DNA from: Candidatus Saccharimonadota bacterium
GTDB taxonomy: Bacteria > Patescibacteriota > Saccharimonadia > Saccharimonadales > Saccharimonadaceae
Length of the DNA: 64,000 nt
Direction: 5' to 3'
Assembly: GCA_030445265.1 (NCBI GenBank)
Contig: JAUCSC010000001.1
Location: 186,001-250,000, forward strand
The position numbers and the translations under genes were made by a program. Below are positions 1 to 64,000 of this stretch, piece by piece. Position 1 is the stretch's first letter. The number at the start of each line of letters is the position of its first letter. Under the pieces are notes generated by a model that saw only the letters and a program-made list of their open reading frames with translations, searched no databases and was not told where the DNA came from.

Positions 1-371
1 GATGTAGAGTCGGGGTTTGCTGTCGTTGCAGGTGTTTCCAGGATGAGGCCAGTTCCATTTCCGCCGACATTGAGAAATTGATAGGCTTGCTCATCGAGTC
101 CCTGCGGCGCAGCAGCAGCAATAAGGTTATATGACAGGAACCTTCGACTATGGATGACGTCTTTTTCCATGCGATTAAAGGAATCCTGTACATCACGCGA
201 GAGGGCATTAGCACTTCGTGTTGCCAGAACATCGCCAGTTACCGTGATGATTGCTGCTATGAATGCGGTGATTGCTAAAATGATAATTGGTGCAATAACG
301 AGCATCTCTACGAGAGTGAAGCCTCGATTTTTTCGTAACGCAGAATGTTTAGTTATTGATGAACGTGGCAT
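1..371 (-). CDS. Type IV prepilin-like protein (partial, runs off window)
   Basis: Minus-strand frame from CAT at 369-371 translates to MPRSSITKHSALRKNRGFTLVEMLVIAPIIILAITAFIAA..., a prepilin GFTLVE motif plus hydrophobic helix; overlaps the next pilin gene's stop. Confidence 0.8.
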   Translation of the reverse strand, partial: MPRSSITKHSALRKNRGFTLVEMLVIAPIIILAITAFIAAIITVTGDVLATRSANALSRDVQDSFNRMEKDVIHSRRFLSYNLIAAAAPQGLDEQAYQFLNVGGNGTGLILETPATTANPDST

Positions 372-738
372 ATTTTACCGTTTCTATGGGTGAATTATAA
401 TTAACTGTTACTTCAAGCTTGGAAAGATTTGGTGTTTGGGCCAGTGATGGACATGATAGGACGACAGTGACGCTTATATTACTTATATTGTCGGTGTTTG
501 CGATCGCGGAGTTGGTTAGTGGTGTCTGCGCCGTGCATGGTTTCGAGGCGGTCGGTGTATAACGTTTTAGATAATCGTACGCGATGCTTGCTGCCTGTGA
601 TTGTCCTCGGGCTGTGCCACTATCTTGAACGATGATGCTATAAAGTTGATAGCCTGCCAGCAGGAAGATGGCAGCAACAAACAAGGTAATGAGAAGTTCG
701 ACGGCAGTGAAGCCAGCCTGGGTGGGTATAGCACTCAT
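349..738 (-). CDS. Type IV prepilin-like protein
   Basis: QAGFTAVELLITLFVAAIFLLAG prepilin cleavage/methylation motif near the N-terminus. Confidence 0.85.
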   Translation of the reverse strand: MSAIPTQAGFTAVELLITLFVAAIFLLAGYQLYSIIVQDSGTARGQSQAASIAYDYLKRYTPTASKPCTAQTPLTNSAIANTDNISNISVTVVLSCPSLAQTPNLSKLEVTVNYNSPIETVKYATFINN

Positions 739-1247
739 TGGTTACGACTGATTTCCTGTTGAACGGTATTGTTTGCTTCCAGACGATAGTAAATATTAAA
801 TTTACGGCATTCTTCTGTAGTAAGCGTACATAAAGTGTTGTCACTCTTTAGCGCTTGGTAGACGTATTGGCTAATGGTCGGTTGGGGTGTGACGCCCGCG
901 GCTGTCTGGGTGGTATTGGTTGCCGCGACCATGGTGGCACCAATATCCGCTGCCCCGGGTGCTATTAAAGAACTTTCGTCGATATCTCGGAGAACCTGGA
1001 GAATATATGCATCGCCCTGACTGATGAACGAAGTGGGTGGATACTTGCCAGTTGTGGTCGTGCCTTCATTGCCGCCGGAATCATAGTATACATCTAAGCT
1101 ATTACTAATGGCTTGAACGTCGGCTATGCGTTCGCTGTCACGTGCCTTTACCTGAGTGTCGCTGAGGGTCACAATACCGAGCACCAGTAAAATACCCATC
1201 ACCGCGATAATGATGATGATTTCAACAATAGTAAACCCGCGCCGCAT
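735..1247 (-). CDS. Type IV prepilin / type II secretion pseudopilin-like protein
   Basis: RRGFTIVEIIIIIAVMGILLVLGIV prepilin motif; 4-nt overlap with the downstream pilin gene. Confidence 0.88.
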   Translation of the reverse strand: MRRGFTIVEIIIIIAVMGILLVLGIVTLSDTQVKARDSERIADVQAISNSLDVYYDSGGNEGTTTTGKYPPTSFISQGDAYILQVLRDIDESSLIAPGAADIGATMVAATNTTQTAAGVTPQPTISQYVYQALKSDNTLCTLTTEECRKFNIYYRLEANNTVQQEISRNQ

Positions 1248-1287
1248 GCATATAGCATAAGGGGTTTAAGTCCAAATCGCAAGCTGT

Positions 1288-2316
1288 CTATAGTTCGAGT
1301 GGTTCTTGCTCGATTGGTATGCGGAACTTACCATAGACGGCGTCAACAATTTCTTGACGTGCAGCTGCAAGATCGGCGTAGCCAGTCGCCTCATGATTAA
1401 TAAGAACGAGGGCATTCTTGTCGTGTATACGCATGCCGTGCAAGACCTGGCCCTTGAAACCGGTTTGTTCGATCAGCCATCCGGTCGGGATTTTAAAGCG
1501 GCCGTCGCTCATCTCATAACTCGGAGCATCGGGATATTGTTTCTTGAGATCATGTAACTGCCAATCTTCGATGATCGCATTCTTAAAGAATGAACCGGCA
1601 TTTGGAAATTCGATCGGATTAGGTAGTTTGTCGCGCCGGATATCGATGACGGCGTCACGGACAACTTGCTGAGTAAAGATGGTCACTTTCCGTTCATCAA
1701 AATAACGCTGAAGCGCCTCGTAAAACGGGGGATTGGGCAGGTTCTTCGATAACTTTAAAGTGATCGATGTAATGATATAGCGACCAGTTTCAGCTTCCCG
1801 GAAAATGCTACTGCGATAGGCAAATTGGCAGTCGGCATTCTGCAGGGTAACGATCTGGCTGGTCGTGGTGTCGTATGCTTCGAGGGATACAAGGGTATCG
1901 GCCAGCTCCTGCCCGTAGGCACCGATATTCTGGACGGGTGCACCACCGGCCGTTCCCGGAATAGCCGACAGGGCTTCAATGCCAGATAAGTTCGAGACAA
2001 CGGTTCGTTCGACGACTTTATCCCAGTTTTCACCGGCACCAATTTTAATTGTCATTGAGTAAATGTCGTCAGCCAGGACTTCAAAACCAAGTATCTTGAT
2101 ATGGACGATGAGTCCGGCGAATCCTTCGTCACGCACAATCGTATTGCTGCCACCACCCAGGACAAAGATCGGCAAATGCTGTGCGTTGGCTGTCCGGTGA
2201 AGGGTCGCGACGTCTTCGGCAGTGTGCGCTTCAGCAAAATAGGCAGCCGACCCGCCAAGCCGCATCGTCGTGTAGTTTTTAAGCGGAACCTGCTGATGGA
2301 TATCCATGGCGCTCAT
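1288..2316 (-). CDS. murB: UDP-N-acetylenolpyruvoylglucosamine reductase
   Basis: NYTTMRLGGSAAYF, LGGGSNTIVRD, IPGTAGGAPVQNIGAYGQE and NAGSFFKNA motifs of MurB. Confidence 0.96.
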   Translation of the reverse strand: MSAMDIHQQVPLKNYTTMRLGGSAAYFAEAHTAEDVATLHRTANAQHLPIFVLGGGSNTIVRDEGFAGLIVHIKILGFEVLADDIYSMTIKIGAGENWDKVVERTVVSNLSGIEALSAIPGTAGGAPVQNIGAYGQELADTLVSLEAYDTTTSQIVTLQNADCQFAYRSSIFREAETGRYIITSITLKLSKNLPNPPFYEALQRYFDERKVTIFTQQVVRDAVIDIRRDKLPNPIEFPNAGSFFKNAIIEDWQLHDLKKQYPDAPSYEMSDGRFKIPTGWLIEQTGFKGQVLHGMRIHDKNALVLINHEATGYADLAAARQEIVDAVYGKFRIPIEQEPLEL

Positions 2317-2367
2317 TATAGCTTAGCTTCTCGTATCTATACTATAATTACTGACGGTATAACCTAT

Positions 2368-2444
2368 GCACCCGTAGCTCAGCTGGATAGAGCGTTGGTT
2401 TCCGGTACCAAAGGTCAGAGGTTCAAATCCTCTCGGGTGTACCA
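2368..2444 (+). tRNA. tRNA-Arg (anticodon CCG), CCA encoded
   Basis: Cloverleaf GCACCCG...CGGGTGTACCA; anticodon stem TTGGT/ACCAA with loop TTCCGGT; T-loop GTTCAAATC. Confidence 0.93.
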
Positions 2445-2477
2445 CGTTATGCTTACCATGCCATAAATGGTAGACTA

Positions 2478-2870
2478 ATGTATATGTCATTGTCTCGATC
2501 ACATCGTCGTATGGCGGAAAATGAAGCGATCTTCCGGCGTCTTAACCAGCAAGTACAGGCGGGATTTGATGAGATTAACGCCATCGCCGTCGAAGAGCGG
2601 GCCGCACCATACGGTGTAAGCCCCGACACATTACTCGAATTCTACTGTGAATGCTCTGACGAAAACTGCATTCAGCGCATATCGCTTACGGCCGATGAGT
2701 ACAACCGCGTACACGGAGAAGGTGACTTATTCACCGTCATACGAGGTCATGAGGTACTCGGTATAGAAGATGTTGTCTCAACAAATGGTAACTACAGTTT
2801 GGTGAGGAAGCATTTTGAGCCATCGATGGATGTAGATACGTTGCACAAGACCTCAATCGATAATAGCTAA
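2478..2870 (+). CDS. Small conserved protein with [10 protein letters not shown]...LTADEYNRV motif
   Basis: ORF of 130 aa between tRNAs; motif resembles FxCECxDxxCxxxIxLTxxEYExVR proteins of Actinobacteria (from memory). Confidence 0.7.
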
Positions 2871-2911
2871 TCTGACAAAGCTCCCTTACATCTGTTATAA
2901 TATGATTTCAC

Positions 2912-2988
2912 GCACCCGTAGCTCAGTGGATTAGAGCACTGGTCTTCGGAACCAGGTGTCGCAAGTTCGAATCTTGCCGGGTGTACCA
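2912..2988 (+). tRNA. tRNA-Arg (anticodon TCG), CCA encoded
   Basis: GCACCCG...CGGGTGTACCA; anticodon stem CTGGT/ACCAG with loop CTTCGGA. Confidence 0.92.
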
Positions 2989-3168
2989 AGAAAAATGACG
3001 TATTGAGAAATAGGTCATTTTTTATTGATCCTTTGCGGATCCATGAAAAGTCGAACCGGGCTGATTGACATTTAATTACTCTTATGCTATAATAAAAGGA
3101 TAGGCTGTTGTCATCCTGGCGCTCTTGCATAAACAGGGGTAAACCACTACAATAGGCCAGTAAAATAT

Positions 3169-3245
3169 GGGCCAGTAGCTCAGCTGGTTAGAGCACCTGC
3201 CTCTTAAGCAGGGTGTCGAGGGTTCAAGTCCCTCCTGGCCCTCCA
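3169..3245 (+). tRNA. tRNA-Lys (anticodon CTT), CCA encoded
   Basis: GGGCCAG...CTGGCCCTCCA; anticodon stem CCTGC/GCAGG with loop CTCTTAA. Confidence 0.94.
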
Positions 3246-3297
3246 AATAAAAAACGTCAACTGACTTTTCGCTACGGTTGGCGTTTTTTATTTGGAA
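3246..3297 (+). terminator. Intrinsic terminator after the tRNA cluster
   Basis: AATAAAAAACGTCAAC ... GGTTGGCGTTTTTTATT stem followed by T-tract. Confidence 0.7.
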
Positions 3298-3352
3298 GTA
3301 AAGATTTTTGAGTATCTCGATTGACGCTTTTTTTGTTTGGTATGATTGATAA

Positions 3353-3958
3353 ATGATCAGTACGCAGATCACAACGACGATAGGGAAGTCCAAGGATGTA
3401 TATTGTTTTTTGGCATTGTTATCGACAGATACTCAGCGGCAGCTCGCGTCGCTACTGGCGGAATTGTCCGCGGAATTAGGTGATGCTGCGTGGGTAATGC
3501 CGGCTGAAGCACTGCATATTACGCTATGCGAGATTGTTCAATTCAAAGATTATAGCCAAGATCCTCAAAAGATTTATGAGCAGCATTCAACGGAATACAT
3601 CCATCGCACGGCAGATATCATGGCCAAGTATGATCCTATTACGATTTCCTTCGATTTGCTTCACGTGAGTCCACAGGCAATTATCATCAAAGGGACTGAT
3701 AATGGTAGCTTCAATCAAATTCGTAAAGAACAAGTCGATTTGCTTCCGCTGCCTGCTGAAACCAAAATGCCTCCCGACATCATTCATAGTTCTATCGCCC
3801 GTTTTGTAAAAGAAGTTCCACTCGAGGATGTCGAAAGAATAGTGAAGAAGCACTCGATTAATATCCAAGAAACAGTCAGTGAGTTCAAACTTATTCATGG
3901 CTTAGTCTCACCGCTACTCAAGTATGAGGTAATTCAAAGCTATCCACTCGTCGAATAG
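3353..3958 (+). CDS. Putative 2H phosphoesterase (LigT-like)
   Basis: Two HxT/S motifs at the expected spacing: LHITLCEIV and IIHSSIARF. Confidence 0.65.
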   Translation: MISTQITTTIGKSKDVYCFLALLSTDTQRQLASLLAELSAELGDAAWVMPAEALHITLCEIVQFKDYSQDPQKIYEQHSTEYIHRTADIMAKYDPITISFDLLHVSPQAIIIKGTDNGSFNQIRKEQVDLLPLPAETKMPPDIIHSSIARFVKEVPLEDVERIVKKHSINIQETVSEFKLIHGLVSPLLKYEVIQSYPLVE

Positions 3959-4005
3959 TTGTTTCGAGGGCGCACCTTGTTCCGAACAGCGAACAACACG
4001 CGGTA

Positions 4006-4989
4006 CTAGGCGACCTCTTCTAATTTCTTGTTGACCTGCGCACCGAGCAGGACGATGAGGGCTGAAACGTTGAACCAAATCATGAGTACGATGATGCCAG
4101 CGAACACCCCATATGTTTTCGCGTAGTTGCCAAAACTTTGAACATAAATGAAAAAGAGGATCGTCGCAATGAGCCATAGTATGGTTGCGGCGGTGGCTCC
4201 CCAGCTCACCCACTGCCAATGTGGTGCGCTCCGATTTGGCCCGTAGCGGTATATGGTCGACAGAATAAGACTCACCAGGATGATAAGGATCGGCCAGCGC
4301 AGGAAAGGGAATAATATCACGATAATATCAGGAGCGCCCAGCTTTTCAAGGGCTTCGGCTTGAAGAATCAACAGCCCAAAAATAACAGCACCAGATAGCA
4401 ACACCACGATGCTCAAAAGAACGCTCGCCAGACGGAGCTTGATAAAGCCGCGGTCTTCGTTGACCTCGTAGGCTTTATTAGTGGCTCGCACGAGATTCTG
4501 GACCCCACCGGAGGTCGTCCATAGTAACGCGCCGACACTTATGATCGTGGCTATGCCAGCGACATGCTTCGGCGACGACGTTAGGGGACTGAGGACGGTC
4601 ACGAGCAGCTCGTGGAGCGTTGCCGGAAGAATAGCGCCAAGGTCATTAATCAGCGTCGCCAAGCTAGCCGGACTCGTCAGGAGGATGTATACGCTGGCAC
4701 TACCAAGGAGCACCGGAAAGAAGGAAAGCGTCGAATAATAGGCGAGAGCAGCGGCAGAACTGGCGAGGTCTTTATCCTTGAGCGCATTCTTTGTGCGCAG
4801 TAAGGCATCCTTCCAAGTGGCTTTTGATAGGTCGCTCGGCCCATCAACATCGTCATCGTCTGACGGTGCTTTCTTAGCCTTTTGGGGTGATGATTCGCGG
4901 GTTTTTTGGGTTGATAAGTTGCGGCTGGCTCTCGTAAGGAAGGTAATGATCCAGACAGCCCATGATGCGTATTTCAGTATTTTTCTCAC
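4006..4989 (-). CDS. YihY/virulence factor BrkB family membrane protein
   Basis: DLASSAAALAYYSTLSFFPVLLGSASVY and YRYGPNRSAPHWQWVSWGATAATILW motifs; multiple TM helices. Confidence 0.85.
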   Translation of the reverse strand: MRKILKYASWAVWIITFLTRASRNLSTQKTRESSPQKAKKAPSDDDDVDGPSDLSKATWKDALLRTKNALKDKDLASSAAALAYYSTLSFFPVLLGSASVYILLTSPASLATLINDLGAILPATLHELLVTVLSPLTSSPKHVAGIATIISVGALLWTTSGGVQNLVRATNKAYEVNEDRGFIKLRLASVLLSIVVLLSGAVIFGLLILQAEALEKLGAPDIIVILFPFLRWPILIILVSLILSTIYRYGPNRSAPHWQWVSWGATAATILWLIATILFFIYVQSFGNYAKTYGVFAGIIVLMIWFNVSALIVLLGAQVNKKLEEVA

Positions 4990-5099
4990 AACCTTACTGT
5001 ACTGACATAAAACATGAAAACTATGAAATATCTTACACTGATGTACTACGCCCGCTGGTATATAATAGTACAGTTAAAGAAAAGTAGCAGGGGGTTAAT

Positions 5100-6296
5100 T
5101 TGACGAAGCCAAAGACAAGCGATCAGACGCTGTCGACACTCCAATTTACCCACGATAAGACATTAGTCGAGCTTGAGCACTACAAGCTCCTTGTCGAAAG
5201 CGTCCAAGATTACGCTATTTTCCTGCTCGATCCACAGGGCTATATTATTACCTGGAACAAGGGTGCCGAACGCAATAAAGGCTATAAAGCCCACGAAATC
5301 ATCGGGCAGCATTTTTCGAAATTTTATCAGCAACATGATATCGATGCCAAAAAACCAGAACGGGAACTCAAGCTCGCCAAACAGTATGGGCGAATTGAAG
5401 ATGAAGACTGGCGGGTACGCAAAGATGGTACGCGTTTTTGGGCAAACGTCATCATCACAGCACTTATTGATGAAACCGGCACGCTGGTCGGCTTTGCAAA
5501 GGTGACCCGGGATCTTACCGAACGTAAGCGTCAGGAAGATGAGCTGCGCCAGGCAAATACGCTCCTGCGTAAACAACAACGAGAACTTCAGGCATTGAAC
5601 GCGGCAAAAGATGAATTTATTTCGCTTGCTTCACACCAGCTACGGACGCCGGCGACGGCGGTTAAGCAACTGCTCGCGATGCTCAAAGAAGGTTTTTATG
5701 GTGAAATTCCAGAAACCCACCAGCCGATTATTGATAAAGCCTACGCCAGTAATGAACGGCAGATAGCCATCGTCAATAGCCTTTTGCAAGTGGCGCAACT
5801 GGACGCGGGTAAGGTAGTGCTCCGCAAGTCGCTGACCGATATGAATAAGATGTTACCGGATATCATTGAAGAACAGAAAGATACGCTAGAAAGCCGCAGA
5901 CAGACGATCACGTACGAAGGGCCTAAGGATAATCCGCATGTTAATGTCGACCCGAAGTACATTCGTATGGCCTTGGAAAACCTGATCGACAATGCCTCAA
6001 AATATACGTATGACTACGGTACGATTAGCGTCACTTCGACCGTTGAAAGTGGGCAGCTTAGCATCGAGATAAAAGATAGTGGTGTTGGTATCGCCAGCGA
6101 TGATCTAGCAACACTGTTTGGAAAGTTTAAGCGCATACCAAATGAGTTTTCTCAAAAAGTAACCGGAAGCGGCCTCGGACTCTACTGGGTGCAAGAAGTG
6201 GTCGCCCTGCACGGCGGAACGATCCATGTCATATCCGAGCTAAAAAAAGGGACGACATTTACCGTTAAGCTGCCGCTGGAAAAATCACATGCGTAA
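5100..6296 (+). CDS. PAS-domain sensor histidine kinase
   Basis: PAS (DYAIFLLDPQGYIITWNKGAERNKGY), H-box (FISLASHQLRTP), N-box (NLIDNASKYT), G boxes (GSGLGLYWVQ); TTG start. Confidence 0.93.
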   Translation: MTKPKTSDQTLSTLQFTHDKTLVELEHYKLLVESVQDYAIFLLDPQGYIITWNKGAERNKGYKAHEIIGQHFSKFYQQHDIDAKKPERELKLAKQYGRIEDEDWRVRKDGTRFWANVIITALIDETGTLVGFAKVTRDLTERKRQEDELRQANTLLRKQQRELQALNAAKDEFISLASHQLRTPATAVKQLLAMLKEGFYGEIPETHQPIIDKAYASNERQIAIVNSLLQVAQLDAGKVVLRKSLTDMNKMLPDIIEEQKDTLESRRQTITYEGPKDNPHVNVDPKYIRMALENLIDNASKYTYDYGTISVTSTVESGQLSIEIKDSGVGIASDDLATLFGKFKRIPNEFSQKVTGSGLGLYWVQEVVALHGGTIHVISELKKGTTFTVKLPLEKSHA

Positions 6297-6657
6297 AATA
6301 CTGGTTGTGGAGGATGAAGAGATTTTGCGCGAGTCTTATGAGTTGTTACTCGCCACACAGCCGTACGACGTCCATACTGCTGAGCATGGCGCCATCGCTC
6401 TCGAAAGATGCCAGCAGACACAGTATGACTTAATCTTACTCGACCTGATGATGCCCGTTCTTGACGGCGTGGGCTTTCTGAAGGCGTTTATGCCACTGGC
6501 GCCGGAACATACGCGTGTCATCCTGATGACTAATCTCTCGTCGGGCCTCGAGTTGGAAGAAGCCTTAAAATTAGGTGCTGAGCGGAGCGTCCTGAAGGCT
6601 TCGATGGCTCCACGCGAGCTCTTATCACTCGTTCGTTATGAGCTCGAGGCGTCATGA
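6289..6657 (+). CDS. Response regulator receiver protein
   Basis: KILVVEDEE...YDLILLDLMMPVLDG; overlaps the upstream kinase gene. Confidence 0.92.
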   Translation: MRKILVVEDEEILRESYELLLATQPYDVHTAEHGAIALERCQQTQYDLILLDLMMPVLDGVGFLKAFMPLAPEHTRVILMTNLSSGLELEEALKLGAERSVLKASMAPRELLSLVRYELEAS

Positions 6658-6736
6658 TGGGTACGAATGCTAATATGACTTCAACAGACGGGCGAAATGG
6701 GCGCAAAGAAGCTCTCATTCTGATAAGCTAATAGAG

Positions 6737-7555
6737 ATGAGAATTCTCGATGGGGCAGAACTTGCCGGATTTATCAAAGCACGTCAGATCACGCAGGTAC
6801 GGGCGCTTCGTCAGGCATGGCAGGTCAGTCCAAAGCTAGCTATCATTCAGACGATTAACGAGCCAGTTGTCGACATGTATGTCGGCTTAAAGCAGGCCTA
6901 TGGCGAGGACATATTAATCGATGTTGACGTCCATAAAGTCGAGCAAAGAGCGGTACGTGATTTGATCAAGCAATTAAATGAGGATGAGTTGGTGCATGGC
7001 ATTATTGTGCAGCTCCCACTGGCCGATCCCAGCCAGACGGATGAGGTGGTGAATCTTATTGCGCCTGAAAAAGATGTCGATGGGCTGGGTACTGACGCCA
7101 CGATGACGCCGGCGACGGCCTTGGCGATTGAATGGCTGCTGGCTGGCTACAACGTGACGCTTAAGGGCAGGCAACTGGCCATTGTTGGTAATGGCCGATT
7201 GGTCGGCGCACCGCTATACAAACTATGGAGCGGTATGGGCCTCGATGTCCGTGTCTATGATGATACGGTCGGTGATTTAACGCGTCCGCTACGTTCGGCT
7301 GAGGTTGTCGTTACCGCCACAGGCGTACCGGGTCTGATACGATCCGCCATGCTACGGCCCGGTGCAGTCGTTGTCGACGCTGGTACCTCTACTGAAAATG
7401 GCAAAATAGTGGGCGATACGGCCGCTGATGTGCGGGAACGTGACGACCTCATCATTACACCGATAAGAGGCGGCGTCGGGCCACTCACTGTCACGGCATT
7501 ATTTGATAATGTTATACAAGCGGCGCGCATTGTCGCCGACGCAAAACAACTCTAG
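6737..7555 (+). CDS. folD: FolD-like bifunctional methylenetetrahydrofolate dehydrogenase/cyclohydrolase (divergent)
   Basis: YVGLK, HGIIVQLPL, EKDVDGL and GGVGPLTV motifs. Confidence 0.88.
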   Translation: MRILDGAELAGFIKARQITQVRALRQAWQVSPKLAIIQTINEPVVDMYVGLKQAYGEDILIDVDVHKVEQRAVRDLIKQLNEDELVHGIIVQLPLADPSQTDEVVNLIAPEKDVDGLGTDATMTPATALAIEWLLAGYNVTLKGRQLAIVGNGRLVGAPLYKLWSGMGLDVRVYDDTVGDLTRPLRSAEVVVTATGVPGLIRSAMLRPGAVVVDAGTSTENGKIVGDTAADVRERDDLIITPIRGGVGPLTVTALFDNVIQAARIVADAKQL

Positions 7556-7557
7556 TA

Positions 7558-7926
7558 TTATTGTCCGAGTGCTTCTTTGACGCGTTGGACGACTTGTCGG
7601 GGCGTCAGCTCTGCCTTAACGATGTAGCTGTGAATGCCGAGTCCGCGGATTTCTTTTGGAGATTCTTCTTCACCGAGATTGGTGAGGATGATAACTGGGA
7701 TGTCTTTGCCCCACGCGTTCTTTCGGATGACAGTCAAAGCTTCGGCGCCATTCATTTCGGGCATCTGTAAATCCATGAGAATAATATCTGGCTGGAACTC
7801 TTCAACCATGGCAACGCCACGCTTGCCATTGTTTGCCAGCTGGACATCGTAGCCATCGGCCTCGAACTTCATGCGGTACATTTGGTTGATGACAGGGTCG
7901 TCTTCGATGATGGCTATCTTGGTCAT
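7558..7926 (-). CDS. Response regulator receiver protein
   Basis: KIAIIEDDPVINQMYRMKFE...PDIILMDLQMPEMNG...VIILTNLGEEE. Confidence 0.92.
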   Translation of the reverse strand: MTKIAIIEDDPVINQMYRMKFEADGYDVQLANNGKRGVAMVEEFQPDIILMDLQMPEMNGAEALTVIRKNAWGKDIPVIILTNLGEEESPKEIRGLGIHSYIVKAELTPRQVVQRVKEALGQ

Positions 7927-8013
7927 ACGCTAATCATACGATAATCTCATCACCCTTTCAAGGTTATGCTATGATATCTGCAGTTTTATGCTATAGTAAC
8001 TTAAGTAAACACG

Positions 8014-8355
8014 ATGAAAGATTTAGCACCGACGATATATCGACAACGACTCGTTGTCGAAGGATACCCTAAGAAGGCTATTACTGATGAAGAAATTAAA
8101 AAGTTTCTTTCAGAGCTGTCGGTCGTGCTTGATATGAAGCAACTCATAGAACCTGTTACTCATCGAAGCGATATGTATGGCTGGGCTGGCTGGATACATT
8201 GGGAAACCTCAGGTGCTCATTTTTATGCATGGGAACAGCCTCTCCTGTTTTTTAGCGTAGACATCTATACATGTAAGGCATTCTCGCCACAGCAAGCGGC
8301 CGACTTTACCAAACAGTACTTTGAATGTGATAGCGTTGAGTACCAGGGTTTCTAA
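8014..8355 (+). CDS. S-adenosylmethionine decarboxylase (SpeD)-like pyruvoyl-enzyme family protein
   Basis: YGWAGWIHWETSGAHFYAWEQPLLFFSVDIYTCKAF aligns by eye with the SpeD core YG..GVV.I.ESH..IHTWPE.GYAAIDLFTCG. Confidence 0.72.
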   Translation: MKDLAPTIYRQRLVVEGYPKKAITDEEIKKFLSELSVVLDMKQLIEPVTHRSDMYGWAGWIHWETSGAHFYAWEQPLLFFSVDIYTCKAFSPQQAADFTKQYFECDSVEYQGF

Positions 8356-9173
8356 TGCTTGAACAGGACATATCCATACCGGAAAGTCTTGTGCCGCGAT
8401 ACGATCTATCGCACGTGGAAATAAAAAGTTTAACGAATGATTTGCTGGCGGAACGTTCAGAGTCTTTAGTAGCGCAGTCTCAAATAGTTATCTTTGAGGC
8501 CGGGAGCAATAGTGCATATACAAACATAGGCCGTTACATCGAACGTGTCGTGTTTGAAGAATCGTTTGGAAACGACACTCAGGAGATGGTCAGAGAGTAT
8601 GGCCCCTATGAAGCCGCATCGTTGTTCTTTATAGCAATAGATACGGCCGAGGCGGAGCCAGTAGGGGTGATTAGAATAATTGAGAATTCTCCTGCTGGTC
8701 TGAAGACGTTAAACGACGTACAGAATCCTCCATTCAGTATATCGTTTGATTCGGTCGTTAGCGCACATAGCATCGACGACATGGATAACGTATGGGACAT
8801 CGGTACTGCTGCGGTATTGCCTTGCTATAGGTTTTCTGACAAGGGAAGTCCCAGCTTGATGTTATATGCTAGTGGGATAAGGCAGGCAAATATACTAGGT
8901 ATTGAGCATGTCGTTTCTCTTGTGGATGATAAGGCGTATAGGAATATGACACAAAACATAGGTATACCTTTTCAGCCGCTCGCTGATGCCCTACCAGCGA
9001 GTTATCTCGGTTCGAAACTGAGCCATGCAGCGTACGGAAGAGTAGATGAGTTTATCCCTAGTATTATTGAAAAGATGAAGGCTACTGCAGATACGGGGCT
9101 TGGGAAGCGTATTTCACCTATAGTCATGAAGTACCTGTTCGAAGACAATACTATACCTACTCGTAATACGTAA
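8355..9173 (+). CDS. Putative GNAT-fold acyltransferase-like protein
   Basis: FFIAIDTAEAEPVGVIRIIENSP ... NVWDIGTAAVLPCYRFSDKGSPSLMLYASGIRQANILGIEHVVSLVDDKAYR; start overlaps the upstream stop (taATG). Confidence 0.5.
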   Translation: MLEQDISIPESLVPRYDLSHVEIKSLTNDLLAERSESLVAQSQIVIFEAGSNSAYTNIGRYIERVVFEESFGNDTQEMVREYGPYEAASLFFIAIDTAEAEPVGVIRIIENSPAGLKTLNDVQNPPFSISFDSVVSAHSIDDMDNVWDIGTAAVLPCYRFSDKGSPSLMLYASGIRQANILGIEHVVSLVDDKAYRNMTQNIGIPFQPLADALPASYLGSKLSHAAYGRVDEFIPSIIEKMKATADTGLGKRISPIVMKYLFEDNTIPTRNT

Positions 9174-9216
9174 GACTTTACTGTAAAAAGTATTACGCTT
9201 ACGCTACACTGTTATC

Positions 9217-11388
9217 GTGGACATTATCATTTTAGTCGCGACCTGTGTTATTAATTTTGCTCTTGGCGCGATTATTTTAATGCAGGATCCCAGAAATAAT
9301 TATCTCCGTGCCTTTGCTCTCATAAGTGGTCTGACATGCTTTTGGAGTATCTCGAATTATGTGACTGAACTATCTCTCGCAGATATAGCAGTTAACGGTA
9401 TTGCAAACAACCTCGCATTTATCACCGGCTACTGTGTGATGTTGGCCGCGGTCCTATTTACGTATCTGTTTCCTGTACAGCGCAGAGTAAAAACATACGA
9501 AGTATTTATTATCAGTATAGTCAGCTTAATTGTGATAGCCATGTCATCCACGCCCCTCATCGCTGGTACCGTCACAGAAAATACGGACGGAATCTTACAG
9601 TTCTCGAACGGACCTTGGCTATGGTTATATATCGTTAGCTTTATATCACTCTTAGCTATTATTGCTCGTAATTCGCTTTTCTCAGTCGGGCACCTGCAGA
9701 AAAGCCAGAAAACACAAGCTTGGCTCGTTTTCATGGCATTTTTTACTGGCGGTATGATCGGGCTTCTCTTTAATATCATATTGCCTATATTTATGGAGAG
9801 TTGGCATACCACACGATACGGCCCACCGATAGGATCGCTCGCTCTTGTTGGAATAATTGTATACGCCATATCAAAACACCGGCTTTTTGATATACGACTG
9901 GTCGTTGTCCGCTCAGCAACCTACGTGCTGACTATCGGGACGTTAGCGGCCCTCTACTTCTTGATTGCATATAGCGTTTCATCGCTCCTCTTTAGTCCGG
10001 ACACGCCGTTAGTCTCGCAGAGCCCAGTCAGCATAGGGCTGGCGCTCGTACTGGCTTTATTGTTTCAGCCAATAAAGCGGTTTTTTGATAAATTGACGAA
10101 CAAGGTTTTCTATAGGGATAATTACAGTACCGATGAATTCTTCGCAAGGTTAAATCGGAAACTGTCGTCAACGACTGACTTACGGGGGCTGCTCAAAACA
10201 GTTTCAGCTGAAATAAGTACGACGCTAAAAGCCTCACAAGGTTACTTTTTTATATATACTGCCCATGGCCATTATGTTTCGGTTGGTACAGTCGACCATA
10301 CTCATCTCCCAAAATTAGACGCTATTGAACTGGACAAGTATGTTTCAAAAACTCAGGCCACGATCATTACGTTAGATGCACCGGCTACGCCTCAGCTGGT
10401 ACATAGGATAATGATAAGTCACAAAGCAGAGTTAATCTTACCTCTCGTGATGGATAAGGGAATCCTAGGCTACCTACTGCTCGGAGAACATCGAGTCTCA
10501 AAATTTGTGCAACGTGATATAAAAGTACTGGAAACGATAGCCGACGAACTCGTGATCGCGATTCAGAATGCACTTTCAGTCGAACAAATAAAAGATATTA
10601 ACGCGCATTTGCAGCAGCGTATTGATCATGCGACAAAAGACCTTCGATCGAGTAATGCTCAACTTCGTCGACTTGATGAAGCGAAAGACGAATTTATCAG
10701 CATGGCCTCGCACCAGCTGCGGACACCGCTGACTGGTGTAAAGGGCTACATTAGTATGGTCATGGATGGCGATGCCGGTGAGGTCACTGACTCTCAAAAG
10801 CACCTCCTCAACGAAGCATTCATCAGTAGTGAACGCATGGTGCGTTTAATCAACGATTTCCTCAATGTGTCGCGCCTGCAGACGGGCAAATTTACCTTAG
10901 ATACAAAGCCAACCGATCTTTCAAAGGTGGTGACAGAAGAATTAAATAGCTTGCAGCCAAATGCATCTCCCCGCGGGCTTTCCTTCAATTTTACGCAGCC
11001 TACGACCTTCCCAACGCTTAACTTTGATGAGGCAAAGATACGCCAGGTTATTATGAACTTTGCCGACAATGCCCTCTATTACTCGCGTGAGGATACCATC
11101 ATCGATGTATCACTCGCCATTGAGAATGATGAAGTAATCTTTAAAGTCAAAGATAAGGGCATCGGCGTGCCAAAATCAGAACAAGCCCGACTGTTCAATA
11201 AGTTCTTCCGGGCGACCAATGCGCGCCGGCAGCGCCCTGACGGAACAGGCGTGGGGCTTTTCCTGGCAAAGAAAGTCGTGACCGCTCACCACGGCGATGT
11301 CATCTTCGAGTCCGAAGAAGGAAAAGGGAGCACCTTTGGCTTTCGTATTCCGGTTCATGAGGTGCAGCTCGCGGGAGAGAGCGAGTGA
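9217..11388 (+). CDS. Membrane sensor histidine kinase (multi-TM N-terminus, GAF-like, HisKA/HATPase)
   Basis: N-terminal TM helices; FISMASHQLRTPLTGVKGYISMVMDGD; GTGVGLFLAKKVV; GTG start. Confidence 0.93.
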   Translation: MDIIILVATCVINFALGAIILMQDPRNNYLRAFALISGLTCFWSISNYVTELSLADIAVNGIANNLAFITGYCVMLAAVLFTYLFPVQRRVKTYEVFIISIVSLIVIAMSSTPLIAGTVTENTDGILQFSNGPWLWLYIVSFISLLAIIARNSLFSVGHLQKSQKTQAWLVFMAFFTGGMIGLLFNIILPIFMESWHTTRYGPPIGSLALVGIIVYAISKHRLFDIRLVVVRSATYVLTIGTLAALYFLIAYSVSSLLFSPDTPLVSQSPVSIGLALVLALLFQPIKRFFDKLTNKVFYRDNYSTDEFFARLNRKLSSTTDLRGLLKTVSAEISTTLKASQGYFFIYTAHGHYVSVGTVDHTHLPKLDAIELDKYVSKTQATIITLDAPATPQLVHRIMISHKAELILPLVMDKGILGYLLLGEHRVSKFVQRDIKVLETIADELVIAIQNALSVEQIKDINAHLQQRIDHATKDLRSSNAQLRRLDEAKDEFISMASHQLRTPLTGVKGYISMVMDGDAGEVTDSQKHLLNEAFISSERMVRLINDFLNVSRLQTGKFTLDTKPTDLSKVVTEELNSLQPNASPRGLSFNFTQPTTFPTLNFDEAKIRQVIMNFADNALYYSREDTIIDVSLAIENDEVIFKVKDKGIGVPKSEQARLFNKFFRATNARRQRPDGTGVGLFLAKKVVTAHHGDVIFESEEGKGSTFGFRIPVHEVQLAGESE

Positions 11389-13649
11389 TGGAATACTTAA
11401 ATTCTATTGCAAGTTACCTGCCGCTCGTTGGAGGAATCTTCCTGCTGCTTCTGGCTATTGCCATCCTAGCCAGTGGAAAGTTTGACCGATACCGAGCACA
11501 TTTTAGCTATTTCATTGCGGCAACCGCAGTATGGTCCGGCGTCATCAGCTTCTTTATGATGTCGAATAACGAAATGGTAGCCCATGGTTTGATCGTCACG
11601 TATTACGTCGCCGCCTTGGTGGTTGGTTATGGTATGTTGCTGTTCGCACGAAGTATACCGGTCAAAGACGGTAAGAGACGCCGCTATACATTCCTCATGG
11701 ACTTCCTGCTTAGTCTTCCTGCTACATTAACGACCATTTGGATCGTTTTTACCGATGGATTTATTAATAAGCTGCTCGTGACAGAAGAAGCAAATCTGGT
11801 TGAGCTGTCGTTGCCGCTCTATCTCTTTTACTGCGCAGTTTTCGGGGGATATGTCATCGCTGCGATGTATATCATGCGGTCGAAGTACCGCGCGGCGCAG
11901 CGCTCGAGTACGAGACTTTTGCGACAGCGTCTCCGGCTGGTGGCTGGGGCGATTATCTTTGGTATGTCGTTCGCCGCTGTCTTCAACTTGATATTACCAG
12001 TCCTGGGTATATATAAATTTATCTGGATCGGGCCGCTGGGCATTATTCCATCGGTCATAGCCTTTTGGTATGCCATCATTCGGCATGGCCTGTTTGATGT
12101 ACGGCTGATTCTTTCCCGAACCATTACCCATTTCTTCCTCCTCACCAGCTTGATCGGTATTTATGCTGTCCTCGTCTATGCAATCGGCCATTTCATTATC
12201 AATGACTCGCAACCAGTCATCGTACGAGAATCAGTCAATATTATTAGTGCCGTGATCTTAGCCTTTAGCTTCAAGCCACTACAAAAGCTTTTTGATCGAC
12301 TGACGTTCCGTCTTTTCTTTCGGCATGACTACTCAGTAACAGCCGTCCAGCAGGTAATAAATAAGATCGTGGCAGAAGAGACGAGCCTCGAGAAGCTAAA
12401 TCGACGCACGCTCGATATTCTCCAGGCGGTACTAAACCCGCTCTATATTCGGCTTTTCGTGTTCCGCGAAGACAAGACCTACGAGTATCACCATGGCATG
12501 GCGCGACTCAAACATAATGTCAAAGAAAGCCAGGTCCATTTCGCTCAGCTGGTTGCCGTCCATGACAAAGTGTTGTTTACGCAAGATGATTTTATCGAAA
12601 CGATCGATAGCGATAAGGCCCTGATATCGATGGCCCATGAAGGCGATGTCGATGTTGCTTTGCAGCTGAAGGTACAGGGTGAACGGGTTGGCCTGCTGCT
12701 GCTTGGTACGAAGCGAAATCTTGCGGCCTACACTAAGCAGGACTATCGCTTGCTCACCTTGACCGGAGAAGAAATTGCCCTGGCTATCCAAAACGCAATG
12801 CGGCTCGGGCAAATCGAAGACCTCAATCAGAACCTTCAGCACCGTATCGTTGAAGCAACGAAGGAACTTCGTTCATCCAACCGTAGCCTCAAGGCGCTGG
12901 ACGACACTAAAGACGAATTCATCAGTATGGCGTCGCACCAGCTTCGAACGCCGCTGACGAGTGTCAAGGGGTACCTCAGCATGGTACTTGATGGTGACCT
13001 TGGAGTAATCTCGCCGTCGCAGAAACAAGTGCTGACGGAAGCATTTACGAGTAGTGAGCGGATGGTGCATTTGATCAACGACTTCTTGAATGTTTCACGT
13101 CTGCAAACGGGCAAGTTTATGATCGATCAAAGTGAGGTAAATCTCGCAAAAATGCTCCAGCAGGAAGTCGAAGGACTTCATACCTTCGCTGGTTCCCGCC
13201 AGATTAAACTGGAATACCATAAGCCAGCCACCTTCCCCCTTCTCATGATTGACGAAGGCAAGCTCCGACAGGTCGTGATGAACTTTATTGATAATGCCGT
13301 CTATTACTCACTGCCCGGAGGCACAATCCAGATAGAGCTGAAGATCAACCGCGGCAGGGCCATTGTGACGATCAGGGATCATGGTATCGGCGTGCCAAAA
13401 GCTGAGCAAGATCAGCTTTTCAGCAAGTTCTTCCGCGCGACCAATGCCCGTCGGCAGCGTCCAGACGGCACGGGTGTCGGACTGTTCCTCGCCAAGAAGG
13501 TTATAATGGCGCATCACGGCGACGTCGTGTTCTCTTCGGAAGAAGGCAAGGGGAGTGTCTTTGGCTTTAGCTTACCAATCGAGGAATTACGCACCAGAAA
13601 TGATGCTGATAAACTCGATAATCAGCCAGACGATAACGCTAAGCACTAG
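11385..13649 (+). CDS. Membrane sensor histidine kinase, tandem paralogue of the preceding gene
   Basis: FISMASHQLRTPLTSVKGYLSMVLDGD; GTGVGLFLAKKVI; same architecture; overlaps upstream stop. Confidence 0.93.
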   Translation: MMEYLNSIASYLPLVGGIFLLLLAIAILASGKFDRYRAHFSYFIAATAVWSGVISFFMMSNNEMVAHGLIVTYYVAALVVGYGMLLFARSIPVKDGKRRRYTFLMDFLLSLPATLTTIWIVFTDGFINKLLVTEEANLVELSLPLYLFYCAVFGGYVIAAMYIMRSKYRAAQRSSTRLLRQRLRLVAGAIIFGMSFAAVFNLILPVLGIYKFIWIGPLGIIPSVIAFWYAIIRHGLFDVRLILSRTITHFFLLTSLIGIYAVLVYAIGHFIINDSQPVIVRESVNIISAVILAFSFKPLQKLFDRLTFRLFFRHDYSVTAVQQVINKIVAEETSLEKLNRRTLDILQAVLNPLYIRLFVFREDKTYEYHHGMARLKHNVKESQVHFAQLVAVHDKVLFTQDDFIETIDSDKALISMAHEGDVDVALQLKVQGERVGLLLLGTKRNLAAYTKQDYRLLTLTGEEIALAIQNAMRLGQIEDLNQNLQHRIVEATKELRSSNRSLKALDDTKDEFISMASHQLRTPLTSVKGYLSMVLDGDLGVISPSQKQVLTEAFTSSERMVHLINDFLNVSRLQTGKFMIDQSEVNLAKMLQQEVEGLHTFAGSRQIKLEYHKPATFPLLMIDEGKLRQVVMNFIDNAVYYSLPGGTIQIELKINRGRAIVTIRDHGIGVPKAEQDQLFSKFFRATNARRQRPDGTGVGLFLAKKVIMAHHGDVVFSSEEGKGSVFGFSLPIEELRTRNDADKLDNQPDDNAKH

Positions 13650-13808
13650 TACAGCGATGCCGACTGGCTTCGCAATTCGTTTTCGCTCAAACCACCATTG
13701 ACCGAGCGAGCTGCGATTTGCAGCCGAGATGTGCGTCACGGTCGGACGGAGCTTAGCCGCCCCGGCCCCGCTGTACTGCTTGTTGCGCTTCTTCTTGTGT
13801 TTCGCCAT
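13587..13808 (-). CDS. Small single-TM protein
   Basis: Basic N-terminus and C-terminal TM helix; convergent overlap with the kinase gene end. Confidence 0.55.
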   Translation of the reverse strand: MAKHKKKRNKQYSGAGAAKLRPTVTHISAANRSSLGQWWFERKRIAKPVGIAVLVLSVIVWLIIEFISIISGA

Positions 13809-13825
13809 AACTACTTTCAGTATAA

Positions 13826-13860
13826 CAAAAACAGCCCCTGATTAAATCAGGGGCTGAATT
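13826..13860 (-). terminator. Intrinsic terminator of the LPXTG-protein gene
   Basis: CAGCCCCTGAT-TAA-ATCAGGGGCTG perfect 11-bp stem; T-tract on the minus strand. Confidence 0.88.
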
Positions 13861-13899
13861 TATGGTCTGAATCGCTTCAGAAAAGGAGCGGTCAGACTC

Positions 13900-15234
13900 T
13901 TAGCGGCCCATCAGAGCACGGCGGCTCGTGATGTAGTAACCGAGGCTTGCAACAATCGATCCTGCACCGAGGAAGCTGAGGACGGCTTCACCTGCACCAG
14001 TCGTTGGAAGTTCTGAAGGTGTTTCAGTCTTCACTGGAGTGGTAGGCTTTGTAGGTGTTGTAGGGGTCGTTGGAGTGACAGGTGTTTCCTTACAGTAAGG
14101 GCTGTTCTTCGGGAGGTTTTCCTTACCCTTGACAGCACATTTCTCGACTGGGGTCTCACACTTTTTCGTCACGACAATTTCAGCGGTGTCTTCTTTTGAA
14201 CCGACACCGGTCGTTGCTTTAGCAGTGTTAACCAACTTGTTCGTGCCACAGGCAGCGAGTTTGTCGTTAGCAGCTACTTGAGCAGTGAACTTAAGGTAGG
14301 CATCACCACCACCGAGGAATCCACCAATGTTCATACCGCCAGCAGTAATGCCGTCAGCAGTTTGCTTGGTGCCTGCAGAGTTGTGGAGGTAAGTACTACC
14401 AGCAACATATGTCATGCCAGTAGGAAGTACGTCTTTGATCACAACGTCTTTAAGCTGTGCACCACCAGTGTTCTTAAAGTAGATTTGGTAATCAACCTTT
14501 GAACCAGGAGTGGTAGTGACGCTTTCTTTGAAGGTCTTATCTGTTGAACCGTTAAGGCGTACAGTCTTCTGAACGTCAAAGTCAGATGTTAACGCTTTGA
14601 CCTTGAAGGTAACAAAGCCATCATACTTGAAACAGCCAGGAATCTTACCGTCAAGCTTGTCGTATCCGAGCTTTGCACCAGTACTAACGACGCTGTCACC
14701 GAGGGGTGTACCACTCGTGAAAACCTTATTGGTGTACTGGGCAGAACCTTCGAGGTAGTCGAGCTGGAAGTTTGAGGTGCTGTTGAAGACAGCTTGGTCC
14801 CAAACTTGCTTTGGGTCTGCATTACTTGACGCTAGGTAGCCATCAACCTGGATACGCTTTGCGCTTTGTGATGGAACGTTGAACTTTGCTGTGACGTCTT
14901 CGGCAACAAGGTTCAGGTTTGCTGAGGCGTTGTTGTGGACGTACATACGGACGTAGTATTCTTTACCGTTCTGAACGGTAATATCATCTGTCCAGCCGCC
15001 AGCATTGGTGTTGGCAGCATCTTTGATGGTAACGAAGTTTCGTTCGTCGCCGTAGTTAGGGTTGTTTGTGATTGAGTTGAACGTGACCTTTGTAGCCGGG
15101 TGTTCAATGGTATAGGTATCGCGACTTGGTCCCCAAGCAAAAACAGCTGCAGGTACGATGATTGCGGCAGCAACCATGGCAACAACGGCGTTAAGCTTTG
15201 GAGCACGTCGCAAAAGTGACGTTACTGTCTTCAT
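13900..15234 (-). CDS. Secreted surface protein with DUF11-like repeat and LPXTG-type sorting signal
   Basis: N-terminal signal/TM; GSKVDYQIYFKNTGGAQLKDVVIKDVLPTGMTYVAGS; C-term ELPTTGAGEAVLSFLGAGSIVASLGYYITSRRALMGR; SD AAGGAGAA. Confidence 0.85.
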   Translation of the reverse strand: MKTVTSLLRRAPKLNAVVAMVAAAIIVPAAVFAWGPSRDTYTIEHPATKVTFNSITNNPNYGDERNFVTIKDAANTNAGGWTDDITVQNGKEYYVRMYVHNNASANLNLVAEDVTAKFNVPSQSAKRIQVDGYLASSNADPKQVWDQAVFNSTSNFQLDYLEGSAQYTNKVFTSGTPLGDSVVSTGAKLGYDKLDGKIPGCFKYDGFVTFKVKALTSDFDVQKTVRLNGSTDKTFKESVTTTPGSKVDYQIYFKNTGGAQLKDVVIKDVLPTGMTYVAGSTYLHNSAGTKQTADGITAGGMNIGGFLGGGDAYLKFTAQVAANDKLAACGTNKLVNTAKATTGVGSKEDTAEIVVTKKCETPVEKCAVKGKENLPKNSPYCKETPVTPTTPTTPTKPTTPVKTETPSELPTTGAGEAVLSFLGAGSIVASLGYYITSRRALMGR

Positions 15235-15320
15235 GACAATTCTCCTTTTGATTCATCTCGCAGATAGAATCAATTACTTATTTAATTAATACGATTGTTG
15301 AAGCCGATTTTTTAACCGCC

Positions 15321-15353
15321 GACAAATCAGATCATTACAACAGGTGCATGTCC
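15321..15353 (+). repeat. Left copy of imperfect inverted repeat flanking two GC-rich genes
   Basis: GACAAATCAGATCATTACAACAGGTGCATGTCC; matches reverse complement of 17764-17792 with one mismatch and a 4-nt indel. Confidence 0.8.
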
Positions 15354-15466
15354 GAGTAGTAATCCATAAAGGATCAGGACTCATACGTACCGCCTCGAAC
15401 CGTGAACACAAATGTGCTCAAACAGGAGAAGGTAATAACTTTGCTACATCATTGTGATGAACCGAG

Positions 15467-15501
15467 CGAGAGGGGTGGCGGTGAAGCCACCCCTCTCTGG
15501 G
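15467..15501. other. Strong GC-rich hairpin at the 3' end of the 15513-16583 gene
   Basis: GAGAGGGGTGGC...GCCACCCCTCTC stem; no clear T-tract, so atypical as a terminator. Confidence 0.6.
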
Positions 15502-15512
15502 GAGATCAGGTA

Positions 15513-16583
15513 CTACCAGCCTTGGTCCACCGGAGTGGACTCGGTCTGTTCCTGATTCTCGGTCACTGTGCCCGCACCGGACTCGTCGGACTCCTGTACG
15601 GATTCCTCGTGAGACTGCTCGGTCTGCTGGTTCTGCTGCTGGGCAGCTTCTTCAGCCTTCTGAGCATCCTGTTGAGGATCCTGCTGGTAGCCCTTCGAAT
15701 CGGTCGCGCCGTCGTTGGTGTTGACGGAGTGTTGCGGGTTGGGCTCGTCCTTGATCCAGTCGGGAACCGCGGGGTTCTGCGACGTGCTCTCGGACGGCTT
15801 CTTCGGGACGGTCGTCGGTGTGGGCGTGGGCGTCGGCTTCGGCTGTTCCGTCGTCTTGGTAGGCGTCGGAGTAGGCGTGGGCTTCGGCTTGCAGTCCTCC
15901 TGGCACTCGGCCTTCGGAACGTCCGGTACCGGCTTGATCCAGTTGTTCTGTGCGCCGCAGTCCAGGCGCAGCTTGACGACCTTGCCTTCGAGGTGTGTGA
16001 ACACCACGTTGGTTCCGTCGTGAAGCGTCTTGCCCTGCTTGGTGAGAACACCGCCGTGATCATCGGATTCCATGTACAGCGTCGGCGTGCCGGCGGGGAC
16101 ATCTTCGATGGTCACGGTTGAGGCGTCCTCGAAGGACTCCATCTCCTTGACAACCGAACCCCAGAGGGCACGGTCATCGATCAGCTCCTTGGTGAAGGCG
16201 TCGATCTCGGAGTAGGCGACCTTGCGATCGGTCAGTCCGGCAGCCGACCAGTCCGCGTAGTGCGCGGCGGTCAGAGCCGGATCGGCCTTGCCGTCCTCAC
16301 CACACGAGCGGCGCTCGTGCAGTTCGGCACGGATCTCGTCCGCGTCTTCCGACTTGATTGCTGGCCCGAAGGCCAGCGGTGAGTCCTTGTCCCCGTGAAG
16401 GGAGTAGAAGTACACCTTGCAGTCTTCGGAGGTGGACGATCCGCCGTCACCGGTGGTGTCGTCATCGGCGTTGGCGTTGCCGCTTGTGCCGATGGCGACT
16501 GACGTGAGGCCCACGCCAGCGACTACGACTGCTGCTGCGAGCAGGAGCAGTCCGCTAGCCGTTCTTTTTCTTCCGATGGCCAT
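15513..16583 (-). CDS. GC-rich secreted/anchored protein with Pro-Thr repeats and Q/E-rich C-terminus, unknown family
   Basis: SD AGGAAGGAGG upstream; N-terminal hydrophobic signal segment; KPTPTPTPTKTTEQPKPTPTPTPT; strong G/C third-position bias. Confidence 0.8.
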   Translation of the reverse strand: MAIGRKRTASGLLLLAAAVVVAGVGLTSVAIGTSGNANADDDTTGDGGSSTSEDCKVYFYSLHGDKDSPLAFGPAIKSEDADEIRAELHERRSCGEDGKADPALTAAHYADWSAAGLTDRKVAYSEIDAFTKELIDDRALWGSVVKEMESFEDASTVTIEDVPAGTPTLYMESDDHGGVLTKQGKTLHDGTNVVFTHLEGKVVKLRLDCGAQNNWIKPVPDVPKAECQEDCKPKPTPTPTPTKTTEQPKPTPTPTPTTVPKKPSESTSQNPAVPDWIKDEPNPQHSVNTNDGATDSKGYQQDPQQDAQKAEEAAQQQNQQTEQSHEESVQESDESGAGTVTENQEQTESTPVDQGW

Positions 16584-16598
16584 GTGGCCACCTCCTTC

Positions 16599-17576
16599 CT
16601 AGGACGTCCGGCGAGCTTGAGAGCTCACCGGGGTAGGGGTGGTCGCAACCGGCGTCGATGACGCCTGCTGCGGGAGAGGCCTGGTAGGGGCTTCGTCCGA
16701 TGTAGTAGTCGCCGACGTTGCTTCGGTCTGCTTCCGCGGTACGAAGAGTACCAGGAGAGCGGCCGTGACGAGGAAGGCGACGACGCTGAGCCAGAGGGAG
16801 ACCCACGCAGGATCATCGTGGAGCGAGATGTTGATGCTCGTTCCCGGGATCTTGAGCGTGGAGTCGGGCAGTCTGACGACCAGACGAACGAAGATGTAGA
16901 CCAGTACTCCGATGAGTAGGGCGATGGCCCATACCCACCAGGGCGGCGGAGAATCCGTCGTCGTGGTGCGCTGAACTCGCTTGATGCCCGTTTCGACCTT
17001 CTGCAGCCGAACTTCGTGGTCCAGGACCATGGGCCTGATCTCGGTCATCTGTTGTTCGAGAGTCGAAACCCTCTGCTGCAGTTCGCCCGAGAAGGCCTCC
17101 ATTTCACTGCCAACTTGGCGGATCGTGGCGGCGGCTTCCGCCTTCTTCACCGGGTCGGTAGTGCCGTTGTAGGCATCACCGGCGATGAGGAACTCCCTAC
17201 GGAGCTCCTCGAGACGCGCCTTGGCCGTGGTGGCCGCGGACTGGTCTTCGTCGCTGGGGAGGAAGATGGTCGTGCCGGCTGCTTCGCGCTCGAGGCGGTT
17301 GGCCTCGAGGTTCGTGAGCTCGTTGATCAGCGCGGTGGAGGCCTTGAGGAACGCGGCGAACCGCGCGGCTTCGAGGTTGACTCCCTCCTTGCTGTTCGGG
17401 CGAACGTCCTTGCGGGGTTCGCTGGGCAGCACCGGTGGCGTTGAGGGCGTGGTGGTCGCAGGTGTCTGCGGCCTTCTTGTCCTCTGCCTCGACTTGGCGG
17501 GCTGAACCGGTAGTGCTACCGATCCTTGCCGCGTCGTCGTTTCCGTCTTTTTCGTATCAGTGACTGTGGTGGACAT
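16599..17576 (-). CDS. GC-rich two-TM protein with coiled-coil segment, unknown family
   Basis: SD GGAGGAAGG upstream; TM segments WWVWAIALLIGVLVYIFVRLVV and WVSLWLSVVAFLVTAALLVLFV; GC3-rich. Confidence 0.8.
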   Translation of the reverse strand: MSTTVTDTKKTETTTRQGSVALPVQPAKSRQRTRRPQTPATTTPSTPPVLPSEPRKDVRPNSKEGVNLEAARFAAFLKASTALINELTNLEANRLEREAAGTTIFLPSDEDQSAATTAKARLEELRREFLIAGDAYNGTTDPVKKAEAAATIRQVGSEMEAFSGELQQRVSTLEQQMTEIRPMVLDHEVRLQKVETGIKRVQRTTTTDSPPPWWVWAIALLIGVLVYIFVRLVVRLPDSTLKIPGTSINISLHDDPAWVSLWLSVVAFLVTAALLVLFVPRKQTEATSATTTSDEAPTRPLPQQASSTPVATTPTPVSSQARRTS

Positions 17577-17763
17577 TGACTTTTCCTTCCTCCGAGGGAG
17601 TGTTGCGATAGCGGATGCTATGGATAACTGTCCCGCGGGTCGGGATCAGTAACTCGGTTAACCACCCTTGTTATATCTTGATTAACCAGGTTACTGATCT
17701 CGCGGAAAAGTGAATGTCTCGTGTGTAGCAAAGTGCGTGTAGACGTGCTAAAAGAGCACATCA

Positions 17764-17792
17764 GGACATGCACTGTAATGATCTGACTTGTC
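17764..17792 (-). repeat. Right copy of imperfect inverted repeat
   Basis: Minus strand reads GACAAGTCAGATCATTACAGTGCATGTCC. Confidence 0.8.
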
Positions 17793-17843
17793 AATGCACC
17801 TCTCTCGAATGGGGTCCTCACACCACGTCCGATTGATAGTATT

Positions 17844-17872
17844 AATGTATCACAAAAGTGCTAAAAAGTCAA
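17844..17872 (-). promoter_or_regulatory. Sigma70-type promoter of the 17576->15513 operon
   Basis: Minus strand TTGACT-17 nt-TACATT. Confidence 0.7.
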
Positions 17873-17969
17873 TACTTTACATCATATAGCAACCAAAACC
17901 ACAAGCGCTTTCTAACAACCACCAGATATAGCGTTATAAACGTGCCGACACCCCTATATTGTCATAAAT

Positions 17970-17998
17970 TTGACATGAATGCCGATAAGGTATATATT
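17970..17998 (+). promoter_or_regulatory. Sigma70-type promoter of GC-rich gene 18060-18401
   Basis: TTGACA (17970-17975), 17-nt spacer, TATATT (17993-17998). Confidence 0.75.
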
Positions 17999-18059
17999 CC
18001 ACAGTTATTGCAGCCAGGAACGGGTCTTGGATAACTGCAACTGCGAAAGGGGGAGTGAC

Positions 18060-18401
18060 TTGTCAAAGTCACTCGACAAAGAAGTGTTCGAGATCGACCC
18101 CACCATGACGGTGTGGTTCGACCGCGAGCGCATCATACTCGGCTACGAAGCCGAGGAACTGCACAAGAGGGACGCTCAGCAGGCGCTCCTGGAGGAGACC
18201 TGCGACAAGCTCGGTGGTGAGAAGGTACCCGACCTGCTCATCTACCTGCTCGAGCAGAAGGTGTCGATCCAGCACGTGATCGCGCCGATCAAGCGGTACA
18301 ACGGCTACGTCTACCGGGTGTCACTCCTCTTCTGCATGAAGCGGCTCAAGGTCACGACGCCGGCCACTGTGGCCGCGTTCCTGACTCCTGCGGGAGTCTA
18401 G
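18060..18401 (+). CDS. GC-rich small protein, unknown family; probable TTG start
   Basis: In frame with ORF 17979-18401, but the promoter lies at 17970-17998 and SD GGGGGAG precedes TTG at 18060; product MSKSLDKEVFEIDPTMTVWFDRERIILGYEAEE... Confidence 0.72.
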   Translation: MSKSLDKEVFEIDPTMTVWFDRERIILGYEAEELHKRDAQQALLEETCDKLGGEKVPDLLIYLLEQKVSIQHVIAPIKRYNGYVYRVSLLFCMKRLKVTTPATVAAFLTPAGV

Positions 18402-18418
18402 ACCAGCCCACGATCAAA

Positions 18419-18465
18419 GGTGGGGCGAGACAAGTTGAAGCTTCGGCCTCCTCTCTCGCCCCACC
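18419..18465 (+). other. 12-bp GC-rich hairpin after the 18060-18401 gene
   Basis: GGTGGGGCGAGA...TCTCGCCCCACC perfect inverted repeat. Confidence 0.7.
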
Positions 18466-18474
18466 CGGAGCAAC

Positions 18475-18506
18475 ATCATACTCACCCGCACGAGTATGAT
18501 TTTTTT
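18475..18506 (+). terminator. Intrinsic terminator
   Basis: ATCATACTC-acccgcac-GAGTATGAT followed by TTTTTT. Confidence 0.88.
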
Positions 18507-18507
18507 A

Positions 18508-18536
18508 TTGACTTTACGTCGTACTCACTTTATAAA
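18508..18536 (+). promoter_or_regulatory. Sigma70-type promoter of GC-rich gene 18608-19057
   Basis: TTGACT (18508-18513), 17-nt spacer, TATAAA (18531-18536). Confidence 0.72.
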
Positions 18537-18607
18537 AAGGGCAGTAGAAGCGATTTGTCAGCGCTTTTGCATATCCCAATCCAATCAACCACCGAGAGGA
18601 TGGTCGT

Positions 18608-19057
18608 ATGACCATTAACGGATCATCACGAACCCGATCGAAGAACAAGAAAGGAAAAGGAAACACCAGCAGCGGCACAAGGCGCATTCCTGCCAAGGCG
18701 ATTCGACTGGCTGTCGACGTGCTCGCCGAGCACCTCAAGGCAACCGAGTGCGTCGTCCACGCCACCCGCGACACGCTGATTCGGCACCTGGCTGGCATGT
18801 TCCGCACCGTGCGGGGCATCGGCAGGGACTTCCGCGAGAAGATCATCACCCTTCGCCTCGCACTCGTGCAGATGCGGAAGGCTGATGAAGTCGCGTGGGC
18901 CGAGACCATCGACGGGCAAGCACTCCTGCTACAGGGCCCCAAGCCGCGCCAACTGCAGCCGAGGAAGGAACCGAGCAACATGCACGCCAAGAGGCGTACG
19001 CGTTCGTTCGTAAACAACCCCGGGCGACCGCGGACCGTGGTGATGTCCGCAGCATGA
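18608..19057 (+). CDS. GC-rich basic protein, unknown family
   Basis: SD GAGAGGAT upstream of ATG; GC3-rich; highly basic ends. Confidence 0.75.
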   Translation: MTINGSSRTRSKNKKGKGNTSSGTRRIPAKAIRLAVDVLAEHLKATECVVHATRDTLIRHLAGMFRTVRGIGRDFREKIITLRLALVQMRKADEVAWAETIDGQALLLQGPKPRQLQPRKEPSNMHAKRRTRSFVNNPGRPRTVVMSAA

Positions 19058-19060
19058 CTT

Positions 19061-19140
19061 CCTTCGGTGGAGAACGTTAGAAGCGTAGATGAGAAGCCAG
19101 ATCACGGTGACTCTCCTACCCCTCACGTTCTCCGCCGAGG
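19061..19140 (+). other. Long imperfect hairpin after the GC-rich gene
   Basis: CCTTCGGTGGAGAACGT (19061-19077) pairs with ACGTTCTCCGCCGAGG (19125-19140). Confidence 0.55.
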
Positions 19141-19168
19141 CATTCCCATTTACGCACTCGACGTCCTC

Positions 19169-19197
19169 TGGTCAACAGGGAAGTTTTTTGTTACAAT
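19169..19197 (+). promoter_or_regulatory. Putative promoter of the tRNA-Glu transcript
   Basis: TGGTCA-17-TACAAT. Confidence 0.45.
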
Positions 19198-19216
19198 CAT
19201 TCAAGTCCGAGGATCA

Positions 19217-19268
19217 CGGTCCCGTCTCGCAGAGACGCGGACCGCTCAATTCGGAAAGGGAATTGAGC
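19217..19268 (+). other. Tandem hairpins in the tRNA-Glu leader
   Basis: CGGTCCcGTCTC-gca-GAGACgcGGACCG followed by GCTCAATTC-ggaaagg-GAATTGAGC. Confidence 0.7.
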
Positions 19269-19297
19269 AAGCTGCATTACCTTTCACTCATCTACAC

Positions 19298-19372
19298 GGT
19301 CCCGTCGTCTAGCGGTTAGGACACCAGGTTTTCATCCTGGCAATCGGAGTTCGATTCTCCGCGGGATCACCA
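19298..19372 (+). tRNA. tRNA-Glu (anticodon TTC), CCA encoded
   Basis: GGTCCCG...CGGGATCACCA; anticodon stem CCAGG/CCTGG with loop TTTTCAT. Confidence 0.93.
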
Positions 19373-19379
19373 CGAAAAT

Positions 19380-19406
19380 AGCTCACCATCATAGGTGGGC
19401 TTTTTT
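19380..19406 (+). terminator. Intrinsic terminator after tRNA-Glu
   Basis: AGCTCACC-atcata-GGTGGGCT followed by TTTTT. Confidence 0.85.
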
Positions 19407-19430
19407 CGTCGAAGTACTTGTCGAAATAAA

Positions 19431-19949
19431 TTACGGGAGCGGCGTTGCAGGCGGGTCAACAGGCACCGGAGGGATAACTATTGGATCATCGGCTGGTGGA
19501 TCGGCCGGAGGCGTGGGATCAGGAGTAGGCGTTGGGGTTGGCTCTGGGGCTGGTGTGGGTGCTGGGGTTGGCTGCGTCGGTGTCGACGTAGAGCCGGTCG
19601 AGGTAGATGGAGAAGTCGAAGCTTTAGGAGCGGCGGTCCATGTCGGGCTCGATGTAGCCGGTGTCGTAGATCCACTATTTGTCATGGAGTCGGCGGCAGT
19701 AGCTGGACTTTGCGTAAACTCGCCTGGCGTAGAAGTGGCCGTACTTGCACCTTGAACTGAGCCAGCGCTGTCCTTACTCGATGAAGGAGTGGTCGCGGAG
19801 GGGTTCGATGATGAAGTAGTATTATCCTTGGTAAGGCCTAATACATTTAACATGGTAAGCATACTAAAGAAGCCAACTATGAACACGGTCATACCAGTAA
19901 TTGCCACTCGATTCTGACGCAGGGGGATACCTTTGAGGTATGTTTTCAT
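19431..19949 (-). CDS. Single-TM Ser/Thr/Pro-rich surface protein
   Basis: MKTYLKGIPLRQNRVAITGMTVFIVGFFSMLTMLNVLGL then PT repeats; SD AAGGAGAT precedes ATG at 19949. Confidence 0.7.
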   Translation of the reverse strand: MKTYLKGIPLRQNRVAITGMTVFIVGFFSMLTMLNVLGLTKDNTTSSSNPSATTPSSSKDSAGSVQGASTATSTPGEFTQSPATAADSMTNSGSTTPATSSPTWTAAPKASTSPSTSTGSTSTPTQPTPAPTPAPEPTPTPTPDPTPPADPPADDPIVIPPVPVDPPATPLP

Positions 19950-20100
19950 GACAATGATCTCCTTATTTCTTGCTTCATTATAGTCGTACGGATCAAATAT
20001 AACTGTAAGATAAGTCACACATGACATAGATTAGCGCACTCTGCGATAATATGTCAGTTCTGATCGGTACTTAGCGCAAAAAGTGATACAATTATCAGTT

Positions 20101-21516
20101 ATGGGAATCATCTTCAAACGGACAAAAATTCTGGCTACGGTCGGACCTGCAACAAACACACCAGAAAAAATCGAACAACTTATCATTGCTGGGGTAAATG
20201 GCTTCCGGCTAAACTTTAGTCATGGTGATTACGCTGAGCGTGAAGAGCAAATCAAATGGATCAGGGAGGCAAGTCGAAAAATCGGTAAACCAGTCGCCGT
20301 TCTCCAAGACCTCCAAGGGCCAAAGATCCGATTAGGGAGCTTGAAAGAAAATACGCCAGTTAAAAAAGGCGATGTATTGACGCTTGATTTTGCCGCTGAG
20401 CATGATGGTTTGACACTGCCTGTGCAATACAACCTCGCTGAAAAGGTGAAACCTGGTGAACCGATATATATCTTTGATGGTAAGATTCGCACGACTGTCC
20501 TTGAGGTCAGCTCCGAAACTGCTGTGAGATTACGGGTTGAAAACGACGGTATGTTGATGAGCAAGAAGGGTATCAATCTACCGGAAACAGACTTCGCCGG
20601 TGATATCTTGACGCCGAAAGATTTGAAGGATATTGAATTTGGCCTGACGCAGGATATTGATTACGTTGCGCTCAGTTTTGTCCAAAGCCCTGATGATATT
20701 AATAATCTTCGTCAAATCCTCGTGGCGGGTGGCTCATCGGCGCAAATTATCGCTAAGGTTGAAACAAAAGCTGCAGTTGCTGACGGTGTCATGGAAGAGA
20801 TTGTTAAAGCCAGCGACGGGGTGATGGTCGCTCGTGGTGACTTGGCGGTCGAGGCGGGTGCTGAGATCGTGCCAATCGTGCAGCGGCGGTTGATTGCCCT
20901 TTGCCGCAAACACAGTACGTTAAGTATCGTTGCGACACAGATGATGGCGAGCATGGTGGACAGCCCTGAGCCGACTCGCGCAGAAGTCAGTGATGTGGCT
21001 AACGCCGTTATTCAAGGCGCCGATACGGTCATGTTGTCTGATGAAACGGCCAACGGTTCTTATCCGCTTGAGACAGTCGCGGCGATGAAGCGAGTCATAC
21101 TTTATACGCAAGATAATGTACCGGTCGCACGCCTTGAAGATCATATGGCAGCCGAACACACACAGCGCGATGCGATCAGTTCTGCCGCTGTCTCGCTTGC
21201 CGAACAGCTGAACGTCGATGCCATTATTGCCGAGACCAAGTCGGGCGCGACTGCGGCGTCGATGGCCGCTCACCGGCCTAACTTACCGATTATTAGTGTG
21301 ACGAGCGATATGCGTTCAGCACAGCAACTCGGTCTGAGTTATGCGAACCGCAGTTATGTTCGGCCCGATGGTGATGTGGCAGGCCTTGATTTGGCCCGTG
21401 AGCTAAAAGCCAGCGGCTTATTCGGTGAAGGGCCAGCCACGGTCATTATCGTCAGCGGCCGACAGCCTGGAATCGCCGGAACAACTGACACAATCAAAGT
21501 TCGCATGCTAGAATAA
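20101..21516 (+). CDS. pyk: Pyruvate kinase
   Basis: RTKILATVGPAT, GFRLNFSHGD, VAVLQDLQGPKIR, GVMVARGDLAVE, IVATQMM, DTVMLSDETANGSYP. Confidence 0.96.
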   Translation: MGIIFKRTKILATVGPATNTPEKIEQLIIAGVNGFRLNFSHGDYAEREEQIKWIREASRKIGKPVAVLQDLQGPKIRLGSLKENTPVKKGDVLTLDFAAEHDGLTLPVQYNLAEKVKPGEPIYIFDGKIRTTVLEVSSETAVRLRVENDGMLMSKKGINLPETDFAGDILTPKDLKDIEFGLTQDIDYVALSFVQSPDDINNLRQILVAGGSSAQIIAKVETKAAVADGVMEEIVKASDGVMVARGDLAVEAGAEIVPIVQRRLIALCRKHSTLSIVATQMMASMVDSPEPTRAEVSDVANAVIQGADTVMLSDETANGSYPLETVAAMKRVILYTQDNVPVARLEDHMAAEHTQRDAISSAAVSLAEQLNVDAIIAETKSGATAASMAAHRPNLPIISVTSDMRSAQQLGLSYANRSYVRPDGDVAGLDLARELKASGLFGEGPATVIIVSGRQPGIAGTTDTIKVRMLE

Positions 21517-21535
21517 TGCTAGAAAGGGTGGGACC

Positions 21536-22759
21536 GTGAGCTTCTATAAACAAACAATTCGGGACGTTCCGCTAGACGGCAAAACTGTACTGGTCCGGGC
21601 GGATTATAATGTACCGCTGGATGAGGATAATCACATTAGTGACGATCTCCGTATCCGTGCGAGTCTGCCAACGCTAGAGTACTTGATCAAGCGTGGCTGC
21701 AAGATCGTTATCATAAGCCACCTGGGACGTCCTGAGGGGCGTGACGCGGCTTTGAGCTTGCAACAAGTCAGTGAACGCCTAGCTGTCCTGCTGGGCCGAA
21801 ACGTTGATTTTATTGACCAAACGATTGGTGACAAAGTCCGCCAGTTGGTGAAGAGAGCCCCAAGCTCAAGTATTATTCTTTTAGAAAACCTTCGCTACTA
21901 CGCTGAAGAAGAAGCAAATAATACTGATTTTGCTAAACAAATTGCGGAAGATAGTGGCGCAAGGTACTTTATCCAAGATGGGTTTGGCGTTGTTCACAGA
22001 GCGCATGCCAGTACTGATGCAATTACCGCATATCTGCCAAGTGTTGCGGGACTATTGCTTGAGACAGAGTACACTCGAATCACTGAAGCTATGGAGCGCC
22101 CAAAACGTCCCCTCATTGCAGTGATGGGTGGTGCCAAGGTCAGTGACAAGATCGGTATTATAGAACGATTCGTCGAAGTAGCGGATACGATCATTATCGG
22201 TGGCGCGATGGCTAACACATTCTTGGCTTATAAAGGCTTCTCCCTCGGGGCAAGCAAATTAGAGACCGATCAAAATGATACGATCAAAGCCATTTATGCA
22301 GCGGCAGAAAAGAAAGTCGGGCACAAGGTCGACGAGTTTATTGTCCTGCCGACCGATGTCGCTGTTTCAACGAGCATTAGCCACCTCAGCCGGCGTAAGA
22401 ATGTGCCCATTAACGATGTTGATAACGACGAAATCGCCCTCGATATTGGTGATGCGACCATTGAAACTATGACAAAGCTGATCGCTGATGCCGGGACGGT
22501 TGTGTGGAATGGCACTCTCGGGTACGCAGAGCTTAGCGAATTTGCCCACGGGTCGGCTCGCTTATCGTTATCGCTAGCCGTACAATCGGCGACGACATCG
22601 ATTATTGGAGGTGGCGACACGGCCGACTTTGTCCTGAAATGGGATGCTCAAGAAGGCCGCAGTTTTACCCATGTATCCACTGGTGGGGGCGCAAGTCTTG
22701 AACTGATGGCAGGTAAGAAACTCCCTGGTATCGAATGTTTGCTTGACGTACGTAAATAG
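21536..22759 (+). CDS. pgk: Phosphoglycerate kinase (GTG start)
   Basis: GKTVLVRADYNVPLD, SHLGRPEG, LLENLRYYAEE, MGGAKVSDKI, VWNGTLGYAE. Confidence 0.96.
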   Translation: MSFYKQTIRDVPLDGKTVLVRADYNVPLDEDNHISDDLRIRASLPTLEYLIKRGCKIVIISHLGRPEGRDAALSLQQVSERLAVLLGRNVDFIDQTIGDKVRQLVKRAPSSSIILLENLRYYAEEEANNTDFAKQIAEDSGARYFIQDGFGVVHRAHASTDAITAYLPSVAGLLLETEYTRITEAMERPKRPLIAVMGGAKVSDKIGIIERFVEVADTIIIGGAMANTFLAYKGFSLGASKLETDQNDTIKAIYAAAEKKVGHKVDEFIVLPTDVAVSTSISHLSRRKNVPINDVDNDEIALDIGDATIETMTKLIADAGTVVWNGTLGYAELSEFAHGSARLSLSLAVQSATTSIIGGGDTADFVLKWDAQEGRSFTHVSTGGGASLELMAGKKLPGIECLLDVRK

Positions 22760-22796
22760 AGTACACTAAAAAAAATAACCATAAGCGAAAAACCTC

Positions 22797-23582
22797 ATGT
22801 CACGCGACAAAAAAATTATCATCGGCAACTTTAAAATGAACCTCAACGTCCATGAGTCGAGTTTGTATCTTCATACACTCGCAGGGATGGTCAAGCCACG
22901 GCGAAATGTCGAGGTCGTACTCGCGCCAACGACACTTGCTATCCAGTCTCTCAGCTTGCAGGTTAGCCACCGACAGTTCAAATTGGCGGCACAAAATTTC
23001 TATTGGCGTGATCACGGCCCCTACACGGGTGAAGTGTCGGCAACGATGCTCCGGGGCATTGTTAAATACGGGCTGGTTGGCCATTCTGAACGGCGCCATG
23101 TATTTCACGAAAGTGATAAGGATATCCGCGACAAGGTCCAAGCCGCAATCCGTAACGGCATTCGTCCCGTCCTGTGTATTGGCGAGACGGCCGCAGAACG
23201 AGCCGACGGCGAGACTCAGCACGCCCTTCACGACCAGTTGGTTGGCGGTCTCGCTAATGTAACGAGTGACGAGCTTGAGCAGGTCATCATCGCCTACGAA
23301 CCCGTCTGGGCAATAGGTACTGGCCAAAATGCCGTACCGAGTGATGTCACCGCCGCTATACAGGCTATTAGAAACCACATTAGCCATTTGTATGGTAAGC
23401 CAGCCGCAGAATTCGCCCAGGTGCTCTATGGCGGTAGCGTCACGGCAAGTACGGCAGCAGATTACTTAGCCCTACCTGATGTAGACGGCTTGCTCGTCGG
23501 CGGCGCCAGTCTTGATGCGCACGCGTTTACGCAGATTATTGAATTGGCACATCAGAGCGGGAGCGGAGAAGAAGAGTTGTGA
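22797..23582 (+). CDS. tpiA: Triosephosphate isomerase
   Basis: IIGNFKMNL, GHSERR, AYEPVWAIGTG, LYGGSVTAS. Confidence 0.96.
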   Translation: MSRDKKIIIGNFKMNLNVHESSLYLHTLAGMVKPRRNVEVVLAPTTLAIQSLSLQVSHRQFKLAAQNFYWRDHGPYTGEVSATMLRGIVKYGLVGHSERRHVFHESDKDIRDKVQAAIRNGIRPVLCIGETAAERADGETQHALHDQLVGGLANVTSDELEQVIIAYEPVWAIGTGQNAVPSDVTAAIQAIRNHISHLYGKPAAEFAQVLYGGSVTASTAADYLALPDVDGLLVGGASLDAHAFTQIIELAHQSGSGEEEL

Positions 23583-24535
23583 GCGACCTCGATTATGATG
23601 AACTCGATCGGGCCGTTTCATCAGTTCTGAGTGATGCTCCGTCCGAGCCAACAAAGGAAGAGCAGCCAGTAGTGATGCCGACGACCCAGCCGCCTACTCC
23701 TCCACAAGTCAGCCCAGTATCTAGCCCTGTTGCGGCTCAGCCGTCGCCGGCAGTACGGCGTAGCAATGGTCGGTTTATGGATATGGTCCAGCCAGCAGGA
23801 GTGCGTCGAGCACCGCTTGTTGAGCCACGTGACGCTGGGTCAGCGACTCCCTCGAGCACGCTAAGTGGAGATGGAACCTATCTTGACTCTGCCTCACAAG
23901 GGATGCGTACCCAAGGCCGCCCATCGATTGACGGCTTTACGAGCACGCCGACTGCCCAGCCGTCACCCAGCGCGACCATACAAATACCAAGCGAAGCTGA
24001 CACGAGAATAGCCGAGCAGCTGAGCGCTAGTACTGGTGGTGACCAGCCGTTGGTCACACCTTTTTTGCGTGATCAAAAGGTTGACAAGCGTCCACTGGGA
24101 TCATTCGCGTCGGCTGATGACAATAGTGAGTCAAATGATGTTCGACCAAGTCTTGATAGTCCCGAACGGTCATTCAGCGATGAAGGTGATCGACCGATTG
24201 GTAAAGATACCCCGCTGCCTGCGGAGTTGCAAGATGACCTCTTGAAGCTCGAGGCTGAAGAAGCACCGACGACCGAAATTCCTCATGAGCCAGAGACCGC
24301 CAGCAGTCCTGCTGGAGCGCCCGCCATGACATCTATCCATCAGCAATACCAGGAAAAAGCTTCTGAGGATGCTCCAACCGGCGCTATCTTTGATACCGAA
24401 GCGTACCACAAGCCACTGGCTCATCCAGCTAAGAAGAAACCAGGCTATCTCATGATTTTATATATCGTCGGTTTATTAGTAGTTGGGGCCGGTGCTGGAG
24501 CGGGTGTGTACTTCTTTATCCTGCCTTTGCTCTAG
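23579..24535 (+). CDS. Pro/Ser-rich protein with C-terminal TM helix
   Basis: Low-complexity acidic/proline-rich region then YLMILYIVGLLVVGAGAGAGVYFFILPLL; overlaps tpiA stop. Confidence 0.7.
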   Translation: MSDLDYDELDRAVSSVLSDAPSEPTKEEQPVVMPTTQPPTPPQVSPVSSPVAAQPSPAVRRSNGRFMDMVQPAGVRRAPLVEPRDAGSATPSSTLSGDGTYLDSASQGMRTQGRPSIDGFTSTPTAQPSPSATIQIPSEADTRIAEQLSASTGGDQPLVTPFLRDQKVDKRPLGSFASADDNSESNDVRPSLDSPERSFSDEGDRPIGKDTPLPAELQDDLLKLEAEEAPTTEIPHEPETASSPAGAPAMTSIHQQYQEKASEDAPTGAIFDTEAYHKPLAHPAKKKPGYLMILYIVGLLVVGAGAGAGVYFFILPLL

Positions 24536-24562
24536 GTCGCTACTCCGTTATAATAAGAGTTA

Positions 24563-26665
24563 ATGAATTTACTTGAGGGACTCAACCCGGCGCAAGCTGA
24601 GGCAGTTCGGACGACGTCCGGGCCGGTTCTTATTCTGGCGGGCGCAGGGAGCGGTAAGACGAAAACATTAACGCACCGGATTGCGTACTTGATTGCTGAG
24701 CAGTCAATATGGCCGAGCGAGATTCTTGCCGTTACCTTCACCAATAAAGCCGCGAGAGAAATGCGCGAGCGACTTGGCTCATTACTCGGCCAAAATAGCC
24801 GCGATCGATCTTTCATGCCATGGATGGGCACTTTTCACGGTATTTGCGTGCGACTGCTTCGTCAGGACGGCGACCGCATCGGCATTCCAAAGAACTATGT
24901 CATTTACGATGAAGATGATCGCCAGTCACTCATCAAGCAGTCTATGAAGCAGCTGTCTATCAACGACAAAGAAGTCCGACCCCAAGCAGTCAGCAGTATT
25001 ATATCTAATGCAAAAAATGAATTACAAAGCCCGGCTGACTTTGCGGCCACCGCCCGCTATCCATACCAGCAAGCCGTTGCTAAGCTTTACGAGCGTTATG
25101 AATCATTGAAATCCAAAGCGAAGGCGCTTGATTTTGATGACCTCCTCCTTGAGGCCGTGCGACTGCTCCGGGAGCAACCAGAGGTACGTACAAGATGGCG
25201 TTCGCACTTCAAGCATATATTGATTGACGAGTATCAAGACACGAATGCGGCACAGTATGAGATGGTGAAACTATTGATCAACCAGGACCGCAACCTCTGC
25301 GTAGTCGGTGATGACTGGCAGTCGATTTATAGCTGGCGCGGAGCAGATTTTACTAACATCCTCAATTTCGAGCGGGATTTCCCTGGATCTAAGGTTATTA
25401 AACTGGAGCAAAATTATCGGAGTACCGGACATATTCTCGAGGCGGCGCATAACGTTATTTCTAAAAACGAACAGCGGACTGACAAAAAACTTTGGACTGA
25501 CGTCGGGCAGGGATCACCGGTTCAAATCCACGGTGTGTATGATGAAGCGGAAGAAGCTCGACTGGTTGCAGAGAGGATTGCCACGCACGTGACGATGCAG
25601 GCACGTCACTACGGTGACTTTGCCGTGCTGTATCGAACTAATGCCCAGAGCTACACGCTCGAGCGCGCCTTTTTACAGCAGCGGATTCCCTACCAAATTG
25701 TCGGTGGCGTTCGGTTCTATGACCGCAAGGAAATCAAAGACATTGTTGCCTATCTGAAGTTGCTCTATCAGCCGAATGATCGGATGAGCTTTAGTCGAAT
25801 TGTTAACGTCCCGACGAGGGGTATTGGTGCGGTGAGCCTCGAAAAATTCTTGACATGGCAGGCGGGTACTGATGATGACATCCTGACGGCGCTTCTTAAG
25901 GCAGGTCCAGCGGCGATCGTCAGCGGTAAGGCAAAACAGTCACTCGGCATCTTGGGCGAGAAACTCATTAAACTGCAAGCAATGCTTGTAGACCAGACTC
26001 CGGTGCATATTATTGAACAAGTCGTGGCAGTCATGGGTTATAGAGACTATATTCTTGACGGCACACCTCAGGCAGAAGACCGGGAAGCCAATATTGGCGC
26101 CCTGTTGTCGGATGCCGCCAACTTCTCAGCACTCAGCGATTTCCTCGAAGAGGTTGCGCTCATGTCGAGCGCCGATACGGGGAGCGAAGGCGAAAAGGTG
26201 ACGCTGATGACGCTTCACGCAGCAAAAGGACTCGAATTTCCGGTCGTCTTTATGGTGGGGCTGGAGGAAGGCATCTTACCGCATGCCCGAGTATTTGAAG
26301 CTGGACAGTCTGAACTCGAAGAAGAGCGGCGGCTTTGTTACGTCGGTATGACAAGAGCGAGAGAAGAGCTCCACATTAGCTACGCTGCAAGCCGTCTCCA
26401 ATTTGGGCAGCGCAGCTATAATCAAATGTCTCGGTTTATCGGTGATATGGGTACGGGAGTCGCTGCGACGGACCAGCCAGCCTATGTCCGGGATGAGGAG
26501 CCGTTTTACCAAGAGGAATTCTTTGAAATGGGGGACCGGGTGCGGTCGTCGGCGTTTGGAACAGGCGAAATTATCGAAGTCGATGGCCTTGCGGTGACGA
26601 TCCAATTTGATAGCGGACAGCGTAAAAAATTGAACGCTGAATATGCTCGTTTAGAGCGGCTCTAG
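24563..26665 (+). CDS. UvrD/PcrA-like superfamily 1 DNA helicase
   Basis: LAGAGSGKTKTLTHRIA, TFTNKAAREM, DEYQDTN, GDDWQSIYSWRGAD, LEQNYRS, TLHAAKGLEF, YVGMTRAREEL. Confidence 0.96.
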   Translation: MNLLEGLNPAQAEAVRTTSGPVLILAGAGSGKTKTLTHRIAYLIAEQSIWPSEILAVTFTNKAAREMRERLGSLLGQNSRDRSFMPWMGTFHGICVRLLRQDGDRIGIPKNYVIYDEDDRQSLIKQSMKQLSINDKEVRPQAVSSIISNAKNELQSPADFAATARYPYQQAVAKLYERYESLKSKAKALDFDDLLLEAVRLLREQPEVRTRWRSHFKHILIDEYQDTNAAQYEMVKLLINQDRNLCVVGDDWQSIYSWRGADFTNILNFERDFPGSKVIKLEQNYRSTGHILEAAHNVISKNEQRTDKKLWTDVGQGSPVQIHGVYDEAEEARLVAERIATHVTMQARHYGDFAVLYRTNAQSYTLERAFLQQRIPYQIVGGVRFYDRKEIKDIVAYLKLLYQPNDRMSFSRIVNVPTRGIGAVSLEKFLTWQAGTDDDILTALLKAGPAAIVSGKAKQSLGILGEKLIKLQAMLVDQTPVHIIEQVVAVMGYRDYILDGTPQAEDREANIGALLSDAANFSALSDFLEEVALMSSADTGSEGEKVTLMTLHAAKGLEFPVVFMVGLEEGILPHARVFEAGQSELEEERRLCYVGMTRAREELHISYAASRLQFGQRSYNQMSRFIGDMGTGVAATDQPAYVRDEEPFYQEEFFEMGDRVRSSAFGTGEIIEVDGLAVTIQFDSGQRKKLNAEYARLERL

Positions 26666-26735
26666 GAGCCCGCCCGCTTTACCAAAAGCGTCATTTTTGG
26701 TACAATTAAAGGAGCGCACCGAGGTGCGTTTATCC

Positions 26736-27929
26736 ATGAAGAGTCTTATACATCGTCGATCGTTTTTTACACCCTTTGGGGTAATCAGCTTAGTATCTTT
26801 ATTAGCCCTTATCGGGTTTTTTTTCGTTGTTATTGATAAAGCGAATGCAATAAGTGATCAGCAGACCCGCGGCCGGTTATTAACTGTCCATGACCGCGGT
26901 GACGAAACAGTTATTCTCAGTGAAGCCAAGACGATTGGCGAGGCACTGAAGGAAGCGGACATCATGCTTGATGACAAAGACGTTGTTGAGCCAGCGGCTA
27001 ATGAAACGCTGGTTGCTCCAGAATATAGTGTGAATATTTACCGCGCACGGCCCGTTGTCGTCATTGATGGTGCGACAAAGCAAAAAGTGCTGACTGCTCA
27101 TCAAAGCGCTGAACAGATCGTTGCCGATGCTGGCGTGCAATTATATCCAGAAGATAACACGCTGCTTGCGCGATCGGATGACATCATAGCCGACGGAGTT
27201 GGTTTGCAACTGACGGTCGACCGAGCGGTGCCACTCAAGTTACGGCTGCATGGAACTGATACTGACATACGAACGCAAGGCGAAACCGTGAAAGCCATGC
27301 TTCATGAGAAGGGAATCGTACTCGGCACATCAGATGGCGTCAGCCCGAGCCTCGACACGACTATTACCAGCGGCATGGAAGTACGGGTCTGGCGTGAGGG
27401 TATACAGACCGTGACGGCCGATGAAGATATTTCCTTTGGTGTCAAACAAATCCAGGACGCCGACCACGAAGTCGGTTACAAAGAAGTTCAAACACCTGGT
27501 CAGAATGGTAAACGATCAGTCACATACGAGATCAATATTCAAAATGGCCTAGAAATAAGCCGACATGAAATAACTAGTCTCGTCACCGTTACACCAGTCG
27601 AGCAAGTAGAAATCATTGGAACAAAATCGAAAGTAATGACCTATACGGGCGGTGGTTCGAAGACTGAGTGGTTGTCGGCATCTAATATTCCGGCCGGAAG
27701 TTGGGGCGCAGCCGATTATATCGTATCGCATGAAAGCGGCTGGAATCCCAACGCCGTCAACCCATCATCGGGTGCTTGTGGCTTGGCTCAAGCCTTACCA
27801 TGTAGTAAGGTTCCTGGTAACCCATATAACCCGATAGACTCATTGAACTGGATGAACAGCTACGTCATGGGGCGCTATGGAAGCTGGGAGAATGCGGTTG
27901 CTTTCAAGCAGTCTCGCGGCTGGTACTAA
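26736..27929 (+). CDS. RpfB-like cell-wall protein: DUF348/G5-like repeats and transglycosylase-like C-terminus
   Basis: Signal/TM N-terminus, repeated ubiquitin-like segments, EVGYKEVQTPGQNGKRSVTYEI (G5-like), YIVSHESGWNPNAVNPSSGACGLAQALPCSK. Confidence 0.82.
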   Translation: MKSLIHRRSFFTPFGVISLVSLLALIGFFFVVIDKANAISDQQTRGRLLTVHDRGDETVILSEAKTIGEALKEADIMLDDKDVVEPAANETLVAPEYSVNIYRARPVVVIDGATKQKVLTAHQSAEQIVADAGVQLYPEDNTLLARSDDIIADGVGLQLTVDRAVPLKLRLHGTDTDIRTQGETVKAMLHEKGIVLGTSDGVSPSLDTTITSGMEVRVWREGIQTVTADEDISFGVKQIQDADHEVGYKEVQTPGQNGKRSVTYEINIQNGLEISRHEITSLVTVTPVEQVEIIGTKSKVMTYTGGGSKTEWLSASNIPAGSWGAADYIVSHESGWNPNAVNPSSGACGLAQALPCSKVPGNPYNPIDSLNWMNSYVMGRYGSWENAVAFKQSRGWY

Positions 27930-27931
27930 AA

Positions 27932-28732
27932 GTGAGCGCTCCAAAAAAATCACTCGGGCAACATTGGCTGACTGACCGAGATGTGCTCAAATCGATTGCT
28001 GATTTGGCGCAGTTATCAGCTGATGATACGGTGCTTGAAATCGGTCCTGGCCTCGGAACGTTAACCAGCGAACTCCTGCGCCAAGCAAAGGCTGTCGTAG
28101 CTGTCGAGCTTGATACAGAACTCGCTCGCAAACTGCCAGCTCAATTTCCCGGTAAAGACCTCACCGTCATCAATGAAGACATTCTAACGTTTGACCTTAC
28201 TCAACTGCCGGCAGGCTACATCGTGATAGCAAATGTACCGTACTATATCACCGCAAAAATTGTACGTTTGCTTATGACGGCGCAGCATAAACCCCAGACG
28301 ACGGTACTGCTTGTCCAAAAAGAAGTTGCCGAGCGGCTCGCGGCCAAGCCGGGTGATATGAGTATCTTAGCGGTCAGTGCACAGCTGTATGCCGACGTCA
28401 CCCTCGGTCCCGTTGTGCCAGCGGCATTATTTACCCCACCGCCTAAAGTCGACAGCCAGGTTGTTGTCCTGCGAACAAAATCCTCGCCGATTATTGACCA
28501 AGCAGATGAAAAACTTTTCTTTCGACTCATGAAAGCCGGTTTTTCTGCCAAACGGAAAAAACTGAGGAGTAGCCTTGCGGGAGGACTCCATATCGATAAA
28601 GACAAAGCAGAACAACTGCTCCAGGCCGCATCGATCGATTCCGACAATCGTGCCGAGCAATTATCCATCGATGAATGGCTCCGTTTGTTATCGTGCGCTA
28701 AGAAGGACGGATACCTTAGCATCACACATTAA
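27932..28732 (+). CDS. rsmA: 16S rRNA dimethyladenosine transferase
   Basis: KKSLGQHWLTD, VLEIGPGLGTLT, IVIANVPYYIT. Confidence 0.95.
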   Translation: MSAPKKSLGQHWLTDRDVLKSIADLAQLSADDTVLEIGPGLGTLTSELLRQAKAVVAVELDTELARKLPAQFPGKDLTVINEDILTFDLTQLPAGYIVIANVPYYITAKIVRLLMTAQHKPQTTVLLVQKEVAERLAAKPGDMSILAVSAQLYADVTLGPVVPAALFTPPPKVDSQVVVLRTKSSPIIDQADEKLFFRLMKAGFSAKRKKLRSSLAGGLHIDKDKAEQLLQAASIDSDNRAEQLSIDEWLRLLSCAKKDGYLSITH

Positions 28733-28765
28733 TCATGACTAGTGTTATCTGTTACAATGTAGTGA

Positions 28766-30253
28766 ATGGATAAAAAACTGTATATAGCCACTGCTATTCC
28801 GTATGTTAACGGTGTACCCCACATCGGTAATGCGCTTGATTATCTTCTGGCTGACATATGGACACGCTATCAAAAGCAGAATGGACGCGAAGTGCGCTTC
28901 CAGGTTGGAACCGATGAGCACGGTAATAAAATCGCTGCTAAGGCCGCAGAGGCCGGCCTTGACCCACAAGCTTTTACTGATCAAATGTTCGTCAATTTTG
29001 AGCAGCTCATGAGGAAAGTCGGAGCCAGTTATACGGATTTCGTTCGTACAACCGATCCACACCACGTTTCCTCTGTGCAATACATATGGCAAAAGCTCCT
29101 GCCGTATATTTACAAAGGGTCGTACCAAGGCTGGTACTGTGTTGGTCATGAAGCGTTCTTTACCGATAAAGAAGTTCAGGCCACGGGCGGTGTTTGTCCC
29201 GACCACCAGACCCCATATCAGCAGGTGAGCGAAGATAACTATTACTTCAAAACGAGCGCCTTCACTGACCAGATAAAAACAGCTCTCCAGGATGGAACAA
29301 TGGAGATTGTACCTGAATTTCGTAAAAAAGAATTTTTGGAGCTTATTAAGGACGGACTATCTGACGTCAGTGTGTCGCGTCCGAAGAAACATTTGACCTG
29401 GGGCGTGCCCGTACCGGGCGATTCAGAGCAAATTATGTACGTCTGGATTGATGCGTTGGCTAATTACATCACGGTCATCGGCTATCCTGATCGGGAAGAG
29501 GAATGGAAATCGTTCTGGCCGGCCGATGTTCAAGTTATCGGTAAAGATATTCTTCGTTTTCATGCCGGCATCTGGCCGGCGATGCTGCTCGGTATTGGCC
29601 TTGCTTTACCAAAGAAGCTGTTAGTTCACGGCTTTGTGAACGTCAGCGGAGCAAAAATGAGCAAAACAGTTGGTAATGTCGTCGACCCCAATGAGATTAT
29701 CGACAACTATGGCCTCGATGCCTTTCGTTACTATTTCGCGCGGCATATCCCCACCCTCGACGACGGCGACTTTACCTGGGAAAAATTTGAAACAGCCTAC
29801 AATAGCGAGCTTGGCAACGACCTCGGTAATCTTATCCAGCGCGTTGCTAGTATGGTCATAAAATACCAAGCGGGTGTCATCGGCGAAGCGCCGCAAGGCG
29901 AGCACGATGCAACGCTTTACCATAAAGCAATTGAAGAGCTCAAATTCAACGAAGCGATCGACGAAGTATGGACAATGATTCGCAGCCTGAATCAGTACAT
30001 TGATAATGTCAAACCATGGGAAATTGCCAAACATGTCGGCAAGGACGCAGAAGCCGAAGGTCATCTTGGTGAAGTGTTAGCATATGCATCGACCGCATTG
30101 CTCCAAATAGGGGATTTATTGGTGCCATTCCTTCCCGACACGGCGGCGGCCATTCACAGTATCTTTGAGAATGGGGTCATTACCGCATCCGACGGTGTAT
30201 TGTTTCCAAAAAAGTACCTCCATACTCCTGATCCCCGTGTGAAAGCTGCCTAA
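28766..30253 (+). CDS. metG: Methionyl-tRNA synthetase
   Basis: IATAIPYVNGVPHIGNA, VGTDEHG, YVWIDALANY, VNVSGAKMSKTVGN. Confidence 0.96.
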   Translation: MDKKLYIATAIPYVNGVPHIGNALDYLLADIWTRYQKQNGREVRFQVGTDEHGNKIAAKAAEAGLDPQAFTDQMFVNFEQLMRKVGASYTDFVRTTDPHHVSSVQYIWQKLLPYIYKGSYQGWYCVGHEAFFTDKEVQATGGVCPDHQTPYQQVSEDNYYFKTSAFTDQIKTALQDGTMEIVPEFRKKEFLELIKDGLSDVSVSRPKKHLTWGVPVPGDSEQIMYVWIDALANYITVIGYPDREEEWKSFWPADVQVIGKDILRFHAGIWPAMLLGIGLALPKKLLVHGFVNVSGAKMSKTVGNVVDPNEIIDNYGLDAFRYYFARHIPTLDDGDFTWEKFETAYNSELGNDLGNLIQRVASMVIKYQAGVIGEAPQGEHDATLYHKAIEELKFNEAIDEVWTMIRSLNQYIDNVKPWEIAKHVGKDAEAEGHLGEVLAYASTALLQIGDLLVPFLPDTAAAIHSIFENGVITASDGVLFPKKYLHTPDPRVKAA

Positions 30254-30254
30254 T

Positions 30255-31016
30255 ATGCTCATTGACACTCATTGCCATATTCACGAGGCGTCGTATCCTC
30301 TTGATTTAGCGGATATTCTCATGCGGGCCAGCGCGGCCGGTGTGGCAAAAATGATTTGTGTTGGTACCAGCAGTCAAGACTCAAAAGAAGCGGTGGAAAT
30401 TGCCGATAAACACCAGGTACTGTATGCGGCAGTTGGCATTCATCCGCATGAGAGTCAGGGTGGGTACGACACTATAGCCGAGCTCCTGGAGCAGGGGCCA
30501 ACCGAGCGGACCGTGGCTGTCGGAGAGATTGGGCTGGACTATTTTTATACGCACAGTAGTCGTGAGCAGCAGATTGCGGCGCTCGAGGGACAATTACAGT
30601 TAGCCCATGATCATAATTTGCCAGTGATCTTCCATGTCAGAGAAGCCTTTGATGATTTTTGGCCGATTTATGATAATTTTCATCCCCGCGGCGTTCTCCA
30701 TAGCTTTACTGACTCTCAGCAAAACGCCGACGCTGCTATGGGTAGAGGGCTTTTTATTGGGGTCAATGGCATCTCCACCTTTACGAGAGATGAGAGGCAG
30801 CGGTCAATGTTTGCGGGATTGCCGCTTGACTCGCTCCTGCTTGAAACAGATGCGCCCTTCTTGACGCCTGTGCCATTACGTGGTACTATAAACGAGCCAG
30901 CGTTAGTGGAGAAAGTTGCAGAGTTTCACGCCAACCTCCGTCGCATCACGATAGAGGAAGTGGCACTTCGCACTACCACCAATGCTCACGCGTTATTTAC
31001 GCGCCTAAATACTTAA
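30255..31016 (+). CDS. TatD family hydrolase
   Basis: LIDTHCHIHE, AVGIHPHE, AVGEIGLDYF, PVIFHVREA, LLLETDAPFLTP. Confidence 0.95.
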   Translation: MLIDTHCHIHEASYPLDLADILMRASAAGVAKMICVGTSSQDSKEAVEIADKHQVLYAAVGIHPHESQGGYDTIAELLEQGPTERTVAVGEIGLDYFYTHSSREQQIAALEGQLQLAHDHNLPVIFHVREAFDDFWPIYDNFHPRGVLHSFTDSQQNADAAMGRGLFIGVNGISTFTRDERQRSMFAGLPLDSLLLETDAPFLTPVPLRGTINEPALVEKVAEFHANLRRITIEEVALRTTTNAHALFTRLNT

Positions 31017-31041
31017 ATAGCAGCTCTAAGGAGTTTTCGGT

Positions 31042-31791
31042 ATGTCACCACAACAGAACGATTTTCCACACCTGTCCGACGATGAGTCGATTTTTCAGTT
31101 GACCGACAACGATGAAGCTGCATTTCAGCAGGACTATTCAGATTACTTGAGCGGGTCAGTGCCCGAACAATCAACGCTCACGAGCCACAGCAACACGCTT
31201 ACTTCTGAGCAAATGAATGAATCATACGGTGTTGAATCAAGAGGACCGCGTGAACGCCTTCCGCTGAATGAGGCCACCGCAGAACTTAATGAGATAGGAA
31301 AAAACGTCATGAAAATGCGCTTGCATGAGATTGACGAACGACAAGTTGCTACTATTGTCGGCTCTGCATTCAGTCCAAAAGCGCTCCTGCGTAAAGTCGG
31401 TGAAATGGTATCACCACCAACGCTGAAAGTATCAACTGACGCATTCTACAATCGCCTTGTTGATCAAGAGAGCAAAATCGGTAGTGACGTTTTTGCTGAA
31501 AAAAGTCGCGGAGCGGTTGAACGTCGATTCTTTTATGAAAATAATAATGAGTGGTTCTTTAGGGAGGTCAGTACCCATAACGGGAAGTCGCGCCGCATTA
31601 CCATTCATTACCAAATTACTCCTGATGCTATCATGAAGAATACGCAGGACACCTTAGATGATGAACGGGTTCGTTTCGGAACGCTCGGTGAGGATGAAAC
31701 TAGGCGTTTGCTCGGTGCGGCTACTCTTTATCAGCAGCGAATCGCCAAACAGGTATATCACCATAAGAGTGATTACGACCTGACGGCATAG
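31042..31791 (+). CDS. Hypothetical protein
   Basis: ORF with SD (AAGGAG) in a co-directional gene run. Confidence 0.65.
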   Translation: MSPQQNDFPHLSDDESIFQLTDNDEAAFQQDYSDYLSGSVPEQSTLTSHSNTLTSEQMNESYGVESRGPRERLPLNEATAELNEIGKNVMKMRLHEIDERQVATIVGSAFSPKALLRKVGEMVSPPTLKVSTDAFYNRLVDQESKIGSDVFAEKSRGAVERRFFYENNNEWFFREVSTHNGKSRRITIHYQITPDAIMKNTQDTLDDERVRFGTLGEDETRRLLGAATLYQQRIAKQVYHHKSDYDLTA

Positions 31792-31808
31792 TTGCTATAA
31801 TAAAAAGA

Positions 31809-32960
31809 GTGAACAATCAGATTTATTTAGACCATGCTGCCGCTACGCCCATGGATGAGCGGGTTATTACCGCTATGCTGCCGTATTTTCAGGTAGCTTT
31901 TTTTAATCCGTCGAGTCCTTATGCGCCTGCCGTAGCCGTCCGCCGTGCCTATGAAGCGGCGAAAGAGTCAATCGCTCGCCAGATTGGCGGCAAAGCTGAT
32001 GAACTCGTTATGACGGCTGGAGCGACGGAATCAGTCAATCTTGCGATTCATCAAGCGGCTGGCCATGTCATTGTGGCTGCTACTGAACACCACAGTGTCC
32101 TGCGGGCGGCACAAACTAAAGACCATACCATTCTCGATGTCGACGAACATGGCCGTGTGTCACTGGACCATTTGCGGCGAGCAATACGGCCAGACACTGA
32201 ATTAATCAGTATCGCACTCGCCAATAACGAGATAGGGACGATTCAGCCGCTCCGTGACATCGCGGCAATGATAAAAGAGATTCGAATCGAACGACGAGCA
32301 CAGGGGAATAGCACGCGCCTCCTGCTCCATAGCGATGCCTCTCAAGGCGTCGGACAGTTGGATATTCACGTCGCCCGACTGGGTGTGGATTTGTTAACTC
32401 TCAATGCAGCAAAAATGTACGGGCCAAAACAAGTCGGACTTCTCTGGGCGTCAAGCCAGGTGGTCCTCCGCCCCCTCCTGGCTGGCGGTGGACAAGAGCA
32501 CGGCGTTCGGAGTGGTACGGAAAACGTGGCCGGAGTCATCGGATTTGAACGAGCTTTGACTCTCGTGAGCGACCGACGGGAATCTGAAGTGCAGCGCCTT
32601 GAAACTCTGAAGGAAGCCATGAGGAAAGAGCTGACTGCCGCTTTCCCCGATGCAGTGCTCTCGGGACATCCCAAGCATCAATTAGCGGGTCACCTGCATA
32701 TCTCGTTTGCCCATCTTGACGCCGAGCGAGTGCTGTTTGCGTTGGAGAGTCGGGGAGTTCTGGTGGCAACGGGGAGTGCCTGCGCGGCGAATAAAGGGAC
32801 AAGATCACATGTCCTCGAAGCGATCGGTATGTCACCTGAAGTGGCCGACGGGAGTCTGAGGATTACTTTTGGTCATCTTTCGAGTAGTGAAAATACGGCA
32901 CTTGCCTCACGAGCCATTATTGAAGAAGTAAAGCGTGAATACGAAAGGATGCACCGATAG
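31809..32960 (+). CDS. Cysteine desulfurase (NifS/IscS-like)
   Basis: IYLDHAAATPMD, ATEHHSVL, HSDASQGVGQ, GGGQEHGVRSGTENV, ATGSACAANKGTRSHV; GTG start. Confidence 0.94.
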   Translation: MNNQIYLDHAAATPMDERVITAMLPYFQVAFFNPSSPYAPAVAVRRAYEAAKESIARQIGGKADELVMTAGATESVNLAIHQAAGHVIVAATEHHSVLRAAQTKDHTILDVDEHGRVSLDHLRRAIRPDTELISIALANNEIGTIQPLRDIAAMIKEIRIERRAQGNSTRLLLHSDASQGVGQLDIHVARLGVDLLTLNAAKMYGPKQVGLLWASSQVVLRPLLAGGGQEHGVRSGTENVAGVIGFERALTLVSDRRESEVQRLETLKEAMRKELTAAFPDAVLSGHPKHQLAGHLHISFAHLDAERVLFALESRGVLVATGSACAANKGTRSHVLEAIGMSPEVADGSLRITFGHLSSSENTALASRAIIEEVKREYERMHR

Positions 32961-33562
32961 TGCGGTGGCTACTACTGATCCCGGTAACGGTCATTGGCTT
33001 CTTGATTGCGATTACCATCTACTTGCAGCCCAATGATTTTATCGGCTGTCAGGAAACACCGAGTGCGCAGGGGCATTGCCAAAAGACTGATGCAATTGTT
33101 GCGGTGAGCGGTGGTGATACCAATGCGCGCACTGATGAAGCGATTAAGCTCTATAAGAACGGCTGGGCGAAGCTCTTGGTATTTTCAGGTGCGGCTCAGG
33201 ATAAAACGGGACCAAGTAATGCGGCCGCCATGCGCGCAAGGGCCATCTCGGCCGGCGTACCCGGTGATGTTATCTTTATTGAAGAAGAGTCAGCCACGAC
33301 CCAGGAAAACGCTCGTAACACCCAGGACCTCCTCCAGAGTCAGGGGGCTAGCACGGTTATTCTCGTTACCTCAGGCTATCATCAGCGCCGCACCAGCCTG
33401 GAGTTTCATAAGACTGCCGGTGACCTCACGGTGCGTGATCATCCGCTTCTTAGTGATGACGATTGGTCGTTCTGGTGGTGGCTTACCCCCCGGGGGTGGT
33501 GGCTAGCGGGCGGCGAGATAGTCAAAATTGTTATCTTTTACTTTTCTGGAGATGTTTCGTGA
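32960..33562 (+). CDS. YdcF-like DUF218 protein
   Basis: DAIVAVSGGDTNARTDEAIKLYKNG, EEESATTQENARNTQ, VILVTSGYHQRR. Confidence 0.87.
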   Translation: MRWLLLIPVTVIGFLIAITIYLQPNDFIGCQETPSAQGHCQKTDAIVAVSGGDTNARTDEAIKLYKNGWAKLLVFSGAAQDKTGPSNAAAMRARAISAGVPGDVIFIEEESATTQENARNTQDLLQSQGASTVILVTSGYHQRRTSLEFHKTAGDLTVRDHPLLSDDDWSFWWWLTPRGWWLAGGEIVKIVIFYFSGDVS

Positions 33563-34596
33563 GCAAGGTATACGTTGGAATGAGCGGCGGGGTAGACTCT
33601 TCGCTGACAGCGGCCCTACTCGTCGAACAAGGCTATGATGTCACCGGCGTCTATATGAAGAACTGGACACAGGACCTCCCCGGCATGAAGTGCCCTTGGG
33701 CGGATGATCTTGCTGATGCAAAACGAGTTGCCGTCCAGCTTGGCATCGACTTTAAGGTATTTGACTTTGAAACCGAGTATAAACAAAAAGTGGTCAACTA
33801 CATGATCGACGAGTACCAAAAAGGTCGTACGCCAAATCCTGATATTATGTGCAACCAGGAAGTGAAGTTCAAACTGTTTCTTGAGGCAGCCCTGGATGAC
33901 GGCGCCGACTATATTGCGACAGGGCATTATGCCAGTGTTGAGAATGGTCAGCTTAAAATGGCAAAGGATGCCAACAAGGACCAGACCTATTTCTTGTACC
34001 GTGTCACGGGCGATGCGTTAACGAAAACATTATTTCCACTCGGTGGCTATACGAAGCCAGATGTCCGAGAGATGGCTAAGGCGCGTGGTCTGTATACGGC
34101 CGACAAGAAAGACAGCCAAGGGATCTGCTTTGTTGGCCAGATCGGCATCCGCGACTTTCTTAGCCAGTATGTCGAGCAAGTGCCAGGGGACGTTATCGAT
34201 AGGGTGAGCGGGAAAATACTCGGCCGCCACGACGGTGCTATCTTTTATACCCTCGGGCAGCGTCACGGGCTTGATATTGGCGGGGGCCTTCCCTATTACG
34301 TCGTTGGTAAAGATATGGCCAAGAACGAGGTCTACGTGACGACCGACCTTAATGATGAGAATCTATGGAAAGAGGAGATTCGACTTTCAGCACTTCACTG
34401 GATAAATGAAGCGCCAGCGGAAGGTATGTACGATATCAGGGTTAGGCATCGATCGCGCCTGATACGCGCAGGTCTCGTTTACGATAACGATAAGCTGGTG
34501 CTCAAGCTGGATGACGCCGAGCGGGCCGTCACTCCGGGACAATCGGTTGTTATTTATGATAAAGAGGTTTGTATTGGCGGCGGAATCGTCATATAG
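33559..34596 (+). CDS. mnmA: tRNA-specific 2-thiouridylase (GTG start)
   Basis: KVYVGMSGGVDSSLTAALL, GRTPNPDIMCN, ATGHYA, DQTYFLYR, DSQGICFVG. Confidence 0.95.
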   Translation: MSKVYVGMSGGVDSSLTAALLVEQGYDVTGVYMKNWTQDLPGMKCPWADDLADAKRVAVQLGIDFKVFDFETEYKQKVVNYMIDEYQKGRTPNPDIMCNQEVKFKLFLEAALDDGADYIATGHYASVENGQLKMAKDANKDQTYFLYRVTGDALTKTLFPLGGYTKPDVREMAKARGLYTADKKDSQGICFVGQIGIRDFLSQYVEQVPGDVIDRVSGKILGRHDGAIFYTLGQRHGLDIGGGLPYYVVGKDMAKNEVYVTTDLNDENLWKEEIRLSALHWINEAPAEGMYDIRVRHRSRLIRAGLVYDNDKLVLKLDDAERAVTPGQSVVIYDKEVCIGGGIVI

Positions 34597-34624
34597 TTGA
34601 TATAAATGGTATATAAGGTGGGTT

Positions 34625-35047
34625 ATGAAAAATAAAAGCGCAGGTTTTACTATTGTTGAGCTTCTCATAGTGATTGTTGTTATTGGTATTTTGGCTGCCA
34701 TAACAATAGTCGCGTATAACGGCATACAAGGACGAGCACGAGATAGCAGGGTGGACGGTGACGTTAGGTTAGTAAAGACGGCACTTGAGATGTACAAAGC
34801 TGACAACGGATTTTATCCTTCAATAGGCAGTGACAACAGCGGCTACGATGTAAGCTTACTCGGCCCCGTTCTGACCCCGAATTATATTCGCACCATGCCG
34901 TCTAATCCAGGACTATTACAATATGTGCGGGGCGGTGCAGGTAGCAACTCCTATGGCATCTATATGGATTACGAATCAAAGCCTGATTGTAAGACTGGTC
35001 AGAATATCGCCGTGGGCTGGTGGGGCGTTGGCTTGCCTACCTGTTAG
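34625..35047 (+). CDS. Type IV prepilin-like protein
   Basis: SAGFTIVELLIVIVVIGILAAITIVAYNGIQGRARDSR. Confidence 0.92.
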   Translation: MKNKSAGFTIVELLIVIVVIGILAAITIVAYNGIQGRARDSRVDGDVRLVKTALEMYKADNGFYPSIGSDNSGYDVSLLGPVLTPNYIRTMPSNPGLLQYVRGGAGSNSYGIYMDYESKPDCKTGQNIAVGWWGVGLPTC

Positions 35048-35077
35048 CCAGTAAAAATTCTGATATAATAACACCCA

Positions 35078-36958
35078 ATGAATGCCCAAGATATCCGCAA
35101 CTCTTACTTAGAGTTTTTCAAACAACGCGAACACGCCATTATTCCGCGCGCAAAGCTTATTCCTTATAACGACCCGACAACGCTTTTTACCGGGAGTGGC
35201 ATGCAGCCACTGCTCCCGTATCTTTTAGGTGAGCCGCACGGCGAAGGAGTGCGCCTAGCAGATAGCCAAACGTGCCTGCGAGCTCAGGATATTGAAGACG
35301 TCGGCGATAACCGTCACACGACCTTCTTTGAGATGCTTGGCAACTGGAGCTTGGGAGATTACTTCAAGGAACAACAAATCCGTTGGTTCTTCGAATTTTT
35401 AACGGATGTCGTCGGACTGGATCCGCAGAAAATTTACGTCACCGCTTTTATCGGCGATGCAGCTCATGGTATTCCGCGCGATGATGAGGCGGCTAATATT
35501 TGGCAAAAAGTATTTGAAGAAAGAGGCATTGAAGCAAGGATCGTCGAAGTCGGCAGCCAAGCCGATGGTGACGTCCGAGGTATTAATCCCGGCGAGCGAA
35601 TCTTTTTCTATGATGACGGCGAAAACTGGTGGAGCCGCGGTGGGGGACTCGATAAGACGCCGATCGGCGATCCTTGCGGCCCAGACAGCGAAGTCTTTTA
35701 TGATTTTGGCCCACAGTACCACGATGCTAGTTTTGGCAACGCGCATCCAGCCAGTGATAGTGGACAATTCATGGAAATCGGTAACCAGGTCTTTATGCAG
35801 TACCGTCGTAATGATGACGGCAGCTTCACGCCGCTGGAAAAAAAGAATGTCGACTTTGGTGGCGGCTTGGAACGTATCGCGGCTGCCCGTATCGATAGCC
35901 CTGACGTCTTCAAGATAAGTCTCCTCTGGCCAATTATTGTGAAGTTGCAGAATCTGAGCGGTAAACCGTATGACAGCCATACGGAGAGTATGCGTGTCAT
36001 CGCTGATCATTTGCGTGCGGCGACGTTCCTCGCGGTCGATGGTGTCAAGCCGGCCAATAAGGAACAGGGCTATGTCATGCGCCGACTGATTCGCCGTGCT
36101 GTCCGCTTTGCCTTTGATCTGGGTATTGAGCAAAACTTCCTACCCGAAATCGTGCCGGTCATAGCTGACCTCTACCACCTAGACTATCCAGAAGTGGCCG
36201 AGCGGCGCGATGAAATTATCGAAACGTTAGTCAAGGAAGAAAAGGTCTTCCGGCAGACACTCCGGAAGGGTCTAGGTGAAATGACCAAGCTGAAAGCAGA
36301 TGGACTGAGTGGGCTAGATATCTTTAAGCTTTATGATACGTATGGTTTCCCGGTTGAGCTCTCAACAGAGGAAGCATTTCGCCAAGATATTGTCCTGAGT
36401 GAAAACTGGCGGACGGAATTTGACGAACACATGAAGGCTCAGCGGGAGCGTTCGCAGACAGCAGCCAAGGGGACGTTCAAGGGCGGTCTTGGCGGGCAGA
36501 CGCTGCAGCACAAGAAATATCACACGGCGACACATCTGATGTACGCCGCGCTCCGTCAGGTCGTCGGCGACCACGTGACCCAGCATGGCAGTAATATCAC
36601 CGAAGAGCGGCTCCGGTTTGATTTTAATCATTCCGATAAGGTGACGCCCGAGCAGCTTTCGGAAATTGAGAAGCTGGTCAATGAATGGATACGTGCCGAT
36701 TTGCCTGTCTCCTACAGCGAATACCCCACGGCCGAAGCATTCGACATGGGGGCGATTGGTGCATTTGGCGATAAATACGGCGAAACGGTTAAAGTCTATC
36801 AAATGGGCGAGCATGATCACCGCGTTAGCTTTGAGATCTGCGGTGGGCCTCATGTTGACCACACTGGTCAGTTGGCTGAAGATGGCAAGGTCTTCAAGAT
36901 TACGAAGGAAGAATCCTCAAGCGCTGGCATCCGGCGCATCAAAGCCGTACTTATTTAG
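35078..36958 (+). CDS. alaS: Alanyl-tRNA synthetase, compact form
   Basis: TTLFTGSGMQPLLPYL, HTTFFEMLGNWSLGDYFK, HTATHLMYAALRQVVG, FEICGGPHVDHTG; ends soon after the CGGPH motif. Confidence 0.95.
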   Translation: MNAQDIRNSYLEFFKQREHAIIPRAKLIPYNDPTTLFTGSGMQPLLPYLLGEPHGEGVRLADSQTCLRAQDIEDVGDNRHTTFFEMLGNWSLGDYFKEQQIRWFFEFLTDVVGLDPQKIYVTAFIGDAAHGIPRDDEAANIWQKVFEERGIEARIVEVGSQADGDVRGINPGERIFFYDDGENWWSRGGGLDKTPIGDPCGPDSEVFYDFGPQYHDASFGNAHPASDSGQFMEIGNQVFMQYRRNDDGSFTPLEKKNVDFGGGLERIAAARIDSPDVFKISLLWPIIVKLQNLSGKPYDSHTESMRVIADHLRAATFLAVDGVKPANKEQGYVMRRLIRRAVRFAFDLGIEQNFLPEIVPVIADLYHLDYPEVAERRDEIIETLVKEEKVFRQTLRKGLGEMTKLKADGLSGLDIFKLYDTYGFPVELSTEEAFRQDIVLSENWRTEFDEHMKAQRERSQTAAKGTFKGGLGGQTLQHKKYHTATHLMYAALRQVVGDHVTQHGSNITEERLRFDFNHSDKVTPEQLSEIEKLVNEWIRADLPVSYSEYPTAEAFDMGAIGAFGDKYGETVKVYQMGEHDHRVSFEICGGPHVDHTGQLAEDGKVFKITKEESSSAGIRRIKAVLI

Positions 36959-37853
36959 CGATAGCGTTTCGAACGGCAATTATTTCTTGCAGGTTCGAGA
37001 GCCAGCTTTGGTATGAATCTCGTGTAATTGGGAACGCTTCGAGTCGCGAATCATATATCGTTTCACCAAATACAGCGGCATCCGGGTCAGTCTTGTATAC
37101 CTGCTTATATTGACGAACAACCGGCTTATTGTCGATTCCAGATACGGTTTCAAGCGTGACGTCAACGTGACTTTTGTATGAAGTGGGCACTTCGGTTGAT
37201 GTCGGTAAAAAGGTCGCGAAACTCTCAGGGTAGAGAATAATTGAAGTCGTCAAACTCCTTTTTTGGATTACCTCAAAAGAATTGGGCCGCAGTGCTTCTT
37301 CGTTCATTAATGTGGCCATCTGCCCTGCGTGTGCATCGAGTGCAAAAGGTATATCGAGGCGTTCAAGCAGGTGCCAACCACGTGTTTGTGCGAGAAGTTC
37401 CGCGCGCCAGAGGGTATAAGCGTGCGTGTTTTGAGGCGGTATGGTATCTATGTTGAATCCCGTTAGCATGCGTGATGTCGTTTCATCATCCATAGCCTCT
37501 GAGGCGGCTCTAAAAGTTTTCCCGCGAATCTCAATTAAGGGAGTGTATCCAATAGAATCTGTCCGGATGAGTTGAGCTGTTCCTTCAACGCCACGGATCG
37601 GAAAGGAAAGTTTATCAAGAACGAGCTGCTTAGATAGTTCGTCGTAACCTAATTCGAGTTTTGCGCCTGAGTCGTTATTGAGTTCACTGCCAAAAAAAGC
37701 CTCAAGCTCGTTGCGCGTTAAATTTGAAGCGGGGACACCTTCCAGTGTGAGGTGATAGCCTGGTCCCGGTTGTAGGTTTCTCGTTGCAAATTCAAGCGTC
37801 TCCGAAAGTCGGCGGTTGCTATATGTCTCATTCTTATCAACGATTCTTTCCAT
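36951..37853 (-). CDS. Hypothetical protein
   Basis: 300-aa ORF convergent with alaS. Confidence 0.65.
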   Translation of the reverse strand: MERIVDKNETYSNRRLSETLEFATRNLQPGPGYHLTLEGVPASNLTRNELEAFFGSELNNDSGAKLELGYDELSKQLVLDKLSFPIRGVEGTAQLIRTDSIGYTPLIEIRGKTFRAASEAMDDETTSRMLTGFNIDTIPPQNTHAYTLWRAELLAQTRGWHLLERLDIPFALDAHAGQMATLMNEEALRPNSFEVIQKRSLTTSIILYPESFATFLPTSTEVPTSYKSHVDVTLETVSGIDNKPVVRQYKQVYKTDPDAAVFGETIYDSRLEAFPITRDSYQSWLSNLQEIIAVRNAIAK

Positions 37854-37934
37854 ATATTTAATATTATATCACACTTATGAATAAAAAGCAATGATTTCCT
37901 CTATAAGCACTACTGGTATATAATTGAAGCAATT

Positions 37935-39200
37935 ATGATACTCGACAAACTACGCTTCCGAGGTAAAGCCGCAGCATCGGACGATTACATCGTCGCCCTC
38001 GATATCGGTACTGAATTTGTAAAAGCACTTATCGCCAAGCTGGATGATGAGGAGCTTAAAATCGTTGGTGTTGGTCGGGCTCGTCAAGAGGTGAGCGACA
38101 TGCACTCCGGTGCCATTGCAGATATTTCCGGTGTCGTGCGCAACTGTGAAGAAGCGCTGAGTGAAGCGGAAGATCAAGCTGGCTTGCAGGCAAAACGAGT
38201 CGTTATCGGTATCGCCGGCGAACTGGTCAAGGGTGTAACTGATACGATCCGTTACCGCCGCCCGCAGCCAGATCGCCCACTGAATACAGCTGAAATGGAA
38301 TTTATCATTGAAAAAGTGCAAGAACGAGCTCAGGCGAAGGCGCAAAAGCAAATTGCGCTCGAAACCGGTAATGAAGACGTTGAGGTCAAGCTCGTCAACA
38401 GTGCCCTTGTCGGCATCCATATCGACGGCTACAAGGTAAGCAATCCTATCGGCTTTCAGGGCCGGGATGTCGCCGTCCAGATCTATACGGCGTTTGCTCC
38501 TATGGTCCACATCGGCGCGCTGGAACGTGTCGCCGATGAGCTGTCACTTGAACTCATGGCGGTCGCGGCCGAGCCATTCGCCGTCAGCCGCAGTGTTCTC
38601 GGGAGCGATGCCAATAGCACATTCACGGCTATCTTGGCTGACGTTGGCGGTGGCACGACCGATATAGCCGTGGTGAATGATGGTGGCGTCGAAGGCACGA
38701 AGATGTTTGGCATCGGTGGCCGTAGCTTTACCCAGACGATCGCGAGCGAGATGAATCTTTCCTATGCTGATGCCGAAAAGCTGAAGGTTAATATTGGCCA
38801 TGCCCAAATCAAGGCGTCTGTCGACAAAGACGTCAACGATGCCATTGATAAGACACTGGAAGTATGGCTGGCTGGCGTTGAGCTAGCGCTGAGTGAATTT
38901 GATTCAGTCGACCACTTGCCGAACCGCATTCTGCTCTGTGGCGGTGGGGCGAGTCTTGATAAGATCGTTGAAGCCCTCCAGACAGAAAACTGGCACAAGG
39001 ATTTGCCGTTTACCAAGAAACCGACCGTTCATCACATCAATCCGTCGGAAGTGATCGGGATTTCCGATACGACTGGCGATGTGAATGACCATACTTTCAT
39101 CACCGCGATGGGACTGCTGAGGGTTGGCTATGATACAATTATCGGTAGTGGAGAAGGCGACACCATAAAAGAAAAACTTAATCGGATTCTCAGAATTTGA
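37935..39200 (+). CDS. ftsA: FtsA-like actin-fold ATPase
   Basis: YIVALDIGTEFVKALIA, AILADVGGGTTDIAVV, RILLCGGGASL. Confidence 0.85.
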   Translation: MILDKLRFRGKAAASDDYIVALDIGTEFVKALIAKLDDEELKIVGVGRARQEVSDMHSGAIADISGVVRNCEEALSEAEDQAGLQAKRVVIGIAGELVKGVTDTIRYRRPQPDRPLNTAEMEFIIEKVQERAQAKAQKQIALETGNEDVEVKLVNSALVGIHIDGYKVSNPIGFQGRDVAVQIYTAFAPMVHIGALERVADELSLELMAVAAEPFAVSRSVLGSDANSTFTAILADVGGGTTDIAVVNDGGVEGTKMFGIGGRSFTQTIASEMNLSYADAEKLKVNIGHAQIKASVDKDVNDAIDKTLEVWLAGVELALSEFDSVDHLPNRILLCGGGASLDKIVEALQTENWHKDLPFTKKPTVHHINPSEVIGISDTTGDVNDHTFITAMGLLRVGYDTIIGSGEGDTIKEKLNRILRI

Positions 39201-40834
39201 CCATGAATAAAGACGTCATATACATCGATGTCGAAGACGATATCACGGCAATAATCGGTAAGGTTAAAGCCTCAAAAGAAAAGATCGTCGCTATTGTACC
39301 GCCGCGCCGCGCCGGTGTACTTCAAAGTGCCGTTAATCTACACCTTTTGCAGCGCATGGCCAAGACCGACAAGAAACACCTCGTTATCATTACGCACAAC
39401 CAAGCATTAATGAGCTTGGCTGCCGCGGCGCAAATTCCTGTTGCGAAGAATCTTCAAAGCAAACCTGAGATTGCCGCCGCGCCCGTTTCCGACGACGACG
39501 CGGATGACGATATTATTGATGGTGCACAGCTGCCAGTCGGCGATCTCGCGAGGACTGCTGACAACGCTTCAAAAGATAATGACGAAATCGATAGTGGATC
39601 AGCCGCTCTATCTACTCGGCACATCCGTGTGACGGGTGCAGGTACCGCTGCTGCGTCCGCTGGTGCTACGGCGAAGAAGTCGACTGGTAGCAAGATTAAA
39701 ATTCCAAACTTCGATAGTTTCCGAAAAAAACTTTTTCTTGGTATCTCAGCAGCAGCCCTGCTTATTGGTATCCTGATTTGGGCTATCTGGTTCGCTCCTG
39801 CCGCCAAGGTTATTATTACCGCCCAGACATCTTCAATACCCGTCTCATCGACCGTTGAATTAGCTCCCGCAGGCAGTAGTGATAATGACCGGCTGCCGTC
39901 TGTTAGCAAGCAAAGCAAAAAGGATGAAACGATTGAGTTTAACGCGACCGGGCAAAAAGATCTGGGGACAGCGGCCACCGGTACGGTAAAGTTTTCAACC
40001 AATTCTATCAATGCTCTGGGGACAACAATCCCGGCTGGCACGCGGCTGACGACGAGTTCAGACCTTGTCTTTACCACCGATGAGGCCGTGACAATAACGA
40101 TCAGTAATTATACGGGTGCTAATGTTGGCATTACTGCCGCGGCAGGCGGAACGGATTATAACGGTGAGAGTGGGGCAGTCAGTGGCGCGCCAAGTAATAT
40201 TCAGGCAAGTTTAGTGGGGCAAACCAGTGGTGGAACGAGTCGGATAGTTAAAGTTGTTTCACAGGATGATATCGATCGAGCAAGCGGTGATATCATTGGC
40301 CGATCGACTCTCGATCAGAAAAAAGCACTCATCAAAGAATTTGACGGTTCGGTAAAGGTTATTGACTCCAGCTTTACCTCGGAGCGTGGGACGCCTGTCT
40401 CGGCACCTACCGTGGGTCAAGAAGCTCCTGCGAGCGGCAAAGCAACCCTCACCGTCCCGACAACGTACACTATGACAGGAGTCGCGAAAAAAGATCTCGA
40501 AACCTTCTTAACGGATGCGCTCAATACGCAGATTCTGAATAAGAATGAGCGACGTATCTACGACACAGGTATTAACTCTGCTAAGCTCAGCGATTACGTT
40601 AAGCAGGGCGAGAAGGCAAGTGTAACGGTCGGCGCAACCGGTAAGCTAGGACCAAAAATCGATGAAAGCCAAGTCAAAGAGCAGGTAAAAGGCAAAATCT
40701 TCGGCGATGTTCAAGCCAGCCTCGAGAATATTGAAGGTGTAGAGAATGTCGACATAAAGTTCTCGTACTTCTGGGTACGGACGGTGCCGAATAATACTGA
40801 TAAGATTGACATTGAATTTAAGCTGAATGAGTAG
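39197..40834 (+). CDS. Single-TM protein with baseplate J-like extracytoplasmic region
   Basis: TM LFLGISAAALLIGILIWAIWF; VFTTDEAVTITISNYTGANVGITAAAGGTDYNGESGAV; overlaps ftsA-like gene. Confidence 0.65.
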   Translation: MTMNKDVIYIDVEDDITAIIGKVKASKEKIVAIVPPRRAGVLQSAVNLHLLQRMAKTDKKHLVIITHNQALMSLAAAAQIPVAKNLQSKPEIAAAPVSDDDADDDIIDGAQLPVGDLARTADNASKDNDEIDSGSAALSTRHIRVTGAGTAAASAGATAKKSTGSKIKIPNFDSFRKKLFLGISAAALLIGILIWAIWFAPAAKVIITAQTSSIPVSSTVELAPAGSSDNDRLPSVSKQSKKDETIEFNATGQKDLGTAATGTVKFSTNSINALGTTIPAGTRLTTSSDLVFTTDEAVTITISNYTGANVGITAAAGGTDYNGESGAVSGAPSNIQASLVGQTSGGTSRIVKVVSQDDIDRASGDIIGRSTLDQKKALIKEFDGSVKVIDSSFTSERGTPVSAPTVGQEAPASGKATLTVPTTYTMTGVAKKDLETFLTDALNTQILNKNERRIYDTGINSAKLSDYVKQGEKASVTVGATGKLGPKIDESQVKEQVKGKIFGDVQASLENIEGVENVDIKFSYFWVRTVPNNTDKIDIEFKLNE

Positions 40835-41234
40835 CGGACCCTATCTCGGACTGGATGTGGGCGAAAAGCGGATTGGCGTCGCGCTTGCCGATGATGCAGT
40901 GCGGATTGCCGTGCCCTACGATACGATCGTGGTGGATGGAGGCGAACGTCAGGCCATCGAGGAACTTATCATCTCGCACGCCATCAAAACAGTAATCGTC
41001 GGTTATCCGCGGAACCAATCGGGTGACCCGACGGCCCAGACGGCGTATGTCGAGCGTTTCACTGCACAGATTGATCTCGGGGGCGCTGAGCTCGTATTCC
41101 AGGATGAGTCACTCACCAGCGTGGCGGCCGAAGAACGGCTGAAGTCTCAAAATCGACCATACCGAAAAGGCGAAATTGATGCTATGGCTGCAGCGATTAT
41201 CGTGCAAGACTATCTGGAGAGTCACCGTGCTTAG
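40827..41234 (+). CDS. ruvX: Holliday junction resolvase-like YqgF/RuvX
   Basis: YLGLDVGEKRIGVALADD, VGYPRNQSGDPTAQT, DESLTSVAAEERL, KGEIDAMAAAIIVQDYL. Confidence 0.94.
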   Translation: MSSGPYLGLDVGEKRIGVALADDAVRIAVPYDTIVVDGGERQAIEELIISHAIKTVIVGYPRNQSGDPTAQTAYVERFTAQIDLGGAELVFQDESLTSVAAEERLKSQNRPYRKGEIDAMAAAIIVQDYLESHRA

Positions 41235-42345
41235 GCAACTCTTACGAGCTCCCGAACCTGAGAAAAAGCTCGAAGCACCAGAGCCGGTCGACCTCCTTAA
41301 TGCCACCAACCCTGCGCCCCGCAGGCGACCTTCAAAACTTACATTAATCATGACAATTATTCTCTGTACTATCGGTATTGGCAGTCTCGTCGCCGCGGTC
41401 ATATGGTACAAAACGCAGTTAAGCCCGGCTCAAAAAGGCAGCCAGCAGTTGATCAGTGTGACGGTCGACAAAGGTATGACGCCGAGCCGTATCGCTCAGC
41501 GGCTTGCTGAAAAAAAGATTATCCGGAGTGCAGCTGCGTTTGACTGGTATACGCGCATCTCTGGAACGCGCGATAAGCTTCAGGCAGGGTCTTACCGGCT
41601 ATCTCCGAGCGATTCGACCCCGACTATCGTCAAGCATCTCATGAACGGTAATATTGATGAATTTAATATTACCTTCCTGCCCGGAGGAACACTCGAAGAG
41701 CACCGTCAGGTCCTCGTTAAGGCGGGTTATAGCGAAGCCGAGGTCGATGCTGGCCTCGCGGCTCAGTATGATTCACCGGCGCTTGCTACCAAGCCAGCTG
41801 GGGCAGACCTTGAAGGCTATATTTATGGTGAGACGTATCGGTTTTCGAGTGGTGCAAGCGTCCAAGATATTATTAGCCGTACGCTTGACGAGTTAAGCTC
41901 GGTGATTCAAACAAACAATCTCGTCGCTCAATATGAAGCTCAGGGACTAACCTTGTATGAAGGCATAACGCTCGCCTCTATTATTCAACGCGAGGTACCG
42001 AGCGCCGGTGATCAAAAACAGGTCGCTCAGGTCTTTTTTAAACGTCTCAATAATGGCACCGTCCTTGGATCTGACGTTACCTATCAATATATTGCCGATA
42101 AGCTGGGTATCGCACGTGACGTCAACCTTGATTCACCCTACAATACGCGCCGCTATCCTGGTTTGCCTCCTGGGCCGATCTCGAGCCCTGGCCTTGGCGC
42201 GCTTCTGGCGGTCGGTGCACCAGCGGGCGGGGACTATGTCTACTTTCTGAGCGGTGATGATGACGTGACGTACTTTGCTCGGACACTCGAGGAGCATGAA
42301 CAAAATATTCACCAGCACTGTCAAATTAAGTGCAGTACGCTATAA
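41227..42345 (+). CDS. mltG: Endolytic transglycosylase MltG (probable GTG start)
   Basis: LTLYEGITLASIIQREVPSAGDQKQVAQVFFKRLNNG, LGSDVTYQY, SPYNTRRYPGLPPGPISSPG. Confidence 0.93.
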   Translation: MLRQLLRAPEPEKKLEAPEPVDLLNATNPAPRRRPSKLTLIMTIILCTIGIGSLVAAVIWYKTQLSPAQKGSQQLISVTVDKGMTPSRIAQRLAEKKIIRSAAAFDWYTRISGTRDKLQAGSYRLSPSDSTPTIVKHLMNGNIDEFNITFLPGGTLEEHRQVLVKAGYSEAEVDAGLAAQYDSPALATKPAGADLEGYIYGETYRFSSGASVQDIISRTLDELSSVIQTNNLVAQYEAQGLTLYEGITLASIIQREVPSAGDQKQVAQVFFKRLNNGTVLGSDVTYQYIADKLGIARDVNLDSPYNTRRYPGLPPGPISSPGLGALLAVGAPAGGDYVYFLSGDDDVTYFARTLEEHEQNIHQHCQIKCSTL

Positions 42346-42375
42346 CTTGACAAAAGTGCCTATTTATAAAATAAA

Positions 42376-42404
42376 TTGACACTAAAAGCAATAGCTGGTA
42401 AAAT
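42376..42404 (+). promoter_or_regulatory. Sigma70-type promoter of the LysM/CHAP gene
   Basis: TTGACA-17-TAAAAT. Confidence 0.7.
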
Positions 42405-42671
42405 TGTTACAGCGCATTATGATCTGTCCTTAATACGGAAATATCCGTATCTGCGAGTGGGAAATCAGTCATACATGAGCCTGCCATAAATGTCGCACGG
42501 GTATCAGAGCAACGATATTAATAAATAACAGGTCGACACGTACCCCTTTCTCACGCAAGTAGAAGTAAGACAAATTAAGGTAGAAGCCCTTGTAGTAATA
42601 CGAGCGGCAGGAGAACGATTATTCGTAATCAGATCACGACGAGCCATGCTCATCAAGGATCGACTGCAGCA

Positions 42672-43799
42672 TTGCAGCAAACGGCACACCGACGCAAAAA
42701 AGCGAAGGGCATGCCAAAGACCTCAACAATTGCCATTTATGCCAGCGCTTTTGTCCTCTTGGTAGTTTTAGTAGCCATCGGCTACCGACCACCCCAAGAA
42801 GCAGCAAAAGTCGCTACCGTTACGAACACCGAAACTGCCGCCGCCCTTGAACCAACTTCGGTTAATGAGGTTGTTGCAACGACTGTTGCCGCCAACGTTG
42901 CACAAGCAACGAATCTTTCGATTGCCGATAGGGTGTCTGATATGTCAGTCTCTGCCCAAATCAAGAATGAACTTGAGCAATCTGACGACGCCGCAATCTC
43001 CAAGCCAGATATTGTCCAACCTTCCGCCAGCAGTGATGCTATTACTAGCTACGCTGTTATTGCTGGTGACACGACTGATTCAGTTGCCGCCAAGTTCCGT
43101 ATTTCAAAGCAGACATTGAAGTGGGCAAACAACCTCACGTCAGACAATTTGATCGTCGGAACGCAACTGGCTGTCCCATCAACTAACGGTGTCTTATATA
43201 CCGTTAAGGCGAGTGATACGATAGAATCGCTGGCAAAGAAGTACAATTCAGATGCCACCAGGATCGTGACCGTTAACAACCTTGAACTTTCTGGTTTACA
43301 GGCTGGCGGGAAGATTATCCTTCCAGAAGGTGTCTTACCTGAAACGGAACGTCCAGGCTACGTGCCTCCTGCCCCAGTTTACGTCGCACCAACCATTACC
43401 TATGCGAGTGGCGGAATTGGTGGAGACGTCAGGTTCCTGTACTGGAACACACGAGCCACTTCATCTGGTAACACCATGTCATGGGGTAACTGTACATGGT
43501 ATGCATGGGAACGTCGCCAAGATATCGGCCGTCCATTACCGTACAACACACGCCTCGGTAACGCTGCTGAGTGGGCATACTCACTGTCCCGTCTTGGATA
43601 CCAAGTCGTCTACGGTGTCCCTGCAGTGGGATCAATCATGCAAAATGGTGGTGGTCTCGGACACGTCGCCATCGTCGAATCGATTGCGCCGAATGGTGAT
43701 ATCACCGTGACAGAGATGAACTACGGTAGCTGGTACAATGGTGTTGACCAACGTACAATCTCGGCCGGTCAAGCCGCCGCCTACAACTACATCTACTAA
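42672..43799 (+). CDS. LysM- and CHAP-domain peptidoglycan hydrolase (start uncertain)
   Basis: Two LysM segments (YAVIAGDTTDSVAAKFRISKQTLKWANNL; YTVKASDTIESLAKKYNSDATRIVTVNNL); CHAP core GNCTWYAWERR...GHVAIVESI. Confidence 0.9.
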   Translation: MQQTAHRRKKAKGMPKTSTIAIYASAFVLLVVLVAIGYRPPQEAAKVATVTNTETAAALEPTSVNEVVATTVAANVAQATNLSIADRVSDMSVSAQIKNELEQSDDAAISKPDIVQPSASSDAITSYAVIAGDTTDSVAAKFRISKQTLKWANNLTSDNLIVGTQLAVPSTNGVLYTVKASDTIESLAKKYNSDATRIVTVNNLELSGLQAGGKIILPEGVLPETERPGYVPPAPVYVAPTITYASGGIGGDVRFLYWNTRATSSGNTMSWGNCTWYAWERRQDIGRPLPYNTRLGNAAEWAYSLSRLGYQVVYGVPAVGSIMQNGGGLGHVAIVESIAPNGDITVTEMNYGSWYNGVDQRTISAGQAAAYNYIY

Positions 43800-43816
43800 T
43801 CAATCGGCCTAAATAT

Positions 43817-45168
<1,352 letters not shown>

Positions 45169-45189
45169 CAACAAACGTACAAAAAACTA

Positions 45190-45218
45190 TTGACAAATAT
45201 CAACGGAAGTGGTATAAT
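45190..45218 (+). promoter_or_regulatory. Perfect-consensus sigma70 promoter
   Basis: TTGACA (45190-45195), 17-nt spacer, TATAAT (45213-45218). Confidence 0.88.
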
Positions 45219-45416
45219 ACATTTTATACTCACGATTGAGCCATTGCTTACGCTGGGTTACATTAACAAGTTGGATAAGCACATGCGATTGCTGTGGTTT
45301 ATAGTGCATCTCTTCGGAGGTGTCTTCGAAACTGCAGCAATCACTTACCGAGTGATGATGTAGGAGGGCACGGTGCCCTCACTAGTCGGAAGGCTAGAAA
45401 CAGGAAGGTAAGACCA

Positions 45417-45533
45417 TTGCGTCCCATGACTCGCTCCACCAGCCCGCCGCTGTACTCCTCCTCCTCCATCATCGCGAGCAACGTGACCCCCACATCGATC
45501 GGCCGCGCCGGCCTCGCCGCGCACACGGCCTGA
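45417..45533 (+). CDS. Putative 38-aa GC3-rich small protein (TTG start)
   Basis: SD AGGAAGG 8 nt upstream of TTG; MRPMTRSTSPPLYSSSSIIASNVTPTSIGRAGLAAHTA; nearly all third positions are G/C. Confidence 0.45.
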   Translation: MRPMTRSTSPPLYSSSSIIASNVTPTSIGRAGLAAHTA

Positions 45534-45680
45534 CGTCGCCGGCTTCAGCCGCAGTGATCAGCTCTGCTGAACAGCTGTGCTGGCCTGAAGCCTGACGTCA
45601 TGGGTAGTACGCCTGGCGGGAGTGAGTTTTACTCCCGCCAGGTCTGCCGACTTATCCAACTTGTTATATAAATTACTTAT

Positions 45681-45702
45681 CCGCCATTACGGCGTTTTTT
45701 TG
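45681..45702 (+). terminator. Intrinsic terminator
   Basis: CGCC-attac-GGCG followed by TTTTTTT. Confidence 0.7.
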
Positions 45703-45728
45703 TGTCTAAAATCGTATAATAAGAACCA

Positions 45729-47144
45729 ATGGCACAAACGCTTTTCTTTTATGACCTGGAAACCACCGGCTTTAGTCCCCGCGAAGACCGCATTATGCAG
45801 TTTGCCGGTCAACGAACAGATCTTGAGCTGAATCCGATAGGCGAGCCCTATAATGTGCTGGTAAAGCTCAATGACGATACCTTGCCGAGTCCCGAGGCGC
45901 TGATGGTGACTCATATTACTCCCCAGCAAACAACGATGGATGGCTACACCGAAGCAGAATTTGCACAATTGATCTGTGATGACATCTGCCAGCAAGACAC
46001 AACAATGATTGGGTTTAATAATATTCACTTTGACGACGAATTTATTCGACACTTGTTATGGAGAAACTTTCGCGAGCCATATGAATGGTGCTGGAAAGAT
46101 GGTCGCTCACGCTGGGATTTGCTTGACGTCGTACGAATGACGCGCGCGCTGCGTCCGGAGGGCATCGAGTGGCCAGTGGTTGATGGTAAGGCCGTCAACA
46201 AACTAGAACTGATCACGAAGCAGAACGGCATTGATCATTTTAAGGCTCATGATGCGCTCAGCGATGTCGAGGCACTGATCGCCGTCACCGGTTTAATCAA
46301 GAGTCATCAGCCGCAACTCTACGACTACCTCTTTAAGATACGCGATAAGAATGAAGTTAAAAAATTAGTCAATCTCGATCATAAGCAGCCATTTGTCTAC
46401 GTCAGCGGCCGCTATGAACAGGAATATCAAAAGGCGACGGTTGCTTTTCCGCTAACCACCGGCCTGAATGGTACGGTGATTGTCTATGATCTTCGCTATG
46501 ACCCGACGCCTTTTTTCGATATGACGGCGGCCGAGCTTAAGAAACGACTGTATGCACCTTGGGATGAACGGCAAAAAGACAGTTTCATTGCCATCCCGGT
46601 TAAAGAACTGCATTACAATAAAGTACCGGCCGTTGCTCCCGTCGGCGTACTCGAGCAGCAAGATGGCTGGCATAAAATCAGTCTCGACGAAGCGACAATT
46701 TCACGGCATATGTCATTATTATTAACGCGTCCTGATTTTGCTGAGAATATTCGTTCTGTCATGCAGGACAAAACCTTGTACCCACCCAATAGTTCACCGG
46801 AAGCGCAGCTATATGACGGGTTCTTAAATGACGTCGATCGCATGCGAGTTGCTAAAGTGCCCTCACTCGGCGAACAGGAGTTGGCCGATTATCACCCACA
46901 GTTCAATGATGAGCGACTGAGCGAGCTACTGCTTCACTACAAGGCTCGTAATTATCCACGCAGTTTGAGCGAGGATGACGTGGCCAAGTGGGAGGCGTGG
47001 CGACGAGCGCGGCTACAGCGGCAGCTACCTGGCTATATCAAGTCTATTCAAAAGATTGCGAGCGAGAAGCAGGATGATGAATCACAGTTCATTCTTCAAG
47101 AACTCCAGCTCTGGGCTGAGAGTATTATACCCGTTGACGACTAA
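45729..47144 (+). CDS. sbcB: Exodeoxyribonuclease I-like (DEDD exonuclease)
   Basis: LFFYDLETTGFSPREDRIMQFAGQRTD, GFNNIHFDDEFIRHLLWRNF, KAHDALSDVEALIAVTGL. Confidence 0.88.
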   Translation: MAQTLFFYDLETTGFSPREDRIMQFAGQRTDLELNPIGEPYNVLVKLNDDTLPSPEALMVTHITPQQTTMDGYTEAEFAQLICDDICQQDTTMIGFNNIHFDDEFIRHLLWRNFREPYEWCWKDGRSRWDLLDVVRMTRALRPEGIEWPVVDGKAVNKLELITKQNGIDHFKAHDALSDVEALIAVTGLIKSHQPQLYDYLFKIRDKNEVKKLVNLDHKQPFVYVSGRYEQEYQKATVAFPLTTGLNGTVIVYDLRYDPTPFFDMTAAELKKRLYAPWDERQKDSFIAIPVKELHYNKVPAVAPVGVLEQQDGWHKISLDEATISRHMSLLLTRPDFAENIRSVMQDKTLYPPNSSPEAQLYDGFLNDVDRMRVAKVPSLGEQELADYHPQFNDERLSELLLHYKARNYPRSLSEDDVAKWEAWRRARLQRQLPGYIKSIQKIASEKQDDESQFILQELQLWAESIIPVDD

Positions 47145-47469
47145 CGGGATTGAGCTTGACCGAGAGTGACGCAACTTTTTGTACGATAAGCTGAAGGCTC
47201 AGAGGAGCGGTTAAAGTGAGCTGGAAGAGGCGACGCTGAACCGGCGCGTACAGGCGACCAAGTAGCAAGCCGAGCAGTAAGGTCCACCAAGAGAGCATTG
47301 TCGGGGCGCTCAGGGTAATATGGCTCCCCGGTACGACGCCAGCAATCAAGAACGCACTCAAATGCGTCCAGACATGGAGGCTGTCCAGAATGAGTGAGAA
47401 CGAAAAGGCCGTCAAAAAGATGGCAAAAATATATTGGTATCGCATAGTTCCTCTATTTGTATGAAACAT
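47125..47469 (-). CDS. Small membrane protein
   Basis: Several hydrophobic segments; convergent with sbcB. Confidence 0.55.
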   Translation of the reverse strand: MFHTNRGTMRYQYIFAIFLTAFSFSLILDSLHVWTHLSAFLIAGVVPGSHITLSAPTMLSWWTLLLGLLLGRLYAPVQRRLFQLTLTAPLSLQLIVQKVASLSVKLNPVSRQRV

Positions 47470-47556
47470 TACCAGAAAAAGTCAATATATGCAACCATAA
47501 TCGCGATGATATGTATACTGGTAAAAAGAGCTGAAAAAGCGTATAATTAAGCGGAT

Positions 47557-50370
47557 ATGGCAGAGGTACTTCGGGTTGTTGGTGCACGGGAGCACAATCT
47601 TAAAAATATTAGCGTGGACATTCCACGCGATAAATTAGTCGTCATTACTGGACTGTCTGGTTCTGGTAAGTCATCCCTTGCTTTTGACACGATCTACGCC
47701 GAAGGACAACGACGGTATGTTGAGAGTTTATCAAGTTATGCGCGGCAATTCTTAGGTTTGATGGAGAAGCCGGATGTCGACCAAATTGATGGTCTGAGTC
47801 CAGCTATTAGTATCGACCAAAAGTCGACCAGCCGAAACCCGCGGAGTACCGTCGCGACGGTGACAGAAATCTACGATTATCTGCGTCTGCTTTTTGCGCG
47901 CATCGGCGTACCGCACTGCCCCGTTTGTGGCAAGCCCGTCACGCGCCGGACGCCAGAATCAATCATTGATGAAGTCATGAAGCTGCCGACTGGTGCCCGT
48001 CTCATGCTCCTGGCACCGATCGTGAAAAGCAAGAAAGGTGAATTTGCGCATATTCCTGAGCAGTATCGTCGGTTAGGATTTGCCCGTGTCCGAGTAGATG
48101 GCGTCGTCTACTCGCTGGATGAATTCCCCGAGCTTGATAAAAAGTATAAGCATAGTATTGAAGTAGTTATCGACCGTGTGGTGATGGCCGATGATATCCG
48201 AAGTCGCGTCGCCCAGTCTATCGAGCAAGCCCTTGATCTGGCGGGTGGCGTCGTCGAGGTGCTCGATGTTGATAGCGACTCTGTTCACGTCTTCAGTCAG
48301 CGCTACGCCTGTATCGATCATCCGCTGGAAGAAATCCCCGAGCTTGAGCCGCGGCTCTTTAGCTTTAATGCGCCTCAAGGTGCTTGCCCGACGTGTACCG
48401 GACTCGGCAGCCGCCTGGAAGTTGACCCAGATCTCGTCTTTAATCCGAATCTGACACTCGCAGAGGGTGCTATCAGGCCCTACAACCGCGTTAATAGTGA
48501 CGCCTGGTATATGAAGCGATTAGCAGCGGTTGCTGATCGACAGGGCTTTAGTCTGCGTGTGCCAGTCAAAGAGCTGAGTGAAGAAAATATTGCGAAGGTT
48601 CTCTATGGCACCGGCAACGATATGTATAAAATCTCGCTTGGTGGTGGCCGGAGCTACGATTCAACCTATGAAGGTGTCATTCCGAACCTAGAGCGACGTC
48701 ACAAAGAAACCGATAGTGATTTCATGCGCAAGGATATTGAGCGCTTCATGCGTGAGCGAGAATGTCACGTCTGCAAAGGCACGCGCCTGAAGCCAGTCGT
48801 TTTGGCGGTAACCGTCCACGGCCTTAATATTATGGACATTTGTAATCTTGGCGTCGATGCTGCCCTTGATCTGTTTGAAAATAATCTCGAATTAACTGAC
48901 CAAGAGCAGTTTATCGCTGCCCAAATTTTCAAGGAGATAAAATCTCGTCTCGGCTTTATGAATAACGTTGGATTGAATTACCTCGAACTGTCTCGAGCAG
49001 CTAATACGCTGTCCGGGGGCGAAGCTCAGCGTATTCGGCTGGCAACACAAATCGGGTCAGGGCTGCAGGGCGTCTTATACGTGCTGGATGAGCCGTCGAT
49101 TGGTCTTCACCAGCGTGATAACGACCGCTTGATTGCCACCCTTAAGCATCTTCGTGATTTAGGTAATACCGTTTTAGTTGTTGAACACGACGAAGACACC
49201 ATCCGCCAAGCCGACTACTTGCTCGATATCGGTCCTGGGGCCGGTGTTGCCGGTGGTGAGGTGGTAGCGTATGGTACGCCAGAGGAAGTTGCCAAAGACC
49301 CAAATAGTATTACAGGCCGTTACCTGAGCGGCGCAGAAAAAATCGACGTACCTAAAAAACGTCGAACAATCGTGAAGGATCGCCAGCTGGTTATTCGTGG
49401 AGCACGTGAGAATAATCTTAAAAATATTGACGTTGCATTCCCACTCGGCGTGATGACGGTTGTCAGCGGCGTTAGTGGTAGTGGTAAATCGACACTCGTG
49501 AACGATATTCTCGCCAAAGAGCTGTCGGCTCGACTCCACCGTGCCCATGATGTGCCGGGTGCCCATGAAAACATCGAAGGAATCAATTTGCTCGACAAAG
49601 CAATTATCATTGATCAGTCGGCAATCGGCCGAACCCCTCGCTCCAACCCCGCAACGTATACGGGGGTATTCACGCCGATTAGGGAACTTTTTGCCAGCAC
49701 TCCCGAAGCGAACATCCGCGGCTACAAAGCTGGCCGGTTTAGCTTCAACGTCAAAGGCGGTCGGTGTGAGAATTGCCAAGGTGACGGTGTCATTAAAATT
49801 GAAATGCACTTCCTGCCAGATGTTTACGTAACCTGCGATGTCTGTAAGGGGAAGCGATACAACCGCGAAGCTCTCGAAATTAAGTACAAGGATGCCACGA
49901 TTAGTGACGTCCTTGATATGACCGTTGAGCAAGCGGCTGAATTCTTTGCTAATATCCCAACCATCGCCCGTAAGCTCGACACGCTCGTGGAAGTAGGTCT
50001 TGGGTATATTCACCTCGGCCAGCCAGCGACGACCTTTAGTGGTGGTGAGGCACAGCGCATCAAGCTGGCGAGCGAACTATCGCGGCGTTCAACTGGTAAG
50101 ACGCTGTATATTCTCGATGAACCGACGACTGGCCTTCACAGTGCTGACGTCAAGCGACTACTCGCTATCTTGCAGAAATTGGTCACCGGCGGTAATAGCA
50201 TGGTGATTATTGAACACAACCTCGATGTGATCAAGACGGCAGACCATGTTATCGATATGGGACCAGAAGGCGGACTTGGTGGCGGAATGATTGTGGCTAC
50301 GGGCACACCGGAAGACATTACGAAAGTTGCCGAGTCGTTTACCGGCAAATACTTGAAAACGTTGCTTTAG
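47557..50370 (+). CDS. uvrA: Excinuclease ABC subunit A
   Basis: [36 protein letters not shown], zinc-finger cysteines, [23 protein letters not shown]. Confidence 0.98.
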
Positions 50371-51041
50371 CGTTTTTTGCCAAAGATAAGATTGAACTGA
50401 CGGCGGGTCGCTGAAACAAGTGCGGCACGGTTTTTCTTATCTTTTAAGATGTGAATTACCGGCGGTAAGACGGAGATTAATATGATGAGAGCAATGATTG
50501 GTAGCAGAATATGATCAATCTCAAGACCGAGCTGTTCAAAGAGGCCACCAAGCGCATAGCCGGCGTAGGTCAGGCCGACGGACCACAAGAAACCGCCCAC
50601 GAGGTTGTAGCTGAGAAAACGCCGGTAGTTCATTTTGCCGACACCCGCAACGATCGGGGCAAAGGTCCGCACGATAGGAATAAAGCGGGCAATGATGACT
50701 GTTTTGCCACCATGCTTGTCGTAGAAGTCCTGGGCGCGCTGGACATACTCTTTACGGAAAAGACGGGCATCGGGTTTTGCAAAAATGCGAGGTCCAGCCT
50801 TGCGGCCAAAGGCATAGCCAACGCTATCGCCCAGCACGGCAGCCAGGAAGATAACGAGAACCGCGACGTGCAAGTTCACATGGAGGACGCCGCTGTGGAT
50901 GAGAAAACCGGTCGCAAAGAGTAGGCTGTCGCCGGGAAGAAAAAAACCAAAGAGCAGGCCAGATTCGGCAAAGATCACAAGGGCGACGCCAAAAATGCTT
51001 GCCCATACGATGAAATCGAGTAGATTAATGCCAGGAATCAT
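50367..51041 (-). CDS. DedA family membrane protein
   Basis: [46 protein letters not shown]. Confidence 0.93.
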
Positions 51042-51147
51042 ATGTTCTTTATTCTATCACGGATCACTTCAGCAGTAAGGTGTGGTATAATTATTAAATA
51101 ATATTTCCGTAAAAGTATCCAGGTCCAAACGGAGAAAGAGGAGAGAG

Positions 51148-51918
51148 ATGGGAGATAAGATCACTTTAAAGTTGACCGTGCGCGAATTGCACGGCAAGAA
51201 AGTACGGCAGCTTCGCCACGAAGGTATCGTACCCGCTATTGTGTACGGATCAGAAACCGAGCCGATTAGCGTACAAGCTTCGTATAGCGAAGTAGAACGA
51301 GTGTGGCGTCACGCGGGCAAGCATACACCCGTGCAATTAACTATTGATACGAAGAAGCATATTGCCATGATTAAAGACGTTGACTATGAACCGTCTAAGC
51401 ATCGTATCCGTCACATTTCCTTCCACGCCGTGAAGGCCAACGAGCCGGTTGTTGCCGTGGTGCCGATTCGGTTAGTCGGTGAAGGTGAGAGCGAAGCCGA
51501 GCGGGCTGGACTGGTTGTCCTTCAATCACTCGAAAGCATCGAAGTGCGCGCGCTACCGATGGAGCTACCAGAGGCGCTCGAAGTGTCAATCCTTGGATTG
51601 AAAGTAGCGGGTGACCATATTACTCTTGGTGATATTACTATTCCAGAGAACGTTGAACTCGTGGAGCATAAATCTGGCCACAGTGATCAAGACGATGAGG
51701 ACGCGCCTCAGCTGACCGATCTAACGGTCGCAACAGTCTATGAGCCATCAGCTCTCCAGGCGGCCAATGAAGCAGCCGGCGGTGACGCTGAAGATGAGTC
51801 GGAGGTCGAAGCAGAACACGGCGAAGACACTGACCAGGGCGCCCAGTCTAGTGAAGACCAACCTGGCGGTAAGGGTCAGGATGATCCGAAGCAGTCAAAC
51901 GCTGACGCCAATAAATAA
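51148..51918 (+). CDS. rplY: 50S ribosomal protein bL25 (CTC-type)
   Basis: VRELHGKKVRQLRHEGIVPAIVYGSETEPISVQ; SD GGAGAGAG; acidic C-terminal extension. Confidence 0.93.
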   Translation: MGDKITLKLTVRELHGKKVRQLRHEGIVPAIVYGSETEPISVQASYSEVERVWRHAGKHTPVQLTIDTKKHIAMIKDVDYEPSKHRIRHISFHAVKANEPVVAVVPIRLVGEGESEAERAGLVVLQSLESIEVRALPMELPEALEVSILGLKVAGDHITLGDITIPENVELVEHKSGHSDQDDEDAPQLTDLTVATVYEPSALQAANEAAGGDAEDESEVEAEHGEDTDQGAQSSEDQPGGKGQDDPKQSNADANK

Positions 51919-51935
51919 GCGCATCAACGCCAAAG

Positions 51936-51964
51936 AAAGCTCCCGCACTCCGGGAGCTTTCTTG
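51936..51964 (+). terminator. Intrinsic terminator of rplY
   Basis: AAAGCTCCCG-cactc-CGGGAGCTTT then TCTT. Confidence 0.85.
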
Positions 51965-52010
51965 TAGGCGGCTATCAGTGCTGATGGTAAAAATGGTATA
52001 ATATACTCCG

Positions 52011-52910
52011 ATGCAAAAAATTCTTCTTTATTATAAATTCACGCCGATTAAAGATCCGGAAGTTGTTAAGCTGTGGCAAAAAACATTGACTGAGCACCTT
52101 GGTCTGCGGGGGCGGATTTTGATTTCACCGCATGGTCTTAATGGCACGGTTGGCGGCGAAATGGACGATTTGAAGGAATATATTAAACAAACAAAGTTAT
52201 TCCCTGGCTTCAAGGACATTGTTTTTAAGTGGAGCGATGGCTCGAATGAACATTTTCCTCGTATGAATGTAAAAGTCCGCCCCGAAATTGTTGCCTTTGA
52301 TGCGGCCGATGAGTTACGGGTAGACGAGTCCGGTGTCGTCGGAGGCGGTGTTCATTTGAAGCCGACCGAGGTACATAAATTAGTCGAAGAACGGGGCGAT
52401 GAAGTCGTTTTCTTTGATGGTCGTAATGCGCATGAAGCGGCTATTGGTAAATTCAAGAATGCCGTTGTGCCAAATACGCACACCAGCCGTGATTTCATCA
52501 AGGAACTAGAGAGTGGCAAGTACGACGATCTGAAAGATAAGCCAATCGTGACCTATTGTACAGGCGGTATTCGCTGTGAGATTCTCAGCTCATTAATGAA
52601 AAATCGCGGTTTTCAGGAAGTGTATCAGATCGAAGGCGGCATCGTGAAATATGGCGAAGTATACGGCGACGACGGACTTTGGGAAGGAAGCCTCAGGGTA
52701 TTCGATGATCGCATGACGGTCGATTTCTCAGACCATGCCGTCACGATTGGACACTGTAGCCACTGTAATGGTCCTACCGACAATTACGAAAATTGTGCAT
52801 ACGCCAACTGTAACGACCTTGTCCTTATCTGTCTGGGTTGCAAACAAAACCCGGAACTTTTGTACCACAGTGAAGCCTGCCGTAATGCGGCTATGCCAAG
52901 CGCAGTATAA
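52011..52910 (+). CDS. trhO: tRNA uridine(34) hydroxylase, rhodanese family
   Basis: [48 protein letters not shown]-terminal Cys cluster. Confidence 0.92.
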
Positions 52911-52917
52911 TAATAGT

Positions 52918-54402
52918 GTGAACAGCAAGCTTGAAGCCAAATTGAAGACGTTGCCACGGTCTCCCGGGGTTTATTTTCATAAGTCCCAATCCGGAGAAAT
53001 TATTTATGTCGGCAAGGCAGCCGTACTGAGAAATCGGGTTCGGCAATATTTTCAGTCGACCAGAGATATGGACGTCAAGACACGCGCTCTTGTCGCCGAG
53101 ATTGCTGATACTGACTGGACCGAAACGGAAAGTGAGCTCGACGCGCTATTTCTCGAATCGGAAATGGTGAAGCGCTACATGCCGCGTTTTAATATTTTGC
53201 TCCGTGACGATAAATCACAAACTTTTGTGCGCATAGACATGAAAAGTGACTGGCCGACCGTCTCTTTCACGCGCAATCCGGCGGATGACGGCGCCAATTA
53301 TTATGGGCCATACTACAATGGGCTTGCTGTCAAAAAGGCGCTGCGTTACCTGAGGAAAGTATTCCCATACTATACAAAACCGCCCCAGCCAGGTAAGCGG
53401 TTGGATCTCGATTTTCATCTTGGACTTAGCCCTTCTCCCAATACACAGCCGGATGCTTATAAAGCGAGCTTAAGACAATTAGTACGTTATATTGAGGGTG
53501 GTCGGCAGAAGATCGTACGCGAGCTCGAGTCGCACATGCATACGGCGGCAAAGCAGCAAGAATTTGAGCTGGCCGCAAATTACCGCAACAAACTACGGCT
53601 ATTAAAAGAATTGCAGCAACGCATTATGTTCGGCGACAGAGAATTTCTCGATATCAGTAAGGACCAAGCTTTATCTGATCTGATGGATCTACTGAGTCTG
53701 CCTAAAATACCATCCCGAATCGAAGGCTATGACATCAGTCATATGGGCGGTACAAACGTCGTAGCAAGTATGGTCGTCTTTAGCAATGGGGTGAGTGATC
53801 GGGCCAACTATCGTAAGTTTAAGACAAAGATCGAGCACAACAATGATTTCTACAATATGAAAGAGACGCTTCTTCGCCGGCTTAGTGAAAAAAATATCAA
53901 AGCGTGGGGTGTGCCGGACCTGATCTTAATTGATGGTGGAAAGGGCCAGCTCGATGCCGCACTTCAGGCTCGCGACGAGCGAGGCCTAACCATACCTTTC
54001 ATTGGAATCGCCAAGCGCGAAGAGCAGATCGTCATCAAGCATGGTATTTCACGCGTCACATTAAACAAAGAAAAGCTCGAGCAATTATCGGGTTACCGTA
54101 CATCCAGCGATGAATTTACGCTCGTTAATCTGCCTCATTCAACCCACGTTATTAAGCTCCTGCAACGGATTCGCGATGAGTCGCATCGCTTTGCGGTCAG
54201 TTACCACAGCGTCCTTAAGCGATCAGGGCAAACCAGCAGCAGTCTCGAAGATGTTCCGGGTATTGGACCGGCCACCCGTAAAAAATTAATTAAACGATTC
54301 GGCAGTCTGCGCGGTGTTAAAGCGGCAACGCTTGATGAGCTGACGTCAGTCATTGGCGGCGCTAAGGCCGAGGTCGTTCGGAGCTATTTGCAAACGTCTT
54401 AA
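52918..54402 (+). CDS. uvrC: Excinuclease ABC subunit C (GTG start)
   Basis: LPRSPGVYFHKSQSGEIIYVGKAAVLRNRVRQYF, GYDISHMGGTNVVASMVVF, LILIDGGKGQL, DVPGIGPATRKKLIKRFGS. Confidence 0.95.
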   Translation: MNSKLEAKLKTLPRSPGVYFHKSQSGEIIYVGKAAVLRNRVRQYFQSTRDMDVKTRALVAEIADTDWTETESELDALFLESEMVKRYMPRFNILLRDDKSQTFVRIDMKSDWPTVSFTRNPADDGANYYGPYYNGLAVKKALRYLRKVFPYYTKPPQPGKRLDLDFHLGLSPSPNTQPDAYKASLRQLVRYIEGGRQKIVRELESHMHTAAKQQEFELAANYRNKLRLLKELQQRIMFGDREFLDISKDQALSDLMDLLSLPKIPSRIEGYDISHMGGTNVVASMVVFSNGVSDRANYRKFKTKIEHNNDFYNMKETLLRRLSEKNIKAWGVPDLILIDGGKGQLDAALQARDERGLTIPFIGIAKREEQIVIKHGISRVTLNKEKLEQLSGYRTSSDEFTLVNLPHSTHVIKLLQRIRDESHRFAVSYHSVLKRSGQTSSSLEDVPGIGPATRKKLIKRFGSLRGVKAATLDELTSVIGGAKAEVVRSYLQTS

Positions 54403-54449
54403 TGCATATGCTATAGTGCTGGTGAAAGTAGCGCAAAAACAATCATAGG

Positions 54450-55469
54450 ATGATGAAACAAAAAAAACCCGGCTTTACGATTATCGAACTCGTTGTTGTC
54501 ATAGCAATCATCGGTATCTTAGTGGTGATTTCAATTGTGTCATATGGTGCCTGGAACAAATCAACCGTTATAAAACAGGTAAAAAGCGATCTCCAGACTG
54601 CAGTCTCGGCAATGGAAGATGCACGCAACTTCGATAATCTTTATCCAGATAGCATTCCAGACAATGTGAAGGTTAGCAAAGATGTGAGAATTACCGGTGG
54701 AAGCTTCAACAGCGGTCGGGAATACTGTATTGAAGCTCGCAGCACCAAATATGCCGATGTTATATTTTACGTACAGAGTACAGACAATATAGTGCAACAA
54801 GGAACTAAGTGCCCAACTTACACTGGCCTTGTGAGGTGGTGGCCGCTGAATGGTAACATTAACGAAATGGCTGGTACGGGATCAGTCGGGACAGCTTTTG
54901 GTGGCGCAGCTCCAACCACAGGACAAAGCGGTGCCGTCAACGGCGCATATAACTTCGATGGAGTTGATGACTACCTAGACGTCACAACACCTGGCGACGG
55001 TTGGCCGTACGCTGCTGGATCGTTGAGTATATGGGTTAAGCTAATTGCGAAGACAGGTAATGAGCACCACAGCTTTTTGTATACGGGAGATCCGGCCGAA
55101 GACGGATGCTCGGGACATCCATCTATCATTCTTTCGAGCTGCGGACTAGTCCTTCAAGCGCAAACGAACGATAGGACTGTTATTAACTTCTCGAATTACA
55201 CCGCATGGACAAATAATTTGTGGCATCACCTGGTAGGCACGTGGGATTCGAAAACAGGTGTCGCAACCATGTATGTTGATGGAGCGTTCAATCGCAGTCA
55301 AAACTTTTCGTTCATCCCATATCTCAGTCAGGATGTACAATTTATCGGACGGCCGGGAAATAGGGGAACTGCTCGTTATACGAAAGGTGTGCTTGATGAT
55401 GCGCGAGTCTATGATCGTGCTATCAGCCTTGCCGAAGTACAGGCATTGTACGCAGCCGGCGCTCAGTAG
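54450..55469 (+). CDS. Prepilin-like protein with C-terminal LamG/concanavalin A-like domain
   Basis: KPGFTIIELVVVIAIIGILVVISIVSYGAWN N-terminus; YNFDGVDDYLDV...LSIWVKL...LWHHLVGTWDSKTGVATMYVDGA...GVLDDARVYDRAIS. Confidence 0.88.
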   Translation: MMKQKKPGFTIIELVVVIAIIGILVVISIVSYGAWNKSTVIKQVKSDLQTAVSAMEDARNFDNLYPDSIPDNVKVSKDVRITGGSFNSGREYCIEARSTKYADVIFYVQSTDNIVQQGTKCPTYTGLVRWWPLNGNINEMAGTGSVGTAFGGAAPTTGQSGAVNGAYNFDGVDDYLDVTTPGDGWPYAAGSLSIWVKLIAKTGNEHHSFLYTGDPAEDGCSGHPSIILSSCGLVLQAQTNDRTVINFSNYTAWTNNLWHHLVGTWDSKTGVATMYVDGAFNRSQNFSFIPYLSQDVQFIGRPGNRGTARYTKGVLDDARVYDRAISLAEVQALYAAGAQ

Positions 55470-55505
55470 ACGCTTTCGGGTGCACCCGCGTATAATTAAT
55501 GCTTA

Positions 55506-56711
55506 ATGACACCAATTTTCTTTCGGCAAAACCGCACGAACTTGATGAACACTGTTGGCGCCGCACTTGTGGTGCTCTCGGCGTACACCACGACGCAGCG
55601 CAGTAATGACATGGCGCATGTCTTTGACCAGGAAGCAAACTTTTGGTGGCTAACCGGCATTGAAGCGCCTGATTGGCGACTAATTATCGACGGTAAAACG
55701 CAAAAGTCTTGGTTGGTTGCTCCGAGAGTTGAGTCGCATGTAGAATTATTTGACGGCAGTCTTGCTCATGATGAAGCAAAAGCGGTCAGTGGCGTCGACG
55801 GAGTCGTTTCTCGTGAGGAAGCGGCTGAACTGTTGTTTAAGCTGGCTCGGCAGCACGACGTTGTGTTTGGTCTTGATGCGCCACCGTTTAAGGAATACGT
55901 GCCGTTTACGCTAAATCCCGCGCCAGCGACGTTATGGCGTGAGCTTAAAAAAACGTTCCAAACGACAAAATCCTGTCGCCGCGAGCTCGCACGGCTTCGC
56001 GCCATCAAGCAGCTACCTGAGATTGAAATGATTAAGCAAGCCGTCGAACTCACCACTGGGGCATTTACCGATATCTATGCTCAGATTGACACGTTCACCC
56101 ATGAGTATGAAGTTGAAGCTGCATTTACGTACGCTTTTCAACACAAGGGAGCAACGCATGCTTACGACCCGATTGTGGCGAGCGGTGCTCATGCTTGCAC
56201 TCTTCACTACATCGAAAATCGGGCTCGCATCGACGATACGTCGATGATGCTTCTTGATGTAGGCGCACGGATAGGCGGCTATGCGGCCGATATTACTCGG
56301 ACCTATGCTCGATCTCGCACGAGCCAACGCGGGCGCGATATACATCATGCTGTTGAATTGGCACACGCAGACATTATTGCGCTCCTCCGACCGGGTTTGT
56401 CAGTCAAAGAGTATAGTGAAAAAGTTGATTCGATCATGAAGCAGGCACTCATCGATCTCGGCCTTATTCATTCGGCAGGAGACGCGAAAGGCTACCGGAA
56501 ATACTTCCCGCACGCTATTAGTCACGGTCTGGGCATCGATGTGCACGATAGTCTTGGCAACCCGGAAGTATTTGTGCCTGGTATGGTGCTGACCGTCGAG
56601 CCAGGGATATATATTCCAGAAGAAGGAATTGGCGTGCGACTCGAAGATGACATCTTAATCACCGAAACTGCACATCACAATTTGAGCGCCAGGCTTCCGT
56701 CGAGCCTATGA
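55506..56711 (+). CDS. pepP: Xaa-Pro aminopeptidase (M24 family)
   Basis: FWWLTGIEAPD, LLDVGARIGGYAADITRTY, HAISHGLGIDVHD, VLTVEPGIYIPEEGIGVRLEDD. Confidence 0.94.
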   Translation: MTPIFFRQNRTNLMNTVGAALVVLSAYTTTQRSNDMAHVFDQEANFWWLTGIEAPDWRLIIDGKTQKSWLVAPRVESHVELFDGSLAHDEAKAVSGVDGVVSREEAAELLFKLARQHDVVFGLDAPPFKEYVPFTLNPAPATLWRELKKTFQTTKSCRRELARLRAIKQLPEIEMIKQAVELTTGAFTDIYAQIDTFTHEYEVEAAFTYAFQHKGATHAYDPIVASGAHACTLHYIENRARIDDTSMMLLDVGARIGGYAADITRTYARSRTSQRGRDIHHAVELAHADIIALLRPGLSVKEYSEKVDSIMKQALIDLGLIHSAGDAKGYRKYFPHAISHGLGIDVHDSLGNPEVFVPGMVLTVEPGIYIPEEGIGVRLEDDILITETAHHNLSARLPSSL

Positions 56712-56716
56712 TATAA

Positions 56717-57124
56717 TTGAGAGAGTTTATGAAGCGTCAATTCCTTGTATTTTTAGTTCGTTGGCTCCTTAATTCATTTGGGCTTTGGGTTGCCGTCCGG
56801 CTGCTTGGTACCGGCTACGATAATTTCGACGTAACGCTCGGCCTTGGGGGCTTCTTACTGGCTGGACTGATATTCTCTTTCGTAAACAGCATCTTGAAAC
56901 CAATTGCCGTGGTCTTTTCGCTCCCAGCAATTTTACTGAGTCTTGGCCTTTTTATGCTGGTGGTCAACGGCGTGATGGTTTATCTGTCGCTCGCGATAGC
57001 GCCTGGTATTAAGATGACCTTTCTGAACTCAATCCTTACAGGAATGCTGCTCAGTTTGATAAACTACATAGTAAGTGCAGCTTTAGAGCTCCGTCCACGA
57101 AAATCATTAGGAGAGATACAATGA
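56717..57124 (+). CDS. Phage holin family (PF04020-like) membrane protein
   Basis: LGGFLLAGLIFSFVNSILKPIAVVFSLPAILLSLGLFMLVVNGVMVYL. Confidence 0.85.
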   Translation: MREFMKRQFLVFLVRWLLNSFGLWVAVRLLGTGYDNFDVTLGLGGFLLAGLIFSFVNSILKPIAVVFSLPAILLSLGLFMLVVNGVMVYLSLAIAPGIKMTFLNSILTGMLLSLINYIVSAALELRPRKSLGEIQ

Positions 57125-57354
57125 ATATTGATGCTATTTTACAAATTGTGACTGTCGGTTCGGCGATTCTATTAATCCTCGCGATATTATTGCAGCAGAG
57201 GGGCGCGACGCTCGGTGCTGGATTTGGTAGTTCCGGTGAACTATATACGACGCGGCGTGGTGTTGATAAAAACTTGTTTGAAGCAACCGTTGTCCTAGCT
57301 GTTATTTTCGTATTATCGATTTTGGCTGGACTTCTCTTGCCGGCATTCAACTAA
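57121..57354 (+). CDS. secG: Preprotein translocase subunit SecG
   Basis: ILLILAILLQQRGATLGAGFGSSGELYTTRRGVDKNLFEATVVLAVIF. Confidence 0.92.
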   Translation: MNIDAILQIVTVGSAILLILAILLQQRGATLGAGFGSSGELYTTRRGVDKNLFEATVVLAVIFVLSILAGLLLPAFN

Positions 57355-57365
57355 TAAGGAGCACT

Positions 57366-59159
57366 ATGGCTGATAGGCAACCTGGCGGATGGAGACGACT
57401 GCCAAAAATGAGCTTTAATTCCAAAGATCTTTCTCGTCGCATGAAGCGGATGGAGGGGATTACTACTCGTCATGCTCATCGCTTCGTGGTGAAGCGGTGG
57501 AGTAGTGTACGAGACGTGCGTCGGCATATTACGATATGGGTGCTCGTTGTCGGACTACTGATTGCTGCCAGCGGTCTTCAGCTGCTTTGGTACAAACATG
57601 GCTATCAAACCGTCGCCGCAGCTGAATCTGGTACCTATGCCGAAGCGGTGATTGGCCCGATTGATACCCTCAATCCACTCTTCGCCTCTACGGCAGCTGA
57701 AGAATCCGCCCGCACACTCCTTTTTTCACAGTTGCTTCGTTACGATAGGAGTGGTCATTTAAATGATGATGTTGCATCGAGCGTCACGATTAATGAAACT
57801 CAAAACGTCTACACGGTAAATCTGCGTAAGGATGTCTCTTGGCATGACGGTCGGCCGTTGACCGCCCGGGACGTCGTGTATACGGTATCATTGCTTCAAA
57901 ACCCAGCCGTACGAACGAATATTACCGGATGGAACGGTATTAAAATTGAGCAAATTGATGAATACACCGTCATGTTTACACTACCCGGAGCCTACGCTGC
58001 CTTTCGCCACGCGCTTACTTTCCCGATTGTGCCAGAACATCTTCTCGGTAAAGTCGATCCGACGGCTATTCGAGAGAATGCCTTTAGTCGTTCGCCAGTG
58101 GGGAGCGGGGCATTTGTGTTCCGTTCGACGCAAGACGTTGATCAAGTGGCTCAGCGGCAGATTATATATCTTGCACGTAACGCGGACTATTACCTCGGTG
58201 CCCCGAAGATTGAGCGGTTCCAGCTGCATGTCTATGGCACCCATAACGATGTCGTTAAAGCGCTTAATACCAGTGAAGTGAACGCCGCCAGCGGGCTGTA
58301 TGCGACAGAAGCAGCGTCGGTGCATACGGATCGTTATGCGATCACGACTAAGCCGATACAATCTGGCGTCTACGCCCTGCTGAATACCCAGAGCCCACTG
58401 CTCGCCAATCAAGCCATTCGTAAAGCACTCCAGGTCGGTACAAATACGTCGGCTATCCGGAATGCGCTCGGTGATTCGGTCAAGCGGCTCGACCTGCCGT
58501 TTCTGGAAGGGCAGTTAACTGGTGATGTACCGTCGGCGCCCGCTTTTGATCAAGCTGCTGCAAAAAAGATGCTCGATGACGCCGGTTGGGTGATGAGTGG
58601 TGGCATTAGAAAGAAAGACGCCCAGGAGCTTCGTTTGGATATTGTTACGGTCAAGAATAGTGATTTCGAGAAGGTGTTAGGGCAACTCACCAAGCAGTGG
58701 AGTGAACTTGGTATTGGGACCACGACGCACATTGTTGATCCAACCGACGTGACGCAAAATTTCGTCAAAGATGTGCTCCAGGGACGTAGTTTTGACGTGC
58801 TGCTCTACCAGCTCGATATCGGCGGCGACCCTGATGTATACGCTTACTGGCATTCGTCGCAAGCATCGTCACGGGGACTCAATTTCTCCAACTATTCTAA
58901 TGCAATCAGTGATGACACATTGGCGAGTGCTCGTTCCCGTATTGAACCTGAGCTCCGAAATGCCAAGTATCTGACATTCGCTCGCCAGTGGCTTGGAGAT
59001 GTGCCCGCCATCGGCCTCTATCAGTCAGCCCTCTTCTATGCCAGCGGCAATAACATCCACAATATCGAAAGTGGTACGCGCCTGGTCAATGCGACCGATC
59101 GCTATGCAAATGTCCAGTATTGGTCAGTCAATCAAAAGCCGGTCTACACGACGCCATAA
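57366..59159 (+). CDS. ABC transporter substrate-binding protein, oligopeptide-binding family
   Basis: IDTLNPLFASTAAEESARTLLFSQLLRYD, VNLRKDVSWHDGRPLTARDVVYTV, VGSGAFVFRS, PSAPAFDQAAAKKMLDDAGW. Confidence 0.92.
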   Translation: MADRQPGGWRRLPKMSFNSKDLSRRMKRMEGITTRHAHRFVVKRWSSVRDVRRHITIWVLVVGLLIAASGLQLLWYKHGYQTVAAAESGTYAEAVIGPIDTLNPLFASTAAEESARTLLFSQLLRYDRSGHLNDDVASSVTINETQNVYTVNLRKDVSWHDGRPLTARDVVYTVSLLQNPAVRTNITGWNGIKIEQIDEYTVMFTLPGAYAAFRHALTFPIVPEHLLGKVDPTAIRENAFSRSPVGSGAFVFRSTQDVDQVAQRQIIYLARNADYYLGAPKIERFQLHVYGTHNDVVKALNTSEVNAASGLYATEAASVHTDRYAITTKPIQSGVYALLNTQSPLLANQAIRKALQVGTNTSAIRNALGDSVKRLDLPFLEGQLTGDVPSAPAFDQAAAKKMLDDAGWVMSGGIRKKDAQELRLDIVTVKNSDFEKVLGQLTKQWSELGIGTTTHIVDPTDVTQNFVKDVLQGRSFDVLLYQLDIGGDPDVYAYWHSSQASSRGLNFSNYSNAISDDTLASARSRIEPELRNAKYLTFARQWLGDVPAIGLYQSALFYASGNNIHNIESGTRLVNATDRYANVQYWSVNQKPVYTTP

Positions 59160-59161
59160 AG

Positions 59162-59205
59162 AACCAATAAAAAAACCGATCATAACGATCGGTTCTTTTA
59201 TTGGT
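59162..59205. terminator. Bidirectional-type intrinsic terminator
   Basis: AACCAATAAAA...ACCGATC-ataac-GATCGGT...TTTTATTGGT. Confidence 0.8.
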
Positions 59206-59288
59206 GCGCGCGAGAGGACTTGAACCTCCACGTCCTTGCGAACACTAGCACCTCAAGCTAGCCTGTCTACCAATTCCAGCACGCGCGC
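59202..59288 (-). tRNA. tRNA-Leu (anticodon GAG), CCA encoded
   Basis: Minus strand GCGCGCGTGCTGGAATTGGTAGACAGGCTAGCTTGAGGTGCTAG...GGTTCAAGTCC...CGCGCGCACCA; long variable arm. Confidence 0.94.
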
Positions 59289-59331
59289 CCGTATTGTTAA
59301 AGAAATCAACTACCGGTCGGTAGTTGTCTCA

Positions 59332-59408
59332 TGGTGGGCGCTGAGGGGCTCGAACCCCCGACCCTCTCGGTGTAAACGAGATGCTCTAGCCAACTGAGCT
59401 AAGCGCCC
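59332..59408 (-). tRNA. tRNA-Val (anticodon TAC), CCA encoded
   Basis: Minus strand GGGCGCTTAGCTCAGTTGGCTAGAGCATCTCGTTTACACCGAGAGGGTCGGGGGTTCGAGCCCCTCAGCGCCCACCA. Confidence 0.95.
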
Positions 59409-59529
59409 TTACCTCACGAGATTATATACTACAACCCTTCTGGAATCAAGCTGCAAGGTGTTGCTTGAGGTTTCGATAGATAAATGTTACTATAGTGTTA
59501 AGGAACCCGTGTAATACGGGACATTTTTT

Positions 59530-61350
59530 ATGAAAGATCCAAACTTTATCCGCAATGTTGCGATTATCGCCCATGTCGACCACGGAAAGACGACATTGGT
59601 TGATGGGCTCTTAAAACAGAGCAATACTTTCCGTTCAAATCAGGCAGAAATGGAACAGTCATTAATCATGGATAGTGGCGACCAGGAGCACGAGCGTGGT
59701 ATCACGATCACGGCCAAGCAGACGTCGATTTATTACGATGACTACAAAATTAATATTATCGATACACCGGGACACGCCGATTTCTCCGGCGAAGTTGAAC
59801 GCACGCTCAATATGGCTGACGGCGTTCTGTTGATTGTCGATGCGCAGGAAGGTCCAATGCCACAGACAAAGTTTGTGCTATCAAAAGCCCTCGAGCTTGG
59901 CCTCAAGCCAGTCGTCGTTATCAATAAGATCGACAAGCCATCCCGGCGGATTGATGAAGTGATCGATGAAGTTTCTGAGCTATTCTTGGAGCTGGCTGTT
60001 GATGACAGTCAGCTGCACTATCCCGTCTACTACGCCATTGGTCGTGAGGGAAAGGCGTGGAATGAACTGCCAGATAACCCTGCTGTACATACCGACCTGA
60101 CACCCATCTTTCAGGCTATCATTAATGATATTCCAGCGCCGACTGTTCAAGTCGATGCACCGTATCAGATGCTCGTTACATCGCTGCAGTACGATAGCTT
60201 CCTTGGGAAATATGCAATCGGTCGAATCAGCCGTGGTCAATTAAAGAAATCAACTCAAGTTGTACTTATTAAGCGTGATGGGACAGTCGTGAACGGAAAA
60301 ATCGACAAATTGTTCGGCTACCGCGGGCTTAACCGTGAGGAAATCGATGAAGCGGGTGCCGGTGACATCGTTGCGATTACGGGTATTTCTGAAGCTCATA
60401 TCGGTGAAACGATTGCTGATAAAGAAAACCCTGAGGCGCTACCCGTTATTGATATTGAAGCACCAACAATCAGTATGTACCTTGGTCCAAATACTAGTCC
60501 GCTCAAGGGCCGCGAAGCCAAATACAACACAAGCCGCCAAATTGGTGATCGTTTGAAGCAAGAGCTTGAAACAAACGTGTCGCTTCGTGTGCAAGAAGAA
60601 GGTATCGGTTTCATTGTTTCTGGACGTGGTGAACTCCACCTGTCCGTCCTGATCGAGACGCTTCGCCGCGAAGATTTTGAATTTGAAGTTGGACGACCAC
60701 AGGCTGTTACCATCGAAGAAGACGGTATCGTCAAAGAACCTGTCGAAGAACTATTGATTGAAGTATCAGCTGAATTCCTCGGCGCTGTTAGCCAAGAGCT
60801 TGGTACGCGCCGCGCCGCGCCTATCAAACAGGAGCAGACCAGCAGTGGGACGACCCGTTCGACATACATTATTCCAACGCGGGCAATGATTGGTCTTCGT
60901 AACTTGCTTCTGACGGCCACTAAAGGAACGGTTATCATGAATAGCCTTCCTCACGGTTATCAGCCACTGGGTGCAAAGCTGCAGCAGTCTCGTAATGGTG
61001 CTTTGGTTGCTACCGAAGCCGGCGTGACAACAGCATATGCGCTAGACGCCGCTGCTGCTCGTGGTGAGCTTTTTGTCGGCCCAGGCACAACTGTTTACCA
61101 GGGTATGGTTGTTGGGCTCTATAACCGCCAGGGTGACCTCGATCTTAATGTTTGCCGCGGCAAGCAACTAACAAATATGCGTAGTTCATCCAGCGATGGT
61201 ACGATTCAATTGACGCCATTTACCGATCTTAGTCTCGAGCAATCGATTGATTTCATCGAAGACGACGAATTACTTGAAGTAACACCAAAAAGCCTGCGTC
61301 TCCGCAAGCGATTCCTTGATCCAAATCAGCGTAAGCGCGCCGCAAAATAA
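59530..61350 (+). CDS. typA: Translational GTPase TypA/BipA
   Basis: [59 protein letters not shown]. Confidence 0.97.
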
Positions 61351-61398
61351 ACATAAAGACATTGAGGCCAGTGGGTGGTCACGCTATACTAGCTATAG

Positions 61399-62997
61399 AT
61401 GGTAGTAAAAACAAATATCCCGGCTGACAAACTAAAAACCGCCCTAGTCATAACCGTCGGGCGTTTAATCAAGCAGTCCAAAGGCCCTGATGAATTACTC
61501 GGTGACCTTTTTACCGAGGTACAGAAACGGCGAGTATACGGCGATGGTAAGACGTTTGCGGACCTGGTCCCGATAGGCCGTATCAAGACCATCCAAGACG
61601 ATTACAAGCTTGAACGGCACGACCCTGAATTTGATATACGTGAATTTGTTTCGAGGCACTTTTATGATCTTTCAACAACGATTCATAATAAAGCGCCCTT
61701 CCACGCCGATCATCGACGTAGTACGGGATCGCACATTACCCATTTATGGGAACATCTTGAACGCAGAAATCGCTTGAACCGCGGCTCCTTGATTGCATTG
61801 CCTCATAAGTACATCGTCCCCGGCGGACGTTTCAATGAACAATTTTATTGGGACAGCTACTTCATTATGCTTGGCCTGGCGGCCGATAAACGATGGCATG
61901 CTATTGAAAGTATGATGAAAAATTACGCGTTTATGATCGGCAAGTTTGGATTTATCCCGACCGCAAATCGAACATATTTTCTGAGCCGGTCGCAGCCACC
62001 TTTTTTTAGCTACATGATTGAACTACTGGCGACGCATCGGGGCAGGCGTACATATATTGAATACCTGCCTTCATTACTCGAAGAATATCGTTTTTGGATG
62101 CGCGGAAAAACGAAATTAAAGCAAACCGAGCACAATGCCTATCGGCGGGTTGTTCAGATGGAAGACGGCACGCTCCTGAACCGCTACTATGACAATAAAG
62201 CGACGCCTCGCCCGGAGTCGCTCGATGAGGATACCGCTGCAGCCGACGAATCAGCCGAGCGTCAAGCTGACCGGATGTACCTGCATCTCAGGGCCGCAGC
62301 TGAATCTGGATGGGACTTTAGCTCACGTTGGTTTGCCGACCAGACCGACATCAAGACTATCCATACGGCCGATATCATCCCCGTGGATCTGAACTGCCTG
62401 CTTTATCATCAAGAGCTACTTCTGGCGCGCATGCACCGCCGTCTGCTGCGTCCGCTGACCGCACGTCGCTTCAAAAAAAAGGCCGAGCGTCGCAAGGCTG
62501 CTATTCTGAAATATTGTTGGGATGACAAGGAAAAGTTCTTTACCGATTATAACTTTCATCATCAAAGCAGTACCAAGCGTATGACGCTGGCGGCTGTCTT
62601 TCCGCTCTATGAAGGCATTGCTACCGATGAACAGGCGGCACATGTTGCAAAGCGGCTCAAGAAAGACTTTCTCAAGAAGGGTGGTCTCGTGACGACCCTC
62701 ATCAATAATGGTCAGCAATGGGATGGTCCAAATGGCTGGGCACCGCTTCAATGGGTAGCTATCCAGGGACTCCGCCGCTATGGCTATCATGAACTTGCCA
62801 ATGACATAAAAGCGCGCTGGCTCCAGCTCAATGACGGGGTATACGACAAACATTATAAATTGATCGAGAAGTATGATGTAACATCATCGAGCGGACTCGG
62901 TGGGGGTGGTGAGTATCCACTCCAAGACGGTTTTGGCTGGACGAACGGTGTCTATAAAGCTCTTCAGTATGAAGAATCGTTAGAACTTCGTAAGTAG
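61399..62997 (+). CDS. Alpha,alpha-trehalase (GH37-like)
   Basis: Signatures PGGRFNEQFYWDSYFIMLGL and QQWDGPNGWAPLQWVAIQGL; glycine-rich GLGGGGEYPLQDGFGWTNGV. Confidence 0.93.
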   Translation: MVVKTNIPADKLKTALVITVGRLIKQSKGPDELLGDLFTEVQKRRVYGDGKTFADLVPIGRIKTIQDDYKLERHDPEFDIREFVSRHFYDLSTTIHNKAPFHADHRRSTGSHITHLWEHLERRNRLNRGSLIALPHKYIVPGGRFNEQFYWDSYFIMLGLAADKRWHAIESMMKNYAFMIGKFGFIPTANRTYFLSRSQPPFFSYMIELLATHRGRRTYIEYLPSLLEEYRFWMRGKTKLKQTEHNAYRRVVQMEDGTLLNRYYDNKATPRPESLDEDTAAADESAERQADRMYLHLRAAAESGWDFSSRWFADQTDIKTIHTADIIPVDLNCLLYHQELLLARMHRRLLRPLTARRFKKKAERRKAAILKYCWDDKEKFFTDYNFHHQSSTKRMTLAAVFPLYEGIATDEQAAHVAKRLKKDFLKKGGLVTTLINNGQQWDGPNGWAPLQWVAIQGLRRYGYHELANDIKARWLQLNDGVYDKHYKLIEKYDVTSSSGLGGGGEYPLQDGFGWTNGVYKALQYEESLELRK

Positions 62998-63006
62998 GCG
63001 ACGGTA

Positions 63007-63870
63007 TCAGTCTAAATAGCGTGAATTATACTGTGGGCGAGATGGTGCGTACGTACTGCGCGCGGCGTCTAACACCAAGGCAGACAGGCCAAACAACCAG
63101 AAGATAGCTGTCATGATTCCTATGAGGATCAGAACGGTTTGCATACTCGTTGAATAGGGCTGCTCAATAGGAGTCGTTTTACGTAACTCTGGTTTCTGGG
63201 CAATGGCAATCCGGTGAATGATGACGGTTACTGATAATGCAGTGAAGGCAAGGATGGTAACGGCTCCAATAATTCTAAAATAGAGCGGAGCAATGAAAGA
63301 CGCATCAGGAGAAATTATCCAAGGCACCAACAAAACGGCGAGGAGTATGATGAGTACCGAAGACGTGAGGACAAGGTTTTTTGTCAGATCATGTTGAATC
63401 GTAAGCCGCCTGACGGCAGCGAGTAAGTAAGCCGTACCGATAGCTAGGATATAGACCAGGAATGCTTTCCAAGCACCTTCATTACCGATTAATCCCCATG
63501 TGCCTAGTGTCGCCGTAAACATGTTAGCGATAGTAGCTGCGAGCACGGTCGTAGGAAGAATAGACTTGCCGAGTTGGTTGTGTCGATCGCTTGAAACAAG
63601 GCCCAAAACAAGCAAGCTATGGGTCACAAATATAACGGTCGTCCATAGTGCTTTTTGAACGACTGAATTAAACTCTCCAATGAGAATGGCCGTGACTGAA
63701 ATGAGCGCGGACAGTATGAGCCCGCCGACGAGTACATACAAGAAGGCCAGTTTTAGCTTTCCTATTTTGGCGTCTACCGGTTTTTGTATGGCTGGTTCAT
63801 TATTTACCACAGCGTGAGTGGTAGAAGGATCGTGTTTTTGTTCTGTAGAGTGAGGGGTTGGTTCTTCCAT
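63007..63870 (-). CDS. Multi-TM membrane protein, unknown
   Basis: About eight hydrophobic segments; SD AAGGAGTC upstream. Confidence 0.7.
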   Translation of the reverse strand: MEEPTPHSTEQKHDPSTTHAVVNNEPAIQKPVDAKIGKLKLAFLYVLVGGLILSALISVTAILIGEFNSVVQKALWTTVIFVTHSLLVLGLVSSDRHNQLGKSILPTTVLAATIANMFTATLGTWGLIGNEGAWKAFLVYILAIGTAYLLAAVRRLTIQHDLTKNLVLTSSVLIILLAVLLVPWIISPDASFIAPLYFRIIGAVTILAFTALSVTVIIHRIAIAQKPELRKTTPIEQPYSTSMQTVLILIGIMTAIFWLFGLSALVLDAARSTYAPSRPQYNSRYLD

Positions 63871-63930
63871 GCGAGACTCCTTAGTATTGTAAGGAGATTA
63901 TAGCACGGGCGTCAAAGTTCATGCGTTTAA

Positions 63931-64000
63931 TTAGCGCTGGTCAAGTAATTCGAGACGACGCTTCATGAGGTAGACACCGACGCTAGAGTCCCATAGTCTT
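63931..64000 (-). CDS. Partial CDS, C-terminus only, runs off window
   Basis: Minus-strand open frame ...RLWDSSVGVYLMKRRLELLDQR* to the window edge; family not assignable. Confidence 0.35.
   Translation of the reverse strand, partial: RLWDSSVGVYLMKRRLELLDQR

Follow-up and report, generated by a model that had tools for sequence, protein, structure and literature searches.

A genus-wide slot framing exchangeable two-gene cassettes with an inverted 28-nt motif in Saccharimonadaceae

Genes, promoters and composition of the slot

The window analysed here, a 64,000-nucleotide stretch of a Candidatus Saccharimonadota genome (assembly GCA_030445265.1, contig JAUCSC010000001.1), contains a single slot bordered by pyk and a tRNA-Glu on one side, and by a DUF11 surface protein and histidine kinases on the other. 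The four ORFs described in an earlier note on this DNA are all present at the positions given there, and the nearby tRNA-Glu is confirmed. The features of the slot and its borders are:

13900–15234 (−): flanking DUF11 surface protein with an LPxTG-like end (Pfam DUF11, E=4.7e-9), anchor of the slot
15322–15353 (+): IR-R, inverted motif copy bearing a 4-nt insertion; located in the 3′ trailer, ahead of the surface gene
15354–15512 (−): structured 3′ trailer, with a GC-rich 12-bp stem at 15468–15497
15513–16583 (−): P0001, predicted secreted protein, cassette gene 2, GC3 0.79
16599–17576 (−): P0002, membrane protein with a coiled coil and two predicted TM stretches, cassette gene 1, GC3 0.77
17640–17806 (−): conserved structured leader RNA (model R1, match of 114.7 bits)
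17764–17791 (−): IR-L, near-invariant 28-nt motif ACAAGTCAGATCATTACAGTGCATGTCC in the 5′ leader
17844–17872 (−): cassette operon promoter, TTGACT-17-TACATT, extended TG
17895–17911 (−): AAAGC..TTGTG.TTT element upstream of the −35
17970–17998 (+): TTGACA-17-TATATT promoter
18060–18401 (+): P0003, small divergent protein of 113 aa with a TTG start, GC3 ~0.8
~18508–18536: TTGACT-17-TATAAA promoter, upstream of P0004
18608–19057 (+): P0004, small basic helical protein of 149 aa, GC3 0.77
19298–19372 (+): tRNA-Glu, adjoining pyk
20083–21516: pyk

The three promoters proposed earlier are all found. The first two were returned by a scan and the third was identified by reading, as the scan did not list it because its final base is not T. 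The cassette operon promoter is conserved in a 12-genome alignment of the genus. The element upstream of its −35, recognised in the genus alignment, is possibly an operator.

The G/C-biased third positions of the four genes are also confirmed, with GC3 values of 0.787, 0.772, 0.82 and 0.77 (P0001–P0004), compared to ~0.42–0.61 for the window's other genes and a genome mean of 0.517 (sd 0.066; 613 ORFs with a minimum length of 100 aa). Three of the four are within the top seven of the genome by GC3 and form the sole cluster there, in a ranking in which P0004 is hidden by a longer antisense ORF. The highest GC peak of the genome is at 201.5–202.5 kb. Expression is unlikely to drive this codon bias, since the GC3 of L2 and EF-Tu is only 0.45–0.46. 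High GC is not obligatory for the cassettes: those at 5 of 23 loci, all in AT-rich genomes, have native GC3.

P0001 consists of an N-terminal hydrophobic segment, a head of ~150 aa with a terminal conserved Cys, a P/T-rich linker and a tail of ~95 aa. The head is 51% identical to a protein of another genus (G249) and 31% to one of another family (G053), and the tail is 44–50% identical to proteins of the same genus (G003 and G009). P0002 matches the slot protein of G249 with 21% identity (E=2e-5). No homologue was found for P0003 or P0004. None of the four proteins has a Pfam, PHROG or NCBIfam family above cut-off, in agreement with their earlier description as unrecognised, and a PDB sequence search gave no meaningful match. 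AF2 models from single sequences, without alignments, were unusable (pLDDT 37 for the P0001 head and 55 for P0004) and no fold was predicted. A winged-helix look of the divergent small proteins was an unconfirmed impression by eye. From the predicted signals and P/T-rich tails alone, we infer a surface role for the secreted protein.

Conserved position and replaced content

The slot is occupied genus-wide and in other Saccharimonadales, as judged by synteny, and the DUF11 surface protein was found in 17 of 17 genus genomes searched. Across relatives, the slot contains a membrane-protein gene and a secreted-protein gene, with a membrane or coiled-coil protein at the place of P0002. Most genus members also have one or two small GC-rich divergent genes at the place of P0003/P0004; the genes in these GC-rich slots were picked by a GC3−GC2 score. 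The sequences of the slot proteins are highly variable. In comparisons between species, with one genome per species, the slot protein gave a BLAST match in 11 of 55 pairs, compared to all 55 for the adjacent surface protein (median 51%).

Replacement of the interior as a block between conserved flanks is documented at the nucleotide level in one pair of relatives, G014 and G015. With coordinates relative to the motif, the identity of their DNA is 82.6% between −1773 and +216 and 86% from +1977 onwards, and the interval in between shows no similarity. The coding block has been swapped, and the leader, trailer and flanks have been kept. The alleles are also mosaic in their heads and tails, and the heads include types led by P0001/G249/G053, G014/G006/G010 and G008/G009. 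Cassette sequences are exchanged blockwise and reassorted domain by domain, between genera as well, so that cassette GC is often unlike genome GC. Very fast divergence could in part account for the unrelated coding sequence within conserved flanks. No donor sequence was found for the cassettes. An invertible segment between repeats was also considered and rejected, as only a single orientation was seen: at the elements examined, the genes that follow the promoter are co-directional.

Leader, trailer and pairing of the inverted motif

The leader contains a 20-bp hairpin with arms at 17641–17664 and 17679–17702. Double-sided (compensatory) changes occur at 16 of its 20 pairs, and 92.4% of cells are paired, compared to 24–54% when the arms are slid (0 of 500 shuffles). 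The fold z-scores of −3.9 for the leader and −4.5 for the trailer bear out the leader and 3′ hairpins reported in the earlier note. The trailer stem of relatives shows compensation at 6 of 8 pairs. A scan of the trailer on the (−) strand found no U-run terminator, and Rfam gave no matches up to E=1 over 15200–18050.

IR-L and IR-R form an inverted 28-nt repeat that flanks the two-gene operon and is absent from the earlier note. Among 61 genomes, the exact IR-L pattern is confined to this genus, with 0–2 copies per genome, and a reversed control had no matches. The two copies covary: with IR-R taken by position, six pairs have double changes, and 94% are paired, compared to 24–37% when slid. 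Pairing within elements exceeds pairing between elements in each of two genera (permutation p ~0.001 or below, ignoring phylogeny), one of which includes four elements from a single genome. In this test, the IR-R candidate was chosen by highest similarity to IR-L, a bias that is small where there is a single candidate. Gene conversion between the arms could be an alternative source of identical double changes.

Fixed flanks, a conserved promoter, and a structured leader and trailer with the inverted motif thus frame an exchangeable two-gene cassette. In a sister genus, further loci and tandem arrays of small ORFans are bounded by the same ends. We consider it probable that the cassette is a hypervariable block of surface genes, which is exchanged through recombination and transcribed into an mRNA whose ends pair. 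The main route of allele exchange would be recombination in the flanks, leader and trailer, all of them conserved, with DNA from other Saccharibacteria as the supply. The 5′ and 3′ motif copies of the transcript would base-pair and close the cassette mRNA into a panhandle, which may protect, process or regulate it as a unit. The membrane-secreted pair may act at the epibiont surface towards host, competitors or phages, under diversifying selection.

Several known systems are similar in part. In some hypervariable surface loci, cassettes are replaced through homologous recombination between the conserved flanks. The slot resembles them in its conserved flanks, divergent interior, mosaic alleles and block swaps, and differs in the paired ends of its conserved, structured leader and trailer, its genome-alien composition and the unrelated proteins in the same slot. 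In rRNA processing stems, which are cut by RNase III, the leader and trailer around an RNA unit share more than 20 bp of complementarity. Complementarity of this length around an RNA unit and tandem repetition of units are common to both systems; here, however, the enclosed RNA is a protein-coding mRNA and processing is putative. A Gracilibacterium, also a CPR bacterium, has a hypervariable, diversifying P/T/D-repeat surface gene with one N-terminal TM, flanked by stem-loops (PMC6851277). The diversification, the single N-terminal TM and the flanking stem-loops are shared with the slot. Its amino-acid repeat is conserved and its variation mostly synonymous, whereas whole proteins are replaced in the slot.

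Alternative explanations and significance

A site-specific recombinase, either of the integron type or a large serine integrase, could instead move the cassettes, with IR-R and IR-L as inverted half-sites joined in a circular cassette and TTAACAA as the crossover core. Tandem ORFan cassette arrays are present in G332 and G314. The IR-R to IR-L spacing in arrays is near-constant at ~48 nt, and there are palindromic IR-R/IR-L junctions with a TTAACAA core, which, read by eye, does not seem to match the 7-mers of attC sites at integron cassette ends (5′-RYYYAAC / GTTRRRY-3′). A TTAACAA-like core directly follows IR-R at most main-locus elements and precedes IR-L at nearly all, and G192, G326, G249 and G023 have a large serine recombinase gene immediately upstream of the leader. 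However, the right core is absent at several extra loci, IR-L is located past the promoter, within the transcript, and a trans-acting recombinase does not demand covariation of the arms within an element. The PF07508 recombinase is absent from G000, G013 and G015, which all have cassettes; a large serine recombinase as obligatory mover is thus rejected for the genome of this window, in which neither such a recombinase nor an integron integrase was found. The IntI model TIGR02249 had no match above cut-off in the 9 genomes tested, and none whatsoever in G000. Features in common with integron cassettes (attI/attC/IntI) are the promoter that precedes the first cassette, the tandem arrays of small ORFans, the structured ends formed by inverted repeats and sharing across lineages. 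The differences are that IntI is not above cut-off here, primary sequence is conserved at both ends, the 5′ end is within an mRNA leader, and the single slot is a two-gene cassette fixed beside a surface gene. Overall, movement by such a recombinase is possible and rather doubtful.

Binding of one regulator to both motif copies, controlling the cassette operon and the surface gene, appears improbable. The copies are highly conserved and located in the operon leader and upstream of the surface gene ATG, as such sites would be. Against this, element-specific variants are common to both copies, even within one genome with a single regulator set, and the downstream copy follows the cassette even when no surface gene comes after it (L171, L173 and L174).

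The earlier note regarded the region as a discrete acquired module. Foreign-looking, self-contained transcription units of unrecognised genes are indeed present, but a single insertion is not supported: gene order is conserved genus-wide and beyond, together with the slot and its promoter, leader and trailer, and it is the coding content that varies. A one-off island of prophage, plasmid or host actinobacterial DNA would fit the GC3 far from background and the individual proteins without homologues in most of the genus. This origin is very improbable, being largely refuted by synteny: slot, leader and architecture are common to the genus and other genera. No host-actinobacterium, plasmid or phage source was found. 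Searches for phage and plasmid hallmarks gave no credible PHROG match, P0001 had no match in plasmids, P0002 had none in phages, and no viral-contig relatives were obtained. Vertical conservation with ordinary functions, the opposite case, holds for position only; the sequences are not conserved and no ordinary function has emerged. Native genes held GC-rich by codon selection or local GC-biased gene conversion would account for high GC3 in alleles with 4-fold sites down to ~57–61% identity, but this already disfavoured explanation is very improbable given the highly expressed genes without GC3 richness, the native low GC3 in five slots, and the leader and trailer within the exchanged region being less GC-rich than the genes.

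Returning to the surface-gene cassette, we tentatively suggest that it may belong to an undescribed class of Saccharimonadaceae mobile cassettes that is defined by its RNA: a structured leader and trailer would bound each cassette, and their 28-nt ends would pair with one another. Closed RNA or hairpin-ended units would be the form in which such cassettes, single or in tandem ORFan arrays, are expressed and processed, and possibly also mobilised, with the main slot diversifying the epibiont surface. No description of this locus was found in the searched literature on Saccharibacteria hypervariable loci, structured RNA, cassettes, integrons and pangenomes, although absence is no proof.

Host recognition and escape from hosts or phages are poorly known in obligate epibionts such as Saccharibacteria. 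A genus-wide slot with block-swapped surface genes is a concrete candidate locus for these functions, and the paired leader and trailer provide, with model R1, a sequence handle for finding such cassettes in genomes. They also raise a testable question on mRNAs whose ends pair and on the way in which a very small genome takes up foreign genes and rotates them.

Four GC-rich genes at a conserved position

The genome is a single contig of 645,641 bp, with the window covering bases 186001-250000, and its Saccharibacteria identity is supported by a lysM-TM7 RNA within the window (Rfam RF03005; 42479-42613, plus strand; 93.1 bits). The four ORFs singled out by the earlier note all lie where it had placed them:

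15513-16583, minus strand: secreted protein (P0001)
16599-17576, minus strand: coiled-coil membrane protein (P0002)
18060-18401, plus strand: small divergent gene (P0003)
18608-19057, plus strand: small divergent gene (P0004)

Their third positions are GC-rich as claimed, with a GC3 of 0.77-0.82 compared to a genome mean of 0.517 (sd 0.066, 613 ORFs). As ribosomal protein L2 and EF-Tu have a GC3 of only 0.45-0.46, this bias does not reflect the codon optimum of highly expressed genes in this genome. The remaining GC3-rich genes are scattered singles, for example small ORFans and a thyX-like gene. The latter, which resembles flavin-dependent thymidylate synthase (G000:C1:441248-442009, outside the window; GC3 0.80), is likely a separate recent import. 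Another P/T-rich secreted protein, encoded between tRNA-Glu and pyk (19431-20027, minus strand), has a background GC3 of 0.45. The same note recognized no product family, and indeed none of the four proteins has a credible Pfam, PHROG or NCBIfam match.

The proposal of a one-off acquired island holds only in part: GC3 is far from background, but the position itself is conserved across the genus and beyond. In same-genus relatives, this slot likewise holds an operon of two genes, oriented as here and flanked on one side by pyk/pgk/tpi, usually with tRNA-Glu, and on the other by a DUF11 surface protein with an LPxTG-like end and histidine kinases. The same arrangement adjoins the same surface protein in other genera and families. 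In one locus from another family (L012:8790-10259, genome G047), the anomaly runs in the opposite direction, the slot gene being AT-richer than its neighbors (GC3 0.31 vs ∼0.45). Most genus members also carry one or two small GC-rich genes divergent from the operon; in this genome these are P0003 and P0004, for neither of which a homologue was found among all fetched loci.

Replacement of the cassette content

Among the 11 genus members in which both genes were read (55 pairs), a BLAST match of any kind links the slot secreted proteins in only 11 pairs, compared to all 55 (median 51%) for the neighboring surface protein. The alleles are mosaics. The head of P0001 is closest to a protein of another genus (G249; 51% over 159 residues), while its last 95 residues are 44-50% identical to those of G003 and G009 from its own genus; G008 and G009 share a head and not a tail. 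The clearest single case of block replacement is the pair G014 and G015, whose DNA is 82.6% identical up to 216 nt past the 28-nt leader motif, has no identity over both coding regions, and is 86% identical from 1977 nt. Thus, the coding block was replaced and the leader, trailer and divergent genes were retained.

In 18 of 23 loci, the slot gene has a GC3 more than 0.15 above that of its surface-gene neighbor, and GC3 stays high even where alleles have diverged considerably at 4-fold sites. The five loci lacking this excess, all from AT-rich genomes, speak against high GC being a necessity and favor imported alleles, which are probably at various stages of amelioration.

Covarying motif copies in the leader and trailer

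The operon is bounded by two copies of one motif:

17764-17791, minus strand: 28-nt motif, leader copy (IR-L), recurring inverted in the trailer
15322-15353: inverted trailer copy (IR-R)

In 61 genomes, the exact pattern occurs only in this genus, at 0-2 copies per genome, and its reversed control has zero matches. An insertion of 1-5 nt is present in most downstream copies and absent from the upstream ones. The 20-bp leader hairpin shows compensatory changes in 16 of its pairs, with 92.4% of cells paired (slid versions 24-54%; none of 500 shuffles does as well), and 6 of 8 pairs of the trailer stem are compensated. No Rfam match to the cassette region was found up to E=1.

IR-L and IR-R also covary, with 94.3% paired (slid versions 24-37%) and six pairs changed on both sides. 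Across 26 elements, in which the trailer copy was chosen among the candidates for its closest resemblance to the leader copy, the two match better within than between elements; shuffles that ignore relatedness give p ∼0.001 or below in two genera taken separately, and in one of these a single genome contributes four elements. Such covariation is better explained by base pairing in cis, in RNA or in folded DNA, than by a protein site common to both copies. Since no U-run terminator is seen ahead of IR-R on the operon strand, both motifs may share one transcript.

Probable movement and role of the cassettes

The leader RNA model (R1) has matches, some weak, in 33 of 295 genomes of the order. The sister genus g49 has several copies per genome, and its extra loci, such as the rpoC/rpsL or sodA/clpP intervals, hold small ORFans, one per element, framed by IR-L and IR-R. 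The rpoC-rpsL locus is unoccupied in the window's genome, where the interval is just 241 bp. Genomes G332 and G314 carry tandem arrays of similarly bounded ORFan cassettes, with ∼48 nt from IR-R to the next IR-L at tight junctions; in g49 such arrays lie at loci L207, L210 and L208. A TTAACAA core lies at most cassette boundaries.

Homologous recombination through the conserved flanks is the favored of two possible means of movement and explains the window's genus, with nothing more needed. Site-specific recombination, which would account for the tandem arrays, is the less likely one: large serine recombinases adjoin the slot in four genomes, but the window's genome has none, and no integron integrase scores above cut-off in any genome tested. 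In genomes of two genera (L179, L181, L214 and L095), a gene identified from its sequence as a large serine recombinase directly precedes the cassette leader and shares its strand; of these near-slot copies, that of G023 alone is among the PF07508 matches listed. With the integron/Xer-type tyrosine recombinase model, eight relatives show one Xer-like gene each, below cut-off, and the window's genome (estimated completeness 77.6%) has no match whatever, which may reflect a gap or real Xer loss.

Structure prediction gave no usable fold for the P0001 head or P0004. Because the two slot proteins pair a membrane protein with a secreted or lipoprotein-like one bearing a P/T-rich tail, adjoin a surface protein and kinases, and are hypervariable between species, established patterns of hypervariable surface loci suggest that they act at the cell surface and are subject to diversifying selection, perhaps in contact with the host, in competition or in evading phages. 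Among published CPR cases, the closest parallel found is a Gracilibacterium surface gene with P/T/D repeats, also hypervariable and flanked by stem-loops (PMC6851277), but it works differently. The locus most probably represents a hypervariable cassette locus in a new, RNA-bounded form.
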